Positions 1 through 64,000 of a stretch of DNA of 64,000 bases are shown here, one piece after another (position 1 is the stretch's first letter; every line of letters starts with the position of its first letter). A program made the position numbers and the translations under genes. The DNA comes from Niastella populi (GTDB lineage: Bacteria > Bacteroidota > Bacteroidia > Chitinophagales > Chitinophagaceae): positions 62,001 through 126,000 of the forward strand of contig NZ_LWBP01000067.1 in assembly GCF_002078015.1 (NCBI RefSeq), given 5' to 3'. The notes beneath the pieces were generated by a model. That model had not been told where the DNA came from, did no database searches, and was given only the letters and a program-made list of their open reading frames with translations.

Positions 1-2
1 TC

Positions 3-470
3 TGGGACCGGTTCTATCCCGAATATGCATATACCGCTTCGTATTTCGATGAAGACATTGCAGAATTTTACCAGCAGGAAGAACAGTTATCGCTGTTGTA
101 TAAGATCTTTGCCGGGCTGGCTATTTTTATTTCCTGTTTAGGTTTGTACGGACTGGTTTCTTTTATGGCCGTTCAAAAAACAAAAGAAGTAGGTATCCGC
201 AAAGTATTGGGCGCCTCGGTATCGAGCCTGTTGCAATTGTTCTCAAAAGAATTTACCGTACTGATCATCATCTCATTTTTTATTGCGGGCCCGGTGGCCT
301 GGTACCTGATGCATAGCTGGCTGAAGAACTTTGTTTACCGCGCTCCCCTGAGCGGCTGGTTCTTTATCAGCGCTATTGTGGGTTCCATACTCATTGCCTG
401 GATAACGGTAGGGTATAAAGCCATCAGGGCGGCTCTGGCCAACCCGGTGAAGGCGTTGCGGAGTGAATGA
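3..470 (+). CDS. FtsX/MacB-type ABC transporter permease, C-terminal part (cut by window start)
   Basis: The reading frame is open from base 3, so the gene begins upstream of the window; only about 155 C-terminal residues are seen. They form the final FtsX domain of an ABC permease: a membrane segment containing GLYGL, the conserved cytoplasmic loop with KTKEVGIRKVLGAS, two more hydrophobic segments and a tail ending NPVKALRSE. The same tail pattern (NPVKSLRTE) ends the next gene, so the two are paralogous permeases. With the ATPase and TolC-like gene downstream this suggests an export or lipoprotein/antimicrobial-extrusion complex of the MacB type; the substrate cannot be read from the sequence. 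Confidence 0.9.
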   Translation, partial: WDRFYPEYAYTASYFDEDIAEFYQQEEQLSLLYKIFAGLAIFISCLGLYGLVSFMAVQKTKEVGIRKVLGASVSSLLQLFSKEFTVLIIISFFIAGPVAWYLMHSWLKNFVYRAPLSGWFFISAIVGSILIAWITVGYKAIRAALANPVKALRSE

Positions 471-480
471 TGTTGCAAGT

Positions 481-563
481 CAGTTGTTCAGTTGTTCAGT
501 TGTTCAGTTGACCTCGCGGCAATTCTCAAACTCATTAACTCAAAAACTGAACAACTGAATAAC
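481..563. repeat. CAGTTG+NN octamer array with an inverted arm
   Basis: Four 8-bp units (CAGTTGTT three times, then CAGTTGAC) start 11 bases after the stop of the first permease. The sequence CTGAACAACTGA at 547-558 is complementary to the array and could fold back on it, so the mRNA between the two permease genes could form a hairpin. Same architecture (hexamer plus dinucleotide) as the other spacer arrays. Confidence 0.75.
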
Positions 564-580
564 TTAAATGAACTTTCCAT

Positions 581-3007
581 ATGATAAAAAATTATTTAAA
601 AATAGCCTTCCGGAACCTTTGGAAACGCAAAGGCTTTTCGGTAATCAATATAATAGGGCTGGCCATTGGCCTCGCCACCTGTTTGCTCATCATGCTTTTT
701 GTGCTCGATGAGCTCAGCTATGATCGTTTCAATAAAAAAGCCGATCGTATTTACCGGGTTGATGGTGATATCAAATTCGGCGGCAACCATTTCATCCTGG
801 CGGTAGCGCCCGACCCTATGGGGCCAACGCTGAAAAAGGATTTTCCGCAGGTTGAACAGTATGTGCGGTTCCGCAGCAATGGCGGTTTCCTGGTAAAAAA
901 AGGAAATGAGAACGTGCAGGAAAATAATGTGGTATATGCCGATTCTACCCTTTTCGATGTATTTACCCTGCCGATGGTCGATGGCAATGCCGCCACCGCA
1001 TTACAGCAACCCAATACCGTGGTGATCACGGAAACAGTTGCCCGTAAATATTTCAACACACCAAATGCCGCGGGCAAAACATTCATCATCAACAACCGCC
1101 ACAATTACACGGTTACAGGTGTTATCAAAGACATACCTTCGCGGTCGCATTTCAACTTCGATTTCTTTGTATCGATGGCAAGCCTGGAAGAAAGCAGGAA
1201 AAACAACTGGGTAAGTAATAATTTCAATACCTATATCGTGCTCAGGGAAGAAGCCGACCCTAAAAAACTCGAAGCGCAGTTTGATGCGCTGGTAGAAAAA
1301 TATGTAGGGCCCCAGGTAAAGGCCCTGATGTCTATCGATATGGACGAGTTCAAAAAAAGCGGGAACTATCAACGGGTTTTGTTAACACCACTTACCAGCA
1401 TACACCTGCATTCAAATAAAGTGGCAGAACTGGGCGCCAACAGCAGCATCCAGTATGTATATATTTTTTCGGCCATCGCCTTTTTTATTTTACTGATCGC
1501 CTGTGTGAATTTCATGAACCTGTCAACCGCCCGTTCGGCAAACCGGGCGCGCGAAGTGGGTGTGCGTAAAGTGCTGGGGTCATTAAAGAACAACCTGGTA
1601 AAACAATTCCTTACGGAAAGTATTTTGATCAGTTGTATTGCACTGGTGGTGGCGCTGGCGCTTGTTGCCGCCATGCTGCCTTACTTCAACCAACTGGCGG
1701 CAAAAGATATCAAACTTAATCTGCTGGCCAATCCCTGGCTGTTACCGGGTTTACTTTTGCTGGTATTGATCACCGGTTTGCTGGCTGGCAGTTACCCGGC
1801 GTTTTATCTTTCTTCATTCAAACCCATACAGGTTATCAAAGGCAAACTGGCGGCAGGTTTTAAAACAAGCCGCCTGCGCAGCGGGCTGGTGGTGTTCCAG
1901 TTTGCGATCTCCATTATTCTGATCATTGCCACTATAGTTATTTACAAACAACTTCATTTTATACAATCACATAAACCTGGCTTTAACCGCCAACAGGTAA
2001 TGGTGATACATAATTCAACCCCGCTTGGCAATAAAGTAAAGGCATTCAGGGAAGAAATTGTAAAACTGCCTGGGGTCGACAATGCAACTATTTCAGGCTA
2101 TCTGCCTACCAATAGCTGGCGGAACGATAATCCTGTGTTTGCCGACCCTACCCTCGATCAGAGAAGAGCCGTATCGATGCAAACCTGGGATGTAGATGAA
2201 CAATACATTCCAACGCTTGGTATGGAAATGGTGGCGGGAAGGAATTTCTCAAAGGATTTTCCCACCGATTCAAGCGGCATCATTATCAATGAAGCAGCCC
2301 TCAGGTTGCTGGGTTTTACCGATCCTATCGGAAAACCATTGTATTTCATGCGCGATCTGAACAATAAAGACGACGTTTCTACCCTGCACATCATTGGCGT
2401 AATAAAGGATTTCAATTTTAACAGCATGCGGCAGCAGGTAACGCCCCTGGCTTTAATGTTGGATGCGCACAATGGCAACATAGCGGTGCGGATAAACAGC
2501 GCCGATATACATCAGCTGGTGGCACAAATAGCGCGCAAATACAAAACCATGGCGCCGGCTGAACCGTTCAATTATTCCTTTATGGATGATGACTTCAATA
2601 ATTTATACCGCACCGAACAGCGTATGGGTGTAATAGCTGTCTCCTTTTCTTCCCTGGCCATTCTGATCGCCTGTTTGGGTTTGTTTGGCCTTGCCGCCTA
2701 TGCCGCTGAGCAACGCACCAAAGAGATCGGCATCAGAAAAGTGCTGGGCGCCACCGTTAGCCATATTACGGCCATGCTGTCGAAAGACTTTTTGCGGCTG
2801 GTGGTCATTGCCGCCGTTATTGCCTTCCCGGTTGCCTGGTGGTTTATGCATAGCTGGCTGCAGGACTTTGCCTACCGCACCGATATCAGCTGGTGGGTAT
2901 TTATTATGGCAGGTATAATGGCTGCATTGATAGCGGTGGTAACGGTAAGTTTTCAAACCATAAAAGCGGCTATTTCGAACCCTGTAAAAAGCCTGAGGAC
3001 GGAATAA
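581..3007 (+). CDS. FtsX/MacB-type ABC transporter permease
   Basis: An 808-residue permease of the large Bacteroidota type with two FtsX domains. The N-terminus (MIKNYLKIAFRNLWKRKGFS) leads into the first membrane helix (about residues 20-45), followed by a periplasmic MacB-like core domain, three helices around 290-430 including the loop AREVGVRKVLGS, a second periplasmic domain, and a final three-helix FtsX block with KEIGIRKVLGAT ending NPVKSLRTE. It is co-directional with the truncated permease, 110 bp away, and with the ATPase 320 bp downstream. It would form the inner-membrane part of an ABC exporter or mechanotransmission pump; substrate unknown. Confidence 0.93.
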   Translation: MIKNYLKIAFRNLWKRKGFSVINIIGLAIGLATCLLIMLFVLDELSYDRFNKKADRIYRVDGDIKFGGNHFILAVAPDPMGPTLKKDFPQVEQYVRFRSNGGFLVKKGNENVQENNVVYADSTLFDVFTLPMVDGNAATALQQPNTVVITETVARKYFNTPNAAGKTFIINNRHNYTVTGVIKDIPSRSHFNFDFFVSMASLEESRKNNWVSNNFNTYIVLREEADPKKLEAQFDALVEKYVGPQVKALMSIDMDEFKKSGNYQRVLLTPLTSIHLHSNKVAELGANSSIQYVYIFSAIAFFILLIACVNFMNLSTARSANRAREVGVRKVLGSLKNNLVKQFLTESILISCIALVVALALVAAMLPYFNQLAAKDIKLNLLANPWLLPGLLLLVLITGLLAGSYPAFYLSSFKPIQVIKGKLAAGFKTSRLRSGLVVFQFAISIILIIATIVIYKQLHFIQSHKPGFNRQQVMVIHNSTPLGNKVKAFREEIVKLPGVDNATISGYLPTNSWRNDNPVFADPTLDQRRAVSMQTWDVDEQYIPTLGMEMVAGRNFSKDFPTDSSGIIINEAALRLLGFTDPIGKPLYFMRDLNNKDDVSTLHIIGVIKDFNFNSMRQQVTPLALMLDAHNGNIAVRINSADIHQLVAQIARKYKTMAPAEPFNYSFMDDDFNNLYRTEQRMGVIAVSFSSLAILIACLGLFGLAAYAAEQRTKEIGIRKVLGATVSHITAMLSKDFLRLVVIAAVIAFPVAWWFMHSWLQDFAYRTDISWWVFIMAGIMAALIAVVTVSFQTIKAAISNPVKSLRTE

Positions 3008-3326
3008 CCAACAGACAATTGGCAAATCGGAAATTCGCAAATATGAGGCAAGCCCGAAAATCGGCGATCCTTGCCAATTGCAAATTGCCAATTGATTCAT
3101 TGTATCGAAACCGGACACTTTTTGTATCGTTAACGAACTCATGCTTTTGTAATTCCCTTATAGTATATTGCAAATCACACAACTACAAACTGGCATGTGG
3201 TTAATTGGGTAATGTGATAATGAAATACAGAATGGGCCTGGTGCTAATGTTAAACGCGGTACCGGAAACTGGCAACCATATAACCTGACACCTGAAACTT
3301 GTAACCTGAAACGATAAACAAATAAC
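3008..3326. other. Spacer with dispersed repeat words
   Basis: No gene is supported. Directly after the permease stop lies a stretch of CAATTG/GGCAAAT words (about 3014-3092), with two partly inverted halves that could pair. Further on are a GTGATAATGAAATACAG element (3211-3229) and CCTGAAACTTGTAACCTGAAAC-like words (3290-3312), all of which recur elsewhere in the window. Confidence 0.6.
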
Positions 3327-3989
3327 ATGATCGAACTGAAGCACATTTCAAAATGGTACCAGGTAGGCGGTAAACCAACTTTTATATTAAAAGATATTAA
3401 TCTGACGATCAAAGAAGGAGAATTCGTTTCCATTATGGGGCCGTCCGGTTCGGGCAAATCGACCCTGTTGCATATCCTCGGCATGCTCGATGATGCTTCC
3501 GAAGGTGAATACCATTTTATCGACCAGCCTGTGCATACCCTGAAAGAAAAGCAACGGTCGCAAATATATAAGCAACATATTGGATTTGTGTTTCAGGCAT
3601 ACCACCTCATCGATGAGCTTACGGTATATGAGAATATTGAAACGCCGCTTATATATCAGAACATAAAAACAGCCGAACGTAAAGCCATGGTGGCCGATAT
3701 GATCGACCGGTTCAATATCGTGGGTAAAAAAGACCTCTTTCCTACCCAGCTCTCGGGCGGACAACAACAGCTTGTTGGCATTGCCCGCGCGTTGATCGCC
3801 AAACCAACATTATTACTGGCCGATGAGCCAACCGGCAACCTGAATTCAAAACAGGGTGAAGAGATCATGGACCTGTTCAAACAATTGAATAAAGAAGGCG
3901 TCACCATTATTCAGGTTACCCATTCGGAAAAGAATGCCGGTTACGGAACGCATATCATTAACCTGCTGGATGGTAGAATTGAAAACTAA
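3327..3989 (+). CDS. ABC transporter ATP-binding protein (MacB/LolD-like)
   Basis: A 220-residue ABC ATPase. Walker [10 protein letters not shown] is at residues 38-46, the Q-loop follows in GFVFQAYHL, the signature is LSGGQQQ (about 142-148) and Walker B with the catalytic glutamate is [11 protein letters not shown]; the H-loop histidine is in QVTHSE. The [15 protein letters not shown] region is typical of the MacB/LolD branch that powers FtsX-type permeases, which matches the two permeases upstream. The signature has a Q-rich end and a V instead of the usual R after it ([11 protein letters not shown]), a mild oddity. Its stop codon TAA is also the first three bases of a TAATGTGA repeat array. 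Confidence 0.95.
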
Positions 3990-4017
3990 TGTGATAATGT
4001 GATAATGGAATACAGTG
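3987..4017 (+). repeat. TAATGTGA array ending in TAATGGAATACAG
   Basis: Units TAATGTGA, TAATGTGA, then the boundary sequence TAATGGAATACAG. The first TAA is the stop codon of the ATPase gene. The same boundary occurs after other genes (near 17785 inverted, 49645 and, as TAATGAAATACAG, 3213 and 35993). Confidence 0.85.
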
Positions 4018-4121
4018 CCGATTGGCAGTTTAGTAACCTGAGAACAGTCATGAGTAACGATAATAGAGCTTCTCACGATTCACGATTGACGATTGTAGCT
4101 AACAAAACAAGAGATTCAAAA

Positions 4122-5468
4122 ATGAGATTCCGCAACATAATATTATTAAGTAGCATAGCCATGATCACGTACATGGATGGCCGGGGACAAAGTATAACCG
4201 GTCGTCCATTGTCGTTGCAGGAAAGCGTGCAAACCGCTATCAAAAACAACTTCGATGTAAAGCAAATGGACCTGAGCATGGAGCGTGCGAACATAACATT
4301 ACGCCAGTCGAAAGCCAACCTGTTGCCGGGCGTTAGTGGTGAAATAAATCATACGCTTAACCAGGGCCGCAGCATTGACCTGAGCACCAACAGTTATGTG
4401 AACCAGCAACAAACATCGGGCAGTTATGCTTTATCGGGCAATGTTACCCTGTTCAATGGACTGCGGTTGCAGAATACATTAAAGAGTTCGCAATACGCCT
4501 ATGAAGCCAGTAAAATGGAATTGCAAACCAGCAAAGATCAGTTGATGCTGAACGTGATACTGGCCTACTTACAAATTCTCACCAATTCCGATCTGTTACA
4601 GCAGGCGTATAAACAGGCCGAAGTTACGCAGAAACAGGTTGAGCGCCTCGATCTCATGAATAAGGAAGGCGCCATAAAACCGTCGGACCTTTCGGATATG
4701 AAAGGGCTATGGGCCGATAATAAGTTGAGTATAATAAGAAGCCAGAACGATCTTGATGGCGCAAGACTTTCTTTGTCGCAACTGATGAATGTTCCCTATA
4801 ACAAAGAATTGCAGGTAGAACGGCTGCGTGCCGACCAGGTTGAAATGAATTATACCACAACCCCCGATAGCATTTTCAGTATTGCCCTGCAACAACTGGC
4901 AATTATAAAGGCCGCCGATCTGCGCACTAAGAGTGCGGAAAAGGCGGTACAGGCGGCAAAAGGCAACCTGTTTCCCTCGATAGGGTTGGGCGCCGGTTTT
5001 TATACCCCCTACTCCAGCACCGCCCGCGATTCGGCAGCTCAGAAAATTGAATACTACGATCAGCTCAGCAACAATTACCGCACGTATGTAGGGGTAGGCA
5101 TCAATATTCCCATCTTTAATAATCTGCGCAACCGCAACCAGGTTGCCATGGCCAAAATTGATCTTAAAAGCGCCACCTATGCGGCACAAACCCGGCAGAT
5201 ACAGTTAAAACAGAATATTGAACAGGACCATTTCAATATGACGGCGGCCAAAAACAGGTACCTCGCCCTGCTCGACCAGGTGGCGGCATATATGGAATCG
5301 TTCAATGCCGCCGAAGCCCGTTTCAATGCCGGCGCTTCCAATTCAATAGATTATCTTATTGCCAAAAACAACCTCGACCGGGCCAATGTAAATCTCATCA
5401 TCGCCCGTTATGATTATATACTGCGTACAAAGATCCTGGATTATTACCAGGGAAAACCGTTGTGGTAA
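4122..5468 (+). CDS. TolC-family outer-membrane efflux protein
   Basis: Outer-membrane channel subunit of a tripartite exporter. I start it at 4122 (448 residues) because this methionine begins a signal peptide (MRFRNIILLSSIAMITYMDG, then RGQS); the longer open frame from 3999 is encoded by spacer repeat words (CACGATT/GACGATTG) and has no signal-like features. The mature part shows the OEP pattern twice: a helix-rich N-half (LSLQESVQTAIKNNFDVKQMD), a strand region rich in N, S and T, and a second half with the same LKQNIEQDHFNM...AAEARFNAGASN motif. It follows the ATPase by 132 bp, completing permeases, ATPase and outer channel; no periplasmic adaptor (HlyD-like) gene is seen in the window and it may lie upstream. 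Confidence 0.93.
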   Translation: MRFRNIILLSSIAMITYMDGRGQSITGRPLSLQESVQTAIKNNFDVKQMDLSMERANITLRQSKANLLPGVSGEINHTLNQGRSIDLSTNSYVNQQQTSGSYALSGNVTLFNGLRLQNTLKSSQYAYEASKMELQTSKDQLMLNVILAYLQILTNSDLLQQAYKQAEVTQKQVERLDLMNKEGAIKPSDLSDMKGLWADNKLSIIRSQNDLDGARLSLSQLMNVPYNKELQVERLRADQVEMNYTTTPDSIFSIALQQLAIIKAADLRTKSAEKAVQAAKGNLFPSIGLGAGFYTPYSSTARDSAAQKIEYYDQLSNNYRTYVGVGINIPIFNNLRNRNQVAMAKIDLKSATYAAQTRQIQLKQNIEQDHFNMTAAKNRYLALLDQVAAYMESFNAAEARFNAGASNSIDYLIAKNNLDRANVNLIIARYDYILRTKILDYYQGKPLW

Positions 5469-5595
5469 TAAAGACCATTTACTGACCCGATTTTTGTTTG
5501 CCCCGAACCAAAAGAAATTGAATCTGGGGTAATTCTGTTTGCGCAGTCTCGCTTCAAAACAGAAACGTACTGATTCCGTCAGGAAATGTATATAA

Positions 5596-5835
5596 TCTGT
5601 CAGCGCGGTGTTCGCGCTAACAGAAAACGCGAAAAATCTGTCAGCGCGGTGTTCGCGCTAACAGAAAACGCGAAAAATCTGTCAGCGCGGTGTTCGCGCT
5701 AACAGAAAACGAGAAAAATCTGTCAGCGCGGAGTCTGCGCTAACAGAAAACATGTTCGCGCTAACAGAAAACGCGAAAAATCTGTCAGCGCGGTGCTCGC
5801 GCTAACAGAAAATACATTGGAACCAACAGAAAATG
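5596..5835. repeat. 41-bp tandem hairpin repeat array
   Basis: Units begin at 5596, 5637, 5678 and 5719 (exact 41-bp period), then a partial unit near 5752 and another full one at 5781; decayed copies (AACAGAAAATGA words) continue to about 5855, and a looser relative is visible at 5540-5570. Each unit holds an imperfect palindrome: TCTGTCAGCGC pairs with GCGCTAACAGA (one C-A mismatch) followed by an A/CG-rich 10-base linker. Not coding: 41 is not a multiple of three and stops occur on both strands. Confidence 0.9.
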
Positions 5836-5950
5836 AATCTGCACTAACAGAAAATGAGGTAAATCCCGATGGTGTGATGTGCCGGCTGGCAGAATTATTG
5901 GGTTTAAACCCATCTTTTGGCAAAAGATCGCATTTTGGATGAATTTCAAA

Positions 5951-5974
5951 TAAAAATCCCGCCATCGGCGGGAC
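5951..5974 (-). terminator. Terminator of the tRNA-Gly transcript
   Basis: Read on the minus strand, TCCCGCC-gat-GGCGGGA (7-bp stem, 3-base loop) is followed by a T-run, ten bases after the 3' end of the tRNA. Confidence 0.75.
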
Positions 5975-5982
5975 CTTTTCAG

Positions 5983-6055
5983 AGCGGAAGACGGGACTCG
6001 AACCCGCTACCTAAAGCTTGGGAAGCTTTCGCTCTACCAGGTGAGCTACTTCCGC
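5983..6055 (-). tRNA. tRNA-Gly (anticodon CCC)
   Basis: A complete cloverleaf reads on the minus strand: acceptor GCGGAAG/CTTCCGC, D-stem GCTC/GAGC, anticodon stem AAAGC/GCTTT with loop TTCCCAA (anticodon CCC, decoding GGG), five-base variable loop, T-arm GCGGG-TTCGAGT-CCCGT. The discriminator base is T, usual for glycine tRNA. The 3' CCA is not encoded. Length 73. Confidence 0.95.
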
Positions 6056-6075
6056 GTATATAAACCTGCGCTTAT

Positions 6076-6123
6076 CAGCTTGGGATCCGCCAGCTGGCGG
6101 ACTACCAACTGAGCTACTTCCGC
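6076..6123 (-). pseudogene. Broken tRNA-Gly copy carrying a 16-bp palindrome
   Basis: Just upstream of the tRNA on the same strand, the first 22 bases repeat the 5' half of a tRNA (GCGGAAGTAGCTCAGTTGGTAG: acceptor strand, D-stem and D-loop). Where the anticodon stem should start there is a perfect palindrome TCCGCCAGCTGGCGGA (6086-6101), then ATCCCAAGC, which resembles the anticodon loop, and no T-arm. Flanks of the two copies are similar (TATA..AAACCTGC), so this looks like a tandem tRNA duplication that decayed. Confidence 0.75.
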
Positions 6124-6399
6124 ATGTATGTTATTTTTAAACCTGCACCCAACCTGCTTCCACATACATTAATATAAGCACCAATTCATCCCCATGCGTC
6201 ACATCAACACAATTACATAATCATACAAAGCGGTGTTCCTAAGTTAACTAAAAAACAAACGCCGTAAAAGACAATCGTACCCCAAAAATTTTACTTTATT
6301 CAACCAGCTATCACGACAATTTCTCTCCCGGAAATTCAGTAAATTTATATACACAGGGTTACAGCAAGGAATAATCGTTTTCTATATTCAAATTCCCTT

Positions 6400-7251
6400 A
6401 TGCCTGAACAACTCATCAATGACGTTTCTGATACAGCACGCTGGATCGCCGCATTCAGAGCGCTTGAATCTGAACGTACCGATGCTGTGTTCAAAGATCC
6501 GCTCGCCCGCAAACTGGCTACCGACAAAGGCTTTCAAATGGTTGAAGCCACTCCCATCAAAGATCATATGGCTTTCGCCATGGTAACCCGCACCACCGGT
6601 ATCGATCGGTTGATAAACAGGGCCATTGAACGTGGCATCGACACCGTTATCAATCTTGGCGCCGGCCTCGACACCCGGCCATATCGTATGCCCCTGCCGG
6701 TTAACCTTCGCTGGGTAGAAGTTGACTTTCCGCACATGGTCGATTACAAAAACAAAATGCTCGAAAACGATATACCGGCCTGTCACCTGCAACGGCTGCC
6801 GGCCGATCTTTCGAACGACAGGGAACGCAACGCGCTGTTCACCCGGTTGGGCAATGAAGCCAAAAGGGCCCTGATCATCACCGAAGGCGTGGTTGGTTAT
6901 CTTACCAATGAACAGGGCGCCCAGCTATCGCGGGCGCTGTTTGCCATGCCTGCCTTTCACTACTGGATCATGGATTATCATGGCGGGCTGCGCCGCCACC
7001 GCCGCGCCACCGACCTGAAAAAGATCCTGGCCAATGCGCCCCTGCAATTCAATGTAGAAAACCCCATCGCCTTCTTTACCGCCCATGGCTGGAAAGTGCA
7101 TGATAATATCTACCTGCTCGATGAAGGCGACCGCATCGGCCGAAAGCTCCCATCCTTCAAATTCCCTTTAAGCCTGTTTATCAAACTCTTTCCCAAAAAA
7201 GCCCGCGAGATCGGAAATAAGACATACGGGTATGTTTTGTTTGGGAAGTGA
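6400..7251 (+). CDS. Class I SAM-dependent methyltransferase, leucine carboxyl methyltransferase-like family
   Basis: A 283-residue protein with the hallmarks of the LCM-type family (Pfam PF04072): an N-terminal segment with RTDAVFKDPLARKLA, the SAM-binding motif NLGAGLDTRPYRM at residues 85-97, an acidic strand end VEVDFP that would bind the ribose, and ITEGVVGYL, a family-typical motif. Bacterial members methylate small molecules or peptides of mostly unknown identity, so the substrate is not assigned. It stands alone between the tRNA region and a repeat-filled spacer. Confidence 0.85.
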   Translation: MPEQLINDVSDTARWIAAFRALESERTDAVFKDPLARKLATDKGFQMVEATPIKDHMAFAMVTRTTGIDRLINRAIERGIDTVINLGAGLDTRPYRMPLPVNLRWVEVDFPHMVDYKNKMLENDIPACHLQRLPADLSNDRERNALFTRLGNEAKRALIITEGVVGYLTNEQGAQLSRALFAMPAFHYWIMDYHGGLRRHRRATDLKKILANAPLQFNVENPIAFFTAHGWKVHDNIYLLDEGDRIGRKLPSFKFPLSLFIKLFPKKAREIGNKTYGYVLFGK

Positions 7252-7327
7252 TTGAATACAGCCGAAAGCAAAAGGCCGGAGCCGCAGGCGAAGGCAACGG
7301 CTGGCGCGATAGCGCCCAGGCAGGCCC

Positions 7328-7460
7328 GGGAACTGTAAACTAAGAACTGTGAACTATGAACTATGAACTAAGAACTGTGAACTTTGAACTGTGAACTAAG
7401 AACTGTGAACTATGAACTGTGAACTATGAACTGTGAACTATGAACTGTGAACTGTGAACT
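7328..7460. repeat. Nineteen-unit heptamer array NN+GAACT
   Basis: 133 bases that divide exactly into nineteen 7-bp units, each a dinucleotide followed by GAACT (second unit AAACT). The dinucleotide is drawn only from GG, GT, AA, AT and TT. The core is nearly invariant while the dinucleotide varies. Confidence 0.95.
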
Positions 7461-7494
7461 GAAACCTACCCCATTTAGTCAGCGTGACGCCCTC

Positions 7495-7524
7495 GTCAAC
7501 TCGTCAACTTATCAACTTATCAAC
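7495..7524. repeat. GTCAAC/ATCAAC + NN octamer array
   Basis: Four 8-bp units: GTCAACTC, GTCAACTT, ATCAACTT, ATCAAC. Same family as the arrays at 16956, 17105, 24643, 34130 and 47181. Confidence 0.9.
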
Positions 7525-7584
7525 TACCCTGCGGCCCCAAAAGGGCCACAGGGTGCCAACCTGTCATTGTTACCCTTTTTTGGC

Positions 7585-7592
7585 TATCTTTG
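7585..7592 (+). promoter_or_regulatory. -7 promoter box TATCTTTG for miaB
   Basis: Perfect match to the Bacteroidota -7 consensus TAnnTTTG, 23 bases before the chosen miaB start. The best upstream TTG (7567-7569) is only 15 bases away, shorter than usual. Confidence 0.5.
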
Positions 7593-7615
7593 CCATCCCA
7601 AAAACTGAATTGTTG

Positions 7616-9043
7616 ATGTTAGAGCGGATGAACCATACGATGCACGAGGAAAACCGGCAGGGAGAAGCCTATGCTCCCTTTGTAAATGACCCCATTGTAT
7701 ATAACAAAAAATTCTACATTGAGAGTTACGGCTGTCAGATGAACTTTTCCGACAGCGAAATCGTAGCGTCTATTTTGAACGAGAACGGATTCGGCGCCAC
7801 CCGCAATTTCGAGGAGGCCGACCTGATCCTGATCAATACCTGTTCTATTCGCGAAAAGGCCGAACAAACCGTACGCAAACGCCTGAGCGACCTGCGTACC
7901 GTTAAAAAGAACAATCCCGGCGCCCTTATCGGCGTACTGGGCTGTATGGCCGAACGCCTGAAAGCAAAGTTCCTGGAAGAAGAAAAGCTGGTTGATATGG
8001 TGGTGGGCCCCGATGCCTACCGCAGTCTGCCCGGCCTTATTACGGAAGCCGAAACCGGGCAAAAAGCGGTGAACGTGCTGCTGAGCCGCGAAGAAACCTA
8101 TGCCGACATCTCCCCCGTTCGGCTCGACAGCAATGGCGTGTCGGGCTTTGTAAGCATTATGCGGGGTTGTAATAATATGTGCTCGTTCTGTGTGGTACCC
8201 TTTACCCGGGGCCGCGAACGCAGCCGCGACGTTCATTCTATTTTAAAAGAATGCACCGATCTGTTCAACGCCGGTTACAAAGAAGTGACCCTGCTGGGCC
8301 AGAACGTTGACAGCTACTATTGGGTACCTGAAAATGAGGTAGCCGGTGTTCCCGTAACATTTGCCAGCCTGCTCGAACAGGTAGCCCTCATTGATCCCTC
8401 ACTGCGTGTTCGCTTCTCCACTTCGCACCCGAAAGACATTACCGACGATGTGCTGCACACCATGGCGAAGTATGAGAACATTTGCAAATACATTCACCTG
8501 CCGGTGCAAAGCGGTTCTACCCGCGTATTGCAACTGATGAACAGAACGTATACCCGCGAATGGTATATGGCCAAGGTTGACCGCATAAGGGAAATACTGC
8601 CCGGATGCGGCATCAGCTCCGATATCATTGCCGGTTTTTGTACCGAAACGGAAGAAGACCACCAGGATACGCTCAGCATTATGCGTCACAGCAAATATGA
8701 TATGAGCTATATGTTCTTTTACAGCGAGCGCCCGGGCACCCTGGCCGCCCGCCGGTATAAAGACGATGTGCCTGAAGAAGTAAAGAAAAAGCGGCTGGAT
8801 GAGATCGTGAAACTGCAAAATGCGCTGAGCCGTGAAAGTAACCAGCACGACCTGGGCAAAACATTCAAAGTATTGATCGAAGGAAACAGCAAACGCAGCG
8901 ACCATGACTGGATGGGTCGTAACAGCCAGAACAAAGTGGTGGTTTTTCCAAAAGAACAATACCCGTTGAACAAAGGCAGTTACGTAATGGTTAAGGTATA
9001 TGATTGTACAGGTGCTACGTTGATCGGAAAAATTGAACCATAA
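7616..9043 (+). CDS. miaB: tRNA-2-methylthio-N6-isopentenyladenosine synthase MiaB
   Basis: A radical-SAM methylthiotransferase that adds the 2-methylthio group to i6A37 of tRNAs reading UNN codons. The N-terminal domain holds three cysteines for the auxiliary 4Fe-4S cluster (YGCQMN, NTCSIRE, GCMAER); the radical-SAM cysteines are in [14 protein letters not shown] (about residue 183 on); GQNVDSY and the C-terminal TRAM domain follow. The frame is open from 7484 but those extra codons come from repeat-rich spacer and lie before the -7 promoter box at 7585, so I start at 7616 (475 residues); 7628 is also possible. First gene of a co-directional series with the regulator, lptE and secG. Confidence 0.96.
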
Positions 9044-9092
9044 TGGTTGCCGGTTACCAGGCCCCGGTTTCCGGAACCTGGCAACCGGTAAC
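9044..9092. repeat. Hairpin of GGTTGCCGG/CCGGTAAC words after miaB
   Basis: Five bases after the stop, GTTGCCGGTTACCAGG pairs with CCTGGCAACCGGTAAC with two mismatches across a 12-14 base loop. There is no T-run, so terminator function is uncertain. Related words occur at 57560-57640. Confidence 0.55.
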
Positions 9093-9254
9093 AGCTCCAT
9101 AATAAGCGTTAACTTTCAAAACCAGTTGAAAGAGCCTTGAAGCTGTCAGTTTAACAATAGCGTTGAACCCGCCCATACCCAAAAGGGCATTTATTATTGA
9201 CAGAATAAATCCGGGGCATTGCCCTGATTAAAATAATCCGGATCACCTTCATGC

Positions 9255-10547
9255 ATGATCATCGCTGATAACCGCAGGGGGTATCTGAAAAAAATTAGTA
9301 GTATCGTGGATATTCAAAGTATCAAAAACAGGTTCGGCATTATCGGTAACGCGCCGGCACTGAACTTTGCACTGCAGGTAGCCGCACAGGTAAGCAATAC
9401 CGATCTTACCGTGCTTATAGCAGGAGAAAGTGGTGTTGGTAAAGAAGCATTTTCTGTTATTATTCATGCCTTATCGGCCCGCAAGCACAATCCTTTCATT
9501 GCTGTCAACTGCGGCGCCATTCCCGAAGGCACCATCGATTCTGAATTGTTTGGCCACGAGAAAGGGTCCTTCACGGGCGCAGTTGACGCCCGCAAAGGTT
9601 ATTTTGAAACCGTGAACGGCGGTACCATCTTCCTCGATGAAATTGGTGAAATGCCGCTGGGCACTCAGGCCCGCCTGCTGCGGGTGCTTGAAACCGGCGA
9701 GTTCATTCGCGTTGGATCAAGCAAAGTGCAAAAAACAGATGTACGTGTAATTGCCGCCACCAATAAAGACCTGCTCACCCTCACACAAAGCGGTAAATTC
9801 AGGGAAGACCTCTATTACCGCCTGAGCACGGTGCCCATTCGGGTGCCTTCACTGCGCGACCGCGTTGAAGACATTCCGCTTCTTTTCAGAAGGTTCAGTG
9901 TTGATTTTGCTGAACGGTACAAAACCACGCCCGTACAGCTCGACGATGAGGCAAAAGATGTGTTAATTAATTATCCCTGGCCCGGTAATGTGCGTGAATT
10001 GAAGAATATTGCAGAGCAGATCTCCGTGCTGGCTTCCGATAAACTGGTTTCGGCCAACGAACTGAAACGCTTTTTACCCAATCGCGATTTCAACCGCCTG
10101 CCGGTGCTGGCCAACGCCGGCAACCCCGTAGCCAACGGGCATGAGTTTGCCAATGAACGGGAGATCCTGTACAAGCTCTTTTTCGATATGAAGAAAGATG
10201 TGACCGAGCTGAAAAAGATGTTTGTCGATATTCTGCAGAACCCAGGCACCAGCGTGCAGAACCAATCGATACTGAACGAGCTGAAAACAAAAGAACTGCT
10301 ACCTTCCACTTTTGTACAGCCGGTTGTAACGGGCAATCAGCAACCGATGATGGTGCATCACGATAACGACGACATTCATCATCACGAAGAAGTGGATGAG
10401 TCGCTCAACATCATGGACAAAGAAAAGGAACTGATAGAAAAAGCACTTAAAAAACATAAAGGCAAACGTAAAGATGCGGCCCTTGACCTTGGTATAAGTG
10501 AAAGAACGCTGTACCGAAAACTAAAAGAATATGATATTAAAGAATGA
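9255..10547 (+). CDS. Sigma-54-type AAA+ transcriptional regulator with Fis HTH, no receiver domain
   Basis: 430 residues. The AAA+ core starts almost at once: Walker A GESGVGKE (about residue 57), the sigma-54-contact loop GSFTGA (about 104, a variant of GAFTGA), Walker B TIFLDEIGEM, and the sensor arginine region YRLSTVPIRVPSLRDR. A linker rich in D, H and E follows, then a Fis-type helix-turn-helix (about 395-430: GKRKDAALDLGISERTLYRKL). There is no N-terminal receiver, GAF or PAS domain, so signal input would be through the 20-residue N-terminus or by other proteins. The GSFTGA replacement keeps the key F and T. It sits between miaB and lptE and its 3' end overlaps lptE by 17 bases. Confidence 0.92.
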   Translation: MIIADNRRGYLKKISSIVDIQSIKNRFGIIGNAPALNFALQVAAQVSNTDLTVLIAGESGVGKEAFSVIIHALSARKHNPFIAVNCGAIPEGTIDSELFGHEKGSFTGAVDARKGYFETVNGGTIFLDEIGEMPLGTQARLLRVLETGEFIRVGSSKVQKTDVRVIAATNKDLLTLTQSGKFREDLYYRLSTVPIRVPSLRDRVEDIPLLFRRFSVDFAERYKTTPVQLDDEAKDVLINYPWPGNVRELKNIAEQISVLASDKLVSANELKRFLPNRDFNRLPVLANAGNPVANGHEFANEREILYKLFFDMKKDVTELKKMFVDILQNPGTSVQNQSILNELKTKELLPSTFVQPVVTGNQQPMMVHHDNDDIHHHEEVDESLNIMDKEKELIEKALKKHKGKRKDAALDLGISERTLYRKLKEYDIKE

Positions 10548-11112
10548 TAAAACCAATGGGCAATTGACAATAAGCATTAAGCAATACCGCATCGCGGCTG
10601 TAAAAGCTTTTTGCCGATTGCCAATTGTCTATTGCCTATTGCCTATTGTATTATTGACTTCAGGTTGCTACTCTTTCAAAGACATTGGCCAGATCCCCAA
10701 GGAAGTGAAAACCTTCCGCGTAACTTATATCGAGAACAAGGCCCGGTATATCAACCCGCAGTTAAGTCCGCAGTTGTCCGACAGGTTGCGCCAGAAGATC
10801 ATGGGGCAAACCCGCCTCGCCGGTGTGCAAACCGAAGACGCCCATTACGATATCGGCGGCCAGGTAACAGGTTACACGTTCAGTACCACCGGTATTTCGC
10901 AACAGCAGGCCACCACCCAGCGCCTTACCGTCACCATTCATATCAATTTTAGGAACAACCTCGACCCTTCAAAGAATTTTGAAGCCGATGTTTCCCGTAA
11001 CTTCGACTATTCGGCCGGTCTGACCATTACGCAGGCCGAGCAACAATTGAACGAAACCATCATCAAACAGATGGTGGATGAAATTTTCAACCGTATATTT
11101 TCAAACTGGTAA
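10531..11112 (+). CDS. lptE: LPS-assembly lipoprotein LptE, Bacteroidota type
   Basis: 193 residues with a lipobox LTSGC, cysteine about residue 47, then the Bacteroidota LptE pattern (CYSFKDIGQIPKEVKTFRVTYIENKA, ISQQQATTQRLTVTIHINFRN, a C-terminal helix ending MVDEIFNRIF). It would plug the LptD barrel in the outer membrane. The N-terminus is odd: about 45 residues before the cysteine, longer than a normal signal, and the hydrophobic core (residues about 29-43) is written by a TATTGCC heptamer repeat and preceded by spacer-type words also found at 62869. No other ATG lies between 10531 and the lipobox, so translation may start here or at a non-ATG codon within the repeat. Confidence 0.88.
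   Translation: MILKNDKTNGQLTISIKQYRIAAVKAFCRLPIVYCLLPIVLLTSGCYSFKDIGQIPKEVKTFRVTYIENKARYINPQLSPQLSDRLRQKIMGQTRLAGVQTEDAHYDIGGQVTGYTFSTTGISQQQATTQRLTVTIHINFRNNLDPSKNFEADVSRNFDYSAGLTITQAEQQLNETIIKQMVDEIFNRIFSNW
10556..10655 (+). repeat. Dispersed spacer element inside the lptE 5' end
   Basis: Begins 9 bases after the stop of the regulator gene. It contains GCAATTGACAATAAGCA (10560-10576), an exact 17-mer also present at 62869-62885 in non-coding DNA, and three heptamers TATTGCC, TATTGCC, TATTGTA (10630-10650). These bases encode the lptE signal peptide. Confidence 0.85.
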
Positions 11113-11122
11113 GCTGGGTTAC

Positions 11123-12661
11123 ATGCAATATCATATTCAAACGCTGGTTAAACATCTTTTTGATAAGGACTCTTTTGAGCAGGTAAGCGCAGATGAACTG
11201 AAACAATTCACCGAAGATTACCCGTATGCCGCTGTTGGACAGTTCCTGTATGCCAAAAAGCTGAAGGAAAGCGGCGCCCATAATAATAATGCACAGAGCG
11301 AGCAGGCTTCGCTGTATTTTCATAATTCATTATGGCTGCGCTGGCAGTTAGATCAAAAAGAAGAAGCGCCGGTAATACCGGTGAAAGCCGAAGAGCAGGC
11401 GCAACAACCAGGTTTCCGTATTGTGGTGCAAATGCCAAAGAACGGTCCGGCCGTTTACAACCCGGCTACCGGACAGGAAGAACCTAAAGAAGAAGAACCA
11501 GCAATGCAGGCTGCAGCCGAACCGGTTGCCGAAACGCCTGCGGAAAATATAGAAACTGCAGCAGAAGCCGAGGCGCCTGTGCAGGCAGAACCGGCAGCTA
11601 CCGAAAAGGAAAGATCGCTGCAGGTAAATGAGGACGGCTCTCTGGTTGAACAGGAGGCCCGCGAACAGGCGGCGGCAACAACTGAACAAACGCCGGAAGT
11701 TGAAAGCGCACCTGACTCCCCTGCCGCTGCTGAAGCCGCCCAAAATGCGGTAAACACCGAAGAAGCGCTAACGCCCGTTGCCGGCATAACTGACAATAAA
11801 GAAGCAGACGATATTGTACCGGCGGTTGAAGTTGTAGAGGGAGAAGCGGATGTCGATGACGTGATAGCCGCCGTGGAAGTAACGCCCGAATTAGCCGATG
11901 CCAATGCCGTTCCAACAGAAATCGACGACATTGTACCGGCGATAGAGATCGAGGAAGCCGATACCGATGATATTGTTCCGGCAATAGATGCCGAACTGAT
12001 ACCGCCTGTAGAAGGAGCACCCGTACAGGAAGCACCTGCCGAAACAGCGCCTGCCGCTGAAATCGCCGCCGCAGCGGAAACAGTTCCGCCCGGGACAGCT
12101 ATCGAAGAACAGGTTGAACCGATTGCCGAACCCATACCGGCCGAAGCGCCGGTGGCGTTGGTGGCCGAACCGCCTCAACCGGTAGCTTCCGTTCCGGAAG
12201 AACCTGAAGCGGAAGAACCGGCGCCGCAGGCCAATCCGTTTGGCTTTACGCCTGCCGGCCAGGACCTCAAAATTTCAGTTGACCCGGGTGAACCGATCTT
12301 TGAATCGTACCATACCATCGACTATTTTGCCTCACAGGGTATAAAACTGGGCCAGGCCGATTTTAAAGACAAGATGGGCAAGCAGTTAAAAAGCTTTACC
12401 GACTGGCTGCGGAGTATGAAACGCATAGGCGGGCCCATTGAAACAAATACCTCGCTCGATGAGGTCACTAACCAAAGCATTCAACGTATAGCCGAACATT
12501 CGGTGGAAGAAAAAGAGGTGCTCACCGAGGCGATGGCCGAAGTTTGGGCCAAGCAGGGCAATGCCGGAAAAGCAATACGGGTATACGAGAAATTAAGTTT
12601 GCTTAATCCCGCCAAAAGCACTTATTTTGCGACAAGAATTGAACAATTAAAAGCACAGTGA
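11123..12661 (+). CDS. Acidic E/A/P-rich protein with C-terminal TPR-like region
   Basis: Not a family I can name. Starting at 11123 (MQYHIQTLVKHLF) gives 512 residues; the frame extends to 11078 but that part overlaps lptE. Residues 1-95 are a small helical domain with YPYAAVGQFLYAKKLKE and a W-rich LWLRWQLD. Residues about 100-390 are a low-complexity linker dominated by E, A, P and V, including four DDIVPA-type repeats (bases 11806-12000). The C-terminal 120 residues are folded and TPR-like (AMAEVWAKQGNAGKAIRVYEKLSLLNPAKSTYF). No signal peptide or membrane segment. It lies between lptE and secG, overlapping neither by more than a base, so a supporting role in envelope biogenesis is an inference only. 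Confidence 0.7.
   Translation: MQYHIQTLVKHLFDKDSFEQVSADELKQFTEDYPYAAVGQFLYAKKLKESGAHNNNAQSEQASLYFHNSLWLRWQLDQKEEAPVIPVKAEEQAQQPGFRIVVQMPKNGPAVYNPATGQEEPKEEEPAMQAAAEPVAETPAENIETAAEAEAPVQAEPAATEKERSLQVNEDGSLVEQEAREQAAATTEQTPEVESAPDSPAAAEAAQNAVNTEEALTPVAGITDNKEADDIVPAVEVVEGEADVDDVIAAVEVTPELADANAVPTEIDDIVPAIEIEEADTDDIVPAIDAELIPPVEGAPVQEAPAETAPAAEIAAAAETVPPGTAIEEQVEPIAEPIPAEAPVALVAEPPQPVASVPEEPEAEEPAPQANPFGFTPAGQDLKISVDPGEPIFESYHTIDYFASQGIKLGQADFKDKMGKQLKSFTDWLRSMKRIGGPIETNTSLDEVTNQSIQRIAEHSVEEKEVLTEAMAEVWAKQGNAGKAIRVYEKLSLLNPAKSTYFATRIEQLKAQ
11806..12000 (+). repeat. DDIVPA coding repeat
   Basis: Four successive peptide units DDIVPAVEV, DDVIAAVEV, DDIVPAIEI and DDIVPAIDA separated by short acidic or alanine-rich stretches, within the linker of the TPR-like protein. 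Confidence 0.85.
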
Positions 12662-12662
12662 A

Positions 12663-12989
12663 ATGATCTATTTGTTCCTGGTACTCATAATAATAGCTAG
12701 TGTAGCGATCGCGTTGTTTATCCTTATCCAGAATCCCAAAGGCGGCGGATTGGCCGGAAACATAGCCGGTTTCAATAGCCAGTTCATGGGCGTAAAACAA
12801 ACAACCGACGTACTGGAAAAAGGTACCTGGGTTATGGCAGTAGCTATTGCCCTGTTGTGTTTGACATCGGCCTTCTTTATCCCACAAGGTAAAGTCAGCC
12901 GCGAACCGGTTAATGCCCGTCCGGCAGCTACAGCCCCCGCTCCTGCCAGTGGCTCACCTTTACAAACACCGGCTGCCCCTGCGAAATAA
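12663..12989 (+). CDS. secG: Preprotein translocase subunit SecG
   Basis: 108 residues with two membrane helices (about 3-21 and 54-74) joined by the SecG loop NPKGGGLAGNIAG, which matches the conserved QxxKGGGLG-type motif. The C-terminal 30 residues are a proline/alanine tail, common in Bacteroidota SecG. It assists SecYEG translocation in the inner membrane. It begins one base after the stop of the preceding gene, so translational coupling is likely, and a strong terminator follows. Confidence 0.95.
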   Translation: MIYLFLVLIIIASVAIALFILIQNPKGGGLAGNIAGFNSQFMGVKQTTDVLEKGTWVMAVAIALLCLTSAFFIPQGKVSREPVNARPAATAPAPASGSPLQTPAAPAK

Positions 12990-13010
12990 TTTATTTTAAA
13001 AATATAGTTC

Positions 13011-13041
13011 AACCCTGTCTTTTTACCGGCAGGGTTTTTTA
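13011..13041 (+). terminator. Intrinsic terminator after secG
   Basis: AACCCTG (13011-13017) pairs with CAGGGTT (13030-13036) and a T-rich tract follows, 22 bases after the secG stop. Confidence 0.85.
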
Positions 13042-13195
13042 TTTTGGTGAATGGTGAATAGTTCACGATTCACGAAGCATAGAACAATAGGAAAGGTCAA
13101 AATTGAGTTATCATTGACCATTGACGATTAGCATAGTTCTTGCACAACATCAATGAAACAGACTCAACGGATGATAAAAAATTAATCTATATCCC

Positions 13196-14245
13196 ATGTT
13201 CAGAAAACTGGTAATAAGCGTTCTGGTTATCGTAGTACTGGCAGCTGCTTTTGCCGGCTGGCAATTTTTTACCGCCAACACCGCCTTTTCCGAAAAGTCG
13301 AAATACTTATATATACATACCGGCCATGCCACCTGGCCCGAGGTAATGAAAACGGTGCGCGACAGCAACCTGGTAAAAAGTGCGGCTGCTTTCGATATGC
13401 TGGCCACCCGGCTCGAAGTACCGCAAAAGCTGAAACCAGGCCGCTATGAAATAAAAAAGGGCATGAGCCTGATGGATATTGCCCGCATGTTGCGCAACGG
13501 CACCCAGGCGCCGGTGAAACTGATCATCACCCGGTTTCGCACAAAAGAGCAGCTGGCCGGTTTCCTCGGCCGTAAAATGGAGATAGACTCCGCAGATGTG
13601 GTAGCTTATTATACCGATTCATTACAGCAGCTCGGTTTCGATTCCAATACCGTAATGTCGATTTTATATCCCAACACGTATACTTACTTCTGGAACGCCT
13701 CGGCGCAAACCATTTTCGACAAATTTTATACAGAATATAAAAGGGTATGGACAGATGAACGGCGCAACCAGGCGCGGAAGCTGGGCCTCACCCCCATTCA
13801 GGCATACACGCTGGCGTCTATTGTAGAAGAAGAAACGCAGGTGCTCGATGAAAAAGATACCATTGCCAGTGTTTACCTGAACCGGTTGAACAAGGGAATG
13901 AAATTACAGGCCGACCCTACCATAAAATTTGCCATGAAGGATTTTACCCTGAAACGTATTTACCTCAAATACCTGACGGTAGAATCGCCTTATAATACCT
14001 ATATGAATACCGGCTTGCCCCCCGGCCCCATTTGCACCCCTTCATTACAAACGTTGGATGCAGTTTTACAATCGCCGCAAACGAATTATCTTTATTTTGT
14101 AGCGAAAAGCGATTTTTCGGGCCGGCATGTGTATACTGAAACATATGGTCAGCACCTGAAAGTTGCCAGGGAATTTCAACAGGCTTTGGATATAGAACAA
14201 AAGAAAAGAGCAGCAAAAGACAGTGCAGCAGCAACGCTTAAATGA
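13196..14245 (+). CDS. mltG: Endolytic transglycosylase MltG (YceG-like)
   Basis: 349 residues: an N-terminal membrane anchor (about 5-24), a LysM-like region with LKPGRYEIKKGMSLMDIARMLRNG, and the YceG catalytic domain with ASIVEEETQ, whose first E matches the catalytic glutamate of MltG, and YNTYMNTGLPPGPICTPS, the family signature before the C-terminus. It cleaves nascent glycan strands in the periplasm and sets their length. The start overlaps nothing upstream; the last four bases (ATGA) overlap the next gene. Confidence 0.95.
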   Translation: MFRKLVISVLVIVVLAAAFAGWQFFTANTAFSEKSKYLYIHTGHATWPEVMKTVRDSNLVKSAAAFDMLATRLEVPQKLKPGRYEIKKGMSLMDIARMLRNGTQAPVKLIITRFRTKEQLAGFLGRKMEIDSADVVAYYTDSLQQLGFDSNTVMSILYPNTYTYFWNASAQTIFDKFYTEYKRVWTDERRNQARKLGLTPIQAYTLASIVEEETQVLDEKDTIASVYLNRLNKGMKLQADPTIKFAMKDFTLKRIYLKYLTVESPYNTYMNTGLPPGPICTPSLQTLDAVLQSPQTNYLYFVAKSDFSGRHVYTETYGQHLKVAREFQQALDIEQKKRAAKDSAAATLK

Positions 14246-15222
14246 ACGTAGAAAGAATAATATCAAACTCCCCTCCTGTTCGCTTTTTATCGGAAAAAAG
14301 CAAGAAGATCGTTCTGCCGGGTTTCGAAGGAGTGCCCCTGTTCGATGTGATCCTGTTCTTCAAAGAACAGGTAGCGCGCGTAGGACTTACCGAAAGGGCT
14401 TCGGCCATTTCGTATAACTTTATCATGTCCATTCCGCCAACGTGTTTGTTCCTTTTTACATTAATACCGCAGCTACCGTTCGTTCGCCGCGCGCAGGTAA
14501 AACGGCAACTGCATACCATCATTCGCGACATCATTCCCGCCGATACCTATAACAAAAACATCATCGCCTTTGTAGATAGTTTTTTCAAACAGGACCATAT
14601 CGCCCTGCTGTCGTTCGGGTTTTTGTTGCTTATCTTTTTTGCGTCGAACGGCATGATGGGATTAATGCGTTCTTTCAATAAGAACTATATAGGTTTCGAA
14701 AAAAGAACGGGGTTGAACACCCGCCTGGTGGCCATCAAGCTCACTTTTATAAACATGGGTTTGTTACTGGGTTGTTTGCTGTTGCTGGTACTGCAAAGCG
14801 CAGTTTTGAAATGGCTGGGTATTAAAAGTTTATTTGTGCTGAACGTGATCGGCGTGTTCAGATGGCTGTTCATCATCAGCCTTATATTTTATGCCATCGC
14901 TTTCATTTACAAATATGCGCCGGCTATACAAAAACGATGGAAGCTGGCATCGCCCGGCGCCATCCTGGCCACGTTCCTGAGCATCCTTACCACGCTGGGA
15001 TTTTCCATCTTCGTGAACAACTTTGGCAAATACAACGCCTTATATGGCTCAATAGGCACCATCATCGTGCTGATGATCATTATTTATATCAACTCGCTGG
15101 TGCTGCTCATAGGGTACGAGCTGAATGTGAGCATTCACTCAATAAAGGCAATGGCCGAAGAACGAATGAAACAGGTGCACCACAATACAAGCGATGATCT
15201 TATTTTTCACGACCGGGTGTAA
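14242..15222 (+). CDS. YihY/BrkB-family inner-membrane protein
   Basis: 326 residues with six hydrophobic segments and the family motif RASAISYNFIMSIPPTCLFLFTLIP near residue 53, plus FNKNYIGFEKRTG and a C-terminal YGSIGTIIVLMIIIYINSLVLLIGYELN, typical of YihY (once called RNase BN in error). Function is unsettled; a transport or envelope role is generally assumed. Its ATG overlaps the mltG stop (ATGA), indicating translational coupling with mltG. Confidence 0.93.
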   Translation: MNVERIISNSPPVRFLSEKSKKIVLPGFEGVPLFDVILFFKEQVARVGLTERASAISYNFIMSIPPTCLFLFTLIPQLPFVRRAQVKRQLHTIIRDIIPADTYNKNIIAFVDSFFKQDHIALLSFGFLLLIFFASNGMMGLMRSFNKNYIGFEKRTGLNTRLVAIKLTFINMGLLLGCLLLLVLQSAVLKWLGIKSLFVLNVIGVFRWLFIISLIFYAIAFIYKYAPAIQKRWKLASPGAILATFLSILTTLGFSIFVNNFGKYNALYGSIGTIIVLMIIIYINSLVLLIGYELNVSIHSIKAMAEERMKQVHHNTSDDLIFHDRV

Positions 15223-15434
15223 TCCGGTACGCACGGTCACATTACGAATAAATCCTATTTTTTAATAAAATTTTAAAGCCGGGTGCAAGAAAGTGCTAGG
15301 TAGAACCGGCATTTTTTAGTAAACTTTGCATAGCTATTCCTATAACAGATCTGCTACAATGAAAGCTCCCTATTAAAATTTTCATGAAGCATACAATCCC
15401 CGGCCCTGTTTATAACAATAATAAAAAATGTCAG

Positions 15435-16040
15435 ATGAAAAAAACAATGAACAGCTTATTGCTGCTGCCCGCAATGGTGTTTTTATCATTTACTATGAAA
15501 GACCCACTACCGTTGGGGTCAGCCGTACCAAAAGCAGACAATAAGTTAAAAGATATTTCCGGCAAAGATGTAACCCTCAAAGAAGCGATGAAAGAAAATG
15601 GTTTGCTGGTAATGTTTAGTTGCAATACCTGCCCTGTGGTGATCAACAATCAGGCCCGTACCAGGGAAATCTGTCAGTTTGCCACACAACAAAACATTGG
15701 TGTAGTTTTATTGAATTCTAATGAAGCTAACCGTAAAAGTTCCGAGTCGTTAAGTTCTATGCAGGACTATGGACAGGGACAGAATTATAGTTGGTACTAT
15801 GCAGTGGATAAGAACAACGAGCTCGCCGATGCATTTGGCGCCTCCCGTACACCGGAATGTTTTCTTTTCGACAAGAATGGAAAACTGATATATCATGGCG
15901 CAATCGATGACAGCCCTTCCGATGCTGCAGGTGTAAAACGTGTTCATTTAAAAGAAGCGATCAATGAAGCAGTGGCTGGAAAGGAAGTATCGGTTAAACA
16001 ATCAAAATCGGTTGGTTGTAGTATTAAGAGAATTTCATAA
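15435..16040 (+). CDS. Peroxiredoxin-like thioredoxin-fold protein, probably periplasmic
   Basis: 201 residues from the chosen start, which begins a signal-like stretch (MKKTMNSLLLLPAMVFLSF); the frame also opens at 15384. The fold is AhpC/Redoxin type: SAVPKADNKLKDISGKDVTLKEA, then the active site FSCNTCPVV with C63 and C66, a GVVLLNSNE strand, and the cis-proline region SRTPECFLFD. The CxxCP pattern with an asparagine resembles the PRX_like1 group (CNHCPYV in other members). Likely a thiol-disulfide enzyme outside the cytoplasm. A terminator follows, and the gene has its own spacer upstream, so it is probably monocistronic. Confidence 0.85.
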   Translation: MKKTMNSLLLLPAMVFLSFTMKDPLPLGSAVPKADNKLKDISGKDVTLKEAMKENGLLVMFSCNTCPVVINNQARTREICQFATQQNIGVVLLNSNEANRKSSESLSSMQDYGQGQNYSWYYAVDKNNELADAFGASRTPECFLFDKNGKLIYHGAIDDSPSDAAGVKRVHLKEAINEAVAGKEVSVKQSKSVGCSIKRIS

Positions 16041-16072
16041 CACCAATAAGTCCCGTTTTTAAAATCTGTACA

Positions 16073-16103
16073 AACCCTCTGCCTGCTGGCGGAGGGTTTT
16101 TGT
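16073..16103 (+). terminator. Intrinsic terminator
   Basis: AACCCTCTGCC pairs with GGCGGAGGGTT (one internal mismatch) around a TGCT-type loop, followed by a T-rich run. Confidence 0.85.
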
Positions 16104-16155
16104 TTTTGACGAACTTAATGTTGTTTTTTTAAAACAACACTCCTCCCATGTTTTG

Positions 16156-16281
16156 ATGAAGCGCAACAGGCGGGCCCTGTTGAATAAACTCTACATTAAG
16201 CCCTATTGCGTATCATATACCTATGATCTTATGATTGTTACAACGGCCAAAACGGGCAAGGCACAAAAAATGCTGCTATAG
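16156..16281 (+). CDS. Possible 41-residue basic small ORF
   Basis: ATG at 16156 opens a short frame beginning MKRNRRALLNKLYIK and ending KAQKMLL, stop TAG at 16279-16281. It is basic, has no recognisable domain and may be chance. Listed because the 297-bp spacer holds nothing else apart from the terminator. Confidence 0.2.
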   Translation: MKRNRRALLNKLYIKPYCVSYTYDLMIVTTAKTGKAQKMLL

Positions 16282-16337
16282 TGCTGCGCTGCTAAACCGT
16301 GGTCAAATACTTATAAAAACACCAAAATAAATTTCAC

Positions 16338-16955
16338 ATGAAAGCAACAACAATTTTTTCAACGTTTGCAGTATGCGCTATGATCTCGATGTTAGCCTGT
16401 CAAAGTCCTACATCAGATGGAACCTACACCGATTCAACAGGGGCTATAAAACAGGAGCCGGATAACACGCGAACGGCCCCGGAAAGCAATATAGTTGATT
16501 CTGTAAAAAGCGCACAGGGGACGGTTGATGATAATACGCATCGTTTTATGAAGAATGCCGCCGAAGCAGGGAAAGCAGAAGTTGAATTTGCCAAACTGGC
16601 GAAAGACCGCGCTACTAACCCGCGCGTAAAGAATTTTGCGGAAATGATGATCAGGGATCATACTGTAGCCAATGATGATCTTATGGCCATAGCCCGTGAT
16701 AAGAGTGTAACATTGCCATCGACCTTGGGTGATCACCAGGACGACCTGGAGGATTTAAGCAAAAAGAACGGAGCTGAATTTGATAAGGCATATATGAAAG
16801 CAATGGTAAACGGTCATGAAGAGGTAGTAAGTGATTTTGAAAAAGCTGCGCAGAACGATATTGATCCCGCTGTGAAAACATTTGCAGCTCAAAAATTACC
16901 GATATTAAGAATGCACCTCGATTCAGCGAAAGCGATCAATAAGGCGCTGAAGTAA
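16338..16955 (+). CDS. DUF4142 lipoprotein (ferritin-like helical bundle)
   Basis: 205 residues. A type II signal ends at LACQ (cysteine about residue 21), followed by a T/D/E-rich linker and a helical DUF4142 domain (about 62-200) with EVEFAKLAKDRATNPRVKNFAEMMIRDH and HLDSAKAINKALK. This family is common in Bacteroidota and Proteobacteria, often in stress-responsive loci, with no established reaction. Its stop codon TAA at 16953-16955 is immediately followed by a GTTAAC array. Confidence 0.9.
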   Translation: MKATTIFSTFAVCAMISMLACQSPTSDGTYTDSTGAIKQEPDNTRTAPESNIVDSVKSAQGTVDDNTHRFMKNAAEAGKAEVEFAKLAKDRATNPRVKNFAEMMIRDHTVANDDLMAIARDKSVTLPSTLGDHQDDLEDLSKKNGAEFDKAYMKAMVNGHEEVVSDFEKAAQNDIDPAVKTFAAQKLPILRMHLDSAKAINKALK

Positions 16956-17003
16956 GTTAACAAGTTGACGGGTTAACCTGTTAACCAGTTAACTCGTCAA
17001 CTT
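16956..17003 (+). repeat. GTTAAC/GTTGAC + NN octamer array at the DUF4142 stop
   Basis: Six 8-bp units: GTTAACAA, GTTGACGG, GTTAACCT, GTTAACCA, GTTAACTC, GTCAACTT. It starts at the very next base after the stop codon. Confidence 0.92.
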
Positions 17004-17104
17004 GTTCTCTATTAATGGGCCTGCTGCATATAAAGCCTGTATCAACTTTATCACCTGTATCTACCTTTCAACTGTTTCTCAACCTGCCGCACAGAGCGTA
17101 CCCT

Positions 17105-17185
17105 GTCAACTCGTCAACTCGTCAACTGGTCAACGCGTCAACTCGTCAACAAGTCAACTCGTCAACTAGTTAACCCCTTAACTCA
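17105..17185 (-). repeat. GTCAAC + NN octamer array abutting the TlpA-like stop
   Basis: Ten 8-bp units in perfect register, with dinucleotides TC, TC, TG, GC, TC, AA, TC, TA, CC; the last core (CTTAAC, 17177-17182) touches the stop codon (17183-17185) of the minus-strand gene. In the gene's own direction the units read GTTRAC. Confidence 0.95.
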
Positions 17186-17671
17186 TTTCCTCTCCCCCAC
17201 CAGCTTCTTCACCTCCAGCTCCACCTGCCTGTCGGTCATTGGCCGGCCAAAGAACTGCCGGTAACCGGTATTGTTGTTCACGAATAACGTTGAGGGCAGG
17301 GTGCCATCCCATTTGGGGTCTATCTTCGGACAAAAATAATCGGCATTGGTTTCGTTGAGCCAGAAGAAAGTGGCTTCGAAGTTTTTCCTTTTTACAAGCT
17401 CCTGTATTTTGGTTGGGTAAGAAGATGTGAAGTCGAGGCTCACCAGCAATAACTCCACTTTCTGATCGCTGTACTTTTTCACCGTTTGCATAAAGTAAGG
17501 GATCTCTTCAATACAGGGTGCGCACCAGGTAGCCCAGCAGTTTACCACCAGCGGATGATCGCTGTTTTTTATGTATTCTTCCACTTCTGTGATCTTCACC
17601 TTCCTGATGTGCTGACTGAAGGCTGAAGATGTTAACAATACCAGGAATGCTATCAATGGAATATTCTTCAT
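17183..17671 (-). CDS. TlpA-like thioredoxin-family protein
   Basis: 162 residues with a signal peptide (MKNIPLIAFLVLLTSSAFSQ) and a thioredoxin fold whose active site WCAPC is at residues 49-53; the preceding VVNCWATWC is the classic TlpA/ResA context. The cis-proline region is TLPSTLFV. A secreted disulfide reductase is likely. DNA between it and the TrmH-type gene holds only repeat words, so the two need not be one operon even though both are on the minus strand. Confidence 0.92.
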   Translation of the reverse strand: MKNIPLIAFLVLLTSSAFSQHIRKVKITEVEEYIKNSDHPLVVNCWATWCAPCIEEIPYFMQTVKKYSDQKVELLLVSLDFTSSYPTKIQELVKRKNFEATFFWLNETNADYFCPKIDPKWDGTLPSTLFVNNNTGYRQFFGRPMTDRQVELEVKKLVGERK

Positions 17672-17689
17672 TCAAGCTAAGTTTAAAAT

Positions 17690-17765
17690 CGTGAACCGGC
17701 AATCGGCAACCGTGAACCGGCAACCGTGAAAATGCAATCGGCAATCGGCAAATCATCCATCCCGC
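17690..17765. repeat. CGGCAAT/CGGCAACCGTGAAC word repeats
   Basis: Tandem words (GTGAACCGGCAATCGGCAAC repeated with variation) between the TlpA-like start and the TrmH-type stop. Confidence 0.7.
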
Positions 17766-17785
17766 CATTCGTGGCGCATTCCGAA

Positions 17786-17847
17786 TTTGTATTCCATTAT
17801 CGAATTATCGAATTATCACATTAGCATATTAGCACATTAGCCAATTA
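17786..17847 (-). repeat. TAATNNGA/TAATNNGC array forming the TrmH-type stop codon
   Basis: Read on the minus strand from the stop: TAATTGGC, TAATGTGC, TAATATGC, TAATGTGA, TAATTCGA, TAATTCGA, TAATGGAATAC. The first TAA is the stop codon of the gene at 17845, and the array ends in the same TAATGGAATAC boundary seen at 4006 and 49652. Confidence 0.9.
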
Positions 17848-18438
17848 GCCAATTTCGTCTTCCACCCCCCACTTATTCAACAACCCGGTTAATTGCGGTT
17901 CCGGTATCCGGCACTTATCGTAATGCCCCGCCAGTACCTTCTGGCGTTGCGCTTCGTACAGGGTAACCGCACAGGCAACGGAAATGTTCAGCGATTTAAT
18001 AATGCCTACCTGCGGAATAATGAAATTGCCATCGGCCATGGCGCGTATTTCGTCGCTCACCCCCGAATGTTCATTACCGAAAACCAGGGCAATGCGCCCG
18101 GTAAAATCAATATCGTACAAATTCACCGCATCGCTGCTGAGATGGGTAGTTAAAATCCTGTCATATTTCTGCCGTAAGGCATTAAAACAGGCTTCCGCTT
18201 CGGTGAACTGGTAAACCGAAAGCCATTTGGCGGCGCTGCTGCTGCTTTTGGCGCCCCATTTTTTATGACGGGGTATCTTTGTATTCAACACATAAACTTC
18301 CTGTACACCTACCGCATCACAGGTACGCATCACTGCCGAAATATTATGCGGGTCGAATACATTTTCCAGCACCACCGTTAAATCACTTTGCCGCTTATTT
18401 AATACGGCCAGCAGGCGGGCACGTCTTTCAGGGGTCAT
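17845..18438 (-). CDS. TrmH-family (SpoU) tRNA/rRNA 2'-O-methyltransferase
   Basis: 197 residues of the SPOUT class. All three family motifs are present: motif 1 in DPHNISAVMRTCDAVG, motif 2 LVFGNEHSGVS and motif 3 IPQVGIIKSLNISVACAVTLYEA, which form the knotted SAM site. Length and sequence fit TrmH (guanosine-18 2'-O-methylation of tRNA), but the family also has rRNA enzymes, so no symbol is given. The stop codon lies in a repeat array. Confidence 0.9.
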   Translation of the reverse strand: MTPERRARLLAVLNKRQSDLTVVLENVFDPHNISAVMRTCDAVGVQEVYVLNTKIPRHKKWGAKSSSSAAKWLSVYQFTEAEACFNALRQKYDRILTTHLSSDAVNLYDIDFTGRIALVFGNEHSGVSDEIRAMADGNFIIPQVGIIKSLNISVACAVTLYEAQRQKVLAGHYDKCRIPEPQLTGLLNKWGVEDEIG

Positions 18439-18613
18439 ATTATTCTTTTGTTACAGATTGCAGCACAATCAGTTACTAATTAGCCGGTACAGGTTACCGG
18501 CGCGCAAATTAAAGAAATGTCGATCTTTGCCGGGCATGCACAAAATCCGATGCTGTAAACCGGAAAACGGTGTTCAGAACCAGAATGTTATTCAAGACTA
18601 TGTATCCCGTTTA

Positions 18614-18644
18614 TTGTAACTTGCCTCTTTTTCGACTATCTTAC
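18614..18644 (+). promoter_or_regulatory. Candidate promoter for the AsmA-like gene
   Basis: TTG at 18614-18616 and TATCTTAC at 18637-18644 (7 of 8 to nothing perfect, last base differs from TAnnTTTG), 20 bases apart, 30 bases before the start codon. Confidence 0.4.
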
Positions 18645-18674
18645 ATTCCATAATAGCAAGTAAACCAATTACCT

Positions 18675-21600
18675 ATGCTCAAAAAAATCGCTAAGATCAC
18701 CGGTATTTCACTAGCCGTACTACTTCTGATCCTGTTTGTGGCGCCTTTTATTTTCAAAGGCAAGATCATTGCCATCGCCAAGGAACAAATCAATAAAAAC
18801 TTAAACGCCCGGGTTAATTTTAAAGACCTCGATCTCTCGTTCTTCCGTCACTTTCCCCGCGTGTCGGTAGCACTGGAAGAACTGCAGGTAACTGGCACCG
18901 ATATTTTCGCCAAAGATACCCTTATCAGCGCCAAGGAGATCGATGTGGCCGTGAACCTGTTCAGCGTAATCGGCGGCAAGAATATGAAAATTTATTCGGT
19001 TAATATAGATGAGCCGCGTATTCATGTGATTGTTACCAAAGAGGGCCGGGCAAACTATGATATTGTGAAACCCGATACGGCGGCCGCCACACCCGAAGAT
19101 ACCGCAGCCGCATCCCCTTTCCAGATGAACCTGCAACACTATGAGATCAACAACGCCTACATTTCATATGATGACGCCGCTACGGGCATGAGCACCGAAC
19201 TGGTGAACCTTACGCACGAAGGCAGCGGCGATTTTACTGCTGACCTGTTTACGCTGAAAACAAATACAAAGGCAGATGCAGTAACGTTCATCTATGGCGG
19301 CATTCCCTATCTCAACAAAACCCAAACCGGGATCGATCTCGATGTGGAAGTGGACGCAAAGAACAGCAAATACACCTGGAAGACCGATGAAATAGCCCTG
19401 AACGATTTAAAGCTCGCAACAGAAGGTTTTTTTCAGCTGGTGAACGACAGCACCTACAATATGGACCTTAGCTTTAAAGCGCCCTCAACCGATTTTAAAA
19501 GCATCCTGTCGCTGATACCTGCCGTATATGCACAGGACTTCGAAAAAATAAAAACAAGCGGTAAAGCCCATTTCAATGGTTTTGTAAAAGGAACCATGAG
19601 CAATACGCAAATGCCCGCGTATAATATTGCGCTCGACGTACAGGATGGGTTCTTCCAGTATCCCGATCTGCCCAAGCCTGTTAAGAACATAAACATACAG
19701 ATGACGGTAGATAATCCCGATGGAGCGACAGATAACCTCGCTTTAAACATTCTTAAAGGTCATATTGAATTTGGTAACGATCCTTTCGATTTTCATGTAC
19801 AGTTTCAAAAACCGATGACCGCCCGGTACATCGATGCCGGCCTGAAAGGCAAGCTCGACCTGGCCACCATTACCCAGTTTGTAAAACTGCCCGGTACCAA
19901 ACTCGCCGGCACCGTTGATGCTGATGTACAGGCAAAGGGAAGCCTTGCCGTTGTACAAAAACAACAACCCGGTGAATTCACTGCCAAAGGCTATATCGAC
20001 ATCAACAAACTGTATTACTCATCGAAAGATTTTCCGCAACCCATTCAAAACACCAGCGCCAGAATAAATTTTGAAAGCCCTGACGGCCTGGCCGACCATG
20101 CGGTGATCACTATTCCCGCGGCACACGCAGAGATAGGAAAAGATGTGGTTGACCTAACCCTGCTGCTTAAAACGCTGGCATCGGACCCGTACTTTGACGG
20201 AACCGCCAAAGGCAGTTTCAACCTCGGCAACGTAGCGCAGTTCTATAAATTCGAACCCGGTACCTCACTGGCCGGTAACCTGCAGGCCAATGTATCGGTA
20301 AAGGGTAAAAAATCATTCATCGATAAAAGCCAGTACGATGCCATTCAAACCGCGGGTACCGTACAGGCCACCAATGTAAGTTATAAATCGAAAGATTACC
20401 CCGATGGCGTTAACGTAAAGAACACCCAGCTTACCTTCAACCCAAAGAACGTAACGGTGAATGACGTTACCGGCAGTTTTCTGGGAACCAACTTCAACGC
20501 CAATGGCACATTCGACAACCTCATAGGGTATGCGTTGAAAGACGAAACGCTTGCCGGTACACTGAACGTAACGGCCGACAAAGTTGATCTGAACAAATTA
20601 ATGGGCGCTACCTCCGAAGGCACCACTCCGGCGCCGGAAACAAAAGATACGGTAGCCGCCACCGGTAGTGCACCGGCCGGCGAACCATTTGCCGTTCCCA
20701 AAAACATCAACCTTACGCTGAATGCAAAAGCAGGCAGCGTTAAATACGATAAAGTACAATACAACAACATAACCGGTACGCTGCAGGTAAAAGATGAAAC
20801 GGTTGGGTTGAAAGACGTAAAAATGCAGGCGCTCGACGGCTCCATAGCGCTGGGCGGCTCCTATTCTACCAGGCTGAGCAAAAAGAAACCCGACATTTCG
20901 CTTACCTATGATGTGCAGAACCTCGATATTCAGAAAACCTTTTTTGCCTTCAACACGGTGCAAAAGCTGATGCCTGTTGGCCAGTTCATTGACGGTAAGC
21001 TCACCTCAAAGCTCACCATGAACGGTAAGCTGGGTGAAACCATGATGCCCGATCTGAGCACCATCACCGGTAACGGTTCGCTGCTGCTGCTGGAAGGTGT
21101 GCTGAACAAATTTGCCCCCCTGGAGAAACTCGCAGCCGTGCTCGACATCCAAAGCCTGAAACAGATCTCGCTGAAAGATGTAAAAAGTTATTTCGATGTG
21201 GCCGATGGAAAAGTGTTTGTAAAACCTTTCAATGTAAAGGTGCAGGATGTTGATATGGAAATTGGCGGCAAACACGGCCTCGATCAGTCGATCGATTACG
21301 TGATCAACATGAAAGTGCCGCGCGAAAAACTGGGCAGCAAGGCCAACGCGCTCGTGAATAACCTGGTAACGCAGGCCTCCAATAAAGGCATTCCCCTTAA
21401 AGTAAGCGACGTGATCAGCTTTAAAGTGAATATGGGCGGTTCAATAACCAACCCCACTGTAAAGACCGACCTGGCGGGTTCAGGCAGCAGCCTGGCCGAT
21501 GAAATGAAGAACCAGGCGCAGGAGTTGATAGCCGCTAAGAAGGCCGCTGCAGACAGCGCCAAAGCCGCCGCCGTGAGTGCCGCAAAGGATACATTGAAAT

Positions 21601-21773
21601 CGATGAAAAACCAGGCCGTGCAGGAAGCCAAAGATCAACTGGCCAAACAGCTTTTTGGTAAAAAAGATACCGCTTCACATAAAGACAGCACCCCGCCCAA
21701 AAGCAACGAGCAAAAAGCGAAGGAATCAATTAAGGGGCTGTTCGAGGGATTGAAGAAAAAGAAGAACAATTAG
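18675..21773 (+). CDS. AsmA-family large envelope protein
   Basis: 1032 residues with one N-terminal membrane helix (about 6-27) and a very long periplasmic region built of repeated beta-strand segments, as in AsmA/TamB-like bridge proteins that move phospholipid across the periplasm. An AsmA N-terminal domain (KEQINKNLNARVNFKDLDLSFFRHFPRVSV type pattern) is followed by several copies of a G-x-F/V-NLxxFxxF motif, and an AsmA_2 C-terminal block (about 730-920). The last 90 residues are lysine- and alanine-rich coiled-coil-like sequence. Its job is inferred from the family. It is followed by repeats, a strong hairpin and then hppA. Confidence 0.9.
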   Translation: MLKKIAKITGISLAVLLLILFVAPFIFKGKIIAIAKEQINKNLNARVNFKDLDLSFFRHFPRVSVALEELQVTGTDIFAKDTLISAKEIDVAVNLFSVIGGKNMKIYSVNIDEPRIHVIVTKEGRANYDIVKPDTAAATPEDTAAASPFQMNLQHYEINNAYISYDDAATGMSTELVNLTHEGSGDFTADLFTLKTNTKADAVTFIYGGIPYLNKTQTGIDLDVEVDAKNSKYTWKTDEIALNDLKLATEGFFQLVNDSTYNMDLSFKAPSTDFKSILSLIPAVYAQDFEKIKTSGKAHFNGFVKGTMSNTQMPAYNIALDVQDGFFQYPDLPKPVKNINIQMTVDNPDGATDNLALNILKGHIEFGNDPFDFHVQFQKPMTARYIDAGLKGKLDLATITQFVKLPGTKLAGTVDADVQAKGSLAVVQKQQPGEFTAKGYIDINKLYYSSKDFPQPIQNTSARINFESPDGLADHAVITIPAAHAEIGKDVVDLTLLLKTLASDPYFDGTAKGSFNLGNVAQFYKFEPGTSLAGNLQANVSVKGKKSFIDKSQYDAIQTAGTVQATNVSYKSKDYPDGVNVKNTQLTFNPKNVTVNDVTGSFLGTNFNANGTFDNLIGYALKDETLAGTLNVTADKVDLNKLMGATSEGTTPAPETKDTVAATGSAPAGEPFAVPKNINLTLNAKAGSVKYDKVQYNNITGTLQVKDETVGLKDVKMQALDGSIALGGSYSTRLSKKKPDISLTYDVQNLDIQKTFFAFNTVQKLMPVGQFIDGKLTSKLTMNGKLGETMMPDLSTITGNGSLLLLEGVLNKFAPLEKLAAVLDIQSLKQISLKDVKSYFDVADGKVFVKPFNVKVQDVDMEIGGKHGLDQSIDYVINMKVPREKLGSKANALVNNLVTQASNKGIPLKVSDVISFKVNMGGSITNPTVKTDLAGSGSSLADEMKNQAQELIAAKKAAADSAKAAAVSAAKDTLKSMKNQAVQEAKDQLAKQLFGKKDTASHKDSTPPKSNEQKAKESIKGLFEGLKKKKNN

Positions 21774-21780
21774 TCAATTT

Positions 21781-21815
21781 AATAATGTGATGATTTGATA
21801 ATGTCATAATGGAAA
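21781..21815 (+). repeat. Degenerate TAATGTGA element after the AsmA-like gene
   Basis: AATAATGTGATGATTTGATAATGTCATAATGGAAAACA, a decayed copy of the TAATNNGA array with its GGAA-ACA end, in the sense direction, 8 bases after the stop. Confidence 0.7.
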
Positions 21816-21821
21816 ACAATG

Positions 21822-21855
21822 TCAGGAGGCCGCGTCGTATGACGCGGCCTCCTGA
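21822..21855. terminator. Perfect 15-bp hairpin
   Basis: Bases 21822-21836 and 21841-21855 are exact reverse complements (GC-rich, AGGAGGCCGCG core) with a GTAT loop. There is no long T-run on either side, so it could be a terminator, a transcript-end stabiliser or a protein site. Confidence 0.6.
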
Positions 21856-21872
21856 TTTGAATACCTTTAAGT

Positions 21873-21969
21873 GCTTGCGGCTTGAAACTTGCAGCTGTAT
21901 TTGCTTGCCGCTTGAAGCTTGCAGCTGTATTTGCTTGCCGCTTGCAGCTTGCAGCTTACAGCTGTATTT
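21873..21969. repeat. 30-bp tandem repeat of GCTTGC/GCAGC words
   Basis: Units begin at 21873, 21903 and 21933, each holding GCTTG(C/G)CGCTTGAA-GCTTGCAGCTGTATTT; the third has a 7-bp internal insertion. Confidence 0.85.
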
Positions 21970-22081
21970 GCTTTCAGCTTTTTTTATCACAGCTTTTCCC
22001 CAACCTGCCCTAACGGCATTAAAAACGAATTTCGCAATCCGCTGAAACGCAATCCCGTTTTAAATTTAAGCCGTTTTCCCC

Positions 22082-22089
22082 TATCTTCG
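22082..22089 (+). promoter_or_regulatory. -7 box TATCTTCG for hppA
   Basis: Seven of eight to TAnnTTTG, 37 bases before the start codon. Confidence 0.4.
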
Positions 22090-22126
22090 TCAATCTCGTA
22101 AAAATCAAGAGAACAAGATCAAAACT

Positions 22127-24382
22127 ATGGACAAACTGTTCTATCTGGTGCCACTCATGGGCATCCTCGGCTTGCTGTATACTTTCATCAAATTCAACTG
22201 GGTTTCAAAACAAGAAGCGGGCTCCGACCGCATGAAAGAAATCAGCACATACATAGCACAAGGTGCAATGGCCTTTTTACGGGCCGAATGGAAGATCCTG
22301 GGTTACTTCGTTGTGATCGTAGCCCTATTGCTTGGCGTAATGGCAAGTGCCAATCCCAATTCACATTGGGCAATTGCTTTGGCATTCGTTATTGGCGCCG
22401 TTTTCAGCGCTACAGCCGGTTACATCGGTATGCGCGTAGCCACCAAGGCAAACGTACGTACCGCGCACGCCGCCCGTACCAGTTTAAGCAAAGCCCTTGC
22501 GGTATCCTTTACCGGCGGCTCTGTGATGGGTTTGGGTGTTGCCGGTTTGGCCGTACTGGGTTTAAGCGGTTTATTCATCATCCTTAAAACCCTCTTTGCT
22601 CCCGAAGCATCAGTGAACTCAGAGGAAATGATCAGGACCATTGAAGTGCTTACCGGCTTTTCACTGGGTGCTGAATCCATTGCCCTGTTTGCCCGTGTTG
22701 GCGGTGGTATTTATACCAAAGCGGCCGACGTTGGCGCTGACCTCGTAGGGAAAGTGGAAGCCGGCATTCCGGAAGACGATCCGCGCAACCCCGCTACCAT
22801 TGCCGATAACGTTGGCGACAACGTGGGCGATGTAGCCGGTATGGGCGCCGACCTCTTCGGTTCTTATGTGGCCACCGTATTAGCTACCATGGTACTGGGA
22901 CAGGAAGCGGTTGTAACCAACGACCTGTTCAATGGTTATTCACTGATATTACTGCCTATGCTGATAGCCGGTGCAGGTATTTTGTTTTCAATAATAGGTA
23001 CCCTCTTTGTACGCATCAGCGAATCGGCCGGTGTAAATACCAACACCGTGCAAAAAGCGCTGAACATGGGTAACTGGGGCTCTATCATCCTTACCGCTAT
23101 CGCCTCCGTAGCGCTGGTGTTCTGGATACTGCCCGCCGGTGAGTTTCACCTGGTACGCGATACCATAAACGGATCACTGGTTGAAGGCGCCAAAACCTTC
23201 ACCCGCGAAGGCATTCTCGGCGCCATCGTGGTTGGTCTTGTTGTAGGTACATTAATGAGTATCATTACCGAATATTATACTGCCATGGGTAAACGCCCGG
23301 TACTGAGTATCGTGCGTCAGTCGGGTACCGGCCATGCCACCAACGTAATCGGTGGTCTGGCGGTAGGTATGGAATCTACATTCTTACCCATTCTGGTGCT
23401 GGCAGGCGGTATCTGGGGTTCTTATATGTGCGCCGGTTTGTATGGTGTGGGTATTGCCGCTGCCGGTATGATGGCCACAACAGCCATGCAGTTGGCTATC
23501 GACGCCTTCGGCCCTATTGCCGATAACGCCGGTGGAATTGCCGAAATGAGCGAATTACCGAAAGAGGTACGCGAAAAGACCGACGTACTGGATGCCGTAG
23601 GCAACACTACCGCAGCTACCGGTAAAGGGTTCGCTATCGCATCTGCCGCCCTTACCGCCCTGGCCCTGTTCGCCGCATTCGTAGGCGTTGCCCGCATACC
23701 CGGTATAAACATTTATAAGGCCGATGTGCTGGCTGCCCTGTTCGTGGGTGGTATGATCCCCTTCATCTTCTCTTCGCTGGCTATACGCGCCGTAGGGCAG
23801 GCAGCCATGGCGATGGTGGAAGAAGTGCGCCGCCAGTTCAGAACCATTCCCGGCATCATGGAAGGTAAAGGCAAACCCGAATACGACAAATGCGTAGCCA
23901 TCTCTACCGACGCTTCTATCAAAAAAATGATGCTGCCCGGGGCTATCGCCATTGTTTCACCGCTTATCATCGGTTTCTTAATGGGGCCCGAAGCTCTCGG
24001 CGGTTTCCTGGCAGGCGCCACCGTTAGCGGTGTGTTGATGGGTATGTTCCAGAACAACGCCGGCGGCGCCTGGGACAATGCTAAAAAATCTTTTGAAAAA
24101 GGGGTGGAGATCAACGGCCAAACCTATTACAAAAAAAGCGAGCCGCATAAGGCATCCGTAACCGGTGATACCGTTGGTGATCCGTTCAAAGATACCTCTG
24201 GCCCATCGATGAACATACTTATAAAATTAATGTCAATTGTGTCGCTGGTTATTGCGCCAACCCTTGCCCAGCTGTACAGTAACGGTGATACGCATACTGT
24301 AAACAAAGAAAAGAAATCTGTTATACCTGCACATAACCGTGACATAACAAATACTTATACAATAGAAAAAAAGCTTAATTAA
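22127..24382 (+). CDS. hppA: Membrane-bound ion-translocating pyrophosphatase
   Basis: 751 residues, about 16 membrane helices. It couples pyrophosphate hydrolysis to pumping H+ and/or Na+ out of the cytoplasm. The substrate site is plain: DVGADLVGKVEAGIPEDDPRNPATIADNVGDNVGD (about 201-236) and a second acidic motif DNAGGIAEM. In the motif GNTTAATGKG the residue that is lysine in K+-independent enzymes is alanine, which places it in the K+-dependent group; Na+ versus H+ cannot be settled by eye. The last 30 residues are a hydrophilic tail with no homology I know. Transcribed alone, with a -7 box upstream and a hairpin terminator downstream. Confidence 0.96.
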   Translation: MDKLFYLVPLMGILGLLYTFIKFNWVSKQEAGSDRMKEISTYIAQGAMAFLRAEWKILGYFVVIVALLLGVMASANPNSHWAIALAFVIGAVFSATAGYIGMRVATKANVRTAHAARTSLSKALAVSFTGGSVMGLGVAGLAVLGLSGLFIILKTLFAPEASVNSEEMIRTIEVLTGFSLGAESIALFARVGGGIYTKAADVGADLVGKVEAGIPEDDPRNPATIADNVGDNVGDVAGMGADLFGSYVATVLATMVLGQEAVVTNDLFNGYSLILLPMLIAGAGILFSIIGTLFVRISESAGVNTNTVQKALNMGNWGSIILTAIASVALVFWILPAGEFHLVRDTINGSLVEGAKTFTREGILGAIVVGLVVGTLMSIITEYYTAMGKRPVLSIVRQSGTGHATNVIGGLAVGMESTFLPILVLAGGIWGSYMCAGLYGVGIAAAGMMATTAMQLAIDAFGPIADNAGGIAEMSELPKEVREKTDVLDAVGNTTAATGKGFAIASAALTALALFAAFVGVARIPGINIYKADVLAALFVGGMIPFIFSSLAIRAVGQAAMAMVEEVRRQFRTIPGIMEGKGKPEYDKCVAISTDASIKKMMLPGAIAIVSPLIIGFLMGPEALGGFLAGATVSGVLMGMFQNNAGGAWDNAKKSFEKGVEINGQTYYKKSEPHKASVTGDTVGDPFKDTSGPSMNILIKLMSIVSLVIAPTLAQLYSNGDTHTVNKEKKSVIPAHNRDITNTYTIEKKLN

Positions 24383-24423
24383 GAATAGCAAAAAAAATTC
24401 TTAAAATATTCAATCAACGACAT

Positions 24424-24507
24424 TATCTTTGGTGTAACAACTTAAGGCACTATATCATACCAAATACCAACGTCCCCATGTTTCTACATCGGGGACCCTT
24501 TTTTTTA
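24424..24507 (+). ncRNA. Possible small RNA: promoter box and terminator with no ORF
   Basis: A perfect -7 box TATCTTTG (24424-24431) is followed about 40 bases later by a hairpin, GTCCCCATGT (24472-24481) with ACATCGGGGAC (24486-24496), and an eight-T run (24499-24506). Together they could make a 65-70 nt transcript. Alternatively the hairpin just ends hppA, which stops 90 bases upstream. Confidence 0.4.
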
Positions 24508-24642
24508 AAGCACCTGCCACTAAAGCAGCACCTATAAAAAGATCTTCGTTTGAAATAGTATCTCTCACGCTTATACATGTTTACCCTTATAAAACTTATT
24601 ACTTCGTACTTTCCGATTTGTATTTGTTACTGCCGCCTTTCC

Positions 24643-24790
24643 ACTTATCAACTTATCAACTCGTCAACTCAACTCGTTAACTTGTCAACTCAACTCGTCA
24701 ACACGTCAACACGTCAACACGTCAACACGTCAACACGTCAACTCGTTAACTCGTCAACTCGTTAACACGTCAACTCGTTAACTCGTTAAC
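24643..24790 (-). repeat. GTYAAC + NN array near the stop of the POTRA/barrel gene
   Basis: About eighteen units, mostly 8 bp (GTCAACAC five times in a row in the middle) with a few 5-bp slips (CAACT). It ends 8 bases before the stop codon of the minus-strand gene; in that gene's direction the units read GTTRAC. Confidence 0.92.
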
Positions 24791-24798
24791 CTACTCCA

Positions 24799-26604
24799 TC
24801 ATCTCAATGCAGCAAACCACGGCGGTTCAACAAACGAACCGGTAAACTTCAATCTTAAATTACTGCTAAGCCTGAGTGTAAAATTGTTTACACCGAACAA
24901 CGTGCGCGGGAACCAGGTAAAGCGGGCTTCAATTGTACCGAAGATGAGGTTTTCGTTACGGGTACGAACACCGCCGCCAACCGCCGGAAAAAAACCACCG
25001 CGCCACATTCCTGTATTTTCAGGCGTCATCCAGGTGGCCCTGGTAAAGGCAAAAAAACCGATCTTAAAACCAAGCAGGCTCCATCGGGTGAACATGCTGC
25101 TTTCAGTACCAAGAGAATACCGGTGTGTTGACCTTACGCTGTCGGTATTGAAACGCTCAAGACCGAATTCATTGTTTATATATAGCGGCTCATACACCCT
25201 GAGGTTATAAATACCGGCATAACTTATATTGGCAAACTGCCTGAATTTGTATTGGGGGGTTTCATACAAACGGCTGAACCAGGAAAAGTTTAAAAAAGCA
25301 CTGTTGTCCTGCCATTCCTTCCGGTAATAATTGGTGCCCAACGCTACGAGATAGTTCCAGTAGTTATTACGTTTGTCTATCAGCCAATGCGAATACTCCC
25401 ACCCTGCATATAAACGCCGAATTGAATCGGTTTGGGCCGGCCCAATAGTTATCTTACGCACCATACCAACCGGAATATCTTCGGTTCTTCCGAAACCATA
25501 AATATAATTCGTTCGATAAAAGTTTATCTTATACCAGGTGAACTGCCCCAATATATATCGTTTGTCAACATACCGCACATCAAATGTATCACGCCTGGGC
25601 GGTTGAACAAACTGCTGGTCAAAATATCTAACAGATACAAACCGGCGCCGCCGGTCATCCTCCCTCTGTTTCTTTTGTTTGTACATCCCAATGTTATACC
25701 CCAGCCACACATCGCCAAAATGATATTTATAATTACTGAACAGTGTTTCCGGTTTTTGATACACGTTAGTGCTCCGGTTCCAGCTTAATTCAAGCCCGCC
25801 GGCAAAACGGGCATTGGGTGTATACAGCGGCCGGTCGAGCTTGAGATAATACGCCCGTTCGTTCTCTGTGCCCAGCGAAGCGCCTTTATCGATGGTTGTA
25901 TAGGCCGCCGCTACATTGATGAATGAACCGGCAATACTGGTTTTCCGATATGTTACCTGCGGCCCTATGGCGGGGCTGCGGGTACGATCGTATAACCCCG
26001 TAAGTTCGAGGCGCTGCGCCATGCCGAGGAAATTGGCATCATATACCGATAGTTGAAAATCCCTGATACCCGATGCTTTTACTTCTGCCCCCCAGCTAAA
26101 CACATCGCGCAAACGTATATACACATCAACAGAGTCTTCCGCTACATGACGCAGTATGATACGCGCATCCTTGATAAAGTTTTGATCACGCAGGAAACGT
26201 TCATTATCCGCCAGCAGGTAAGGATCTGCCAGTTGTCCTTTTTTCACAAACAACAATTCCCTGATCACCCAATCCTGGGTATTGCTCTGTAACCGGTCGG
26301 CTGTTCTTGTAAGCGTACTGATTATCGACTGGGAGGTATCATTTACATTTTCACCAAATGACAAATTGCGGATAATGATGCGCCGGATAACCTTACCGGC
26401 AAATGGCCGGTACCCTTCTTCACTTCGTTGGAAAAAGGTAGAGTCCTGCCTCTTTTCACCAACCACCAGGAAATTCTGGTATACATCCCTGGCAAACGAG
26501 CCGATACGGGACTTCTTCTTCTTTGTGCTGTCCTGCCCCCGCACCGGGGCAAGAAGCCCGGTAAAACAACTGAAACAAAGTATATATTTAAGCGCTACAT
26601 GCAT
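24799..26604 (-). CDS. Outer-membrane protein with POTRA-like domain and beta-barrel (BamA/TamA-like)
   Basis: 601 residues with a signal peptide ending near VRGQ. Residues about 70-175 look like a POTRA domain (VIRRIIIRNLSFGENVNDTS, then RELLFVKKGQLADPYLLADNERFLRDQNFIKDARIILR), the same layout as the last POTRA of BamA. The remainder alternates aromatic/hydrophobic strands and polar loops, ending in aromatic LRLKFTGSFVEPPWFAALR, consistent with an Omp85-like barrel, though the terminal F/W is not in the exact position. Related Bacteroidota proteins are mostly uncharacterised; a role in surface protein or lipid export is possible. Isolated gene, convergent with hppA. Confidence 0.75.
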   Translation of the reverse strand: MHVALKYILCFSCFTGLLAPVRGQDSTKKKKSRIGSFARDVYQNFLVVGEKRQDSTFFQRSEEGYRPFAGKVIRRIIIRNLSFGENVNDTSQSIISTLTRTADRLQSNTQDWVIRELLFVKKGQLADPYLLADNERFLRDQNFIKDARIILRHVAEDSVDVYIRLRDVFSWGAEVKASGIRDFQLSVYDANFLGMAQRLELTGLYDRTRSPAIGPQVTYRKTSIAGSFINVAAAYTTIDKGASLGTENERAYYLKLDRPLYTPNARFAGGLELSWNRSTNVYQKPETLFSNYKYHFGDVWLGYNIGMYKQKKQREDDRRRRFVSVRYFDQQFVQPPRRDTFDVRYVDKRYILGQFTWYKINFYRTNYIYGFGRTEDIPVGMVRKITIGPAQTDSIRRLYAGWEYSHWLIDKRNNYWNYLVALGTNYYRKEWQDNSAFLNFSWFSRLYETPQYKFRQFANISYAGIYNLRVYEPLYINNEFGLERFNTDSVRSTHRYSLGTESSMFTRWSLLGFKIGFFAFTRATWMTPENTGMWRGGFFPAVGGGVRTRNENLIFGTIEARFTWFPRTLFGVNNFTLRLSSNLRLKFTGSFVEPPWFAALR

Positions 26605-26730
26605 ATTGGCTGATGAAAGGGTAATGATAATTAACGCTTTATAAGTGCCGATAGTTTAATTACATCAATTATACCATGTTACGGATTGTGGTACAAGCCG
26701 GTTGGTAAAAGACGGATGTAGAAAAAAATC

Positions 26731-26738
26731 TACTTTTG
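26731..26738 (+). promoter_or_regulatory. -7 promoter box TACTTTTG
   Basis: Perfect TAnnTTTG match, 31 bases before the sterol desaturase-type start. Confidence 0.55.
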
Positions 26739-26769
26739 CCATGATATTGCTCCATTAAACTGCCTGCCT

Positions 26770-27657
26770 ATGGCTCCTGAGATCCTCTATTTTGCGATAC
26801 CCGGTTTTGTGGTACTGCTGCTGCTGGAAGCATGGTATTCCCGGAGGGAACAAAAGGACTACTATGAGGTGAAGGACACCTTCAGCAGTCTGGCTATGGG
26901 CATCGGCAATGTGATATCGGGATTTGTGTCGAAATTAGTCGTTTTTGGCGCTTTTATACTGGTATACAAATTCCGGCTGTTCACGCTGCCCTTCACCTGG
27001 TGGATGTGGGTGCTGGCTTTCTTCGCCGACGATCTTTCCTACTACTGGTTTCATTATACTTCCCATAATATGCGCTGGTTCTGGGCGTCGCATGTGGTGC
27101 ATCACTCCTCCCAGCGCTATAACCTGTCTACCGCATTGCGCCAAACCTGGACGGGTAACCTGACCGGCAGTTTTATATTCTGGATGTGGATGCCGTTGCT
27201 GGGCTTTCATCCCCTTGTGGTAATGCTGATGCAACAGATCAGCCTTATTTACCAGTTCTGGATCCATACCGAAGCCATTCACCTGTTGCCGCGTCCTATT
27301 GAGTTTATTTTCAATACGCCCAGCCACCACCGGGTGCACCACGGCAGCAATCTGAAATACCTCGATAAGAACCATGGCGGCGTACTCATTATCTGGGACC
27401 GGTTATTCGGCACTTTTCAACCGGAGGAAGAACGGCCCAGGTACGGACTTACCAAAAACATTGAAACGTACAACCCGGTGCGCATAGCCTTTAAAGAATG
27501 GGGCGATATGTTCAGGCAGGCCCGGCATGCGGGTTCGCTCCGCAATGGCATAAAATACCTGTTTCGCCCGCCAGGCTGGAGCCACAACGGAACAGGAAAG
27601 ACAACCCGGGAACTTAAGAAAGCTGCTGATTCTCAGTTCTCAGTTCATAGTTCATAG
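26770..27657 (+). CDS. Sterol desaturase / fatty-acid hydroxylase family protein
   Basis: 295 residues, integral membrane, with the di-iron histidine motifs of the family: HYTSHNMRWFWASHVVHH (HxxxH and HxxHH spacing), HTEAIHL and SHHRVHHGSN. Hydrophobic segments precede and separate them. It would use molecular oxygen to desaturate or hydroxylate a lipid; the substrate is unknown (sterols are unlikely in this organism, hopanoid or fatty acyl more so, by inference). Its last eight codons (SQFSVHSS) and stop lie inside an AGTTC heptamer repeat, so the C-terminus has been extended or replaced by repeat DNA. Confidence 0.88.
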   Translation: MAPEILYFAIPGFVVLLLLEAWYSRREQKDYYEVKDTFSSLAMGIGNVISGFVSKLVVFGAFILVYKFRLFTLPFTWWMWVLAFFADDLSYYWFHYTSHNMRWFWASHVVHHSSQRYNLSTALRQTWTGNLTGSFIFWMWMPLLGFHPLVVMLMQQISLIYQFWIHTEAIHLLPRPIEFIFNTPSHHRVHHGSNLKYLDKNHGGVLIIWDRLFGTFQPEEERPRYGLTKNIETYNPVRIAFKEWGDMFRQARHAGSLRNGIKYLFRPPGWSHNGTGKTTRELKKAADSQFSVHSS

Positions 27658-27690
27658 TTCTCAGTTCACAGTTCATAGTTCTTAGTCCAA
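27632..27690 (+). repeat. AGTTC + NN heptamer array overlapping a stop codon
   Basis: Seven-base units (TC, TC, AT, AT, TC, AC, AT, TT before AGTTC or AGTCC) run from within the sterol-desaturase-type coding sequence over its TAG stop (27655-27657). This is the reverse complement of the GAACT array at 7328. Confidence 0.92.
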
Positions 27691-28009
27691 ATTCACTACA
27701 TCCCCCTTAATTACCTGTACGCCAGGCCGTGGTTTGCGGTCTAAAGCGCCCTTTTCCAGCATCGGCTTTACGCCAGATTGCACCGGATAGCAGGGCTGCT
27801 ATGCAATTCCTATGCAATTCGGGTGCAACTCCAATGACTCTTTGTGAGGTATTGAGATACAGTATTGACAGTAAAGGTTATCAGTACAGGTACGCCGGCC
27901 TCAACTTATCAACCGCCAGTCCCCTTCCTCCCGCCCCCCGACCACCCATCGAAATACTATCCACGAAATTCTTCGTGTTATTTAAATTGTATTAACAAAA
28001 CCTTACGAA
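27691..28009. other. Spacer without a recognised gene
   Basis: Short open frames exist (for example 27729-27995) but show no family pattern and a biased composition. Contains TGCAATTC words and a palindromic ACGAA(A)TTCTTCGTG-type stretch near 27963-27978. Confidence 0.5.
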
Positions 28010-28032
28010 ATTTGTCGTATTTTTAGACAAAT
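28010..28032. promoter_or_regulatory. Putative BlaI-type operator over a promoter
   Basis: A perfect 7-bp dyad: ATTTGTC (28010-28016), nine bases, GACAAAT (28026-28032), just 13 bases before the start of the BlaI-like gene. The -7-like box TATTTTTA (28018-28025) lies between the arms, so a bound repressor would block transcription. Confidence 0.6.
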
Positions 28033-28044
28033 GTTGTTCCACTT

Positions 28045-28428
28045 ATGGCTACTACAAAAACTATAAAACCCACAGAAAGCGAGTTGGAGATACTGCAGAT
28101 CTTATGGAAGAAGGGCAATGCCAGCGTTCGTGAAGTGCATGAGGAATTACTGCAAACCAAAGAAGCCGGCTACACCACTACCCTGAAACTTATGCAGATC
28201 ATGCATGAAAAAGGACTGGTTAAACGCGACGATAGCATCAAAACGCATATTTACCAGGCCGCGGTGAGCAAGGAAAAAACCCAAAAACATCTTTTGAACA
28301 AAATGATCGATACCGTCTTTGGCGGATCGCCCGGGGAACTGGTAATGCAGGCGCTGGGCAACCACAAAGCATCGGCAGAAGAACTGGAGGAGATCCAGAA
28401 AATTCTCGACAATCTGAAAAAACAATAG
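28045..28428 (+). CDS. BlaI/MecI/CopY-family transcriptional repressor
   Basis: 127 residues, a winged-helix DNA-binding domain (PTESELEILQILWKKGNASVREVHEEL, then TTTLKLMQIMHEKGLVKRD) and a C-terminal dimerisation/cleavage region. This pattern is that of BlaI/MecI repressors, which are released when a BlaR1-type sensor responds to a signal. The sensor gene follows by only six bases, and a dyad typical of such operators overlaps the promoter region. The pair is likely self-regulating. No beta-lactamase gene is adjacent, so the regulated target is unknown. Confidence 0.93.
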   Translation: MATTKTIKPTESELEILQILWKKGNASVREVHEELLQTKEAGYTTTLKLMQIMHEKGLVKRDDSIKTHIYQAAVSKEKTQKHLLNKMIDTVFGGSPGELVMQALGNHKASAEELEEIQKILDNLKKQ

Positions 28429-28434
28429 TAATAC

Positions 28435-30285
28435 ATGAATCTGTTGTACCAATCTGCTTTTCTTAAAGCGTTGGGATGGGCATTACTGAACAGCTTATGG
28501 CAAATGGCGTTGTTGTGGCTTGCGTACCTGGCAATAACCATGGGCGGAAAAAAGTTGCTATCCCGTCAACGACATGCAATAGCCCTGTTATCACTGGCCG
28601 GCGGTTCGCTTTGGTTTTTGGGAACCCTGGTCGTTAACCTGTACAAAGCAGCCAGCGGGCCGCAGGTGATAACCATTTATGTAGAGAATGACCCCGCTAC
28701 CGGTTTGTGGCCGGGTTTCATTAACCAATGGTTTGAACCGGCGCTCCCCTTTTTATCGCTGTGCTATTTACTGGCAGCCGCCTTCCTTTTCATTCGATTT
28801 TATTTTCAATACCGCCATACTCAACGGTTGTTTACCACCGGTTTACAAAAAGCCGATCCTGAATGGAGGATCTTTCTGCAACAGGCTGTTCAGCACATGA
28901 GCATCAAAAAAAATGTGCAGATCTGGCTTTCCTCGCTGGTTGACACCCCGGTTACCCTCGGCGTATTCAAACCAATTATTTTATTACCGGTGGCGGCGGT
29001 AAACCACCTGTCGCTACATCAGGCCGAGGCAATTATCCTGCATGAGCTGAACCATATCCGCCGCAACGATTACCTGGTGAACCTGCTGATCGCCTGCGTG
29101 GATGTGATCCTGTTCTTCAACCCATTCGCCCGTTTGCTCACTTCCATCATTCGCAAAGAGCGCGAAAACTGCTGCGACGACCTGGTGCTTCAATTTCGTT
29201 ATGAGCCCCAAAGCTATGCCCGCGCATTGCTTACTCTTGAGCAGAACCGCATCAATACCAGTGCATTAGCCCTGGCAGCTACAGGAAAAGACAAACACTT
29301 TTTACTGAACCGGGTAAAACGCATCCTCGGCAATGAACAGGTTGGCAACCCATTCAGTCAAAAACTGGTGGCCTACCTGCTCTCTACCCTGCTCATTGCC
29401 TTTATTGGCTGGTACAATCCCGGTAACATAATTATAAAAAAACTGGACGCCACCCGCGAACAAACCGCGGCTATTGAAACCGTGCAAACTTTTGTTACCC
29501 CGCCTGCAAAAGCGTCAATAGCAGCTCCTGTAACATTCGTAGCAGCTAATGAAACGCCGAAAAAACAACATACAGCCTGTACAAAACAGAACAATGAAAC
29601 AAAAGACCCATTTAAAAAGCTGGAGCAGCTCATTGAACTAACCACCGAAGCCAGGCTGGCGGCGCTTACCAAACGCCTGGAAGAGTTGCCGGAAGAAATG
29701 GCTTTTGTAAATAATGTACAGATAGTGAATTATTCCTTACCGGAATTTAATACGCCCGATCCTCAACTTCCCCCGGCACAGGAAGTTTACCCCTATGTGC
29801 CCGGAAGCAGTTTTTATTTCCAGGCGGTTGAAGACACTTCCCTGCCCAAAAAATATATAATGACCCAAAGCGATGTAAAGGCAAAACTGGCCATGGAAAG
29901 ATCGATGCAGGCTTTGCAGCAGGTTGACTGGAAAAAGCTGGAATCAACGCTTAAGGCCCAGGGCATGAAAGTAAATATCAGCCAGATACAGGCGGAAATA
30001 GAAAAAGCCATGTCGCAGATAGACTGGAAGAAAATGGACGATGAATCCGAAAATGCAATGGAAGAAGCCAACAACGAGATACAGAAAATGCGCAATGCTT
30101 TCACCGTGCAGTTAAGCCGTTCTCAAAATGAGCGCGCCATTCAACAGGAACGGATCAAAGAGGCCCAGCAGCGAATATTGATGGACCGGTTACGGCAACA
30201 TGAGGAGCTCAAAAAAATGGAGCAGGAGAAGAAGAAAGAATGTAAGCACACAACTGGTAAGAAAAAGAGAATCGTTCAAATTTAA
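28435..30285 (+). CDS. M56-family (BlaR1-like) membrane metallopeptidase
   Basis: 616 residues. Four hydrophobic segments in the first 350 residues flank a zinc protease site HELNH (203-207) with a downstream ENCCDD glutamate region, as in BlaR1/MecR1 (M56). A fourth membrane segment near 320 is followed not by a penicillin-binding sensor but by about 270 residues of low-complexity, charged, coiled-coil sequence rich in K, E and Q; this replaces the usual extracellular sensor domain, so the signal is unlikely to be a beta-lactam bound covalently. Partner of the repressor upstream; a strong terminator follows. Confidence 0.9.
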   Translation: MNLLYQSAFLKALGWALLNSLWQMALLWLAYLAITMGGKKLLSRQRHAIALLSLAGGSLWFLGTLVVNLYKAASGPQVITIYVENDPATGLWPGFINQWFEPALPFLSLCYLLAAAFLFIRFYFQYRHTQRLFTTGLQKADPEWRIFLQQAVQHMSIKKNVQIWLSSLVDTPVTLGVFKPIILLPVAAVNHLSLHQAEAIILHELNHIRRNDYLVNLLIACVDVILFFNPFARLLTSIIRKERENCCDDLVLQFRYEPQSYARALLTLEQNRINTSALALAATGKDKHFLLNRVKRILGNEQVGNPFSQKLVAYLLSTLLIAFIGWYNPGNIIIKKLDATREQTAAIETVQTFVTPPAKASIAAPVTFVAANETPKKQHTACTKQNNETKDPFKKLEQLIELTTEARLAALTKRLEELPEEMAFVNNVQIVNYSLPEFNTPDPQLPPAQEVYPYVPGSSFYFQAVEDTSLPKKYIMTQSDVKAKLAMERSMQALQQVDWKKLESTLKAQGMKVNISQIQAEIEKAMSQIDWKKMDDESENAMEEANNEIQKMRNAFTVQLSRSQNERAIQQERIKEAQQRILMDRLRQHEELKKMEQEKKKECKHTTGKKKRIVQI

Positions 30286-30313
30286 GATCTCAGTCCCCGC
30301 TATAAGACACCAG

Positions 30314-30343
30314 ATCCCCGCCCGGTTGGCGGGGATTTTTTTG
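30314..30343 (+). terminator. Intrinsic terminator after the BlaI/BlaR1 pair
   Basis: CCCCGCC (30316-30322) pairs with GGCGGGG (30328-30334), followed by a seven-T run. Confidence 0.9.
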
Positions 30344-30709
30344 TGATCTACACAGGAACAAACATGAACAATATTATATATAAAAATATCAAATGTTAGT
30401 TTTTAAGCACTCAAAATCATTTCGCTAACAGCTGCATTAACGCCCGTTGGGAAGAACCGGCGCTCAACATTGCCACGCATTCTGCAACCCAAAATAGCGC
30501 CCATTACACTGCATTAAACCCTGTTCAAAAGCAGCGAGCCTTCAGATATCCCTTTCACTTTTTCACCCCGGGCAACGGTAAAAAACAAATTAAAAATGGT
30601 CTCTTTTGATACGATCTTTTCGAACTGAAGAAAGGAAGGCGTTGCAAATTCTGCAACAAATAAACCTACCAACTTGCAATAAACAGGTAACCAGGAGAAG
30701 ACATCCTGC

Positions 30710-30734
30710 AAGGCCGGCTTTGCAAGCCGGCCTT
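30710..30734. terminator. Perfect 11-bp hairpin
   Basis: AAGGCCGGCTT and AAGCCGGCCTT are exact complements around a TGC loop; a short TTTAT follows on the + strand. Confidence 0.5.
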
Positions 30735-31086
30735 TATAAGGCAGGAAATTTGGGAATGAGTCATGTGCATTGGATAAAGTTGGCTGGGAGGCGACTGGCT
30801 GGGAAATCACCTTCCAGTTTCCAATCGGGACCGGATTAAAGACAACAAAATCACGCGCTAAAGCTACGAACGGAAAACTACTAAGCCAATGATAAAGGCA
30901 AATACTTATTCATATATTTTAAAAAGTTGGCGAGGAACACATATAAATAAAGACAAATACCGGGCAGGTATCCCGCGGAACGACTTAAGCTGACGGAGTG
31001 ACTTTATGGCAGATTTATTTGGCTGATTTATAAGGCGGCGGAAGACTTTATGAAGGTAATTCCTAAGGCTATTCTATATAAAACAA

Positions 31087-31112
31087 AATCCCGCTGTTAG
31101 CGGGATTTGTTG
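31087..31112 (+). terminator. Terminator-like hairpin
   Basis: AATCCCGC pairs with GCGGGATT around TGTTA, followed by TGTTGTT. It ends no gene that I can identify. Confidence 0.55.
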
Positions 31113-31504
31113 TTCGCAGTTGGTATTGGTTACGCAGACATTACCAAAATCGATACGGGTGTAACACCCTCAAAACTTTTATCAGTATCCTCCCTTTTAT
31201 TACTTTCCGGGAGGCCGCTTCGTCATAACGATCATTAAGTCACTGTGTAAATTCACCGGCTTGTCCATTCACCGCACCTGTAAAAAAACTTTCCCTTGTA
31301 CAACCACTCTCCTCAATTTCACCGGTATTAAAAATTCACAACCAGATGTGTGACTAACTGATAATCTACAGACATCTAAACATCTAAAGTTGCTGCAACA
31401 AATTTCTAAAAGAGTACAACAAAATGTAAAAAAATACCTGAATCGGTCAGGCTCCTATAAACCATACGCTCCCTGCTTTTTTGTAACCCGATCGATTTTC
31501 CCAT

Positions 31505-31519
31505 TTCCAAAATTTGGAA
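31505..31519. promoter_or_regulatory. Palindrome TTCCAAAATTTGGAA, copy 1
   Basis: A 15-bp site with exact arms around a central A. Identical copy at 32956-32970; a weaker one at 33006-33020. Confidence 0.5.
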
Positions 31520-31541
31520 TTTTTCTGTTAACCGGCGCATC

Positions 31542-32174
31542 TTAAGCTTTCGAACCCAGGATATGGCGGGCATTTTTGCCTTCGCAAAACAACAGGTCTA
31601 AAATGGAAACATGAGGAATAAATCCTATCCGTTCTTCAAAAACCTGGTGGTAACGAACCGGGTCAGGGAAGTCGGTCTGAATGCTTTTGGGGGTTATTTT
31701 ATTCCGCCAGTCAACCACTTGCGATTCGTCCACCCCATCCTGCTCACCAGGAACATATTTCAAATAATCAACATGAATGGGCGCTCCCAATTTCATCACA
31801 ACCCAGTTAAGACAGATCCGGTTCCACTCATGTAACAGCTCCACCGGCTGCCGGTACAGGCCGGCTAACTCGGGTTCAAAAAAGGCAAACCAGGGCGACC
31901 GGTTATAACAGGAGGTGATGGTTTTCCAATGTTGCGCCTGCCAGGGTTTCCGGTTATCGATGGCCACTTCTTTCAACAACCTTTTCTGCTCGCGTCCTTC
32001 CAGCACCGGAATGCTCAGGTTGATGGCACCGTGCGAGCCAACTACCACACAGCGGTTCCTGAAACTCATTTTTCGCCAGGGTTCATATTCGTCAAATTTT
32101 ATATTCGAAACTTCAATTGACTTTTTCATCAAAGTAACACTCGGAAAATATTGACTTTCAACTAATAACTTCAT
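31542..32174 (-). CDS. WbqC-family protein
   Basis: 210 residues of the WbqC-like family (first named from an O-antigen cluster). The N-terminal SQYFPSVTLMKKSIEVS corresponds to the family's QxxyxP opening, and RNRCVVVGSHGAINLSIPV with a following K/R-rich NRKPWQAQHWKTI segment is typical. Members may act in glycan or lipid sugar synthesis, but the reaction is not established. Divergent from the lipoprotein gene at 32469; the 294-bp AT-rich gap would hold both promoters. Confidence 0.85.
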   Translation of the reverse strand: MKLLVESQYFPSVTLMKKSIEVSNIKFDEYEPWRKMSFRNRCVVVGSHGAINLSIPVLEGREQKRLLKEVAIDNRKPWQAQHWKTITSCYNRSPWFAFFEPELAGLYRQPVELLHEWNRICLNWVVMKLGAPIHVDYLKYVPGEQDGVDESQVVDWRNKITPKSIQTDFPDPVRYHQVFEERIGFIPHVSILDLLFCEGKNARHILGSKA

Positions 32175-32468
32175 ACAATCTCTATTTTCTCATTTTTTGT
32201 TTAAGATTGGCCCAAAATGAGTGAAAAACATCCATTTTATGTGCTTAAAATTTGGTATTTTAATTATAATTAAACCATGTATTTTATCTGATAATTAAAA
32301 TTTTACTTCAAATAACATCTACTAAAAATACTGGCAGTCGATTTTGGGCTTTTTTGTAAATTTTGAGGCCTCTAAATCTAAAGTTCTTAGCAAAGAAAAA
32401 CCTAAAGTACGATCCCTTTTTTGGCCGGAAAAATTTATCCGGTACATTGTGGCCTAAAAATCATCGAC

Positions 32469-32918
32469 ATGCAAAAAATTAGCTGGTGGTTGCTCCTACC
32501 CTTGCTGGCAGTTGGCTGTGCCAAACCGACAGGCTTCGATTATCTCGGCGTGAGAAATTTTAAGGTGATCAAATTCGGGTTGAAGGAATCGACGGTGGGG
32601 GCAGACGTGGAATTTTATAATCCGAACCGGTACCCCGTGACCATGAAAGGAGGGTCGGTTGACGTGTATGCCAACAACAGTTATTTTGGAAAAACGACCC
32701 TTGACTCAAGCATCCAGATTCCTAAAAAAGATACCTTTTTGTTGCCGGTGGTTTTAAAAGTCGACATGAATAATACCGCTATCGGATTGATACAAACCCT
32801 GGCGGCGGGTCAGGACAGTGTACATATTAAACTGGACGGAAGTGCAAAAGTTGGTCGCGGCGGATTATTTATAAACTACCCGATCAGGTATGCCGGCATG
32901 CAAAAAATCAAATTTTAA
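32469..32918 (+). CDS. LEA14-like (LEA type 2) lipoprotein
   Basis: 149 residues from the start at 32469, chosen because it begins a type II signal (MQKISWWLLLPLLAVGC, lipobox AVGC); the frame opens at 32421 with no signal-like sequence. The body has the alternation of a water-stress-type LEA14 fold: NFKVIKFGLKESTVGADVEFYNPNRYPVTMKGGSVDVYANNSYFG then KDTFLLPVVLKVD. Function unknown beyond being an envelope lipoprotein. It faces away from wbqC. Confidence 0.85.
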   Translation: MQKISWWLLLPLLAVGCAKPTGFDYLGVRNFKVIKFGLKESTVGADVEFYNPNRYPVTMKGGSVDVYANNSYFGKTTLDSSIQIPKKDTFLLPVVLKVDMNNTAIGLIQTLAAGQDSVHIKLDGSAKVGRGGLFINYPIRYAGMQKIKF

Positions 32919-33676
32919 GACCCGGGAGTCGGGGCATTTTTCTCAATAATTAAAATTCCAAAATTTGGAATCAGTTACCTGGTTCCAAATTCAAAAAGCC
33001 TTTCTTTCCAAAAATTGGAGCAGCCGTTTTACCGGAAAATATTTCGAAAAAAATTTTTGCGGTATGCAACCATTTTAAAGAATTCAGGAATTTTTTTTGA
33101 CTGCCTGACGAAGATCATTCTTTGAGCAGATCAAAAAATAACAAGGCCGCCAGTTCAAAAATATCGCTCCATCCCACCCCGCCTATTGACCGGTTTTGAA
33201 AAAAGTACAACCGGTGATCGACAATCGCTGACCAGGAACCGCCCATTTTTTGGTGAACCTGTTGACCATTTATTAAAAAACCGACCTTCCATTAACATGG
33301 CAAACTGGTCGGCAACTGCTCAATTTTGATAAAATTTTTTGCGGTGGTGAATGAATTTTAGTGCGGCCAATTTTGAAGTCCTGGCTAAAAAGGCGGCTTC
33401 CCGTTTCCGTTTGCACCGGTTTTCTATCGTTAAAAAACTACGTGGTTTGCCCGGAAAACCGGCGGCTGATCGTTTCATTTTTATGTCATGTTGGCGGCAA
33501 ATTTTTCGGCGTTGCATTAAAAATGTGCGCTTAAAAAAAGCAACGCCTGCGCTCGCCCACGGATACTTACGACCGAAAGTTACCCGCCGGCCAATCGTAT
33601 TATTTGCCTGCCGGCGCGTTTGTTTTTGCCTGGCGCCATTGATAAAAAATTAACGAAAATGATGTGCTGAAATAAT
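32919..33676. other. AT-rich spacer with inverted TTCCAA sites, no recognised gene
   Basis: The open frame 33351-33653 encodes an arginine-rich, cysteine-rich product without domain or signal and looks accidental. Besides the TTCCAAAATTTGGAA copies, the region has many AAA/TTT runs. Confidence 0.5.
32956..32970. promoter_or_regulatory. Palindrome TTCCAAAATTTGGAA, copy 2
   Basis: Identical 15-mer to 31505-31519, 37 bases after the stop of the LEA14-like gene. A third, imperfect copy TTCCAAAAATTGGAG is at 33006. Confidence 0.5.
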
Positions 33677-33684
33677 TACTTTTG
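33677..33684 (+). promoter_or_regulatory. -7 box TACTTTTG for the HMA gene
   Basis: Perfect TAnnTTTG match; the ATG is only 15 bases downstream, so the mRNA would have a very short leader. Confidence 0.55.
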
Positions 33685-33698
33685 GAAAAACAAGTGGT

Positions 33699-34055
33699 AT
33701 GAAGAAATTACTTTTACTGGCCATCGCCGTTATGGGAATTACCACCTTCGCTTCCTCACAGGTTAAAAAAGGGATTCAAACTGTAACCATTCAAACCCCA
33801 ACCGTTCAATGCGAAAGTTGCAAAAAACGCATTGAGGCATACCTGAAACGCGAAGATGGAGTTCAGAAATCGAATGTAGATTTCAAGAAGCATGTTACTA
33901 AAGTTACCTTTTATGCAGAGCGTACCAATGCGGAAAATATTAAGGCCGCCATCGCCAATGCAGGGTATGATGCCGATGATGTAAAGGCAGAACCTGACGC
34001 ATACGAAAAACTGCCCAAATGCTGTAAAAAGCCTGAAGACGGCGGCGGTATGTAG
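33699..34055 (+). CDS. Secreted heavy-metal-associated (HMA/MerP-like) protein
   Basis: 118 residues with a signal peptide (MKKLLLLAIAVMGITTFASS) and one HMA domain (about 27-95) whose metal-binding CxxC is C38-E-S-C41 in VQCESCKKRIEAYL; the fold continues with VDFKKHVTKVTFY and IKAAIANAGYDADDV. The tail has a Cys-Cys pair in LPKCCKKPEDGGGM that could add a second metal site. Likely periplasmic copper or other soft-metal binding; no P-type ATPase is nearby. A terminator follows. Confidence 0.92.
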   Translation: MKKLLLLAIAVMGITTFASSQVKKGIQTVTIQTPTVQCESCKKRIEAYLKREDGVQKSNVDFKKHVTKVTFYAERTNAENIKAAIANAGYDADDVKAEPDAYEKLPKCCKKPEDGGGM

Positions 34056-34080
34056 TAGCTATTAATAAAATTTCTATATA

Positions 34081-34109
34081 AAAAAAACCGCCTGCAGGCG
34101 GTTTTTTTT
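34081..34109. terminator. Bidirectional terminator
   Basis: A-run, CCGCCTGCAGGCGG palindrome and T-run: it can end the HMA gene on + and pyrE on -. Confidence 0.85.
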
Positions 34110-34124
34110 ATGGGTCACCGGGTT

Positions 34125-34162
34125 TACCAGTCAACTTGTTAATTAGTGAACCCGTTAACTTA
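34125..34162 (-). repeat. GTTAAC-type array abutting the pyrE stop
   Basis: Units with GTCAAC, GTTAAT, GTGAAC and GTTAAC cores; the last GTTAAC (34154-34159) directly precedes the pyrE stop complement (34160-34162). Confidence 0.85.
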
Positions 34163-34795
34163 TTTCCCTGTCCAGTTGGCCGGATCCTTCCGCCATTCCA
34201 TTAGAATTTCCTGTTGGTCGGCAGAAACAACGCCTTTTTCAACGGCCAGTTCTATGAGGCTTCCGTAGTTGGTAAGAGAGATATATGGCACCCCGGCTTT
34301 GGCAAAATTTTCGGTTGCCACCGGAAAACCGTAGGTAAAGATCGACACCATTCCCAGCACTTCCAGGCCTGCCGCCTTCGCCACATCCACCACCTGCAAA
34401 CTGCTTTTACCGGTTGAAATGAGGTCCTCGATGATCACCACTTTTTGGCCGGCCGTATAATATCCTTCTATCTGGTTGCCCAATCCATGTTCTTTTGGTT
34501 TTGGGCGTACATATATATAAGGCAGCTTCAACTGGTCGGCAGCCATAGCGCCCCAGGCAATACCTGCGGTTGCTACCCCGGCCAGCAACTCACCTTCGGG
34601 AAAATCCTGGAAGATCACATTGCACATTTCCGATTTTATAAAATCGCGAATGAAGGGAAATGATAATACCCGGCGGTTATCGCAGTAAATGGGGCTTTTC
34701 CATCCCGAGGCCCAGGTAAAGGGTTGTGCGGGATTTAATTTAATAGCATTACTTTGTAATAACTTTTCGGCTACAGCCTTTTCGTTCGAAGACAT
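34160..34795 (-). CDS. pyrE: Orotate phosphoribosyltransferase
   Basis: 211 residues. It joins orotate to PRPP to make OMP in pyrimidine synthesis. The substrate loop IYVRPKPKEHGLGNQIEGYY and PRPP-binding motif VVIIEDLISTGKS (about residues 118-130) are present, with the family N-terminus FTWASGWKSPIYCDNR. It is not part of the pyrB-pyrR block 2 kb away, but lies in the same direction. Its stop touches a repeat array. Confidence 0.95.
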   Translation of the reverse strand: MSSNEKAVAEKLLQSNAIKLNPAQPFTWASGWKSPIYCDNRRVLSFPFIRDFIKSEMCNVIFQDFPEGELLAGVATAGIAWGAMAADQLKLPYIYVRPKPKEHGLGNQIEGYYTAGQKVVIIEDLISTGKSSLQVVDVAKAAGLEVLGMVSIFTYGFPVATENFAKAGVPYISLTNYGSLIELAVEKGVVSADQQEILMEWRKDPANWTGK

Positions 34796-34857
34796 ATTAT
34801 TGATTAAGTTATTTGCGGCGAAATTGGCCTTTGATACCTGAAAACTGAAAATAAGTT

Positions 34858-35481
34858 ATGCACATAAAGATATACTTTAACGAGAAACCGTTGTTCCTTA
34901 CCGATTCCATTACCCCCGAAATTGAACCGTTTGCGCATCATGACGATGCCGTGCTAATAGATGAATTCTCGCATGGCGGCATCAATTCCATGATCCATGA
35001 AATGCGGCAGGACAAGGTGCATGCCGGCATTTACCTTCACAATAATGTCGAAGAGCTCAGAAAAGCGTTCTGGAAAAAGTTCATTATGATAAAAGCTGCC
35101 GGCGGTTTGGTAAAAAACGAAGCCGGGGAACTGTTGTTCATCTTCCGCCGCGGAAAATGGGACCTTCCAAAGGGCAAACTCGACGACGGCGAAACGCTGG
35201 AGGAATGTGCGGTGCGGGAAATACAGGAAGAAACCGGTTTACAGCAGGTTGAATTGAAAAATCACCTCATTACCACCTGGCATACCTACGATGAAAGTGG
35301 TCATCATATTCTGAAAGAAACGGCCTGGTACCTGTTATCGGCGCCCAAAAAGCAGGCTTTAACGCCGCAAACCATTGAACAGATAACACAAATTGAATGG
35401 GGAGCGCCTGCTGACCTGAATAACTATGTTTCGAATACTTTCCCGGCTATAATCGATGTGCTGAAGGCGGCGGGATACTAA
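34858..35481 (+). CDS. Nudix hydrolase
   Basis: 207 residues. The Nudix box (residues 106-128) is GKLDDGETLEECAVREIQEETGL, matching GX5EX7REUXEEXGU in full. The first 75 residues form a separate N-terminal domain (MHIKIYFNEKPLFL, then EELRKAFWKKF) not typical of MutT, so the protein is one of the two-domain NUDIX enzymes; the substrate (nucleotide derivative, diphosphate or sugar) cannot be told. Divergent from pyrE with a 62-bp gap, convergent with the thioesterase gene. Confidence 0.9.
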   Translation: MHIKIYFNEKPLFLTDSITPEIEPFAHHDDAVLIDEFSHGGINSMIHEMRQDKVHAGIYLHNNVEELRKAFWKKFIMIKAAGGLVKNEAGELLFIFRRGKWDLPKGKLDDGETLEECAVREIQEETGLQQVELKNHLITTWHTYDESGHHILKETAWYLLSAPKKQALTPQTIEQITQIEWGAPADLNNYVSNTFPAIIDVLKAAGY

Positions 35482-35487
35482 ATGGAA

Positions 35488-35535
35488 AGTTATTCAGTTC
35501 ATAAGTTATTCAGTTCCATATGGCTAAATAACTTA
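35488..35535 (-). repeat. AAGTTATTCAGTTCAT repeat between convergent genes
   Basis: A 16-bp unit present twice, then a variant running into the stop of the thioesterase gene (35533-35535). The same words (CTGAATAACTT, ATGAACT) recur at 547-575. Confidence 0.8.
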
Positions 35536-35958
35536 TTGTTTTTTAAGAACAGCCACCGTAAGCCTGCTTACGCAAACCAGTTTTTCCCGTTCGTCGTGGA
35601 TCTTGATATCCCAAACATGGGTTGATGCGCCTATATGGAGGGGTTTCGCTATGCCGGTAACAATGCCTTCGCGTACCCCGCGAATATGGTTGGCATTGAT
35701 CTCAAGGCCTACGCAAATGAATTTTTCCTGGTCAATTACCAGCGCAGAAGCTACGCTGCCCAGGGTTTCGGCCAGCACGCAGGACGCGCCGCCATGCAGC
35801 AAGCCATAAGGCTGCCGGGTGCGGGCATCCACCGGCATGGTTCCCTTTATGTAATCGGGCCCCACCTCCGTGAACACAAGTCCGATATGTTCACCCATGG
35901 TGCCCTTGCCGAGATGAATGATCTCCTGTAAAAGCAGGTCTTTTTTATGCCAGATCAT
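35533..35958 (-). CDS. Hotdog-fold PaaI-family thioesterase
   Basis: 141 residues. The hotdog core is seen in GEHIGLVFTEVGPDYIKGTMPVD and the catalytic helix RQPYGLLHGGASCVLAETLGSVAS, which holds the HGG and acidic residue of YdiI/PaaI-like acyl-CoA thioesterases; IKIHDEREKLVCVSRLTVAVL is the terminal strand. Members hydrolyse acyl-CoAs such as DHNA-CoA or phenylacetyl-CoA derivatives; the exact substrate is not decided. It faces the Nudix gene and shares the repeat-filled gap. Confidence 0.88.
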   Translation of the reverse strand: MIWHKKDLLLQEIIHLGKGTMGEHIGLVFTEVGPDYIKGTMPVDARTRQPYGLLHGGASCVLAETLGSVASALVIDQEKFICVGLEINANHIRGVREGIVTGIAKPLHIGASTHVWDIKIHDEREKLVCVSRLTVAVLKKQ

Positions 35959-36106
35959 AAATAATGTGATAATGTGATAATTTGCTAATGTGATAATGAA
36001 ATACAGGCTTAGTGAGTGCTTACGCGAGAGCTTTGAAATTTATAAGAACTGTTGAGCCAAAGGCACTATCACATTATCTCATTATCAAATTAGCTAATTA
36101 GTTTTA
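35959..36106. repeat. Inverted pair of TAATGTGA arrays between coaD and the thioesterase
   Basis: Plus orientation at 35962-36007 (TAATGTGA, TAATGTGA, TAATTTGC, TAATGTGA, TAATGAAATACAG) and minus orientation at 36066-36101, near the coaD stop (36104-36106). The arms face each other across about 60 bases and could form a stem-loop. Confidence 0.85.
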
Positions 36107-36568
36107 AATGTCTTTCGAAACGGCTTCGGGCAGGAACTGCCGGGCATCGCCCCCGTTCCTGATCACATCCCTTACCAGTGTAGAAGCTACGGACGTGTAT
36201 TGAGGCAGGCAGGTAAGAAAAACAGTTTCAATGTCCCTGTCAAGACTGCGGTTCATATCAGCAATGGCCTTTTCATATTCAAAATCGTTCACGTACCGTA
36301 TACCGCGAACGATAAAATTAGCCCCCACTTTACGGCAGCATTCCACCGTAAGCCCCTCATACACTTCCACTTTCACCTTAGGGTTCTCGCCAAATATTTC
36401 GCGGATCCATTTCATCCGTTGCTCTTCTGAAAACATGGCCGTTTTATTTGCGTTTCGCCCGATACCAATAACGAGCCTGTCAAATAACGGAAGCGCACGA
36501 TGAATGATATCCAGGTGACCAATGGTAATAGGATCAAAGGTCCCCGGAAATAAGGCAATGCGTTGCAT
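36104..36568 (-). CDS. coaD: Phosphopantetheine adenylyltransferase
   Basis: 154 residues, the standard length. It moves AMP from ATP to 4'-phosphopantetheine in CoA synthesis. The nucleotidyltransferase motif FPGTFDPITIGHLDII (TxGH) is at the N-terminus, NFIVRGIRYVNDFEYE in the middle, and the YTSVASTLVRDVI motif, a variant of the usual SSxxVR, near the C-terminus. Follows pyrB on the same strand after 28 bases, so may be co-transcribed with it. Confidence 0.95.
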   Translation of the reverse strand: MQRIALFPGTFDPITIGHLDIIHRALPLFDRLVIGIGRNANKTAMFSEEQRMKWIREIFGENPKVKVEVYEGLTVECCRKVGANFIVRGIRYVNDFEYEKAIADMNRSLDRDIETVFLTCLPQYTSVASTLVRDVIRNGGDARQFLPEAVSKDI

Positions 36569-36596
36569 GTATAAGTATTAAGTGTATAACGAGAAA

Positions 36597-37532
36597 CTAG
36601 TTTGTCATTTCCCTTCCGCCCGATAACAGGTACAACACTGCCATACGCACCGCTACCCCATTTTCTACCTGTTGCAAAATGATCGACTGGTTGCTGTCGG
36701 CGGCATCACTGTCAAGTTCCACGCCCCTGTTGATGGGCCCGGGGTGCATGATCACGATCTTCTTGTTCAGGCTGTCGAGCAAACGCTTGTTTATTCCATA
36801 CGCCAGGCTGTATTCGCGCAGTGAGGAGAACAATACCTGGTTCTGACGTTCGAGCTGAATACGCAGCACATTGGCCACATCGCACCACTCGAGCGCCTTT
36901 TGCAGGTTGTATTCAACCCTGATATCGAAAGCCTCCTGAATGTATTTGGGAATAAGCGTTGGCGGACCGGCCACGGTTACTTCAGCGCCCATTTTCTTAA
37001 GCAGGTAAATATTGCTCATGGCCACCCGGGAGTGCATAATATCGCCAATGATCGCTACTTTGAGGCCTTCGAGGCGGCCCAGCTTTTCACGCATGGAGAA
37101 AGCATCGAGCAAACCCTGTGTGGGGTGTTCATTGATGCCGTCACCCGCGTTTACGATAGCAGCGGGAATGTGTTTGGCCAGAAAATGCGGAGCGCCGCTG
37201 GCGCTATGCCGCATAACCACCATATCCACTTTCATCGACAGAATATTATTCACGGTATCCAACAGGGTTTCTCCCTTTGAAACGGAAGAAGCGCTGGCCG
37301 TAAAATTGATGGTGTCTGCACTCAGCCGCTTTTCAGCGAGTTCAAAAGAGATCCTGGTACGGGTAGAATTTTCGAAAAATAAATTCACGATGGTAACATC
37401 CCGTAAGGAAGGAACTTTCTTGATAGGACGTTGTAAAACTTCCTTGAATTGAGTGGCAGTATCTAAAATAATCTGAATGTCCTGACGGGTGAGATCCCGT
37501 ATGCCGAGCAGATGTTTTACTGAAAGTTGCAT
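36597..37532 (-). CDS. pyrB: Aspartate carbamoyltransferase catalytic subunit
   Basis: 311 residues. Carbamoyl-phosphate binding STRTR is at about residues 56-60 (FFENSTRTRISFELAEKRL), HPTQGLLDAF gives the second site, and HPGPINRGVELDSD closes the active site, all typical of PyrB. It forms carbamoyl-aspartate. pyrR lies upstream on the same strand with an 80-bp gap, as in many bacteria where PyrR controls the pyrimidine genes. No PyrI-type regulatory subunit is seen. Confidence 0.96.
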   Translation of the reverse strand: MQLSVKHLLGIRDLTRQDIQIILDTATQFKEVLQRPIKKVPSLRDVTIVNLFFENSTRTRISFELAEKRLSADTINFTASASSVSKGETLLDTVNNILSMKVDMVVMRHSASGAPHFLAKHIPAAIVNAGDGINEHPTQGLLDAFSMREKLGRLEGLKVAIIGDIMHSRVAMSNIYLLKKMGAEVTVAGPPTLIPKYIQEAFDIRVEYNLQKALEWCDVANVLRIQLERQNQVLFSSLREYSLAYGINKRLLDSLNKKIVIMHPGPINRGVELDSDAADSNQSIILQQVENGVAVRMAVLYLLSGGREMTN

Positions 37533-37612
37533 TTCAAGCAGCGAAATTAAGGGAAAAATGAATTAGTTGCCTGTTACTTTTTCTACCGCACGGGTGCGGC
37601 ACAAATCAGCAC

Positions 37613-38134
37613 CTATAAAAGCACAACCTCTTCTTTCCCATCGCGTTCCTTCCAGAATACCTTTACTTTTTGCGACACGATGGAATCGATGGACCGGCCG
37701 GTATAATCGGGTTGAATGGGCAATTGCCGGCTGAAACGGCGATCGATCAATACGCAAAGCTCCACCTTGGCCGGGCGCCCGAAATCGAGCAGGGCATCCA
37801 GCGCCGCCCTGATGGTACGCCCGGTGTACAATACATCGTCGATCAACACCACATTCTTGTTTTCAATGCTAAAGGGAATATCGGTATGATTGGGCACGTG
37901 GATCTGGTTGCGTACATCATCCCGGTAAAAAGTAATATCCAGCCGCCCGTACTGCACTTTTTCAGGCGCCACCAGCTGGCGGATCACCTGTATCATTTGA
38001 TCGCTTACAAAAATGCCCCGCGGCTGAATGCCGATAAAAACCGTGTTTTCGAGATCAATATTATTCTCCAGAACCTGGTGACTAAGCCGCCGGATTATAA
38101 TGGCCAGTTGCTGTTCATTTAAAATCGTCTTCAA
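37613..38134 (-). CDS. pyrR: PyrR bifunctional regulator / uracil phosphoribosyltransferase
   Basis: 173 residues of the type I PRTase fold: PRPP motif VVLIDDVLYTGRTIRAALDAL at about 93-113, GIQPRG for the early loop, and IDRRFSRQLPIQPDYTGRSI near the C-terminus, which distinguishes PyrR. In many bacteria it binds pyrimidine mRNA leaders and also has weak uracil PRTase activity. I did not recognise an anti-terminator in the 80-bp gap to pyrB, so in this organism the enzyme role, not the RNA control, may dominate; this is an inference. Confidence 0.94.
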   Translation of the reverse strand: MKTILNEQQLAIIIRRLSHQVLENNIDLENTVFIGIQPRGIFVSDQMIQVIRQLVAPEKVQYGRLDITFYRDDVRNQIHVPNHTDIPFSIENKNVVLIDDVLYTGRTIRAALDALLDFGRPAKVELCVLIDRRFSRQLPIQPDYTGRSIDSIVSQKVKVFWKERDGKEEVVLL

Positions 38135-38184
38135 GGAAAATAGTTTGATAAAAAACGCAAATTAGGGGTTTTTCCCCTTGCGTC

Positions 38185-38547
38185 CTAGCACCCGGCCATT
38201 CCCGCCCTCCTTTTTTGATACGCTTTAAGAATTTTCAATTCCTTTATGCCCCACTGTACCCAAACTATGGCAACCATGGGCAGCGCTATAAACGACATCA
38301 TATTATAAGCATATGCCTCTTCCCAGTCGAAATGGATGAGGTGCATGCAGCCACGGGTTAAGCCACAGGCAGGGCAATCGCGGCCAAGTAATAATTTTGA
38401 TAAACAAACCGATTCGCCGCCATCGAAAAAACCGGCAGGGAATAACAATAATAATATAGGTGTAACAATAATCAATACAAGTTTACCTATTGTATAGTAA
38501 TATCTGAAGTTCATCTTCCATATATTAAAAGGTTCCGATGCCGGCAT
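38185..38547 (-). CDS. DUF2752 membrane protein
   Basis: From the start at 38547 it is 120 residues; the frame extends to 38598 but that would overlap the TM2 gene by 26 bases. Two membrane helices flank a cysteine motif DCPACGLTRGCMHLIHFD typical of DUF2752 (CPxCGxTR). Function unknown. The close spacing (25 bases) to the TM2 gene upstream on the same strand makes a two-gene operon likely, and both domains are often found together in Bacteroidota. Confidence 0.9.
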   Translation of the reverse strand: MPASEPFNIWKMNFRYYYTIGKLVLIIVTPILLLLFPAGFFDGGESVCLSKLLLGRDCPACGLTRGCMHLIHFDWEEAYAYNMMSFIALPMVAIVWVQWGIKELKILKAYQKRRAGMAGC

Positions 38548-38572
38548 CGAAACCTCCTGATCATTTAAAAGT

Positions 38573-39067
38573 TTAGAAAGTAACGTCGTAATCGGCATCC
38601 TTAGGCTTCAGATCGCCCAACAGAATACGAACAAAATCGATCAATGCCCAAATACCGCAACCGCCTAAAGTGAAGATCTGAACAATGCCCTGCCATGTAT
38701 ATCCTAAATAAAAACGATGAATACCAATACCGCCTAAAAAGAAACAAAGAATGGCGGCAACAATTTGCGACTTCTCACCAGCAGCAGCGGGGTTGGCAAT
38801 AGTTCTGGATGCGATCTTTTTGCCGAAGACCTTCAATGCAACCTTTTCTTTAAAGCTTAATTTGCTTCCTTTAAGATCTTCTGCAATTCCTTTCAATTCT
38901 TTGTACGATACCTTACCATCAGCAGCAGCAGCATTATATGCCTGTGTTGCCTGTTGCATTTTTGTTGGCGCTTCTGACGTGTTGCCGGCGGGTATGGCAG
39001 CTGAAAATAGTACAAAGGAAATTGAGAGCACAGCAAGAACTGTGAATGTTCTTAAAACTTTCTTCAT
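38573..39067 (-). CDS. TM2-domain membrane protein with signal-like N-terminus
   Basis: 164 residues from ATG 39067 (MKKVLRTFTVLAVLSISFVLF); an upstream TTG would give seven more. A helical middle (TKMQQATQAYNAAAADGKVSYKELKGIAEDLKGSKLS) is followed by a TM2 domain: two membrane helices joined by the family motif GGIGIHRFYLGYTWQGIVQIFTLGGCGIWALIDFVRIL, here at about 115-150. TM2 proteins are widespread with no settled role. Confidence 0.9.
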   Translation of the reverse strand: MKKVLRTFTVLAVLSISFVLFSAAIPAGNTSEAPTKMQQATQAYNAAAADGKVSYKELKGIAEDLKGSKLSFKEKVALKVFGKKIASRTIANPAAAGEKSQIVAAILCFFLGGIGIHRFYLGYTWQGIVQIFTLGGCGIWALIDFVRILLGDLKPKDADYDVTF

Positions 39068-39477
39068 GATTAACTGAGTTTTCAACAAAGTAAATCCTGA
39101 ATAAGGTCATAGAAGATGGCAAGCGTTATGAATTGCGCATTTTGCTGATTGAAGTGACGAAGCAGATAGAAGAAGGAAGGTAACTACAATGCATTTTACC
39201 CACAAACCATCATAGTAAAATAGAGCAAAGTATAAGATAACAATGCATCATGCATACACACGTATATGCGTGTGGTCATAAAGTTGCTGTTTTAACAACT
39301 ATAGTTTATTATGTACGCATAACGCTTATCTTGAGGTATTATTGAGAATGATCAAATAAAAAAAATTATAATTATCTGCACAATAATAAAGTATTGCACA
39401 TTACTTTTATTTTAAATTTTTGACATTACTTTTGAGCCCGTTAAAAATCACTATTACACCTGGTAAAAACTAAAACA
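39068..39477. other. AT-rich divergent spacer with promoter box
   Basis: No gene. Contains a direct repeat of TTACTTTT (39400, 39426), the -7 box at 39427, and ATGCATACACACGTATATGCGTGTGGTCAT-type inverted words near 39250-39276 (ACACACGTATATGCGTGTG arms), which look like a possible operator or RNA stem. Confidence 0.5.
39427..39434 (+). promoter_or_regulatory. -7 box TACTTTTG for the barrel gene
   Basis: Perfect TAnnTTTG match 43 bases before the ATG at 39478. Confidence 0.5.
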
Positions 39478-40017
39478 ATGAAAAAGGTTTTATTCGCTGC
39501 CTTCTTGCTTGTTAGTTCCAACGCAATTTTTGCCCAGATCAACAAAGGCCAATGGCTGGTTGGCGGGCAGGTTAACTTTACATCGAGCAAGTACGGCGAT
39601 GTTGATGACAGTAAGAACACACGTTTCGAGATCAGCCCTAATGCAGGTTATTTCTTTATCGACAAACTGGCCGGTGGTTTACGTTTAAGCTACATCAGTG
39701 ATAAAGACAAAACTGACGATGACGCATCTACACAATTCACTGCAGCTCCTTTCGTACGTTATTATTTCCTGGATGCAGCGCAGAAAGTAAACATTTTTGC
39801 TGATGCTTCTTATGGTTTTGGTAGCACTGGTGCTAAGGATAAAGAAAGCCTGAACTTCTGGGCAATCCAGGCAGGTCCTGCAGTATTCCTTACTCCTAAC
39901 ACCGCCCTTGAATTAACCCTGGGTTATAAATCATTCGGTGGCGATGCTTATGGTGATGACAGATGGAAACAATTTGGTGTGAACATCGGTTTCCAGATTC
40001 ACCTGGGCGGAAAATAA
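39478..40017 (+). CDS. Small outer-membrane beta-barrel protein
   Basis: 179 residues: signal peptide (MKKVLFAAFLLVSSNAIFAQ) and an eight-strand-type barrel pattern with alternating hydrophobic residues (GQWLVGGQVNFTSSKYG, KLAGGLRLSYIS, FVRYYFLDAAQKVNIFADASYGFG, GVNIGFQIHLG). This is the OmpW/OprF-like outer membrane beta-barrel group seen widely in Bacteroidota. Codons are biased towards common ones, a hint of high expression. A strong symmetric terminator follows. Confidence 0.88.
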   Translation: MKKVLFAAFLLVSSNAIFAQINKGQWLVGGQVNFTSSKYGDVDDSKNTRFEISPNAGYFFIDKLAGGLRLSYISDKDKTDDDASTQFTAAPFVRYYFLDAAQKVNIFADASYGFGSTGAKDKESLNFWAIQAGPAVFLTPNTALELTLGYKSFGGDAYGDDRWKQFGVNIGFQIHLGGK

Positions 40018-40045
40018 TTTGGTTATTTTTCAATCTCTCATAAAG

Positions 40046-40078
40046 AAGCCCTCCCGATGCATCGGGAGGGCTTTTAAT
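40046..40078. terminator. Strong terminator after the barrel gene
   Basis: AAGCCCTCCCGATGC and ATCGGGAGGGCTT form a perfect palindrome with a TTTTAATTT tail. Confidence 0.9.
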
Positions 40079-40089
40079 TTATATGAGCA

Positions 40090-40125
40090 TTTAACTATAA
40101 ACTTTGAACTAAGAACTATGAACTA
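40090..40125 (-). repeat. GAACT array ending in the pruA stop codon
   Basis: Units AAACT, TTGAACT, AAGAACT, ATGAACT, then A; the pruA stop (complement 40123-40125) uses the last two core bases. In the gene's direction this is AGTTC+NN. Confidence 0.9.
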
Positions 40126-41754
40126 TTCCTCCGCCATGAACGGATAACGATAATCAACAGGAGCGTTGAACGTTTCCTTAACAGTTCTTGCACTGAGCCA
40201 GCGATACAGGTTAAGGATAGAACCTGCTTTATCATTGGTGCCACTGGCGCGGGCGCCGCCAAAAGGTTGCTGCCCTACAACAGCGCCGGTAGGTTTATCA
40301 TTGATATAGAAATTACCAGCCGCATGACGCAGTTTAACCGTTGCGAGGCTGATGGCACTTCTGTCATGTGCAATGATAGAACCTGTGAGTGCATAAGGCG
40401 ATGTTTTATTCACCAGTTCGAGGGTGTCTTCAAACTTATCGGCATTATATACGTATACCGTCAACACGGGTCCAAAGATCTCTTCGCACATAGTAACATA
40501 CAACGGATCTTTTGCTTCTATAACAGTGGGCTGAATAAAATATCCTTCTGTTTTGTCGCATTTACCACCCGCCCAAAGCACCGCCTTGGGATCGTTCTTC
40601 GCATTCTGGATGTATGATTCAATTTTATCGAAGCTTTTTTCGTCGATAACGGCATTGATGAAGTTGGTGAAGTTCTCAACCGTGCCCATTGAAAAGCTTT
40701 CAATACCGGCGATGAGTTTTTTCTTCACTTCATCAGCCATATTCGATGGAATATAAGCGCGTGACGCTGCAGAACATTTCTGACCCTGAAATTCAAAAGC
40801 CCCGCGCAGTAAAGCGGTCACCAGCAGATCGGGATCTGCGCTCTTATGCGCCAGTACGAAATCCTTACCGCCTGTTTCGCCTACTATGCGCGGATATGAT
40901 TTGTATATGTTCATGTTCCTGCCAATGGTTTCCCACATTTTATTGAACACACCGGTTGAACCGGTAAAATGTACGCCGGCGAAATCGGGGTGGCTGAAAC
41001 ACACATCACCTAACGTAGGGCCATCAACGTAAATGAGGTTTATAACGCCATCGGGTAATCCGGCTTCTTTTAAAATGCGCATGAACATTTGCGCCGAGTA
41101 AACCTGCGTATGCGCAGGTTTCCAAACCACTACATTACCGCACATGGCTGCAGAGGTAGGCAGGTTACCGCCAATAGCGGTGAAGTTGAAAGGTGTTACC
41201 GCCAGTACGAAACCTTCGAGCGGACGATATTCCATGCGGTTATGCACACCTGCAGCGCTTACGGGCTGCTGACGATAGATCTCGCTCAGGAAATGCACAT
41301 TGAAGCGAAGGAAATCGATAAGCTCGCAGGCGCTGTCGATCTCGGCCTGGTAGGCGTTCTTGCTTTGGCCCAGCATGGTGGTGCCGTTCATGTACGGGCG
41401 GTATTTCGTAGCAATAAGGTCAGCCGCTTTAAGGAAGATATGCGCGCGGTTTTCCCAACTCATGGCGGCCCAGCTTTCACGGGCGGCCAGCGCAGCTTCG
41501 ATCGCCTGCTTTACATGTTTTTCCTCTCCGGTATGATAATGCCCCAGCACATGTTTTATTTCATGAGGCGGGTGCATCGTTTCCTTTTTGTTGGTGCGCA
41601 CTTCCAGTCCGCCAATATACATAGGCACATCAACCTGTTCCTTTTTTAAAAGGTCAAGTACTTCCTTGAGCCGCTTTTTTTCGGGCGAGCCGGGAGCATA
41701 TGATAAAACAGGCTCGTTGGCCGGCAACGGGTAGTGAAAATAGCCGAATTCCAT
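40123..41754 (-). CDS. pruA: L-glutamate gamma-semialdehyde (P5C) dehydrogenase
   Basis: 543 residues of the class 4 aldehyde dehydrogenase type that oxidises the semialdehyde of proline catabolism to glutamate with NAD. The NAD-binding region and catalytic site are clear: FTGSTGVFNKMW, ETGGKDFVLAHKSADPDLLV, then the nucleophile in GQKCSAASRAYIP. The longer frame reaches 41808, but the -7 box TACCTTCG (minus, 41778-41785) lies between, so translation from 41754 (MEFGYFHYPLP) is more likely. No proline dehydrogenase gene is in the window. Confidence 0.94.
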   Translation of the reverse strand: MEFGYFHYPLPANEPVLSYAPGSPEKKRLKEVLDLLKKEQVDVPMYIGGLEVRTNKKETMHPPHEIKHVLGHYHTGEEKHVKQAIEAALAARESWAAMSWENRAHIFLKAADLIATKYRPYMNGTTMLGQSKNAYQAEIDSACELIDFLRFNVHFLSEIYRQQPVSAAGVHNRMEYRPLEGFVLAVTPFNFTAIGGNLPTSAAMCGNVVVWKPAHTQVYSAQMFMRILKEAGLPDGVINLIYVDGPTLGDVCFSHPDFAGVHFTGSTGVFNKMWETIGRNMNIYKSYPRIVGETGGKDFVLAHKSADPDLLVTALLRGAFEFQGQKCSAASRAYIPSNMADEVKKKLIAGIESFSMGTVENFTNFINAVIDEKSFDKIESYIQNAKNDPKAVLWAGGKCDKTEGYFIQPTVIEAKDPLYVTMCEEIFGPVLTVYVYNADKFEDTLELVNKTSPYALTGSIIAHDRSAISLATVKLRHAAGNFYINDKPTGAVVGQQPFGGARASGTNDKAGSILNLYRWLSARTVKETFNAPVDYRYPFMAEE

Positions 41755-41777
41755 AATGTCATGTGTTTTTGAGGTTG

Positions 41778-41785
41778 CGAAGGTA
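41778..41785 (-). promoter_or_regulatory. -7-like box for pruA
   Basis: Minus strand TACCTTCG, one base from TAnnTTTG, 24 bases before the chosen start. Confidence 0.45.
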
Positions 41786-42016
41786 CTTAGCTGCTTTAGA
41801 ATTAACAAAATAAGGGCATCAACCGCAAAGTTCTGAAGAACATAATATTATAAATCTAATTTAACATGATGACCTGCTTTTATCCACAGGGCGTGCACAT
41901 AGCGATTTTTGTATAAGGCAATAAATTAAATTTGAACACATTTACCCTCAAAACGCAACCGTTAATCAGTGATCATTTCCGGAAAATCAAAACTAACCGA
42001 TAGCAACAGGTATCAT

Positions 42017-43222
42017 ATGCCTGATCTGTCGAACATTGTCGTTAAAGACATGCGCGAGTACGGCGTTGAACAGGCCGGTACTTACAAAGGTGGTATCGAA
42101 GCTTATAAAGGACTGCTGAACAAAGTGCGAAGCGGTTCCATCCTTTCTGAGCAGGATGCCATGAAACTACTGCCCAAAACCGAAGAAATAAAACTCCGCA
42201 TCCAGAAGCAAATAGACGGTTTACTGGAAAAATACTACGAGGTCAGGAGCAAGGTCGACGAGATCCATAACAGCCGCGACATAACCAAAGGGCTGGTACC
42301 GGCCAAACAGTCGGAGATAAATTTACTTAAGAATCAATTAGATGAAATAAATTCACCCCGCACACATAACCAACAATTACAATATAACAGCTTTAGCTGG
42401 GGTACTTTTTTATTTTTATTGTTTCTTTTAGTTGCACTTTCATTTTACTTGTTATACTTTTACATGAGTGTAGCAGATTTTGCGTTGAATGGTGTAGATC
42501 CAATTTCCCTTTTCCAGGAAGGAAGGCTAAACATACAATTGTTACCCAGCCTTCGAAGACTGGTCTATCTTATCATTAACTACCCCCCCCTGATCGTATT
42601 CCCCACTATTTTCTTTGCCCTGGGAACATCTATTCACCTGTTCTCAGAAAGAGGCATGAAATACAAGAAAGTTGTATGGGGATTGCTAAGCCTGGTTTTT
42701 ATCGGCGACGTATTGCTGGCTCTTCAGGTTCACACCGCTGTGAATGAGATTTTGATCAAGCTGAACCGGGATGAGTTCAAAACGCTGATAGTACCGGTGT
42801 TCGCAGATTCGCGATTTTACCTGGTATTGTTCCTTGGTTTTGGTGTATTTGCCATTTGGAGTTCTGTATATTACCTGATGCAGATGGAATGGGGCAAACG
42901 CAACCAGTTGAAACTACGTTACAAACGTATTCACCGTTTACAGGACGAGATCCTGCAACTGGAAGAAAAACGAATGTTACACGAAACCGAGCTACAACAA
43001 ATAACCCAGAGAGCGGAAGACCTTAGCAAGGAAAAAGAAAGACTTGTTCTGCCGGTTGATGCAATTGAGAAGAATATCAATTACTTCAGAGACGGCTGGA
43101 ACGGTTACCTGGCTACTTTATACGGGCGCGAGAAAGGCGAAGAACAGATCAAGCTTATTAACGAAAGGACAGACGCCTATATTAAAGAGCTGAAAGAATT
43201 CCAGGAGTCTTATTTCAAATAA
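42017..43222 (+). CDS. Unrecognised four-TM coiled-coil membrane protein (envelope operon gene 1)
   Basis: 401 residues from the start at 42017 (MPDLSNIVVKDMREYG); the frame opens at 41969. I know no family. Residues 1-120 are soluble and helical, with a coiled-coil stretch (IQKQIDGLLEKYYEVRSKVDE). Four membrane helices lie at about 129-152, 182-206, 218-238 and 267-288, with basic ends after TM4 (EWGKRNQLKLRYKRI), then a second coiled coil (about 305-350) and a tail. Layout suggests cytosolic N- and C-domains with a small extracytoplasmic loop. The next two genes follow by 30 and 14 bases and are lipoproteins. No signal peptide; MotA-, ZorA- and Tol-type motifs not seen. Confidence 0.75.
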   Translation: MPDLSNIVVKDMREYGVEQAGTYKGGIEAYKGLLNKVRSGSILSEQDAMKLLPKTEEIKLRIQKQIDGLLEKYYEVRSKVDEIHNSRDITKGLVPAKQSEINLLKNQLDEINSPRTHNQQLQYNSFSWGTFLFLLFLLVALSFYLLYFYMSVADFALNGVDPISLFQEGRLNIQLLPSLRRLVYLIINYPPLIVFPTIFFALGTSIHLFSERGMKYKKVVWGLLSLVFIGDVLLALQVHTAVNEILIKLNRDEFKTLIVPVFADSRFYLVLFLGFGVFAIWSSVYYLMQMEWGKRNQLKLRYKRIHRLQDEILQLEEKRMLHETELQQITQRAEDLSKEKERLVLPVDAIEKNINYFRDGWNGYLATLYGREKGEEQIKLINERTDAYIKELKEFQESYFK

Positions 43223-43252
43223 TTTTATAATAGGTTTCTTTATCCTTGAGTT

Positions 43253-44521
43253 ATGGCACGTTACCTCATAATCACTATCATTTGCGCCTGGGCTCTGGCG
43301 GGCTGCAATGAAATCGAAGAAGCAGTGAAGGATGCAAAAAAAGATGGATCCGCACCGCCTAAAGACAATTACATCGTTTTGCTTGATCTGAGCGACCGCA
43401 TCCTGTTCAACAACCAGCAACAGGTTCCGAAAGACATACAGGTCGTTCAATCGATCTACGCGGCATTCAAATCAAAACTGAATGCAAAAGATCCCACCAG
43501 GTTATATTTTACCGTTAAAGACAAGTTGAAGTTGATGGTAGCTCCGCAACGGACTACTTCCAGCGAAGTGTACGATATGGCCGGCAACCTGCGGCTTCAA
43601 CTGGCAGCGGCACAGCCCGAAGAAAAGGCGAAGCTGCTGGAAGAAACGGAAAAGAACTTCAACGCCTTCCTGCCGCAGATCTACAAAAAAGCAGTGATCA
43701 GCAACAACAGTACCTCTTATGCCGGCGCCGACATCTGGAAGTACTTTAATGAAGACCTTCAGGATGACCTCGAGAAGGACGCTCAAAACACCCTGTTCAT
43801 CATCACCGATGGTTATATGGATTTTGAAAGCCTGAACGGCCGCGCTTCACGCAACAACCGTTACACTTCCTGCACACAGATCATCAACAACCTTAAAAAA
43901 GCGCCCGACTGGAACAGCCGTTTCAAAGAAGGCGATTACGGTCTGCTGCCGGTGAACAAACGTTTCCCCAACTTAAAAGTGATCGTTCTTGAGTTGAACC
44001 CGAAAGACGACTGGACCGGAGAGTACAACCTGCTTACCACCATCTGGAGCAAATGGTTCAATGAAATGGGGATAAAATCGTACGCGTTCATCAAAGATGA
44101 CAACATCAATGAGATAAACGAGTCGATCGAAAAACTACTAAAGGTAAAACTACCATCATCTGCGAATATTACGTCCGTTAGCTGGACGCCGGTAACCGAA
44201 TCGGACCCGGAAATTACGAAGGCTGCGAAGAACAAGGCTACAATGGCTGCGCAAACATCTGATATTACACCAGTTACTGAAACAGTAAAAACAACCGCGC
44301 AAAAAAAGGAGAATAGTAATTCTTACAATTCGTACAGTTCTTACGCATATTCTGAGCCGGCAGCACCACAAAAAAAGAAAGAAAATGTTAAAGAAAGAGA
44401 ATATATTCGCGTGTCTGCCGTTAAAGGTCAGATAGATACTTCCAGTATCCATTCAAGAACCAATCCGAAAAAGCCAATTAGTAAACCAAAGGAGCAGGTC
44501 ACATTTGGTCCTGCTTATTAA
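43253..44521 (+). CDS. vWA-like lipoprotein (envelope operon gene 2)
   Basis: 422 residues. The lipobox ALAGC puts the lipid cysteine at residue 18. The chain has strand-helix features of a von Willebrand A-type fold: NYIVLLDLSDRI (about 39-50) resembles the first metal-binding strand with D-x-S-D in place of D-x-S-x-S, and NTLFIITDGYMDF (about 183-195) resembles the second, followed by VIVLELNPKDD. Not a full MIDAS, so metal binding is doubtful. The last 130 residues are a disordered, T/S/K-rich tail with SYNSYSSYAYS-like sequence. It is almost surely co-transcribed with its neighbours and anchored to the outer or inner membrane. Confidence 0.75.
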   Translation: MARYLIITIICAWALAGCNEIEEAVKDAKKDGSAPPKDNYIVLLDLSDRILFNNQQQVPKDIQVVQSIYAAFKSKLNAKDPTRLYFTVKDKLKLMVAPQRTTSSEVYDMAGNLRLQLAAAQPEEKAKLLEETEKNFNAFLPQIYKKAVISNNSTSYAGADIWKYFNEDLQDDLEKDAQNTLFIITDGYMDFESLNGRASRNNRYTSCTQIINNLKKAPDWNSRFKEGDYGLLPVNKRFPNLKVIVLELNPKDDWTGEYNLLTTIWSKWFNEMGIKSYAFIKDDNINEINESIEKLLKVKLPSSANITSVSWTPVTESDPEITKAAKNKATMAAQTSDITPVTETVKTTAQKKENSNSYNSYSSYAYSEPAAPQKKKENVKEREYIRVSAVKGQIDTSSIHSRTNPKKPISKPKEQVTFGPAY

Positions 44522-44535
44522 AAACCTTTACTCTT

Positions 44536-45447
44536 ATGCTTCGTAGCCTATTAATCATGGTTGTAGCTGGACTTACGCTGGGCATGGCTGTATCATGCGG
44601 CCCGAGCAAACAAGTCCAAAACCTGACGAAAACCACACAAGAAACCCTTGAGTTAGTCAAAAAAGAAGCTCAGCGTGCCATCGCGTTGACTGTTGAAAAA
44701 GTTAAGAATTATGAAGTAGATCCAGACATTGGTAAGGAGATCATCCGGAACCTGAAAGACGCCGAGAGAAAGATCGACACCCAGCTCGCCGTTGCGGTTC
44801 AACTGGAAAAAACCGGTACCAAAGAAGAGATACTTCAATTTGCTGAGCGCACAAACGTAATTATCCAAAGTGCGCTGACCGATCTGAAATCGTTGAATGA
44901 CCTTTATGACATCTCAACTTTCTCTTCGTTCGAAACAGCAACTTTCTTCCCTGCCGGTGGCTTTGGTATTCCTCCTGAAAAACAGGATGAGGCCAAAAAA
45001 TCAATCGAACCAATTGTACAACGGATCATCAAGTTCTTTGGTGACCACCCAAGACAAAGGTTCGTGGCGGTAATTGTATGTTATGGTTTCTCTGACGAAA
45101 CGCCGATCGCAAAGGAATCTCCTTTGTACTCTCCGCTGCTCGCCAAGATGAAAACCAACAACCCTACCCGCCAGGAGTTAAACGTTAAATTATCTGAACT
45201 TAGAGCAAAATCTATTGCCAACCTTCTGGTTGACCTTATCAAAATAAACGAAGGTCTTATTCCTAACCCCAAACTCATCAACTACGACATTAAGTGGATG
45301 GGTAAAGGTGAAGAGTTACCTTACCCGGACAGAGTAAAAGACTACAAGGCTGATGACAAACGTCGCCGCATGGTGTCTTTGATCTGGAACGTATTACCTG
45401 GTTCGTTATATGCACAAGGCCTCAGCAACGAAACTGCAATGAGGTAA
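44536..45447 (+). CDS. OmpA-like lipoprotein with helical stalk (envelope operon gene 3)
   Basis: 303 residues. The lipobox AVSC puts the lipid cysteine at residue 21. Residues 26-120 are a long helical region (VQNLTKTTQETLELVKKEAQRAI and LKDAERKIDTQLAVAVQLEKTG), suggesting a coiled stalk. The C-terminal half (about 160-290) resembles a degenerate OmpA-like peptidoglycan-binding domain: VIVCYGFSDE, LSELRAKSIANLLVDL, WMGKGEELPYPDRVKDYKADDKRRRMVSLI, where the conserved D and R spacing of the NxRVxI motif is recognisable. Tightly linked to the vWA-like gene. Confidence 0.75.
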   Translation: MLRSLLIMVVAGLTLGMAVSCGPSKQVQNLTKTTQETLELVKKEAQRAIALTVEKVKNYEVDPDIGKEIIRNLKDAERKIDTQLAVAVQLEKTGTKEEILQFAERTNVIIQSALTDLKSLNDLYDISTFSSFETATFFPAGGFGIPPEKQDEAKKSIEPIVQRIIKFFGDHPRQRFVAVIVCYGFSDETPIAKESPLYSPLLAKMKTNNPTRQELNVKLSELRAKSIANLLVDLIKINEGLIPNPKLINYDIKWMGKGEELPYPDRVKDYKADDKRRRMVSLIWNVLPGSLYAQGLSNETAMR

Positions 45448-45522
45448 ACAATGAAGTATACTCATGAGTAATGCCGGATTGGTTTAATAATTACTCTTGG
45501 AAATATTAATTGGTGTATTCAT

Positions 45523-45568
45523 ATTTTGCCTGCAGACCATAGGAGAACTATGAAACTGCAGGCAAAAT
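45523..45568. repeat. Nested inverted repeat after the envelope operon
   Basis: ATTTTGCCTGCAG (45523-45535) and CTGCAGGCAAAAT (45556-45568) are exact complements; inside, CATAG and CTATG can pair too. An RNA stem of this kind could mark the mRNA end or bind a protein. Confidence 0.7.
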
Positions 45569-45626
45569 TACTTCTGAGTTCTCAGTGATGAGTTTCTGGG
45601 TTCTCAGTACTGAGATACACGCAAGA

Positions 45627-45665
45627 AACACGCCTCCCGATAGCATCGGGAGGCGTGTTTTTTTG
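45627..45665 (+). terminator. Strong terminator of the three-gene operon
   Basis: A 15-bp perfect stem (AACACGCCTCCCGAT with ATCGGGAGGCGTGTT), AGC loop and a T-run of about seven. Confidence 0.93.
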
Positions 45666-45757
45666 TTTGTTGTTTGTAGTTTATAGTTTGTGGTTGCGCC
45701 GCGCTTTTTTAGTTTGTTGTTTGTTGTTTATAGTTTGTGGTTGCTGCCGCGCTTTGA
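45661..45757 (+). repeat. GTTTGTG-type tandem repeat (47-bp doubling)
   Basis: Heptamer-like GTTTRTR units (GTTTGTA, GTTTATA, GTTTGTG) in a 47-bp duplicated block with GCCGCGCTTT. It starts at the terminator and is the reverse complement of the array at 45878. Confidence 0.85.
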
Positions 45758-45792
45758 AATACCCGACTATATGTGGCAGTTCTCAATAATGC

Positions 45793-45830
45793 AAAAAGGG
45801 TATATCCCGTATTTCGGAATACACCCTTTT
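45793..45830 (-). terminator. Terminator-like hairpin for prfB
   Basis: AAAAAGGGTATA and ATACACCCTTTT arms pair across a CGTATTTCGG region; read on the minus strand a T-run follows, which would end prfB. Confidence 0.55.
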
Positions 45831-45877
45831 CATTTATCATGAATTTAAAAAATTATAGTTCGCTTCGAATTTCGGAT

Positions 45878-46001
45878 AACCACAAACCACAAACCACAAA
45901 CCACAAACCATAAACCACAAACCATAAACCACAAACCACAAACCACAAACCACAAACCATAAACCATAAACCATAAACCATAAACCATAAACCATAAACT
46001 A
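45878..46001 (-). repeat. AAACC+AY heptamer array ending in the prfB stop codon
   Basis: Seventeen 7-bp units AAACC plus AC or AT; the last ends in the complement of the prfB stop (45999-46001). In the gene's direction it reads GGTTTRT. Confidence 0.94.
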
Positions 46002-47088
46002 CGTCGTTCCTGCTTCCATCATCAGATACGCTTTTATAAACCCATCCAGTTCACCATCCATTACCGGCTGCACATTACCCACTTCAAAATCGGTCCGGTG
46101 GTCCTTTATCATCTTATACGGATGGAACACATAACTGCGGATCTGGCTGCCCCACTCTATCTTCTTTTTCGATGCATTGGTGGCATTCTTCAAAGCTTCA
46201 CGGCGGCGCAACTCTTCTTCATAAAGGCGGCTCTTAAGCATTTGCATCGCCATTTCACGGTTTTCGCCCTGTGTACGCGCTTTCTGGCATTCCACCACAA
46301 TACCGCTAGGATGGTGCTTTAAACGCACGGCGGTTTCAACCTTGTTTACGTTCTGACCACCCTTACCACCGCTCCGGTAGAACTCCCATTCCAGGTCGGC
46401 CGGGTTTACCGCCACCTCGATGCTGTCATCGACCAACGGATATGCGAATACCGAGGCAAAGGAAGTATGCCGGCGGGCATTGCTGTCGAACGGTGAAATA
46501 CGAACCAGGCGGTGCACACCGCTTTCCGCTTTCAGAAAACCATAAGCGAAAGGCCCGTCGAACTGCAGGGTAGCACTTTTGATCCCAGCGCCATCACCTT
46601 CCTGCCAGTCTAGCTCGGTAACCTGCCAGCCCTGTTTTTCGCCATACATGCGGTACATACGCGCCAGCATTTCGGCCCAGTCCTGGCTTTCGGTTCCACC
46701 GGCGCCGCTGTTGATCTGCAGTACGCCCGGCAACTCATCTTCCGGCTGGTTAAGCGTGCTTTTGAATTCGGCCTCGTCAAGCTGCTGTAGGGCCTTTTCA
46801 TAGGCCTCCTTGGTTTCCTCTTCGCTGGCTTCGCCGGCTTTCCAGAATTCAAACAGCACAACGAAATCCTCTACGGCCGCGTTAGACTGGTCGTATAGTT
46901 TCATCCAGAATTCGTTAAGCTTAATACTTTTGAGTATTTCAGTGGCCCGTTTGTTATCGTCCCAAAAACCGGGCGAAAGGGATAGTTGTTTCTCTTCGTT
47001 TATTTTGTACTGACGGTTGTCGACGTCAAAGAAACCTCCTCAGTCCACCAAGGCGGGACCTCATATCGTTTATTTTTTCCTGTGTCAT
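45999..47088 (-). CDS. prfB: Peptide chain release factor 2, with programmed +1 frameshift
   Basis: RF2 recognises UAA and UGA stop codons. The zero frame begins at 47088 ([15 protein letters not shown]) and runs 20 residues to an in-frame TGA (47026-47028) within CTT TGA C, directly after AGG AGG TTT. A +1 slip at CTT continues as [10 protein letters not shown] and gives a 362-residue protein; the coding parts are complement(45999..47027) and (47029..47088). The GGQ motif ([14 protein letters not shown]) and SPF tripeptide (ISPFDS) confirm RF2. The purine-rich AGGAGG just upstream of the slip site is the classic stimulator. Its stop lies in an AAACC array. Confidence 0.96.
47026..47040 (-). 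promoter_or_regulatory. RF2 frameshift site: AGGAGG, CTT, TGA C
   Basis: On the minus strand AGGAGG (47035-47040), TTT, CTT (47029-47031) and TGA (47026-47028) followed by C, as in many bacteria where the level of RF2 controls its own synthesis. Confidence 0.95.
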
Positions 47089-47096
47089 GCCGTAAA

Positions 47097-47128
47097 GATA
47101 GTTGAAAAGTTGAAAAGTTAACAAGTTG
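47097..47128 (+). repeat. GTTGAA/GTTAAC octamer array upstream of prfB
   Basis: GTTGAAAA twice, GTTAACAA, GTTGGCGT: 8-bp units next to the prfB start, one of the few arrays at a gene's start side. Confidence 0.8.
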
Positions 47129-47180
47129 GCGTGGATACACTTATTTCAGCGCGCTCTGTATCCGTTACCTCGCCCCACTT

Positions 47181-47206
47181 GTTAACCTGTTAACCTGTCA
47201 ACCTGT
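47181..47206 (-). repeat. GTTAACCT array running into a coding 3' end
   Basis: Units GTTAACCT, GTTAACCT, GTCAACCT, GTTACC; the stop complement (47198-47200) of the flavin reductase gene is inside the third unit. Confidence 0.9.
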
Positions 47207-47761
47207 TACCTTGATCGCATTCACCAGCGCTTCCAGCTTACGTTTGACGAGGTCGCGCGATTTACTATCGGTCAAATTGCCTTTGTCATCGAACCTGTTT
47301 TCGGCCTGGGCTATCAGTACCTCCGGTTTATACACCGGCCGCATATCGAGGTAAAGGAAAATATTATGAAATTCCAACTGCATACGAACGGTGCCCCACA
47401 ACGAAATGGTAGCGCCCATAACGGCCACAGGTTTTTTGATGAGGGGCGAATCATTTCCCCGCGATGCCCAGTCAATGGCGTTCTTCAACAAACCCGGTAT
47501 ACCGTAATTGTATTCCGGCGAACAGATCACCAGCCCGGCCGATTTAGCCATCACATCTCTGAACTGTTGCACAGCGGCAGGACGTTGTGCTGCCGCGGGC
47601 ATATCGAGGTCGGCATTGTACAACGGCAATTCCCCAATATTGAAAGTCTCCATGGCAACGCCTTCCGGCAATAATTGCATGGCCGTATTCAAAAGAAAAG
47701 TATTGAAAGATCCTTTTCTAAGGCTGCCTGAAATACCAAGCAATTGAATGGGTGCACTCAT
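47198..47761 (-). CDS. NADPH-dependent FMN reductase (flavodoxin-like)
   Basis: 187 residues of the NADPH-dependent FMN reductase family. The FMN phosphate loop GISGSLRKGSFNTFLL is at residues 9-24, and the second motif SPEYNYGIPGLLKNAIDWAS at about 82-101. These enzymes reduce flavins, quinones, azo dyes or chromate with NADPH. The final residues VTG are encoded by the GTTAACCT array rather than by a conserved sequence, so the C-terminus has been rewritten by repeats. Confidence 0.93.
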   Translation of the reverse strand: MSAPIQLLGISGSLRKGSFNTFLLNTAMQLLPEGVAMETFNIGELPLYNADLDMPAAAQRPAAVQQFRDVMAKSAGLVICSPEYNYGIPGLLKNAIDWASRGNDSPLIKKPVAVMGATISLWGTVRMQLEFHNIFLYLDMRPVYKPEVLIAQAENRFDDKGNLTDSKSRDLVKRKLEALVNAIKVTG

Positions 47762-47885
47762 GTAATTGGTTTTGAAGGAAAATGCAATAATTATTCCTTC
47801 CTGTTATCGAGTTGTAAAGACCCGGTTATTTTTCGCCGCAATGTATTTAACTTAATAACTTACGTATCAAAAGCTATTCAAATCA

Positions 47886-48707
47886 ATGACCGATCCACAG
47901 GTAGCATCTCATTACGCATATAATGACCTGTACGAGGCTATTGTGCAGGCGCTGCACCATGCAGGCATACCGGAAGACAAGGTTGCCAGAAAGGATATTG
48001 CAGCGATTGATGAGTTTCATGTACGCGGACAGGAAGTATCGCGCGAGCTGGCGATAGCGGCCGGTATACAGCCTGGCATGCGCATTCTCGATGCCGGCTG
48101 CGGTTTGGGCGGCGCCTGCCGCATGCTGGCCGATGAGTTCGGGTGCGATGTTACCGGCGTTGATATAACCGAAGACTATATACGTTCTGCCACCCTGCTT
48201 TCAGCCCTCACAGGCCTGCAACACAAAACCCGGTTCGTACATGGCAGCGTGCTTTCCCTTCCTTTCAACGATAAAAGCTTTGATGTTGTATGGACGCAAC
48301 ATGTGCAAATGAACATTGCCGATAAAAAAACGTTCTATGCAGAGATGGGTCGCGTTTTAATAACCGGCGGCCGGCTGGCTTATTACGATATCCTGAGCCA
48401 TGACCATTTGCCCATTCAGTTTCCGGTTCCCTGGGCCGCCGATGAAAATATCAGCTTTTTAATTACATCAGGCGAATTGCATGCACTCCTGCAGCAGGCA
48501 GGTTTTCATCGCATACACACTACCAATGAATCGGCAAAAGGCATCGCCTTTTTCGATAACCTGTTCAGCCGTATTTCAAAAAAAGGGTTACCGGCATTGG
48601 GCTTGCATATGCTGATGGGAGATACCGCAATGGAGAAGCTGCGTAATTTGTATAGCAACCTTATTAATGGGTGTATCGTACTGGAGTCGGGGATCTATCA
48701 ACTATAA
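47886..48707 (+). CDS. Class I SAM-dependent methyltransferase
   Basis: 273 residues with the standard methyltransferase fold. Motif I is ILDAGCGLGGACRMLA (about 62-77), then GVDITEDYI, and FDVVWTQHVQMNIADKK for the motif preceding the substrate site. The pattern resembles glycine/sarcosine or phosphoethanolamine-type methylases, but the acceptor cannot be named. It is single, with a short promoter region and no partner. Confidence 0.85.
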   Translation: MTDPQVASHYAYNDLYEAIVQALHHAGIPEDKVARKDIAAIDEFHVRGQEVSRELAIAAGIQPGMRILDAGCGLGGACRMLADEFGCDVTGVDITEDYIRSATLLSALTGLQHKTRFVHGSVLSLPFNDKSFDVVWTQHVQMNIADKKTFYAEMGRVLITGGRLAYYDILSHDHLPIQFPVPWAADENISFLITSGELHALLQQAGFHRIHTTNESAKGIAFFDNLFSRISKKGLPALGLHMLMGDTAMEKLRNLYSNLINGCIVLESGIYQL

Positions 48708-48749
48708 TCACGACCTTCACGTTCCGGATTCAATTATAACTAACCTATA

Positions 48750-49595
48750 ATGATTATGAAACAAACATTCCGTTTTTCATTCCTGGTCATTGCCCTGGCA
48801 GCAATGCTCTCATGTAATGATCAGCCGTCATCGAAAGAAACCACACAAACAACCGAAACAAAACAACCCGGGGTAAAAGAAGAGCATATCAGCTATAACG
48901 GCGATAACATCACCATGAAAGGATTTGTTGCTTTTGATAGCAGCAGCGATGCCAAACGTCCGGCCGTTCTGATCGTTCCGGAATGGTGGGGATTAAACGA
49001 ATATCCTAAAATGCGCGCCCGTGAACTGGCCAAACTGGGTTATATAGCCATGGCTATGGACATGTATGGCGAAGGCCTGGTTACCGATTCACCTTCAACA
49101 GCCCTTAAACTGGCTACACCGTTCTATGAGCATCCGCAAAAAGCGTTGACGCGTATTGAAGCTGCCCTGGCTGCTTTGAAGAATTTCAACCAGACAGATA
49201 CCGGTAAAATTGCCGCCATCGGTTATTGTTTTGGCGGTGGTATGGTGTTGAATGCCGCCCGCCTTGGCGAACCACTGAAAGGCGTAGTTAGCTTTCATGG
49301 CAGCCTGGTAGGAACACCGGCGAACAAAGACCTGCTGAAAGCAAAGGTGCTGGTGTGCCATGGCGCAGATGATCCGTTCGTACCCAAAGAAGAAGTTGAC
49401 AGGTTCAAAAAACAAATGGACTCTATCAAAGCCGATTATACGTTCAATGCATATCCCGGTGCGGTACATGCATTCACCAACCCGAATGCCACCGAAGCTG
49501 GTAAAAAGTGGAATATCCCTATTGCCTATAATGCGGCCGCGGATAGCGCGAGCTGGAATGATATGAAAGCGTTCTTCGACAGAATTTTTAAGTAA
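48750..49595 (+). CDS. Dienelactone hydrolase-family lipoprotein
   Basis: 281 residues. The type II signal ends MLSC with the lipid cysteine at residue 22. The alpha/beta hydrolase core shows the nucleophile in GYCFGGG (C160), an aspartate in HGADDPFVP and a histidine in GAVHAF, the dienelactone hydrolase triad. Family members hydrolyse lactones or esters; the lipidated, exported version is common in Bacteroidota but the substrate is unknown. The start at 48756 (MKQTF) is equally possible. The spacer after it holds a TAATGTGA array and a terminator. Confidence 0.92.
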   Translation: MIMKQTFRFSFLVIALAAMLSCNDQPSSKETTQTTETKQPGVKEEHISYNGDNITMKGFVAFDSSSDAKRPAVLIVPEWWGLNEYPKMRARELAKLGYIAMAMDMYGEGLVTDSPSTALKLATPFYEHPQKALTRIEAALAALKNFNQTDTGKIAAIGYCFGGGMVLNAARLGEPLKGVVSFHGSLVGTPANKDLLKAKVLVCHGADDPFVPKEEVDRFKKQMDSIKADYTFNAYPGAVHAFTNPNATEAGKKWNIPIAYNAAADSASWNDMKAFFDRIFK

Positions 49596-49616
49596 ATAGG
49601 TAGCGCTGTTGAATGT

Positions 49617-49664
49617 AGGTAGCAAATTAGCTAATGTGATAATTCGATAATGTGATAATGGAAT
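49617..49664 (+). repeat. TAATNNGA array with TAATGGAATACA end
   Basis: Reads AGC, TAATGTGA, TAATTCGA, TAATGTGA, TAATGGAATACA in the sense direction after the hydrolase stop, adjoining the terminator. Confidence 0.9.
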
Positions 49665-49666
49665 AC

Positions 49667-49699
49667 AAAAGGATCATCCGGATGGCGGATGATCCTTTT
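49667..49699 (+). terminator. Strong terminator
   Basis: AAAAGGATCATCCG and CGGATGATCCTTTT form a 14-bp stem around GATGG, followed by T-rich sequence. Confidence 0.92.
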
Positions 49700-49783
49700 T
49701 CTTTTTTATGAATATTTTTGATAGTCGCGTTCCGCGCCTTTGGCCCGGCTTTGCTTTGTGAAAGCTCGCGAAATCGCAGCAGG

Positions 49784-49803
49784 CAAGCATTATCACATTA
49801 TCA
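49784..49803 (-). repeat. TAATGTGA array forming the histidine kinase stop
   Basis: On the minus strand the stop TGA is followed by TAATGTGATAATGC, so the stop TGA and next unit form the repeat GATAAT+NN. Confidence 0.88.
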
Positions 49804-51258
49804 CTTCCTCCTCGGTCCCTCCTGGCCGCCAAACCTGGGCAGGGTAACGGTAAAGGTGCTTCCTTTACCCGGCTGGCTTTGAACGGCTATTTGCCCCCCG
49901 TTCTTCTCGAGAAAGTCCTTACATAATTTAAGGCCTAAACCTGTACCGGTTTCTTCATTGGTACCCTTGGTGGTATAGAACATTTCGCCGAACAACTGTT
50001 GCTGCCGTTCAGTGGTAATACCGATGCCATCATCCTGAACAAAGATCTCGATACCGGAAGCATGTTCCCGCGCCCCTACCCTTACATGCCCGTTCTCGGG
50101 CGTGAACTTGATGGCATTTGATAACAGGTTGCGCAGTACGAGGTTCACCATTTCTTTATCGGCATAACAAAAAAGCGGTTCCTCTACCAGGGCTTCGAGG
50201 TGTATACGTTTATTGCTGGCCTGCCAGTGTAACAACTGCAATACGCGGCTTATCATGGTCTCTATATCAAGCACCTCGGGCTGCAGCGATGAATTCTCCA
50301 TTTGCGATTTGGCCCATTGCAGCAGGTTTTCCATGAGGTTGGTGGTATAGTTCATTTCATTCACGATACCGGGCAGCAATGCCTTTAATTCCTTCACCGG
50401 CATAGCGTTGAAGTGCATATTGTTGAACAGGTTCCGCAACGCATACATAGGCGTTTTAAGATCGTGCGCTATTACCGAAAACAATTTGTTCTTTAGCTGG
50501 TTCAGCTCAGTAAGTTTAGCTGTTTGTTCTTCCAGCAAACTCGCTTTCTGCGCTATTTCCTGCCGCTGCAGTTCTATTTCGATATTACGGCGGTGCAACT
50601 CATCCGACTTGCTCAACAAACTAAAATGATAGCCGGTGTTCTCCTGTTTTATAAAATAGATGGCGTAAAATATAAATGAGATCGCCGTTATATGATTAAA
50701 AACATAGAAGTAATAATTGGCGGTTACCAGTTTGAAATAAAAATCGTGTTGAACGATACAGGCAAAAAAGTAACAGGCCACCGATAAAGAGAAGGCAAAT
50801 ACGATGTGAACCACCTGTTGTAAAAAGAAAACCGACAATACACCGTACAGTACAAAGAACAGTTCTACCCCTACATCCACCTTACCCAGGTATACGAGGC
50901 AGGTGGCAATGGGATACAAACTGAAATATACCAGCCGGGCATGTTCGTAATATTGTTCAGAATTCAGCCACAGAACGATTACGCTGATGGCTAACGGAGA
51001 GCCGGCAATGAACCAGGCCAGCGGGGGAAGGTGATCGTTGAAAAAGATGCCGATGATCGGTACTATGATGCCTGTTATGATGCCGAGGAAATTAAGCTGA
51101 TTGAAGATGCTCATTTTCCTTTTTTCATACTCCTCCATATCGGGGGTGACCCCAATGGACTTTATGAGTACCCAATATCGCAATAAATCCAGGCGCAAGG
51201 CGTGCATACAGCTACTCGTGTTGTTTCTAAGGAAATTGAATATTACCGAAAAACGCAA
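49801..51258 (-). CDS. Membrane sensor histidine kinase
   Basis: 485 residues. Six hydrophobic helices lie in residues 50-203, so it senses through its membrane part, with no large periplasmic domain. After a coiled coil (EIELQRQEIAQKASLLEEQTAKL) comes HisKA with SVIAHDLKTPM (His265) and the ATPase domain: N-box NLLSNAIKF, G1 VQDDGIGI, G2 GTGLGLKLC. Autophosphorylates H265 and passes phosphate to an unidentified regulator; no response regulator gene adjoins it. The starts before residue 18 (MHALRLDLLRY) are uncertain. Confidence 0.93.
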   Translation of the reverse strand: MRFSVIFNFLRNNTSSCMHALRLDLLRYWVLIKSIGVTPDMEEYEKRKMSIFNQLNFLGIITGIIVPIIGIFFNDHLPPLAWFIAGSPLAISVIVLWLNSEQYYEHARLVYFSLYPIATCLVYLGKVDVGVELFFVLYGVLSVFFLQQVVHIVFAFSLSVACYFFACIVQHDFYFKLVTANYYFYVFNHITAISFIFYAIYFIKQENTGYHFSLLSKSDELHRRNIEIELQRQEIAQKASLLEEQTAKLTELNQLKNKLFSVIAHDLKTPMYALRNLFNNMHFNAMPVKELKALLPGIVNEMNYTTNLMENLLQWAKSQMENSSLQPEVLDIETMISRVLQLLHWQASNKRIHLEALVEEPLFCYADKEMVNLVLRNLLSNAIKFTPENGHVRVGAREHASGIEIFVQDDGIGITTERQQQLFGEMFYTTKGTNEETGTGLGLKLCKDFLEKNGGQIAVQSQPGKGSTFTVTLPRFGGQEGPRRK

Positions 51259-51395
51259 AAAACGTCTTTATTATTACAGCCTGCCGCTCAGGTAGTTACC
51301 TGGCCGGTTACCGCATTACGCCTCAAATATAACCGGTTTGCACCAACCAATTCCAATTTTTCGCTGAACGACAGGTTCCGATAGCTCCCGGGCGG

Positions 51396-52499
51396 TCAAT
51401 CTTCAATAGGCAAATTGAAATACTGCTCCATTACCCGCCAGTATTTATCCCTTCTTATAAAGAACAGGATCTCGTAAATGGTTTCCTTGCCTTCTATATA
51501 CTGGTCCAGTTTCGCCGCCGTGGTTTTATAATCGCTTACATAAAAATAAATATTCCTGCAATTGTCGTACGTTTTATTTCCGGCCAGAATGGTGCGGTCT
51601 TCGGGCAGCAGGGTGAACATTTCCTCTTCGAGCGTTTGCAAAGCGATCAACTGCTCTTCCGACGGAAACCCGTTCTCGTCGCCGGTATAATTTATATTAA
51701 CCTGCAATAACCATGAATAAGCCGGCTTTTTATCCCAATACCTGCAATCCATATTAACCGTTAACAACATCTTCTTTCCATCCCGGTCTTCGGCTTCGAG
51801 CAAATGATAGGTATCGGGGCGCTCGGCCGGAACCGATTCGTACTTCTCTACGAATTCTTTTTCACGCCAGTTCAGGTATTCGCTCAGCTTTGGGATGGGT
51901 ATAACCTCAATTTCTTTATCGGCGGCCGGCAAAGGACCGGTTTCATAATTATCGATCTTGGTGGCCGTGTTCACCTCACCCAAACCGTTTTCAAGGTATA
52001 TCATACCGCCCGCCTGAAAATGGTCGTCCATTTCTTTGTTATAACCCGAATGGGTGATCACAATATTTACTTCATCGGGATAATCTTCCTGCACAACAGG
52101 ATAAAAGCTGGTGGTATCGGTGCTGAACTGCAGACCGTACAGGTCGATGCTTATACCTTCAAAGCCAAGCGCCGGTTTATGCGCGGTGAATACCCAGTTG
52201 TCAACCGCGGGGGCGGCTTTTATCAGTTCCTCAACCTTGCAAAACAGGGCTATATCGCCATCGGAAGTTATGATCAGTTCGAAATTTCCACTATTATCCG
52301 GACCCGCCAATGCCTTAAGATAAGGATTAAAGGGTTGCATTTGCTGTATCAGCTCCTCCAAAAACGACAAAGCCTGATCAGAATCATTCTTTTCAAGCTT
52401 ACGGAACCGGTGCTCATTATCGACAAACCATTGCCAGAACGATGCCGCAGCCTGCTGCATGGTCCCTTCCTGTCTGTAATACTTGCTTATGCCAGCCAT
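51396..52499 (-). CDS. DUF695-like protein of unknown function
   Basis: 367 residues, soluble, acidic, without signal or membrane segments. The pattern SFWQWFVDNEHRFRKLEKND, NFELIITSDGDIALF and, near the C-terminus, NCRNIYFYVSDYKTTAAKLDQYI resembles the DUF695 group of Bacteroidota, whose function is not known. I give the domain name with moderate trust. It stands alone. Confidence 0.7.
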   Translation of the reverse strand: MAGISKYYRQEGTMQQAAASFWQWFVDNEHRFRKLEKNDSDQALSFLEELIQQMQPFNPYLKALAGPDNSGNFELIITSDGDIALFCKVEELIKAAPAVDNWVFTAHKPALGFEGISIDLYGLQFSTDTTSFYPVVQEDYPDEVNIVITHSGYNKEMDDHFQAGGMIYLENGLGEVNTATKIDNYETGPLPAADKEIEVIPIPKLSEYLNWREKEFVEKYESVPAERPDTYHLLEAEDRDGKKMLLTVNMDCRYWDKKPAYSWLLQVNINYTGDENGFPSEEQLIALQTLEEEMFTLLPEDRTILAGNKTYDNCRNIYFYVSDYKTTAAKLDQYIEGKETIYEILFFIRRDKYWRVMEQYFNLPIED

Positions 52500-52823
52500 G
52501 GTAAATATTTTCTACAAAAATTGTATTTGCAATAATAAACATTTCTTTTCCGTCGCTGCTATATGCGTGGTTTTACTCTAACCGTAATATACACCGCTAC
52601 CTTAGCTGTCTCAGTCCGCTATTCCCAATACAGGGGTAACCGTTTTGCCAATCTGAATAATATAAAGCGCAGGGTTTTTTAAAACCAAATGATACATTTA
52701 TTACCATACCGGGTTATCTTAGCGGTATAATAAGCAATGTGAAAATCATGTGTGGTCTTTTAATTGCATGTTATGCATGATTCCAGAAAAATTCCTCAAT
52801 ATTTGTTTACCAAATTATCTAAT
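52500..52823. other. Promoter-bearing spacer before the YqaE pair
   Basis: No gene. Apart from the AATATTTG box near 52799-52806 (one base from TAnnTTTG) and the shared leader 52811-52834, only an inverted ATACCG/CGGTAT pair around TTATCTTAG (52703-52730) stands out. Confidence 0.5.
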
Positions 52824-53237
52824 ATGAAAAAGATAACTACCCGTTTTCTTACCTTACTGGTAATGGTATCTCTTTGTTCTTCCCCGGTGCTGGCAGCTTC
52901 TTTACCTTCGGACAATACTGCTAAAACCGAACCAGCTCCGGCTACAGTGACTACTGCCGTTGAAGAATTCAGGAACCTTTCAAAACATGAGCGCAAATCA
53001 CGGATCAAAGAGGTTAAAAAAGTATTGAAAGAACACAGGGCCGACAAACGGGCCGGGCGTGCAGCAGATACCGATATAGTATTACTGGCTATTCTCGCTA
53101 TCCTGTTACCGCCATTGGCTGTTTATTTGAAAGAAGAAGAAATAAATTCAAGGTTCTGGATCAGCCTGATCCTTACTTTACTTTTCTGGATCCCTGGTGT
53201 AATATTTGCACTGTTGGTTGTTTTTGATGCAATCTAA
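52824..53237 (+). CDS. YqaE/Pmp3-family membrane protein, copy 1
   Basis: 137 residues from ATG 52824, where a signal peptide (MKKITTRFLTLLVMVSLCSSPVLA) begins; the frame opens at 52764. After a helical, basic linker (FRNLSKHERKSRIKEVKKVL) comes a short Pmp3/YqaE domain: helix 1 ILLAILAILLPPLAVYLKEEE and helix 2 ISLILTLLFWIPGVIFALLVV. Pmp3 proteins are small stress-related membrane proteins; here the domain is fused to a signal and linker, and the pair is duplicated in tandem. Confidence 0.88.
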   Translation: MKKITTRFLTLLVMVSLCSSPVLAASLPSDNTAKTEPAPATVTTAVEEFRNLSKHERKSRIKEVKKVLKEHRADKRAGRAADTDIVLLAILAILLPPLAVYLKEEEINSRFWISLILTLLFWIPGVIFALLVVFDAI

Positions 53238-53260
53238 GTCTGGAAAGATTTAAATTATTG

Positions 53261-53290
53261 ATCCCGGCGCCGGCGTCGGGATTTTTTTTT
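53261..53290 (+). terminator. Terminator after YqaE copy 1
   Basis: ATCCCGGCG with CGTCGGGAT (one mismatch) and a ten-T run. Confidence 0.85.
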
Positions 53291-53586
53291 GTTTAGCTGA
53301 ACACCCCTGCATGAGAACCGGTTCCTTTTCGTGAGCCAGGCATGCCTTACCAACCTTTTCATTTCATTCCGTTTACACTGCCACTTATAACCGTCATACA
53401 CAATCACCCGATCACCGCCCTCATTTGATAATGTCAACCGTTTTTATACCCCATGCTTAGTAACAATATTGTTTGAAATAAAGCAATGTACACATTCAAT
53501 ACTAAGCGCTTTTTGCATTAAACTGTCGTGTGAACATTTTGTATGTGTTTAATTGTATGCAGCTATGATTCTGAAAATTTCCGCAT

Positions 53587-53594
53587 TATCTTTG
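53587..53594 (+). promoter_or_regulatory. -7 box TATCTTTG for YqaE copy 2
   Basis: Perfect TAnnTTTG match, 19 bases before the ATG. Copy 1 has the related AATATTTG at the same distance. Confidence 0.55.
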
Positions 53595-53613
53595 TTCACC
53601 CAAATTATCTAAT

Positions 53614-54078
53614 ATGAAAAAGATCACTACCCGATTCCTGTTATTATTGTTGATGGTATCTGTTTCGGCTACATCTGTACCTGCGGCCTCCGTTCCTGCT
53701 ACCGAACCTGTGACAACAAGTGAACCCGTACCCGCTGCAGCAAAAGCCGAACCATCGCATGAAACAGTAAAATCGGCGGTTGATGAGCTCAATAATCTAT
53801 CGAAAGCTGAAAAGAAGAGCCGGCTTAAAGAAGCAAAAAAAGCGTTTAAGGAGTACAAGAAAAAGAAAAAAGAGGGTATGATGGATGAAGACGCCCGTCT
53901 TATCTTACTGGTTATTCTTGCTATTCTTTTACCACCTTTGGCAGTATTTCTGAAAGAAGAAGAGCTCAACTATAAAACAGTGCTGGCCCTGTTGCTCTGT
54001 TTACTGGCAATTTTTTCTTTTGCCTGGTGGCTCATTCCAGTATTATACGCATTATTGGTAGTATTCGATGTACTATAA
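53614..54078 (+). CDS. YqaE/Pmp3-family membrane protein, copy 2
   Basis: 154 residues, same design as the gene 0.4 kb upstream: signal (MKKITTRFLLLLLMVSVSAT), a linker with more lysine and a TEP/PAA-rich first part, and the same pair of helices (LILLVILAILLPPLAVFLKEEE and LALLLCLLAIFSFAWWLIPVLYALLVV). The second helix is longer with an added W-rich stretch. It has its own promoter and terminator, so the two copies are independent. Confidence 0.88.
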   Translation: MKKITTRFLLLLLMVSVSATSVPAASVPATEPVTTSEPVPAAAKAEPSHETVKSAVDELNNLSKAEKKSRLKEAKKAFKEYKKKKKEGMMDEDARLILLVILAILLPPLAVFLKEEELNYKTVLALLLCLLAIFSFAWWLIPVLYALLVVFDVL

Positions 54079-54098
54079 TTAATTACTATTAATTTAAG

Positions 54099-54128
54099 AG
54101 CCCCGACGGTTCCGTCGGGGCTTTTTTA
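54099..54128 (+). terminator. Terminator after YqaE copy 2
   Basis: AGCCCCGACGG and CCGTCGGGGCT form an 11-bp arm pair around TT, followed by six Ts. Confidence 0.92.
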
Positions 54129-54302
54129 TTGGGCGGCGCCGCCGGGCCTTATAAACGTTTTGTGGCCATGGTTATACTGCCGGCCGACCGTACGTGGATG
54201 GAAGTGCAAAGATCAACAGGCAATACCTAACATTTTAAAGGGTGAGCCATCCGCAGTTGCCAGATGCCCACCCTTTCTACGTTTTTGTGTTTCAGCTATT
54301 AC

Positions 54303-55193
54303 TTACAAATTAATTTCAACGCTGCCGTTTGCCCAGGTGAGCAAAGCTCTTTTATCGCAATCGCCACCGGCACCAAAATCAAGGTACAACACGCGGTCAT
54401 TGATAGTAATTTTCAACACGCCTTTTGTGATCCAATGACAGGCCACCGGTTTAATAAGCGGCGATTCGGTATTCTTTGTTACAGTAATGCCATTGGCATA
54501 TTTGATCTGCGTACGTACTTCTATCGAATACACATCATCGGCACAGGCAATGGTTGAAGCGCCTTCAATTTGAGTAACCGTTTTGGTGCCTTCATAAGTA
54601 AATCCTCTTCCATTGGGCCAGCTTACTTTACCGCCTTCAATTTTAACGGAATACTTTACGGCGCCATTGGCACTGAGATTGGTAATTGTTTTTACGCCTT
54701 CGATATGTGCGCGGTTAACATAAAAATTCTGTAAGGTGATCGTCAATACAGCGCCCGGTTTGCGGGGTGGTGCAGAGAAGTGTAAGATAACTTTACCTTT
54801 TCTGAGTTTGCCATCACGGCAAATACAGCCGTCGCCATAATCTACAGTAACTTTTTTCGGAAATGTGGTGTCGTTAGGTTCAGCAGTGATCGTAACACAG
54901 GGACCTAATTTCAGTGCGAGGTTTACAAACAGGTCGATGCGAATACGTGCGGTGTTGTCATCGGTTGCTATACGGCCATTATCAATAGCGCCGCTTTCCA
55001 TATCGGCGCCTGCAGCCAGGCCCAGTTCGGTGATGTCGTCATATTCGGTTTCGGCGGCTGCATCTTCCTGGCTGATCGTTTGGGCTTCTGTATCGCTTAC
55101 AGGTGTTTGTGTACTGTTATCCTTTTTACAGGAAACTACCGATAAAGCGATCAGAAAGAGCATAGCAATAGCTGCTGAAATTCTACATTTCAT
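54303..55193 (-). CDS. Secreted lipoprotein of unknown function
   Basis: 296 residues. The signal ends VVSC, lipid cysteine at residue 22, followed by KKDNSTQTP and an acidic Q/E/D linker. The rest has no domain I recognise but a typical Bacteroidota repeat of beta strands: VTVDYGDGCICRDGKLRKGKVILHFS, then GVKTITNLSANGAVKYSVKIEGGKVSWPNG. Cysteines at GDGCICRDG, IACADD, VACHW and GGDCDKR may pair. Convergent with YqaE copy 2. Confidence 0.65.
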   Translation of the reverse strand: MKCRISAAIAMLFLIALSVVSCKKDNSTQTPVSDTEAQTISQEDAAAETEYDDITELGLAAGADMESGAIDNGRIATDDNTARIRIDLFVNLALKLGPCVTITAEPNDTTFPKKVTVDYGDGCICRDGKLRKGKVILHFSAPPRKPGAVLTITLQNFYVNRAHIEGVKTITNLSANGAVKYSVKIEGGKVSWPNGRGFTYEGTKTVTQIEGASTIACADDVYSIEVRTQIKYANGITVTKNTESPLIKPVACHWITKGVLKITINDRVLYLDFGAGGDCDKRALLTWANGSVEINL

Positions 55194-55354
55194 GTGTATT
55201 CTTTTAAAGTGTAAAAATTTGCTTATTGGTGAAGTGCGGGTTTTTGATGGAGGATTATAATCAAAGTTTAATTACATGTTAAAAAAATCTACCGGCATGT
55301 TATGCTATATTAATGGCCACCTGAACCGGGCTAAAAGTTAAAGGCCTGCAGCTT

Positions 55355-55450
55355 AAAGCCAATACAGCTTTGTATTTTCAGCATTTTGCTTTGGGCTGTT
55401 GGCTTTCCGCTTTTTGCTTTCGGCTTTCGGCTTTTTGCTTTTTGCTGTAA
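55355..55450. repeat. GCTTT/GGCTTTC word repeats
   Basis: CTTTTTGCTTTCGGCTTTCGGC-type words in the spacer upstream of threonine aldolase, related to the AGCCGAAAGC words at 7261. Confidence 0.75.
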
Positions 55451-55532
55451 CCTTACCGCTTTCTCGCCGGTGCTTTTTTTGCAAATTCCTTATTGGTGAT
55501 TACATTTATCATTCATTATCATAACACCAATT

Positions 55533-56555
55533 ATGACAGTCGATTTGCGATCAGATACAGTAACCCAACCAACAGCAGGTATGCTGGAAACGATGTTAAG
55601 AGCGCCCGTAGGCGATGATGTATTTGGAGAAGATGCTACAGTGAATATGCTGGAATCGATGGCAGCGGAATTGTTTGGCATGGAAGCCGCCTTGTATTGT
55701 CCCACGGGCACCATGAGCAACCAGATCGCCATTAAAGTACATACCCAGCCAGGCGATGAAGTGATCTGTGATCAAACAGCGCATGTGTACCAGTATGAAG
55801 GCGGCGGCATGGCATTCAACGCCGGCGTGCAATCGAGATTATTACCGGGCAACCGCGGGCGCATCACCGCCGAACAGGTGGCAGCAGCCATCAATCCCGA
55901 TGATGTACATAAAGCACATACTTCGCTTGTTTGTCTTGAAAACACCTCCAACCGCGGAGGCGGCAGTTGTTATGATATAGAGGAGATACAACATATACGC
56001 ACCGTGTGCGATAAAAACAACCTTTCATTACATCTCGACGGCGCGCGTCTATTCAACGCCATTGTTGCACGTAACGAATCGCCAAAACAATACGGCGCCC
56101 TGTTTCACAGCATTTCGGTTTGTTTGAATAAAGGATTGGGTTGTCCTATTGGAAGTATTCTTATGGGCAGCCAGCCTTTTATTAAAAAAGCGCGGCGGAT
56201 TCGTAAGGTATTTGGCGGTGGTATGCGACAGGCCGGTTATATGGCCGCCTGTGGTGTTTATGCGCTTAAAAATAACATCATCGGTCTGCAACAGGACCAT
56301 GAGAATGCCAAAGAAATTGCAAGCAATCTTATTAAAACAACATTTACCACCGGGCTTTTACCGGTAGAAACGAATATCATCATCTTTGAAATTCAACCAC
56401 CCTATCAGCCGGCACAAATAGCAGCGGCACTAAAAGAAAAGAATATCCTGGTGATCCCCATCTCCCCTACCCAGATAAGGATGGTGCTGCATTTGGGAAT
56501 AACGCAGGAGATGGTAGAGTATGTTGTCAATACGATCCTAAACCTGCAGGTGTAA
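55533..56555 (+). CDS. ltaE: Low-specificity L-threonine aldolase
   Basis: 340 residues of the PLP fold-type I aldolase family. It cleaves threonine or allo-threonine to glycine and acetaldehyde. The family pattern is strong: [57 protein letters not shown] and the PLP lysine in [14 protein letters not shown] (about residue 199). Single gene. The short C-terminal extension looks normal. Confidence 0.93.
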
Positions 56556-56665
56556 CCTGGCTTCATGAATAGCATCGGCATGTTGCCCGGTAAGCGGCAA
56601 CATACTTCTATTCACAGAGGCAATCAACTTTATCTCCCTGAAAACAGAAACTTTAAACCTGCAAC

Positions 56666-57517
56666 ATGAAACACTTACTCATAGCATTTATTCTCTTTGT
56701 AAATGCAGCGGCATCATTTTCTCAACAGGATTCCCTGGTATTTACTTCCGCCCAATGGGAAACCAAAGACGTTGCACCGGGCATCGTTTGGAAACATTAT
56801 CATTTTAAAAAAGACCTGTTCAATTCGAACCAGAACGTCAATATCATTGAAATAAAACTTAAAAAGAAAAAACGGGCAATTGCACTTGCCTGTGAAGCCA
56901 AAACGCTTAAACCCGTAAGTGAATTTGGAAGATTGGCCGGCGCCATTGCCGCCATCAATGGCAATTTTTTCGATATAAAGAACGGCGGTTCGGTAGATTA
57001 TATAAAACTGAACGATTCGGTGGTGAGCAATAACCGCCTGTGGGCGAATAATACAAGGGCGCGGCACCAGCAGGCCGCGGTGGCTATAAAAAAAGGCAGG
57101 CTGCAAATTGAAAAATGGGACGGGTCGGCCGACTGGGAATCGAAGCTGAAAGCAGCCGACATCATGAATTCCGGTCCATTACTGCTATGGCAGGGTGAAC
57201 GCCAGGCGCTCGATACCGGCGAATTCAACCGGGCACGCCACCCCCGCACAGCCGTTGCCTGCCGCGGCAAAAAACACGTATTGTTCATTACCGTCGATGG
57301 CCGTAATGAACAGTCGGCCGGGATGTCGCTGCCCGAACTGGCCAGTATCATCAAATGGTTAAAGGCAAAGGACGGCATCAATATGGACGGCGGCGGTTCC
57401 ACTACCATGTGGATCGGCAACCAGGCCGGTAATGGGGTGGTTAATTACCCTTCCGATAATAAGAAATGGGACCATGCGGGGGAACGAAAAGTGGCAAATG
57501 CGATTATCGTAAAGTAA
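56666..57517 (+). CDS. Secreted phosphodiester glycosidase-family (NAGPA-like) protein
   Basis: 283 residues with a signal peptide (MKHLLIAFILFVNAAASFSQ) and a NAGPA domain (PF09992) with AAINGNFFD, a strand pair, RTAVACRGKKHVLFITVDGR and DGINMDGGGSTTMWI, which is the catalytic/metal site in phosphodiester glycosidases. Members hydrolyse sugar phosphodiesters, with bacterial examples acting in envelope or exopolysaccharide turnover. Isolated; followed by CCGGTTACC-type words. Confidence 0.9.
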   Translation: MKHLLIAFILFVNAAASFSQQDSLVFTSAQWETKDVAPGIVWKHYHFKKDLFNSNQNVNIIEIKLKKKKRAIALACEAKTLKPVSEFGRLAGAIAAINGNFFDIKNGGSVDYIKLNDSVVSNNRLWANNTRARHQQAAVAIKKGRLQIEKWDGSADWESKLKAADIMNSGPLLLWQGERQALDTGEFNRARHPRTAVACRGKKHVLFITVDGRNEQSAGMSLPELASIIKWLKAKDGINMDGGGSTTMWIGNQAGNGVVNYPSDNKKWDHAGERKVANAIIVK

Positions 57518-57718
57518 TGAAAGAAATGTTTCCCTGCCCTGTTAGGCAGCCGGGCATCTGGGTACCGGTTACCGGGTGCCGGTACAGGAAAAACAGAAGC
57601 TGGTTAACGGCTTTTCCCTTATAACAGGAAACCGGTAACCTGCAACTACCTCCTGCCATCAGGAACTTTCAACATAGTACGAAGAAACATTTACTTTTGA
57701 GGCCTAATTTAAAGACGT
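57518..57718. other. Spacer with CCGGTTACC/CCGGTAAC words and a promoter box
   Basis: The words (GGTACCGGTTACCGGGTGCCGG and ACCGGTAACC) resemble the hairpin after miaB; the -7 box TACTTTTG is at 57692-57699. Confidence 0.6.
57692..57699 (+). promoter_or_regulatory. -7 box TACTTTTG for pgi
   Basis: Perfect TAnnTTTG match, 19 bases before the start codon. Confidence 0.55.
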
Positions 57719-59377
57719 ATGTTACCAAAGATCAAGCCGCACCATACCGAAGCGTGGGATAAACTCGAACGCCATTATAAAAAAATTGCCGACACCCATT
57801 TGCGCGAACTGTTTGCCGACGACCCGGAAAGATTCAAAAACTTTTCCATTTCGTTTGAAGACATTCTGTTCGATTTCTCCAAGAATCGCATCACACAAAA
57901 AACGCTTTCATTGCTTACCGACCTCGCCAATGAATGCAAACTGCCCGAAGCCATAGAGGCCATGTTCACCGGCGCTGCCATCAATGAAACGGAAGGCAGA
58001 TCTGTACTGCATACCGCCCTGCGCAACTTCGACAACGACCCCATTTACGCGCAGGAGAAAAACGTAATGCCGCAGGTTCACCAGGTATTACAACAAATGA
58101 AACAATTCTGTAACCGTATTCACAGCGGTGAATGGACTGGTTACACCGGCAATAAAATAAAATACATCGTCAACATCGGTATCGGTGGCAGCGATCTCGG
58201 TCCGTACATGGTTACCGAAGCCCTGAAGCCTTACTGGAAAAAAGACATCCAGGTTTTCTTTGTTTCGAATGTCGATGCCACCCATATTGCCGAAACCTTA
58301 CGGAAGGTAACACCGCAGGAAACACTCTTCCTCATTGCATCAAAAACATTCACTACCCAGGAAACCATGACCAACGCCCATACGGCGCGTAACTGGTTCC
58401 TTGAAGCAGCCGGTGACGAAAGTTATGTTGCCAAACATTTCGTGGCGCTAAGCACCAATGAAAAAGAAGTGGTGAAGTTCGGAATCGACAAAGCCAATAT
58501 GTTCGAATTCTGGGACTGGGTTGGCGGCCGTTATTCCCTGTGGAGCGCCATTGGTTTATCCATTGCGCTTACCATCGGCTACGAACATTTTGAGTCGCTT
58601 TTAAAAGGCGCTAATTCAGCCGATAATCATTTTCGCACCACGGCTTTGGAAAATAACATTCCGGTAATAATGGCGCTTATAGGCCTGTGGTATACCAACT
58701 TTTTCGATAGCCAAACAGAAGCCATTCTGCCATACGATCAATACCTGCATCGCTTTGCCGCCTATTTTCAACAGGGCAATATGGAAAGCAATGGTAAAAG
58801 CGTCGATCGCAAAGGCAAAACCGTTCGGTACAATACCGGTCCGGTAATCTGGGGCGAACCCGGCACCAATGGCCAGCACGCGTTTTACCAACTGATACAC
58901 CAGGGCACCGTACTGATCCCCTGCGATTTCATTGCGCCGGCTATCAGCCACAACCCTATTGGCGACCATCATGCCAAACTGTTATCCAACTTCTTTGCGC
59001 AAACAGAAGCGCTGATGAACGGAAAGACCGAAGTGGAAGCTGAAGCGGAACTGATAAAAGCGGGCAAAACGCCGGAGGAAATAAAAGCCCTGTTGCCATT
59101 CAAAGTATTTACCGGCAACCGGCCTACCAATTCGATCCTGATCAAAAAGATAACACCATATACATTGGGTCAGCTCATTGCCTTATATGAGCATAAGATC
59201 TTTGTACAGGGCGTTATCTGGAATATCTTCAGCTTTGACCAATGGGGTGTTGAACTGGGCAAACAACTGGCCAATAACATTCTGCCCGAGCTGCAGAACG
59301 ACAACCCGGTAAGCAAACACGATTCAAGCACCAATGGCCTTATTAACGCCTGGAAAAGAATGCGGTCGGAAGTATAA
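57719..59377 (+). CDS. pgi: Glucose-6-phosphate isomerase
   Basis: 552 residues, the long bacterial type. It converts glucose-6-phosphate and fructose-6-phosphate. The two PGI signatures are [14 protein letters not shown] with [15 protein letters not shown], and the catalytic region [36 protein letters not shown]; the second signature is [28 protein letters not shown] motif histidine [16 protein letters not shown] is present. Single gene with its own -7 box. Confidence 0.96.
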
Positions 59378-59475
59378 TAAAAAGTCATCTTGACAGCTAT
59401 TATGTTAACCGGAACTAATAAGCGCTGGTTCAGGCTAAATATATCCACTGAATGTCGATAAAATTGACCCGGGGT

Positions 59476-59509
59476 TTGTAATAAAATATTAGCAAGAACG
59501 TTATATTTG
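59476..59509 (+). promoter_or_regulatory. Promoter TTG-N23-TATATTTG
   Basis: TTG at 59476-59478, 23 bases, then TATATTTG at 59502-59509, a full match to TAnnTTTG; the ATG follows 46 bases later. Confidence 0.55.
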
Positions 59510-59555
59510 GCACTTATTAATCAAAACAACAATTTGTAGCTTAAAAACCCTTAAA

Positions 59556-60059
59556 ATGCGCAAACCTATTATTTTAGTGGTTGCTCTGCTTGCAACTATC
59601 GCCACCTTTGCACAAGATAAAATGCACAAACATACAGGAGAAAAACTGGATGTTAAGATCCTCAAAGTTGGCGAATTTGTAATTACCTACACTTACCCCA
59701 ACGAAACAGCTGAGCAAACTATTGGCAAATACGCTGTTGCTAAAATTGAGTATGCAAGTGGCCGTAAGGAAGACATCACTGAAAAAATTGTTATTACTGG
59801 CAAAGACGACTGGGAAAAAGTAGTTATCCTGGAAGATGTAGCTAACTCTGTAGGTCTTAAAAAACAAGGCGAGATCAGAGGTAAAACCGCTGGTATGCTT
59901 TCTTACCGCACAGCAGGCAATGCAGACAGGAAATCAATGGAAAGACTGAAAAAAGAAGCTGCTGAATTAGGCGCCCCATTCGTATTGCTTACAAGCGAAA
60001 AAGACAGCAGATGGTCTACCCAGTCCATCAAAAAAGGCTTTGCTTATTCGTACAAATAA
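59556..60059 (+). CDS. Secreted protein of unknown function
   Basis: 167 residues with a signal peptide (MRKPIILVVALLATIATFAQ). No domain is recognised: a beta-strand half (LDVKILKVGEFVITYTYPNE, KYAVAKIEYASGRKEDI) and a helical half (ADRKSMERLKKEAAELGAPFVLLTSEKD). Codon use is strongly biased, suggesting it is well expressed. A perfect promoter box precedes it and a strong terminator follows. Confidence 0.6.
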   Translation: MRKPIILVVALLATIATFAQDKMHKHTGEKLDVKILKVGEFVITYTYPNETAEQTIGKYAVAKIEYASGRKEDITEKIVITGKDDWEKVVILEDVANSVGLKKQGEIRGKTAGMLSYRTAGNADRKSMERLKKEAAELGAPFVLLTSEKDSRWSTQSIKKGFAYSYK

Positions 60060-60100
60060 CAAGCGATTAAAGCTAAAATTGAATCAGACTTTAAGTATAA

Positions 60101-60138
60101 AAAAGAGGGTGTTTCTTCAACGAAACACCCTCTTTTTA
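60101..60138 (+). terminator. Strong terminator
   Basis: AAAGAGGGTGTTTC and GAAACACCCTCTTT form a 14-bp stem around TTCAAC; a five-T run follows. Confidence 0.93.
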
Positions 60139-60230
60139 TTCGGGAACCTGGTTAAACCGGGTTGCCTTATATGCTTAAAAAGCCCTACGTTTATTTCTGA
60201 TACGTTCTCTTTACGTTTTTGAGGAATCTT

Positions 60231-60830
60231 TTATAAAAATCTGGTTCCTAAATACACCTGAAATCCCTGGTTTTTCCATTTTTCTCTATCATCGATATCA
60301 TTGATATTGGTTAGCCCTATTACGTAACGGCCGCCAATTTTAACGCCGCCGATGTTCAGCTGCACACCACCCAGTGCCGAAAAATCGCCCTTCTTGAAGG
60401 CCTCTTCTCCGTTCTTTATAAGGCTCTTATCCTGGTTAAGCAGCACGCCAAACTGGGGTCCGAGCTGAAATGAAATGATCTTGGCCGGGGAGTAACTGAA
60501 CAGGATAGGAATACTTAAGTAATTCAGTTTACCTTTTACATCATTGACGCCTTCCGGATAAATATCATTGAATCTTGTACTGGTGCGGAAATTCGTCTGG
60601 TTCCACATTACTTCGGGTTGAATGCCTATTTCCTTGGTAAAGTTGATTTCGGCAAATGCGCCCACGTTGTATCCAAAAATAAATTCATCTTTCATCGATG
60701 TGCCGTCAACTTTAAAGATATTGGCACCAGCTTTTGCACCGATGTGAAATCCGCCCCCACCTCTTTGTGCAAATGAAAGCGAAGTCAGAGTTGAAGCAAT
60801 TGTTAATAACGCCAGGGATTTTAGTTTCAT
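60231..60830 (-). CDS. Outer-membrane beta-barrel protein (PorT-like family)
   Basis: 199 residues: signal (MKLKSLALLTIASTLTSLSFAQ), glycine stretch RGGGGFHIG, then eight-strand-type barrel sequence of the outer membrane protein beta-barrel family (PF13568): GAKAGANIFKVDG, GAFAEINFTKEIGIQPEVMWNQTNF, KLNYLSIPILFSYSP, FQLGPQFGVLL, VKIGGRYVIGLTNI. Function of such barrels is not specific. Same strand as the next gene but 110 bp apart. Confidence 0.88.
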   Translation of the reverse strand: MKLKSLALLTIASTLTSLSFAQRGGGGFHIGAKAGANIFKVDGTSMKDEFIFGYNVGAFAEINFTKEIGIQPEVMWNQTNFRTSTRFNDIYPEGVNDVKGKLNYLSIPILFSYSPAKIISFQLGPQFGVLLNQDKSLIKNGEEAFKKGDFSALGGVQLNIGGVKIGGRYVIGLTNINDIDDREKWKNQGFQVYLGTRFL

Positions 60831-60940
60831 ATTCTGTTATTTATGGTTCAACTATAGAATTTCAACTTATATGCCAAGGTTCAGCAATGCCTGTTAATTT
60901 GTCTTAACAGCTGCGTGAAGAGATGCCTAAAAATCAGGTG

Positions 60941-61942
60941 TCAGAAACTGATTCCGGCGGTAATGGAATAAACGGTGCTGAGTTTTGAACCGGCGTCATC
61001 GAGGTCCTGAAGAAAATAATCGAACAGTACCTGCGACTGTAACAGGAACCTGCCTTTCAGATAACTGCCCCTGAGCGCCAGGCAGGCCGATTGTAACGCA
61101 AATTGTGTATTATCTGAGATCTCAGAATTACTGGGCAATGAATTGGCCCGTACCGGTGAAAAGTTATACGAATAAGATGTATTGAAGCCATAGTTCTGCG
61201 TACCGGCATTCAACATGGCAATGGGCGTTAACGTTATATTATCCGATTTGCTCAGCACACCGTACCAGTCTATATCTTTGCGTACAGATATGGTTGCTGA
61301 AAAGTCGCGTACCGAGAGCTCGTTCTTTATGATCACATAATAGCGGTTGCGGAGCAAACGCAACAGGCGGTCGGCTTCTCTCTTCTCATATTCTTCCTTA
61401 CTTCCCCAACCGTAGCTCAGGCTTAGCGTGGGCCGCACCCACCATTTCTTGTATGAGAAATAGGCGAACAGTTCATTTTGAATAGGCGTTGTATAAAAGT
61501 CGAGCGAATCTTTGGTGATATATCTCGTATATGCGATACCAGTTGAAAAGCTCTTTTTTATACAGTCGTATGACGGACTAAATGAATATTGATAAAAATT
61601 CATCCCGTTATTCAACAGCGCATAGGCTGAAGCGGAAATACCGAAGCCTGACTTATGAAAGTACCCGGCCGATGGTGAAAAAATGAGTTTCTTTTCGGTA
61701 TTGATGGTAACGGAATTTTTTTCATTAAAACTGAAGAAACCGGTACCGATGCCTGCATTGAGGGTAAAGAAGCTTTTACGGCCAATAAGGCTGTCCAAAT
61801 AGGAATCAAAATCTTTTAGCAATGAATCCATAATGGCCGTGGTATCGCCTTTTAGAAATAACGAATCGAGTTTTCCCCCGTTTTGGGAAAAACCTGATTG
61901 CATAGCAAGGGTAAAAACAAGCAGAACGAGCAATTTCTTCAT
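60941..61942 (-). CDS. Secreted barrel-like protein of unknown function
   Basis: 333 residues from ATG 61942, where a signal peptide begins (MKKLLVLLVFTLAMQSGFSQ); the frame opens at 62035 with no signal. Residues 55 to the end alternate aromatic and polar strands (FSFNEKNSVTINTEKKLIFSPSAGYFHKSGFGISASAYALL and YSFSPSYDCIKKSFSTGIAYTRYI), compatible with an outer-membrane barrel. I do not recognise a family. Divergent from the LytTR gene. Confidence 0.6.
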   Translation of the reverse strand: MKKLLVLLVFTLAMQSGFSQNGGKLDSLFLKGDTTAIMDSLLKDFDSYLDSLIGRKSFFTLNAGIGTGFFSFNEKNSVTINTEKKLIFSPSAGYFHKSGFGISASAYALLNNGMNFYQYSFSPSYDCIKKSFSTGIAYTRYITKDSLDFYTTPIQNELFAYFSYKKWWVRPTLSLSYGWGSKEEYEKREADRLLRLLRNRYYVIIKNELSVRDFSATISVRKDIDWYGVLSKSDNITLTPIAMLNAGTQNYGFNTSYSYNFSPVRANSLPSNSEISDNTQFALQSACLALRGSYLKGRFLLQSQVLFDYFLQDLDDAGSKLSTVYSITAGISF

Positions 61943-62086
61943 ACGTTTGCTAATTATCCGTACAGGGGTATACCGGGTGCTTAGATCAGAGCACAACGAA
62001 GATGAGATAAAAAAAATTGTAGCCGGTTTAATCATTACTATTTTTTTGCTAACTTATATTACCTTAACTATTACGACCATTACGCT

Positions 62087-62782
62087 ATGATAACCTGTTT
62101 AATAGTTGATGATAACGATCTGTCGAGGCTCACTTTGCATCAGTTGGCGCTGCAAACCGGAAGGTTGCAGATCACCGGCGAATGTAAAGACGCTATTGAG
62201 GCTCACCGCAATATTACGGCCAATCCGCCTGATTTGGTTCTTTTAGACATAGAAATGCCGGGCATGACCGGCCTTGAATTGTTGAAAATATTGCCCAAAC
62301 AAACACTTGCCATTCTCACCACCTCCCGGAAACAATATGCGGCTGAAGCCTTTGACCTGAACGTGGTAGATTACCTTATAAAGCCGGTAAACCTGCCCCG
62401 CCTGATGCAGGCTATTGACAAAGTGAGTGATATCCTGAGCCGCAACGATTCGGAAGTTACCGCCGCCGTAGATGATTACCTGTTCATCAGGGATAACAAC
62501 ATATTGAAAAAATTAAAGCTGGGTGAAATATTATGGATAGAAGCCATGGGTGATTACGTTAAAATACGCACTGAAACCCAATGGCATATTGTACACACCA
62601 CACTTAAAGCGGTTGAAGAAAAGATCAATTCTGCAAAACTGATGCGTGTTCACCGGAGTTATATCATTTCCCTCGATAAGATCGATTCTATTGAAGATGG
62701 CGCCGTCAACATCATAAATACCGCTATTCCCGTAGCCGAAAGCTACCGGAGTAAATTAATTCAGAAGATAAAGTTATTGTAA
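62087..62782 (+). CDS. LytTR-family response regulator
   Basis: 231 residues. A receiver domain (DDN at residues 8-10, phospho-acceptor LLDIEMPG with D54, the conserved T in TTSRKQYA and K in LIKPVN) and a LytTR DNA-binding domain (about 130-231: DYLFIRDNNILKKLKLGEILWIEAMGDYVKIRTETQW, RVHRSYIISLDKIDSI). The sensor kinase gene 246 bases downstream on the same strand may be its partner. Confidence 0.95.
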   Translation: MITCLIVDDNDLSRLTLHQLALQTGRLQITGECKDAIEAHRNITANPPDLVLLDIEMPGMTGLELLKILPKQTLAILTTSRKQYAAEAFDLNVVDYLIKPVNLPRLMQAIDKVSDILSRNDSEVTAAVDDYLFIRDNNILKKLKLGEILWIEAMGDYVKIRTETQWHIVHTTLKAVEEKINSAKLMRVHRSYIISLDKIDSIEDGAVNIINTAIPVAESYRSKLIQKIKLL

Positions 62783-63028
62783 AGATTATATTAAATTGCA
62801 CTGTATTTGTGTGCAGTAATCAACGGTATTAACGTATTTTACGGCTATTGTAACCTGCACCACGCTATGCAATTGACAATAAGCAATTGGCAAATTATTC
62901 CCTAACCGGTATCAGTTTGTCGGTATTCAAGCACTCCGCAATTCGCGAACACAATTGCTTATTGCATATTTTCTATTGCATATTGATATTCCGGTTAAGG
63001 TTAGGTTACTAAGGTAGCATCTGTTACC
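62783..63028. other. Spacer with the dispersed CAATTG element
   Basis: Contains the 17-mer GCAATTGACAATAAGCA (62869-62885), shared with the lptE signal region, and TATTGCATATT words (62958-62984). No gene. Confidence 0.7.
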
Positions 63029-64000
63029 ATGAAAAAACAAATCAAACCTAACAAACTTATTCTCTATAGTGTTGCCTTTTCGGTGGCCTTTATTGCAGCG
63101 GGCATTATTCTCCAATTCAACACCGAACGCATCATTAGTAAATCCCGCTCTGCCAGCAGCGAAGCCATCGAGTCGTTTCACCTGCACAATAAACTTCAGA
63201 ACATTGTCAAAAATGTGATCCTCACCGAAAGCCTGGTGCGTGGTTTTGTTATTACCGGCGACAGCAATTTTATCATAGGCGTTGAGGATACGCTCAATTT
63301 TCTAAAATATGAACTGGCCGGTTTGCAAAAGGCCTCCGTTAACCAGTATAACCAGGCCTCCTTCACCCGCCTCGCCTCCCTTATTGAAAAGAGAATACAG
63401 CTCAATAACGAAATTATCGATGCATATACCCGCCTGGGAAAAGTGTATGCCGAACAACGGATATCAAGCAAAACCGGTATCATTCTACGCGACAGTATTA
63501 CCGACCTTTCCATGCAACTGGAAAAAGAATTATACGAGCAGTTGCAGGCAGGCATCAAGGAGAACAGGCGGCGCACCATTTACGTATTGTTCATCAGCCG
63601 CTTTCTAACCATACTTGGCTTATCGGGCATAGTAATACTTTGTACGCTGGTGATAAGGCATTTATTGCGGCAGCACGAGCTGATAAAAGAACTGAAACAG
63701 GCCAATGATAATGAAACAGAAGCCCGCCTTAACATAGAAAGGATCTCTGCAGAAACCCAGGACCTGTATAACAATGCGCCCTGTGGTTATCACTCCCTCG
63801 ACGAAAACGCATGTATAGTGGCCATTAACGATACCGAACTGAACTGGCTGGGTTATACCCGCGATGAAGTGGTTGGAAGACTATACATATACGATATCCT
63901 CGATGAGGAAACCGCCAAAAGCGTTCGGGAGAATTTTCCCACATTCAAAAAGAACGGTTCGGTAAAAGAACGCCGGCTTACCATGCGCACCAAAACAGGC
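63029..64000 (+). CDS. Sensor kinase with CHASE3 and PAS domains (cut by window end)
   Basis: The frame from ATG 63029 is open to the last base (324 codons). Residues 8-30 form a membrane helix; residues 38-185 resemble a CHASE3 extracellular sensor (helical, with SRSASSEAIESFHLHNKLQNIVKNVILTESLVRGFVITGD); a second helix lies at about 195-215; then a PAS domain begins (LYNNAPCGYHSLDENACIVAINDTELNWLGYTRDEVVG). The histidine kinase part would follow outside the window. The LytTR regulator upstream could be its response regulator; the missing C-terminus leaves that open. Confidence 0.9.
   Translation, partial: MKKQIKPNKLILYSVAFSVAFIAAGIILQFNTERIISKSRSASSEAIESFHLHNKLQNIVKNVILTESLVRGFVITGDSNFIIGVEDTLNFLKYELAGLQKASVNQYNQASFTRLASLIEKRIQLNNEIIDAYTRLGKVYAEQRISSKTGIILRDSITDLSMQLEKELYEQLQAGIKENRRRTIYVLFISRFLTILGLSGIVILCTLVIRHLLRQHELIKELKQANDNETEARLNIERISAETQDLYNNAPCGYHSLDENACIVAINDTELNWLGYTRDEVVGRLYIYDILDEETAKSVRENFPTFKKNGSVKERRLTMRTKTG

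Follow-up and report, generated by a model that had tools for sequence, protein, structure and literature searches.

A conserved Bacteroidota gene pair encoding a four-TM coiled-coil protein and a predicted extracytoplasmic vWA protein, with defense and stress partners in relatives

The conserved unit of an envelope operon in Niastella populi is a gene pair, P1-P2, rather than the three-gene set proposed in a first-pass annotation, which was right that the operon is real and unnamed and drew its boundary too widely. Computational comparison of relatives established the pairing itself, a predicted vWA fold for P2, invariant sites in both proteins, and recurrent partners and fusions. The pair may be an unrecognized part of bacterial defense or stress machinery.

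Results

The locus and its gene calls

All coordinates refer to the window, a stretch of 64,000 nt from the forward strand of Niastella populi contig NZ_LWBP01000067.1 (positions 62,001-126,000). Its relevant features are as follows.

41969..43222, + strand: P1, coiled coil / four TM / coiled coil (ORF, hydropathy, AF2 pLDDT 86, 65-row alignment)
42707..42709, + strand: Asp231 of P1 (401-aa numbering), middle of TM3, invariant in 65/65
43253..44521, + strand: P2, lipoprotein, predicted vWA domain at about residues 35-300 and disordered C-terminal tail (AF2, Foldseek/VIA-align, 69-row alignment)
43385..43399, + strand: MIDAS-like loop 1 of P2, DLSDR; D45, S47 and R49 invariant, 69/69
43724..43738, + strand: loop 2 of P2, GADIW; G158, D160, I161 and W162 invariant, 69/69
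43805..43816, + strand: loop 3 of P2, TDGY; T185, D186, G187 and Y188 invariant, 69/69
44536..45447, + strand: P3, OmpA-like lipoprotein with helical stalk, lineage-specific third gene (PF00691, 12-row alignment, distribution)
45623..45663, + strand: intrinsic-terminator-like hairpin of 19 pairs followed by a T run, between P3 and convergent prfB

The ORF listing showed that all three reading frames are intact (P1 running from 41969 or 42017), and the gaps of 30 bases (P1/P2) and 14 bases (P2/P3) agree with the tight spacing originally described, as does the hairpin with the strong terminator assigned to the end of the operon. The operon is flanked by pruA (40123-41808, minus strand) on one side and prfB (45999-46904, minus strand) on the other. 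P1, P2 and P3 were all kept in 9/9 other genus members searched, with protein identities of 88-98%, and the pruA/prfB context was the same in the long loci read from genus members. This conservation and common context exclude chance ORFs. In Niastella, the operon is part of the genus core, keeps its syntenic place between pruA and prfB and has no defense neighbors.

P1 is a four-TM coiled-coil protein

Hydropathy analysis revealed four hydrophobic segments in P1, and the AF2 model placed helices across them, with long coiled coils on either flank. Together with the topology of a fusion protein from Runella (below), these results uphold the earlier view of P1 as a four-TM protein with cytosolic coiled coils. 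Residues G16, Y149, D231, F267, G274 and G360 were invariant in 65/65 rows, and D231 was also kept in the PLD-fused P1s that were read. The start had been placed at ATG 42017, which gives 401 aa; GTG 41969, which gives 417 aa, is probably the true start, because the N-terminus MIISGK...PDLSN that it adds is conserved in loci L019 (where it begins with ATG) and L053.

P1 and P2 had no match above cut-off in Pfam, NCBIfam, PADLOC or PHROG, in line with the original view that no named system has this trio. Searches with profiles of the two proteins returned only coiled-coil or chance matches, and comparison of all three proteins with PADLOC 2.0.0 gave no credible match, the weak hits being coiled-coil matches of P1 only. 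Structure prediction, which the first-pass annotation had proposed as a check, was productive for the vWA fold of P2 and the coiled coil/four TM/coiled coil arrangement of P1 and yielded no structural relative of P1, for which Foldseek returned zero matches at E<=0.001. The VIA-align rows for P1 were generic coiled coils and were rejected as relatives.

P2 has a predicted vWA fold and a non-canonical MIDAS-like site

P2 had been read as a lipoprotein with a vWA-like core and a variant DxSD site, and each element stood. Its lipobox is LAGC, and the AF2 model, built with the 69-row alignment, contained a confident vWA core with pLDDT mostly >90. Comparison of this model with vWA and I domains (Foldseek, VIA-align) gave Z 11-12 over 160-190 residues at an rmsd of ~3, the best match having Z 12.2 and rmsd 3.2 over 173 residues; fold partners in VIA-align were Rpn10, integrin I, TFIIH and VWF A2 domains. 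By its predicted fold, P2 belongs to the vWA superfamily. PDB sequence relatives of P2 and P3 were sought by phmmer, and none was found.

The canonical MIDAS reads DxSxS...T...D. P2 does not match it, having DxSDR, with invariant R49 at the position of the second Ser. No aligned canonical Thr was assigned in loop 2, where D160 is invariant, and the TDG is present. Besides the loop residues listed above, L46, D61, Y144, F165, N179 and W268 were invariant in 69/69 sequences. As judged from this invariance, the predicted MIDAS-like site is strongly constrained yet non-canonical. The mode of export or anchoring varies among relatives: some have a lipobox, L057 and L077 have a cleavable signal peptide, and L176 and L184 are anchored at the N-terminus.

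P1 and P2, without P3, form the conserved unit

P1 and P2 adjoined on one strand, with P1 first, in 110 of 111 relative loci, a set that includes some places fetched twice, and were fused in the remaining one; the gaps between them were mostly <40 nt. On a Runella plasmid, P1-P2 are fused in a single 704-aa ORF that contains a fifth hydrophobic segment between the P1 C-terminal coil and the vWA domain. This segment places the vWA domain outside and both P1 coils in the cytosol, and we strongly infer that the P2 vWA domain is extracytoplasmic and that P1 is an inner-membrane protein with cytosolic coiled coils.

The distribution of the pair is patchy: it was present in 21/395 Bacteroidota genomes (~5%; Bacteroidia, 17/395). 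A few contigs with the pair are labeled Ignavibacteria, Chlorobi, Treponema, Acidobacteria or Elusimicrobiota, several of which are MAGs that may be misbinned. The phage records and viral contigs searched contained no P1-P2 relative. Support for mobility consists of one plasmid copy and the patchy distribution.

P3 carries a lipobox, and its match to PF00691 was weak (E 5e-4, below the curated cut-off). The OmpA-like domain that had been called degenerate is less so than supposed, since D187 and R223, at the OmpA peptidoglycan-binding positions, were invariant across 12 homologues; with this predicted binding Asp and Arg kept, P3 probably belongs to the OmpA-like peptidoglycan-binding family. 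P3 homologues that lack P1-P2 beside them occur in unrelated contexts in six further Chitinophagaceae genera, and within the clade of the window (5 rows) the third gene alternates between an OmpA lipoprotein and a TPR protein. By eye, the TPR protein is possibly Ppx-like. Gene co-occurrence, another check proposed at first, thus favored P1-P2 and did not tie P3 to the pair beyond its lineage. This distribution rules out the trio as the unit, and P3 is a local add-on from a broader OmpA-like family, outside the conserved pair.

A four-TM coiled-coil protein with an OmpA partner could also be a proton-driven motor of the stator/Zorya type, in which P1 would correspond to MotA/ZorA and P3 to MotB/ZorB. 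Consistent with this idea, ZorA-ZorB adjoin the pair in one locus (L113, in the order P1-P2-238aa-ZorA-ZorB), and a different OmpA lipoprotein that follows P1-P2 in locus L089 resembles the wall-binding part of ZorB (E 6e-10). However, P1 matched no ZorA/MotA model, including the PADLOC ZorA model, and no structure at the Foldseek threshold above; its hhalign comparison with the ZorA of L113 gave a probability of 2%, and kinship of P1 with MotA/ZorA was rejected. The earlier remark that stator and Zorya motifs are not shared was therefore correct. In addition, ZorB consists of an N-terminal TM and an OmpA-like domain, whereas P3 has a lipobox, no retained TM of the MotB kind and no PADLOC ZorB match; the OmpA partner is missing from most relatives, and wherever Zorya is present it has its own ZorA and ZorB. 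We consider a motor very improbable.

Partners and fusions of P1-P2 in relatives

The commonest partner of P1-P2 was TerB, encoded directly upstream of P1 in ~35 loci (PF05099, E 9e-6). DUF6804 often precedes TerB, and SNase, Excalibur, EEP-nuclease or HSDR_N-like genes lie nearby. On the P2 tree, the TerB label required 4 changes. Among the ORFs of the window, no TerB adjoins the pair.

Two kinds of domain fusion were observed. A PLD nuclease domain is fused to the P1 N-terminus in three genomes (G760, G802, G141; PF13091, E 8e-18 to 3e-25), two of the three fusions having the motif HHKFCLID, which suggests that the cytosolic end of P1 drives output. A caspase domain is fused to the P2 C-terminus in L067 and L071 (PF00656, E 3e-38), which suggests that some outputs are extracytoplasmic. 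Furthermore, two Chitinophagaceae loci (L175, L111) have the order caspase-TIR-DUF1508-(TerB)-P1-P2, in which the TIR gene is TIR-FGE; the caspase of L175 matched the EACC1-associated type below cut-off. Many P1-P2 loci have no defense neighbor, and a Cytophagales/Bacteroidales clade of 22 rows has two caspase fusions and otherwise no recognized partner.

CRISPR and restriction genes near P1-P2

Several loci place the pair within or near CRISPR machinery. The gene order in L186 (G589) is helicase-152aa-P1-147aa-P2-cas1-CAPP-cas2, with a 4-bp overlap of P2 and cas1; in L022 it is Csx20-(WYL)-P1P2 fusion-CAPP-cas2-cas1, downstream of a cmr operon; and in L057 it is helicase-P1-P2-array-cas1-CAPP. 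Besides the helicase, L077 carries an array of 40 repeats, and in L055 and L056 an array precedes P1 by ~200 bp. L168 (G194) encodes Card1, a Csm6-type ring nuclease, RT-Cas1, Cas2 and Cas6, and in L167 (G068) Csx20 precedes P1 by 84 bp.

The cas1 gene lay <4 kb from P1-P2 in four genomes or records (L022, L057, L168, L186), three of which entered the cas1 check already known for CRISPR, having come originally from unselected P1-P2 searches. By our own estimate, which assumes about one cas1 per two genomes of 3-5 Mb, ~0.2 such cases would be expected by chance over ~110 loci. CRISPR arrays were found at six P1-P2 loci versus 0/20 control regions, the controls being drawn from the contigs that carry 20 of the P1-P2 loci. 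By parsimony, the P2 tree implies 4 changes in CRISPR linkage, and well-supported branches force at least two origins or losses. In the window's genome, cas1 is on another contig only.

Around the 20 loci, 98 PADLOC models were matched among 150 genes, versus 4 models in 147 control genes; this count is inflated by single type I methylases that match many models, and we therefore used the locus-level signal. Type I methylase genes were present near ~4/20 P1-P2 loci versus 0/20 controls, so that enrichment of restriction systems at the locus level is only suggestive. The association with defense islands that the first-pass annotation had proposed to look for is supported by loci of relatives (CRISPR, TIR/caspase, Zorya) and not by the Niastella locus itself.

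These neighborhoods bear on two further explanations. The pair might be a Ter-like envelope-stress or wall-maintenance module with no defense role, its island neighborhoods being merely gene-gain hotspots. The frequency of TerB as a partner, the vertical conservation across the genus with a peptidoglycan-binding-type lipoprotein in Niastella, and the lack of defense neighbors at many loci agree with this. However, the P2/cas1 overlap, the PLD and caspase fusions and the repeated CRISPR linkage exceed the specificity of a hotspot, and we regard a purely stress-related role as rather unlikely.

The second explanation makes P1 the effector: a signal in the cytosol (from CRISPR, TIR/caspase or TerB) would open it as a channel or disruptor of the membrane, with P2 as a periplasmic gate or lid, such that infected cells are killed or arrested as by Cam1, Csx23 and Csx28. 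A protein with four TM helices and an invariant Asp in the membrane would suit such a function, type III membrane effectors are already known (PMC11229360, PMC12669027), and the cA4 signaling members Csx20, a cA4 ring nuclease, and Card1 lie close to P1-P2 (PMC12409355). Yet neither P1 nor P2 showed a CARF, SAVED or other nucleotide sensor, the pair lies within or beside an adaptation operon (cas1/CAPP) in three CRISPR loci, and the PLD-fused P1s already contain a cytosolic effector domain. We judge an effector role doubtful, to about the same degree as the stress-only one.

Discussion

The explanation that we favor, tentatively and at somewhat less than even chances, is that the two proteins make up an unnamed transmembrane module in which P2 senses, P1 transmits and a cytosolic partner acts. 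P2 would sense an envelope event, such as phage entry or damage to the wall or membrane, via its modified MIDAS-like pocket; the bundle of P1 helices, with its invariant Asp in the membrane, would relay the signal to the coiled coil in the cytosol; and the coiled coil would dock or activate a lineage-specific partner, i.e., TerB, a caspase/TIR operon, a PLD nuclease or type III CRISPR machinery. For Niastella, the proposed partner is P3, which would likely tether the complex to the outer membrane as well as to peptidoglycan. The direction of signaling, the ligand and any defense or stress phenotype of the pair are what we infer. A defense role is plausible through guilt by association, from the neighborhoods of relatives, and the CRISPR cases are compatible with licensing of adaptation as well as with a membrane effector. 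The Niastella locus without defense neighbors, the partner-poor 22-row clade and the absence from the phage and viral sets searched count against a sensor-transducer. A bolder proposal, which we consider unlikely and less probable than any of the above except the motor, is that P1-P2 represents a new class of transmembrane immune module, combining an extracytoplasmic vWA sensor with interchangeable cytosolic machinery that includes spacer acquisition, such that phage envelope perturbation could license immunity.

P1-P2 is neither Zorya nor a MoxR-vWA system, and is only partly Ter-like. It resembles Ter (TerB, TerY vWA) in that a TerB domain and a vWA protein are encoded beside a membrane protein in those ~35 loci, but the P2 vWA domain is predicted to be extracytoplasmic and non-canonical, no known family matched P1, and the window copy lacks an adjoining TerB. 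With Zorya it shares a coiled-coil inner-membrane protein and a peptidoglycan-binding-type partner, in addition to being its neighbor in one locus; it differs in lacking detectable homology of P1 to ZorA and in having the vWA subunit as an extra component. The vWA-MoxR and EACC1-caspase conflict systems (PMC7159879) likewise combine vWA and caspase modules with swapped effectors, whereas the P2 vWA domain would be extracytoplasmic and is paired with a four-TM protein, and neither MoxR nor EACC1 was seen near P1-P2.

The CAPP_B CRISPR adaptation operons, whose helicase, CAPP, Cas1 and Cas2 have been described (PMC8211822), contain P1-P2 in L186 and L022 and have it close by in L057. In these three loci, cas1 and CAPP are always present, with the helicase in L057 and L186 and cas2 in L186 and L022; in contrast to such operons, P1-P2 occurs mostly outside CRISPR. 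The text of PMC8211822 mentions no membrane component, and the words membrane and vWA are absent from it. Similarly, no vWA/four-TM membrane pair appears in the searched passages of the 2025 CRISPR classification, the survey of type III effectors and the Kaur account of vWA systems. Judged provisionally from the open literature searched, the pair is undescribed.

Altogether, P1-P2 may be a transmembrane signaling or effector module that defense and stress systems reuse, and in Niastella P3 probably links it to peptidoglycan. Should P1-P2 serve as a shared transmembrane sensor or effector, it would connect events at the envelope to several unrelated outputs, whether immune or stress-related. 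TerB and CAPP operons would then gain a testable membrane partner, and the pair would become a target for family models and defense-finder tools.

Neighbors of the P1-P2 pair and other genes

At one relative locus, on a contig labeled Elusimicrobiota, the pair of P1 (four-helix coiled-coil membrane protein) and P2 (extracytoplasmic vWA protein) was followed by a 238-aa ORF and then, directly downstream, by ZorA and ZorB (L113:2889-6602). This ZorA (780 aa) is a fusion with an N-terminal repeat region, and ZorB is 213 aa long. Among flavobacteria, a conserved HSDR_N-like (restriction-type) gene of 352 aa repeatedly adjoins P1-P2 (L193:8160-9218 and 16 other matches), and TerB-P1-P2 is repeatedly followed by an EEP nuclease and by Excalibur/DUF4236 proteins that look secreted (L105:8771-10910, L173, L174). 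The single cas1 of the window's genome (G000:C167:1163-2017) is on a different contig from P1-P2-P3 and is not linked to them. Within the window, a TM2-domain-like and a DUF2752-like protein, both assigned by eye, are encoded in tandem at 38185-39088 (-).

Second copies and the third gene

Genome G006, of the window's genus, carries a second, divergent P1-P2 copy (L176:9321-10375 and L021), in which two overlapping ORFs in different frames share a split P2 that is apparently disrupted. G455 has the TerB type and a second pair (L164:6567-8726); in the vicinity of this second pair lie a vWA gene that looks canonical and an ADP-ribosylglycohydrolase-like gene. Within the window's own clade, P3, the OmpA-like lipoprotein, gives way in some members to a TPR protein that is secreted and may have a Ppx/actin-like fold (L051:9216-10625, L054:9230-10642).
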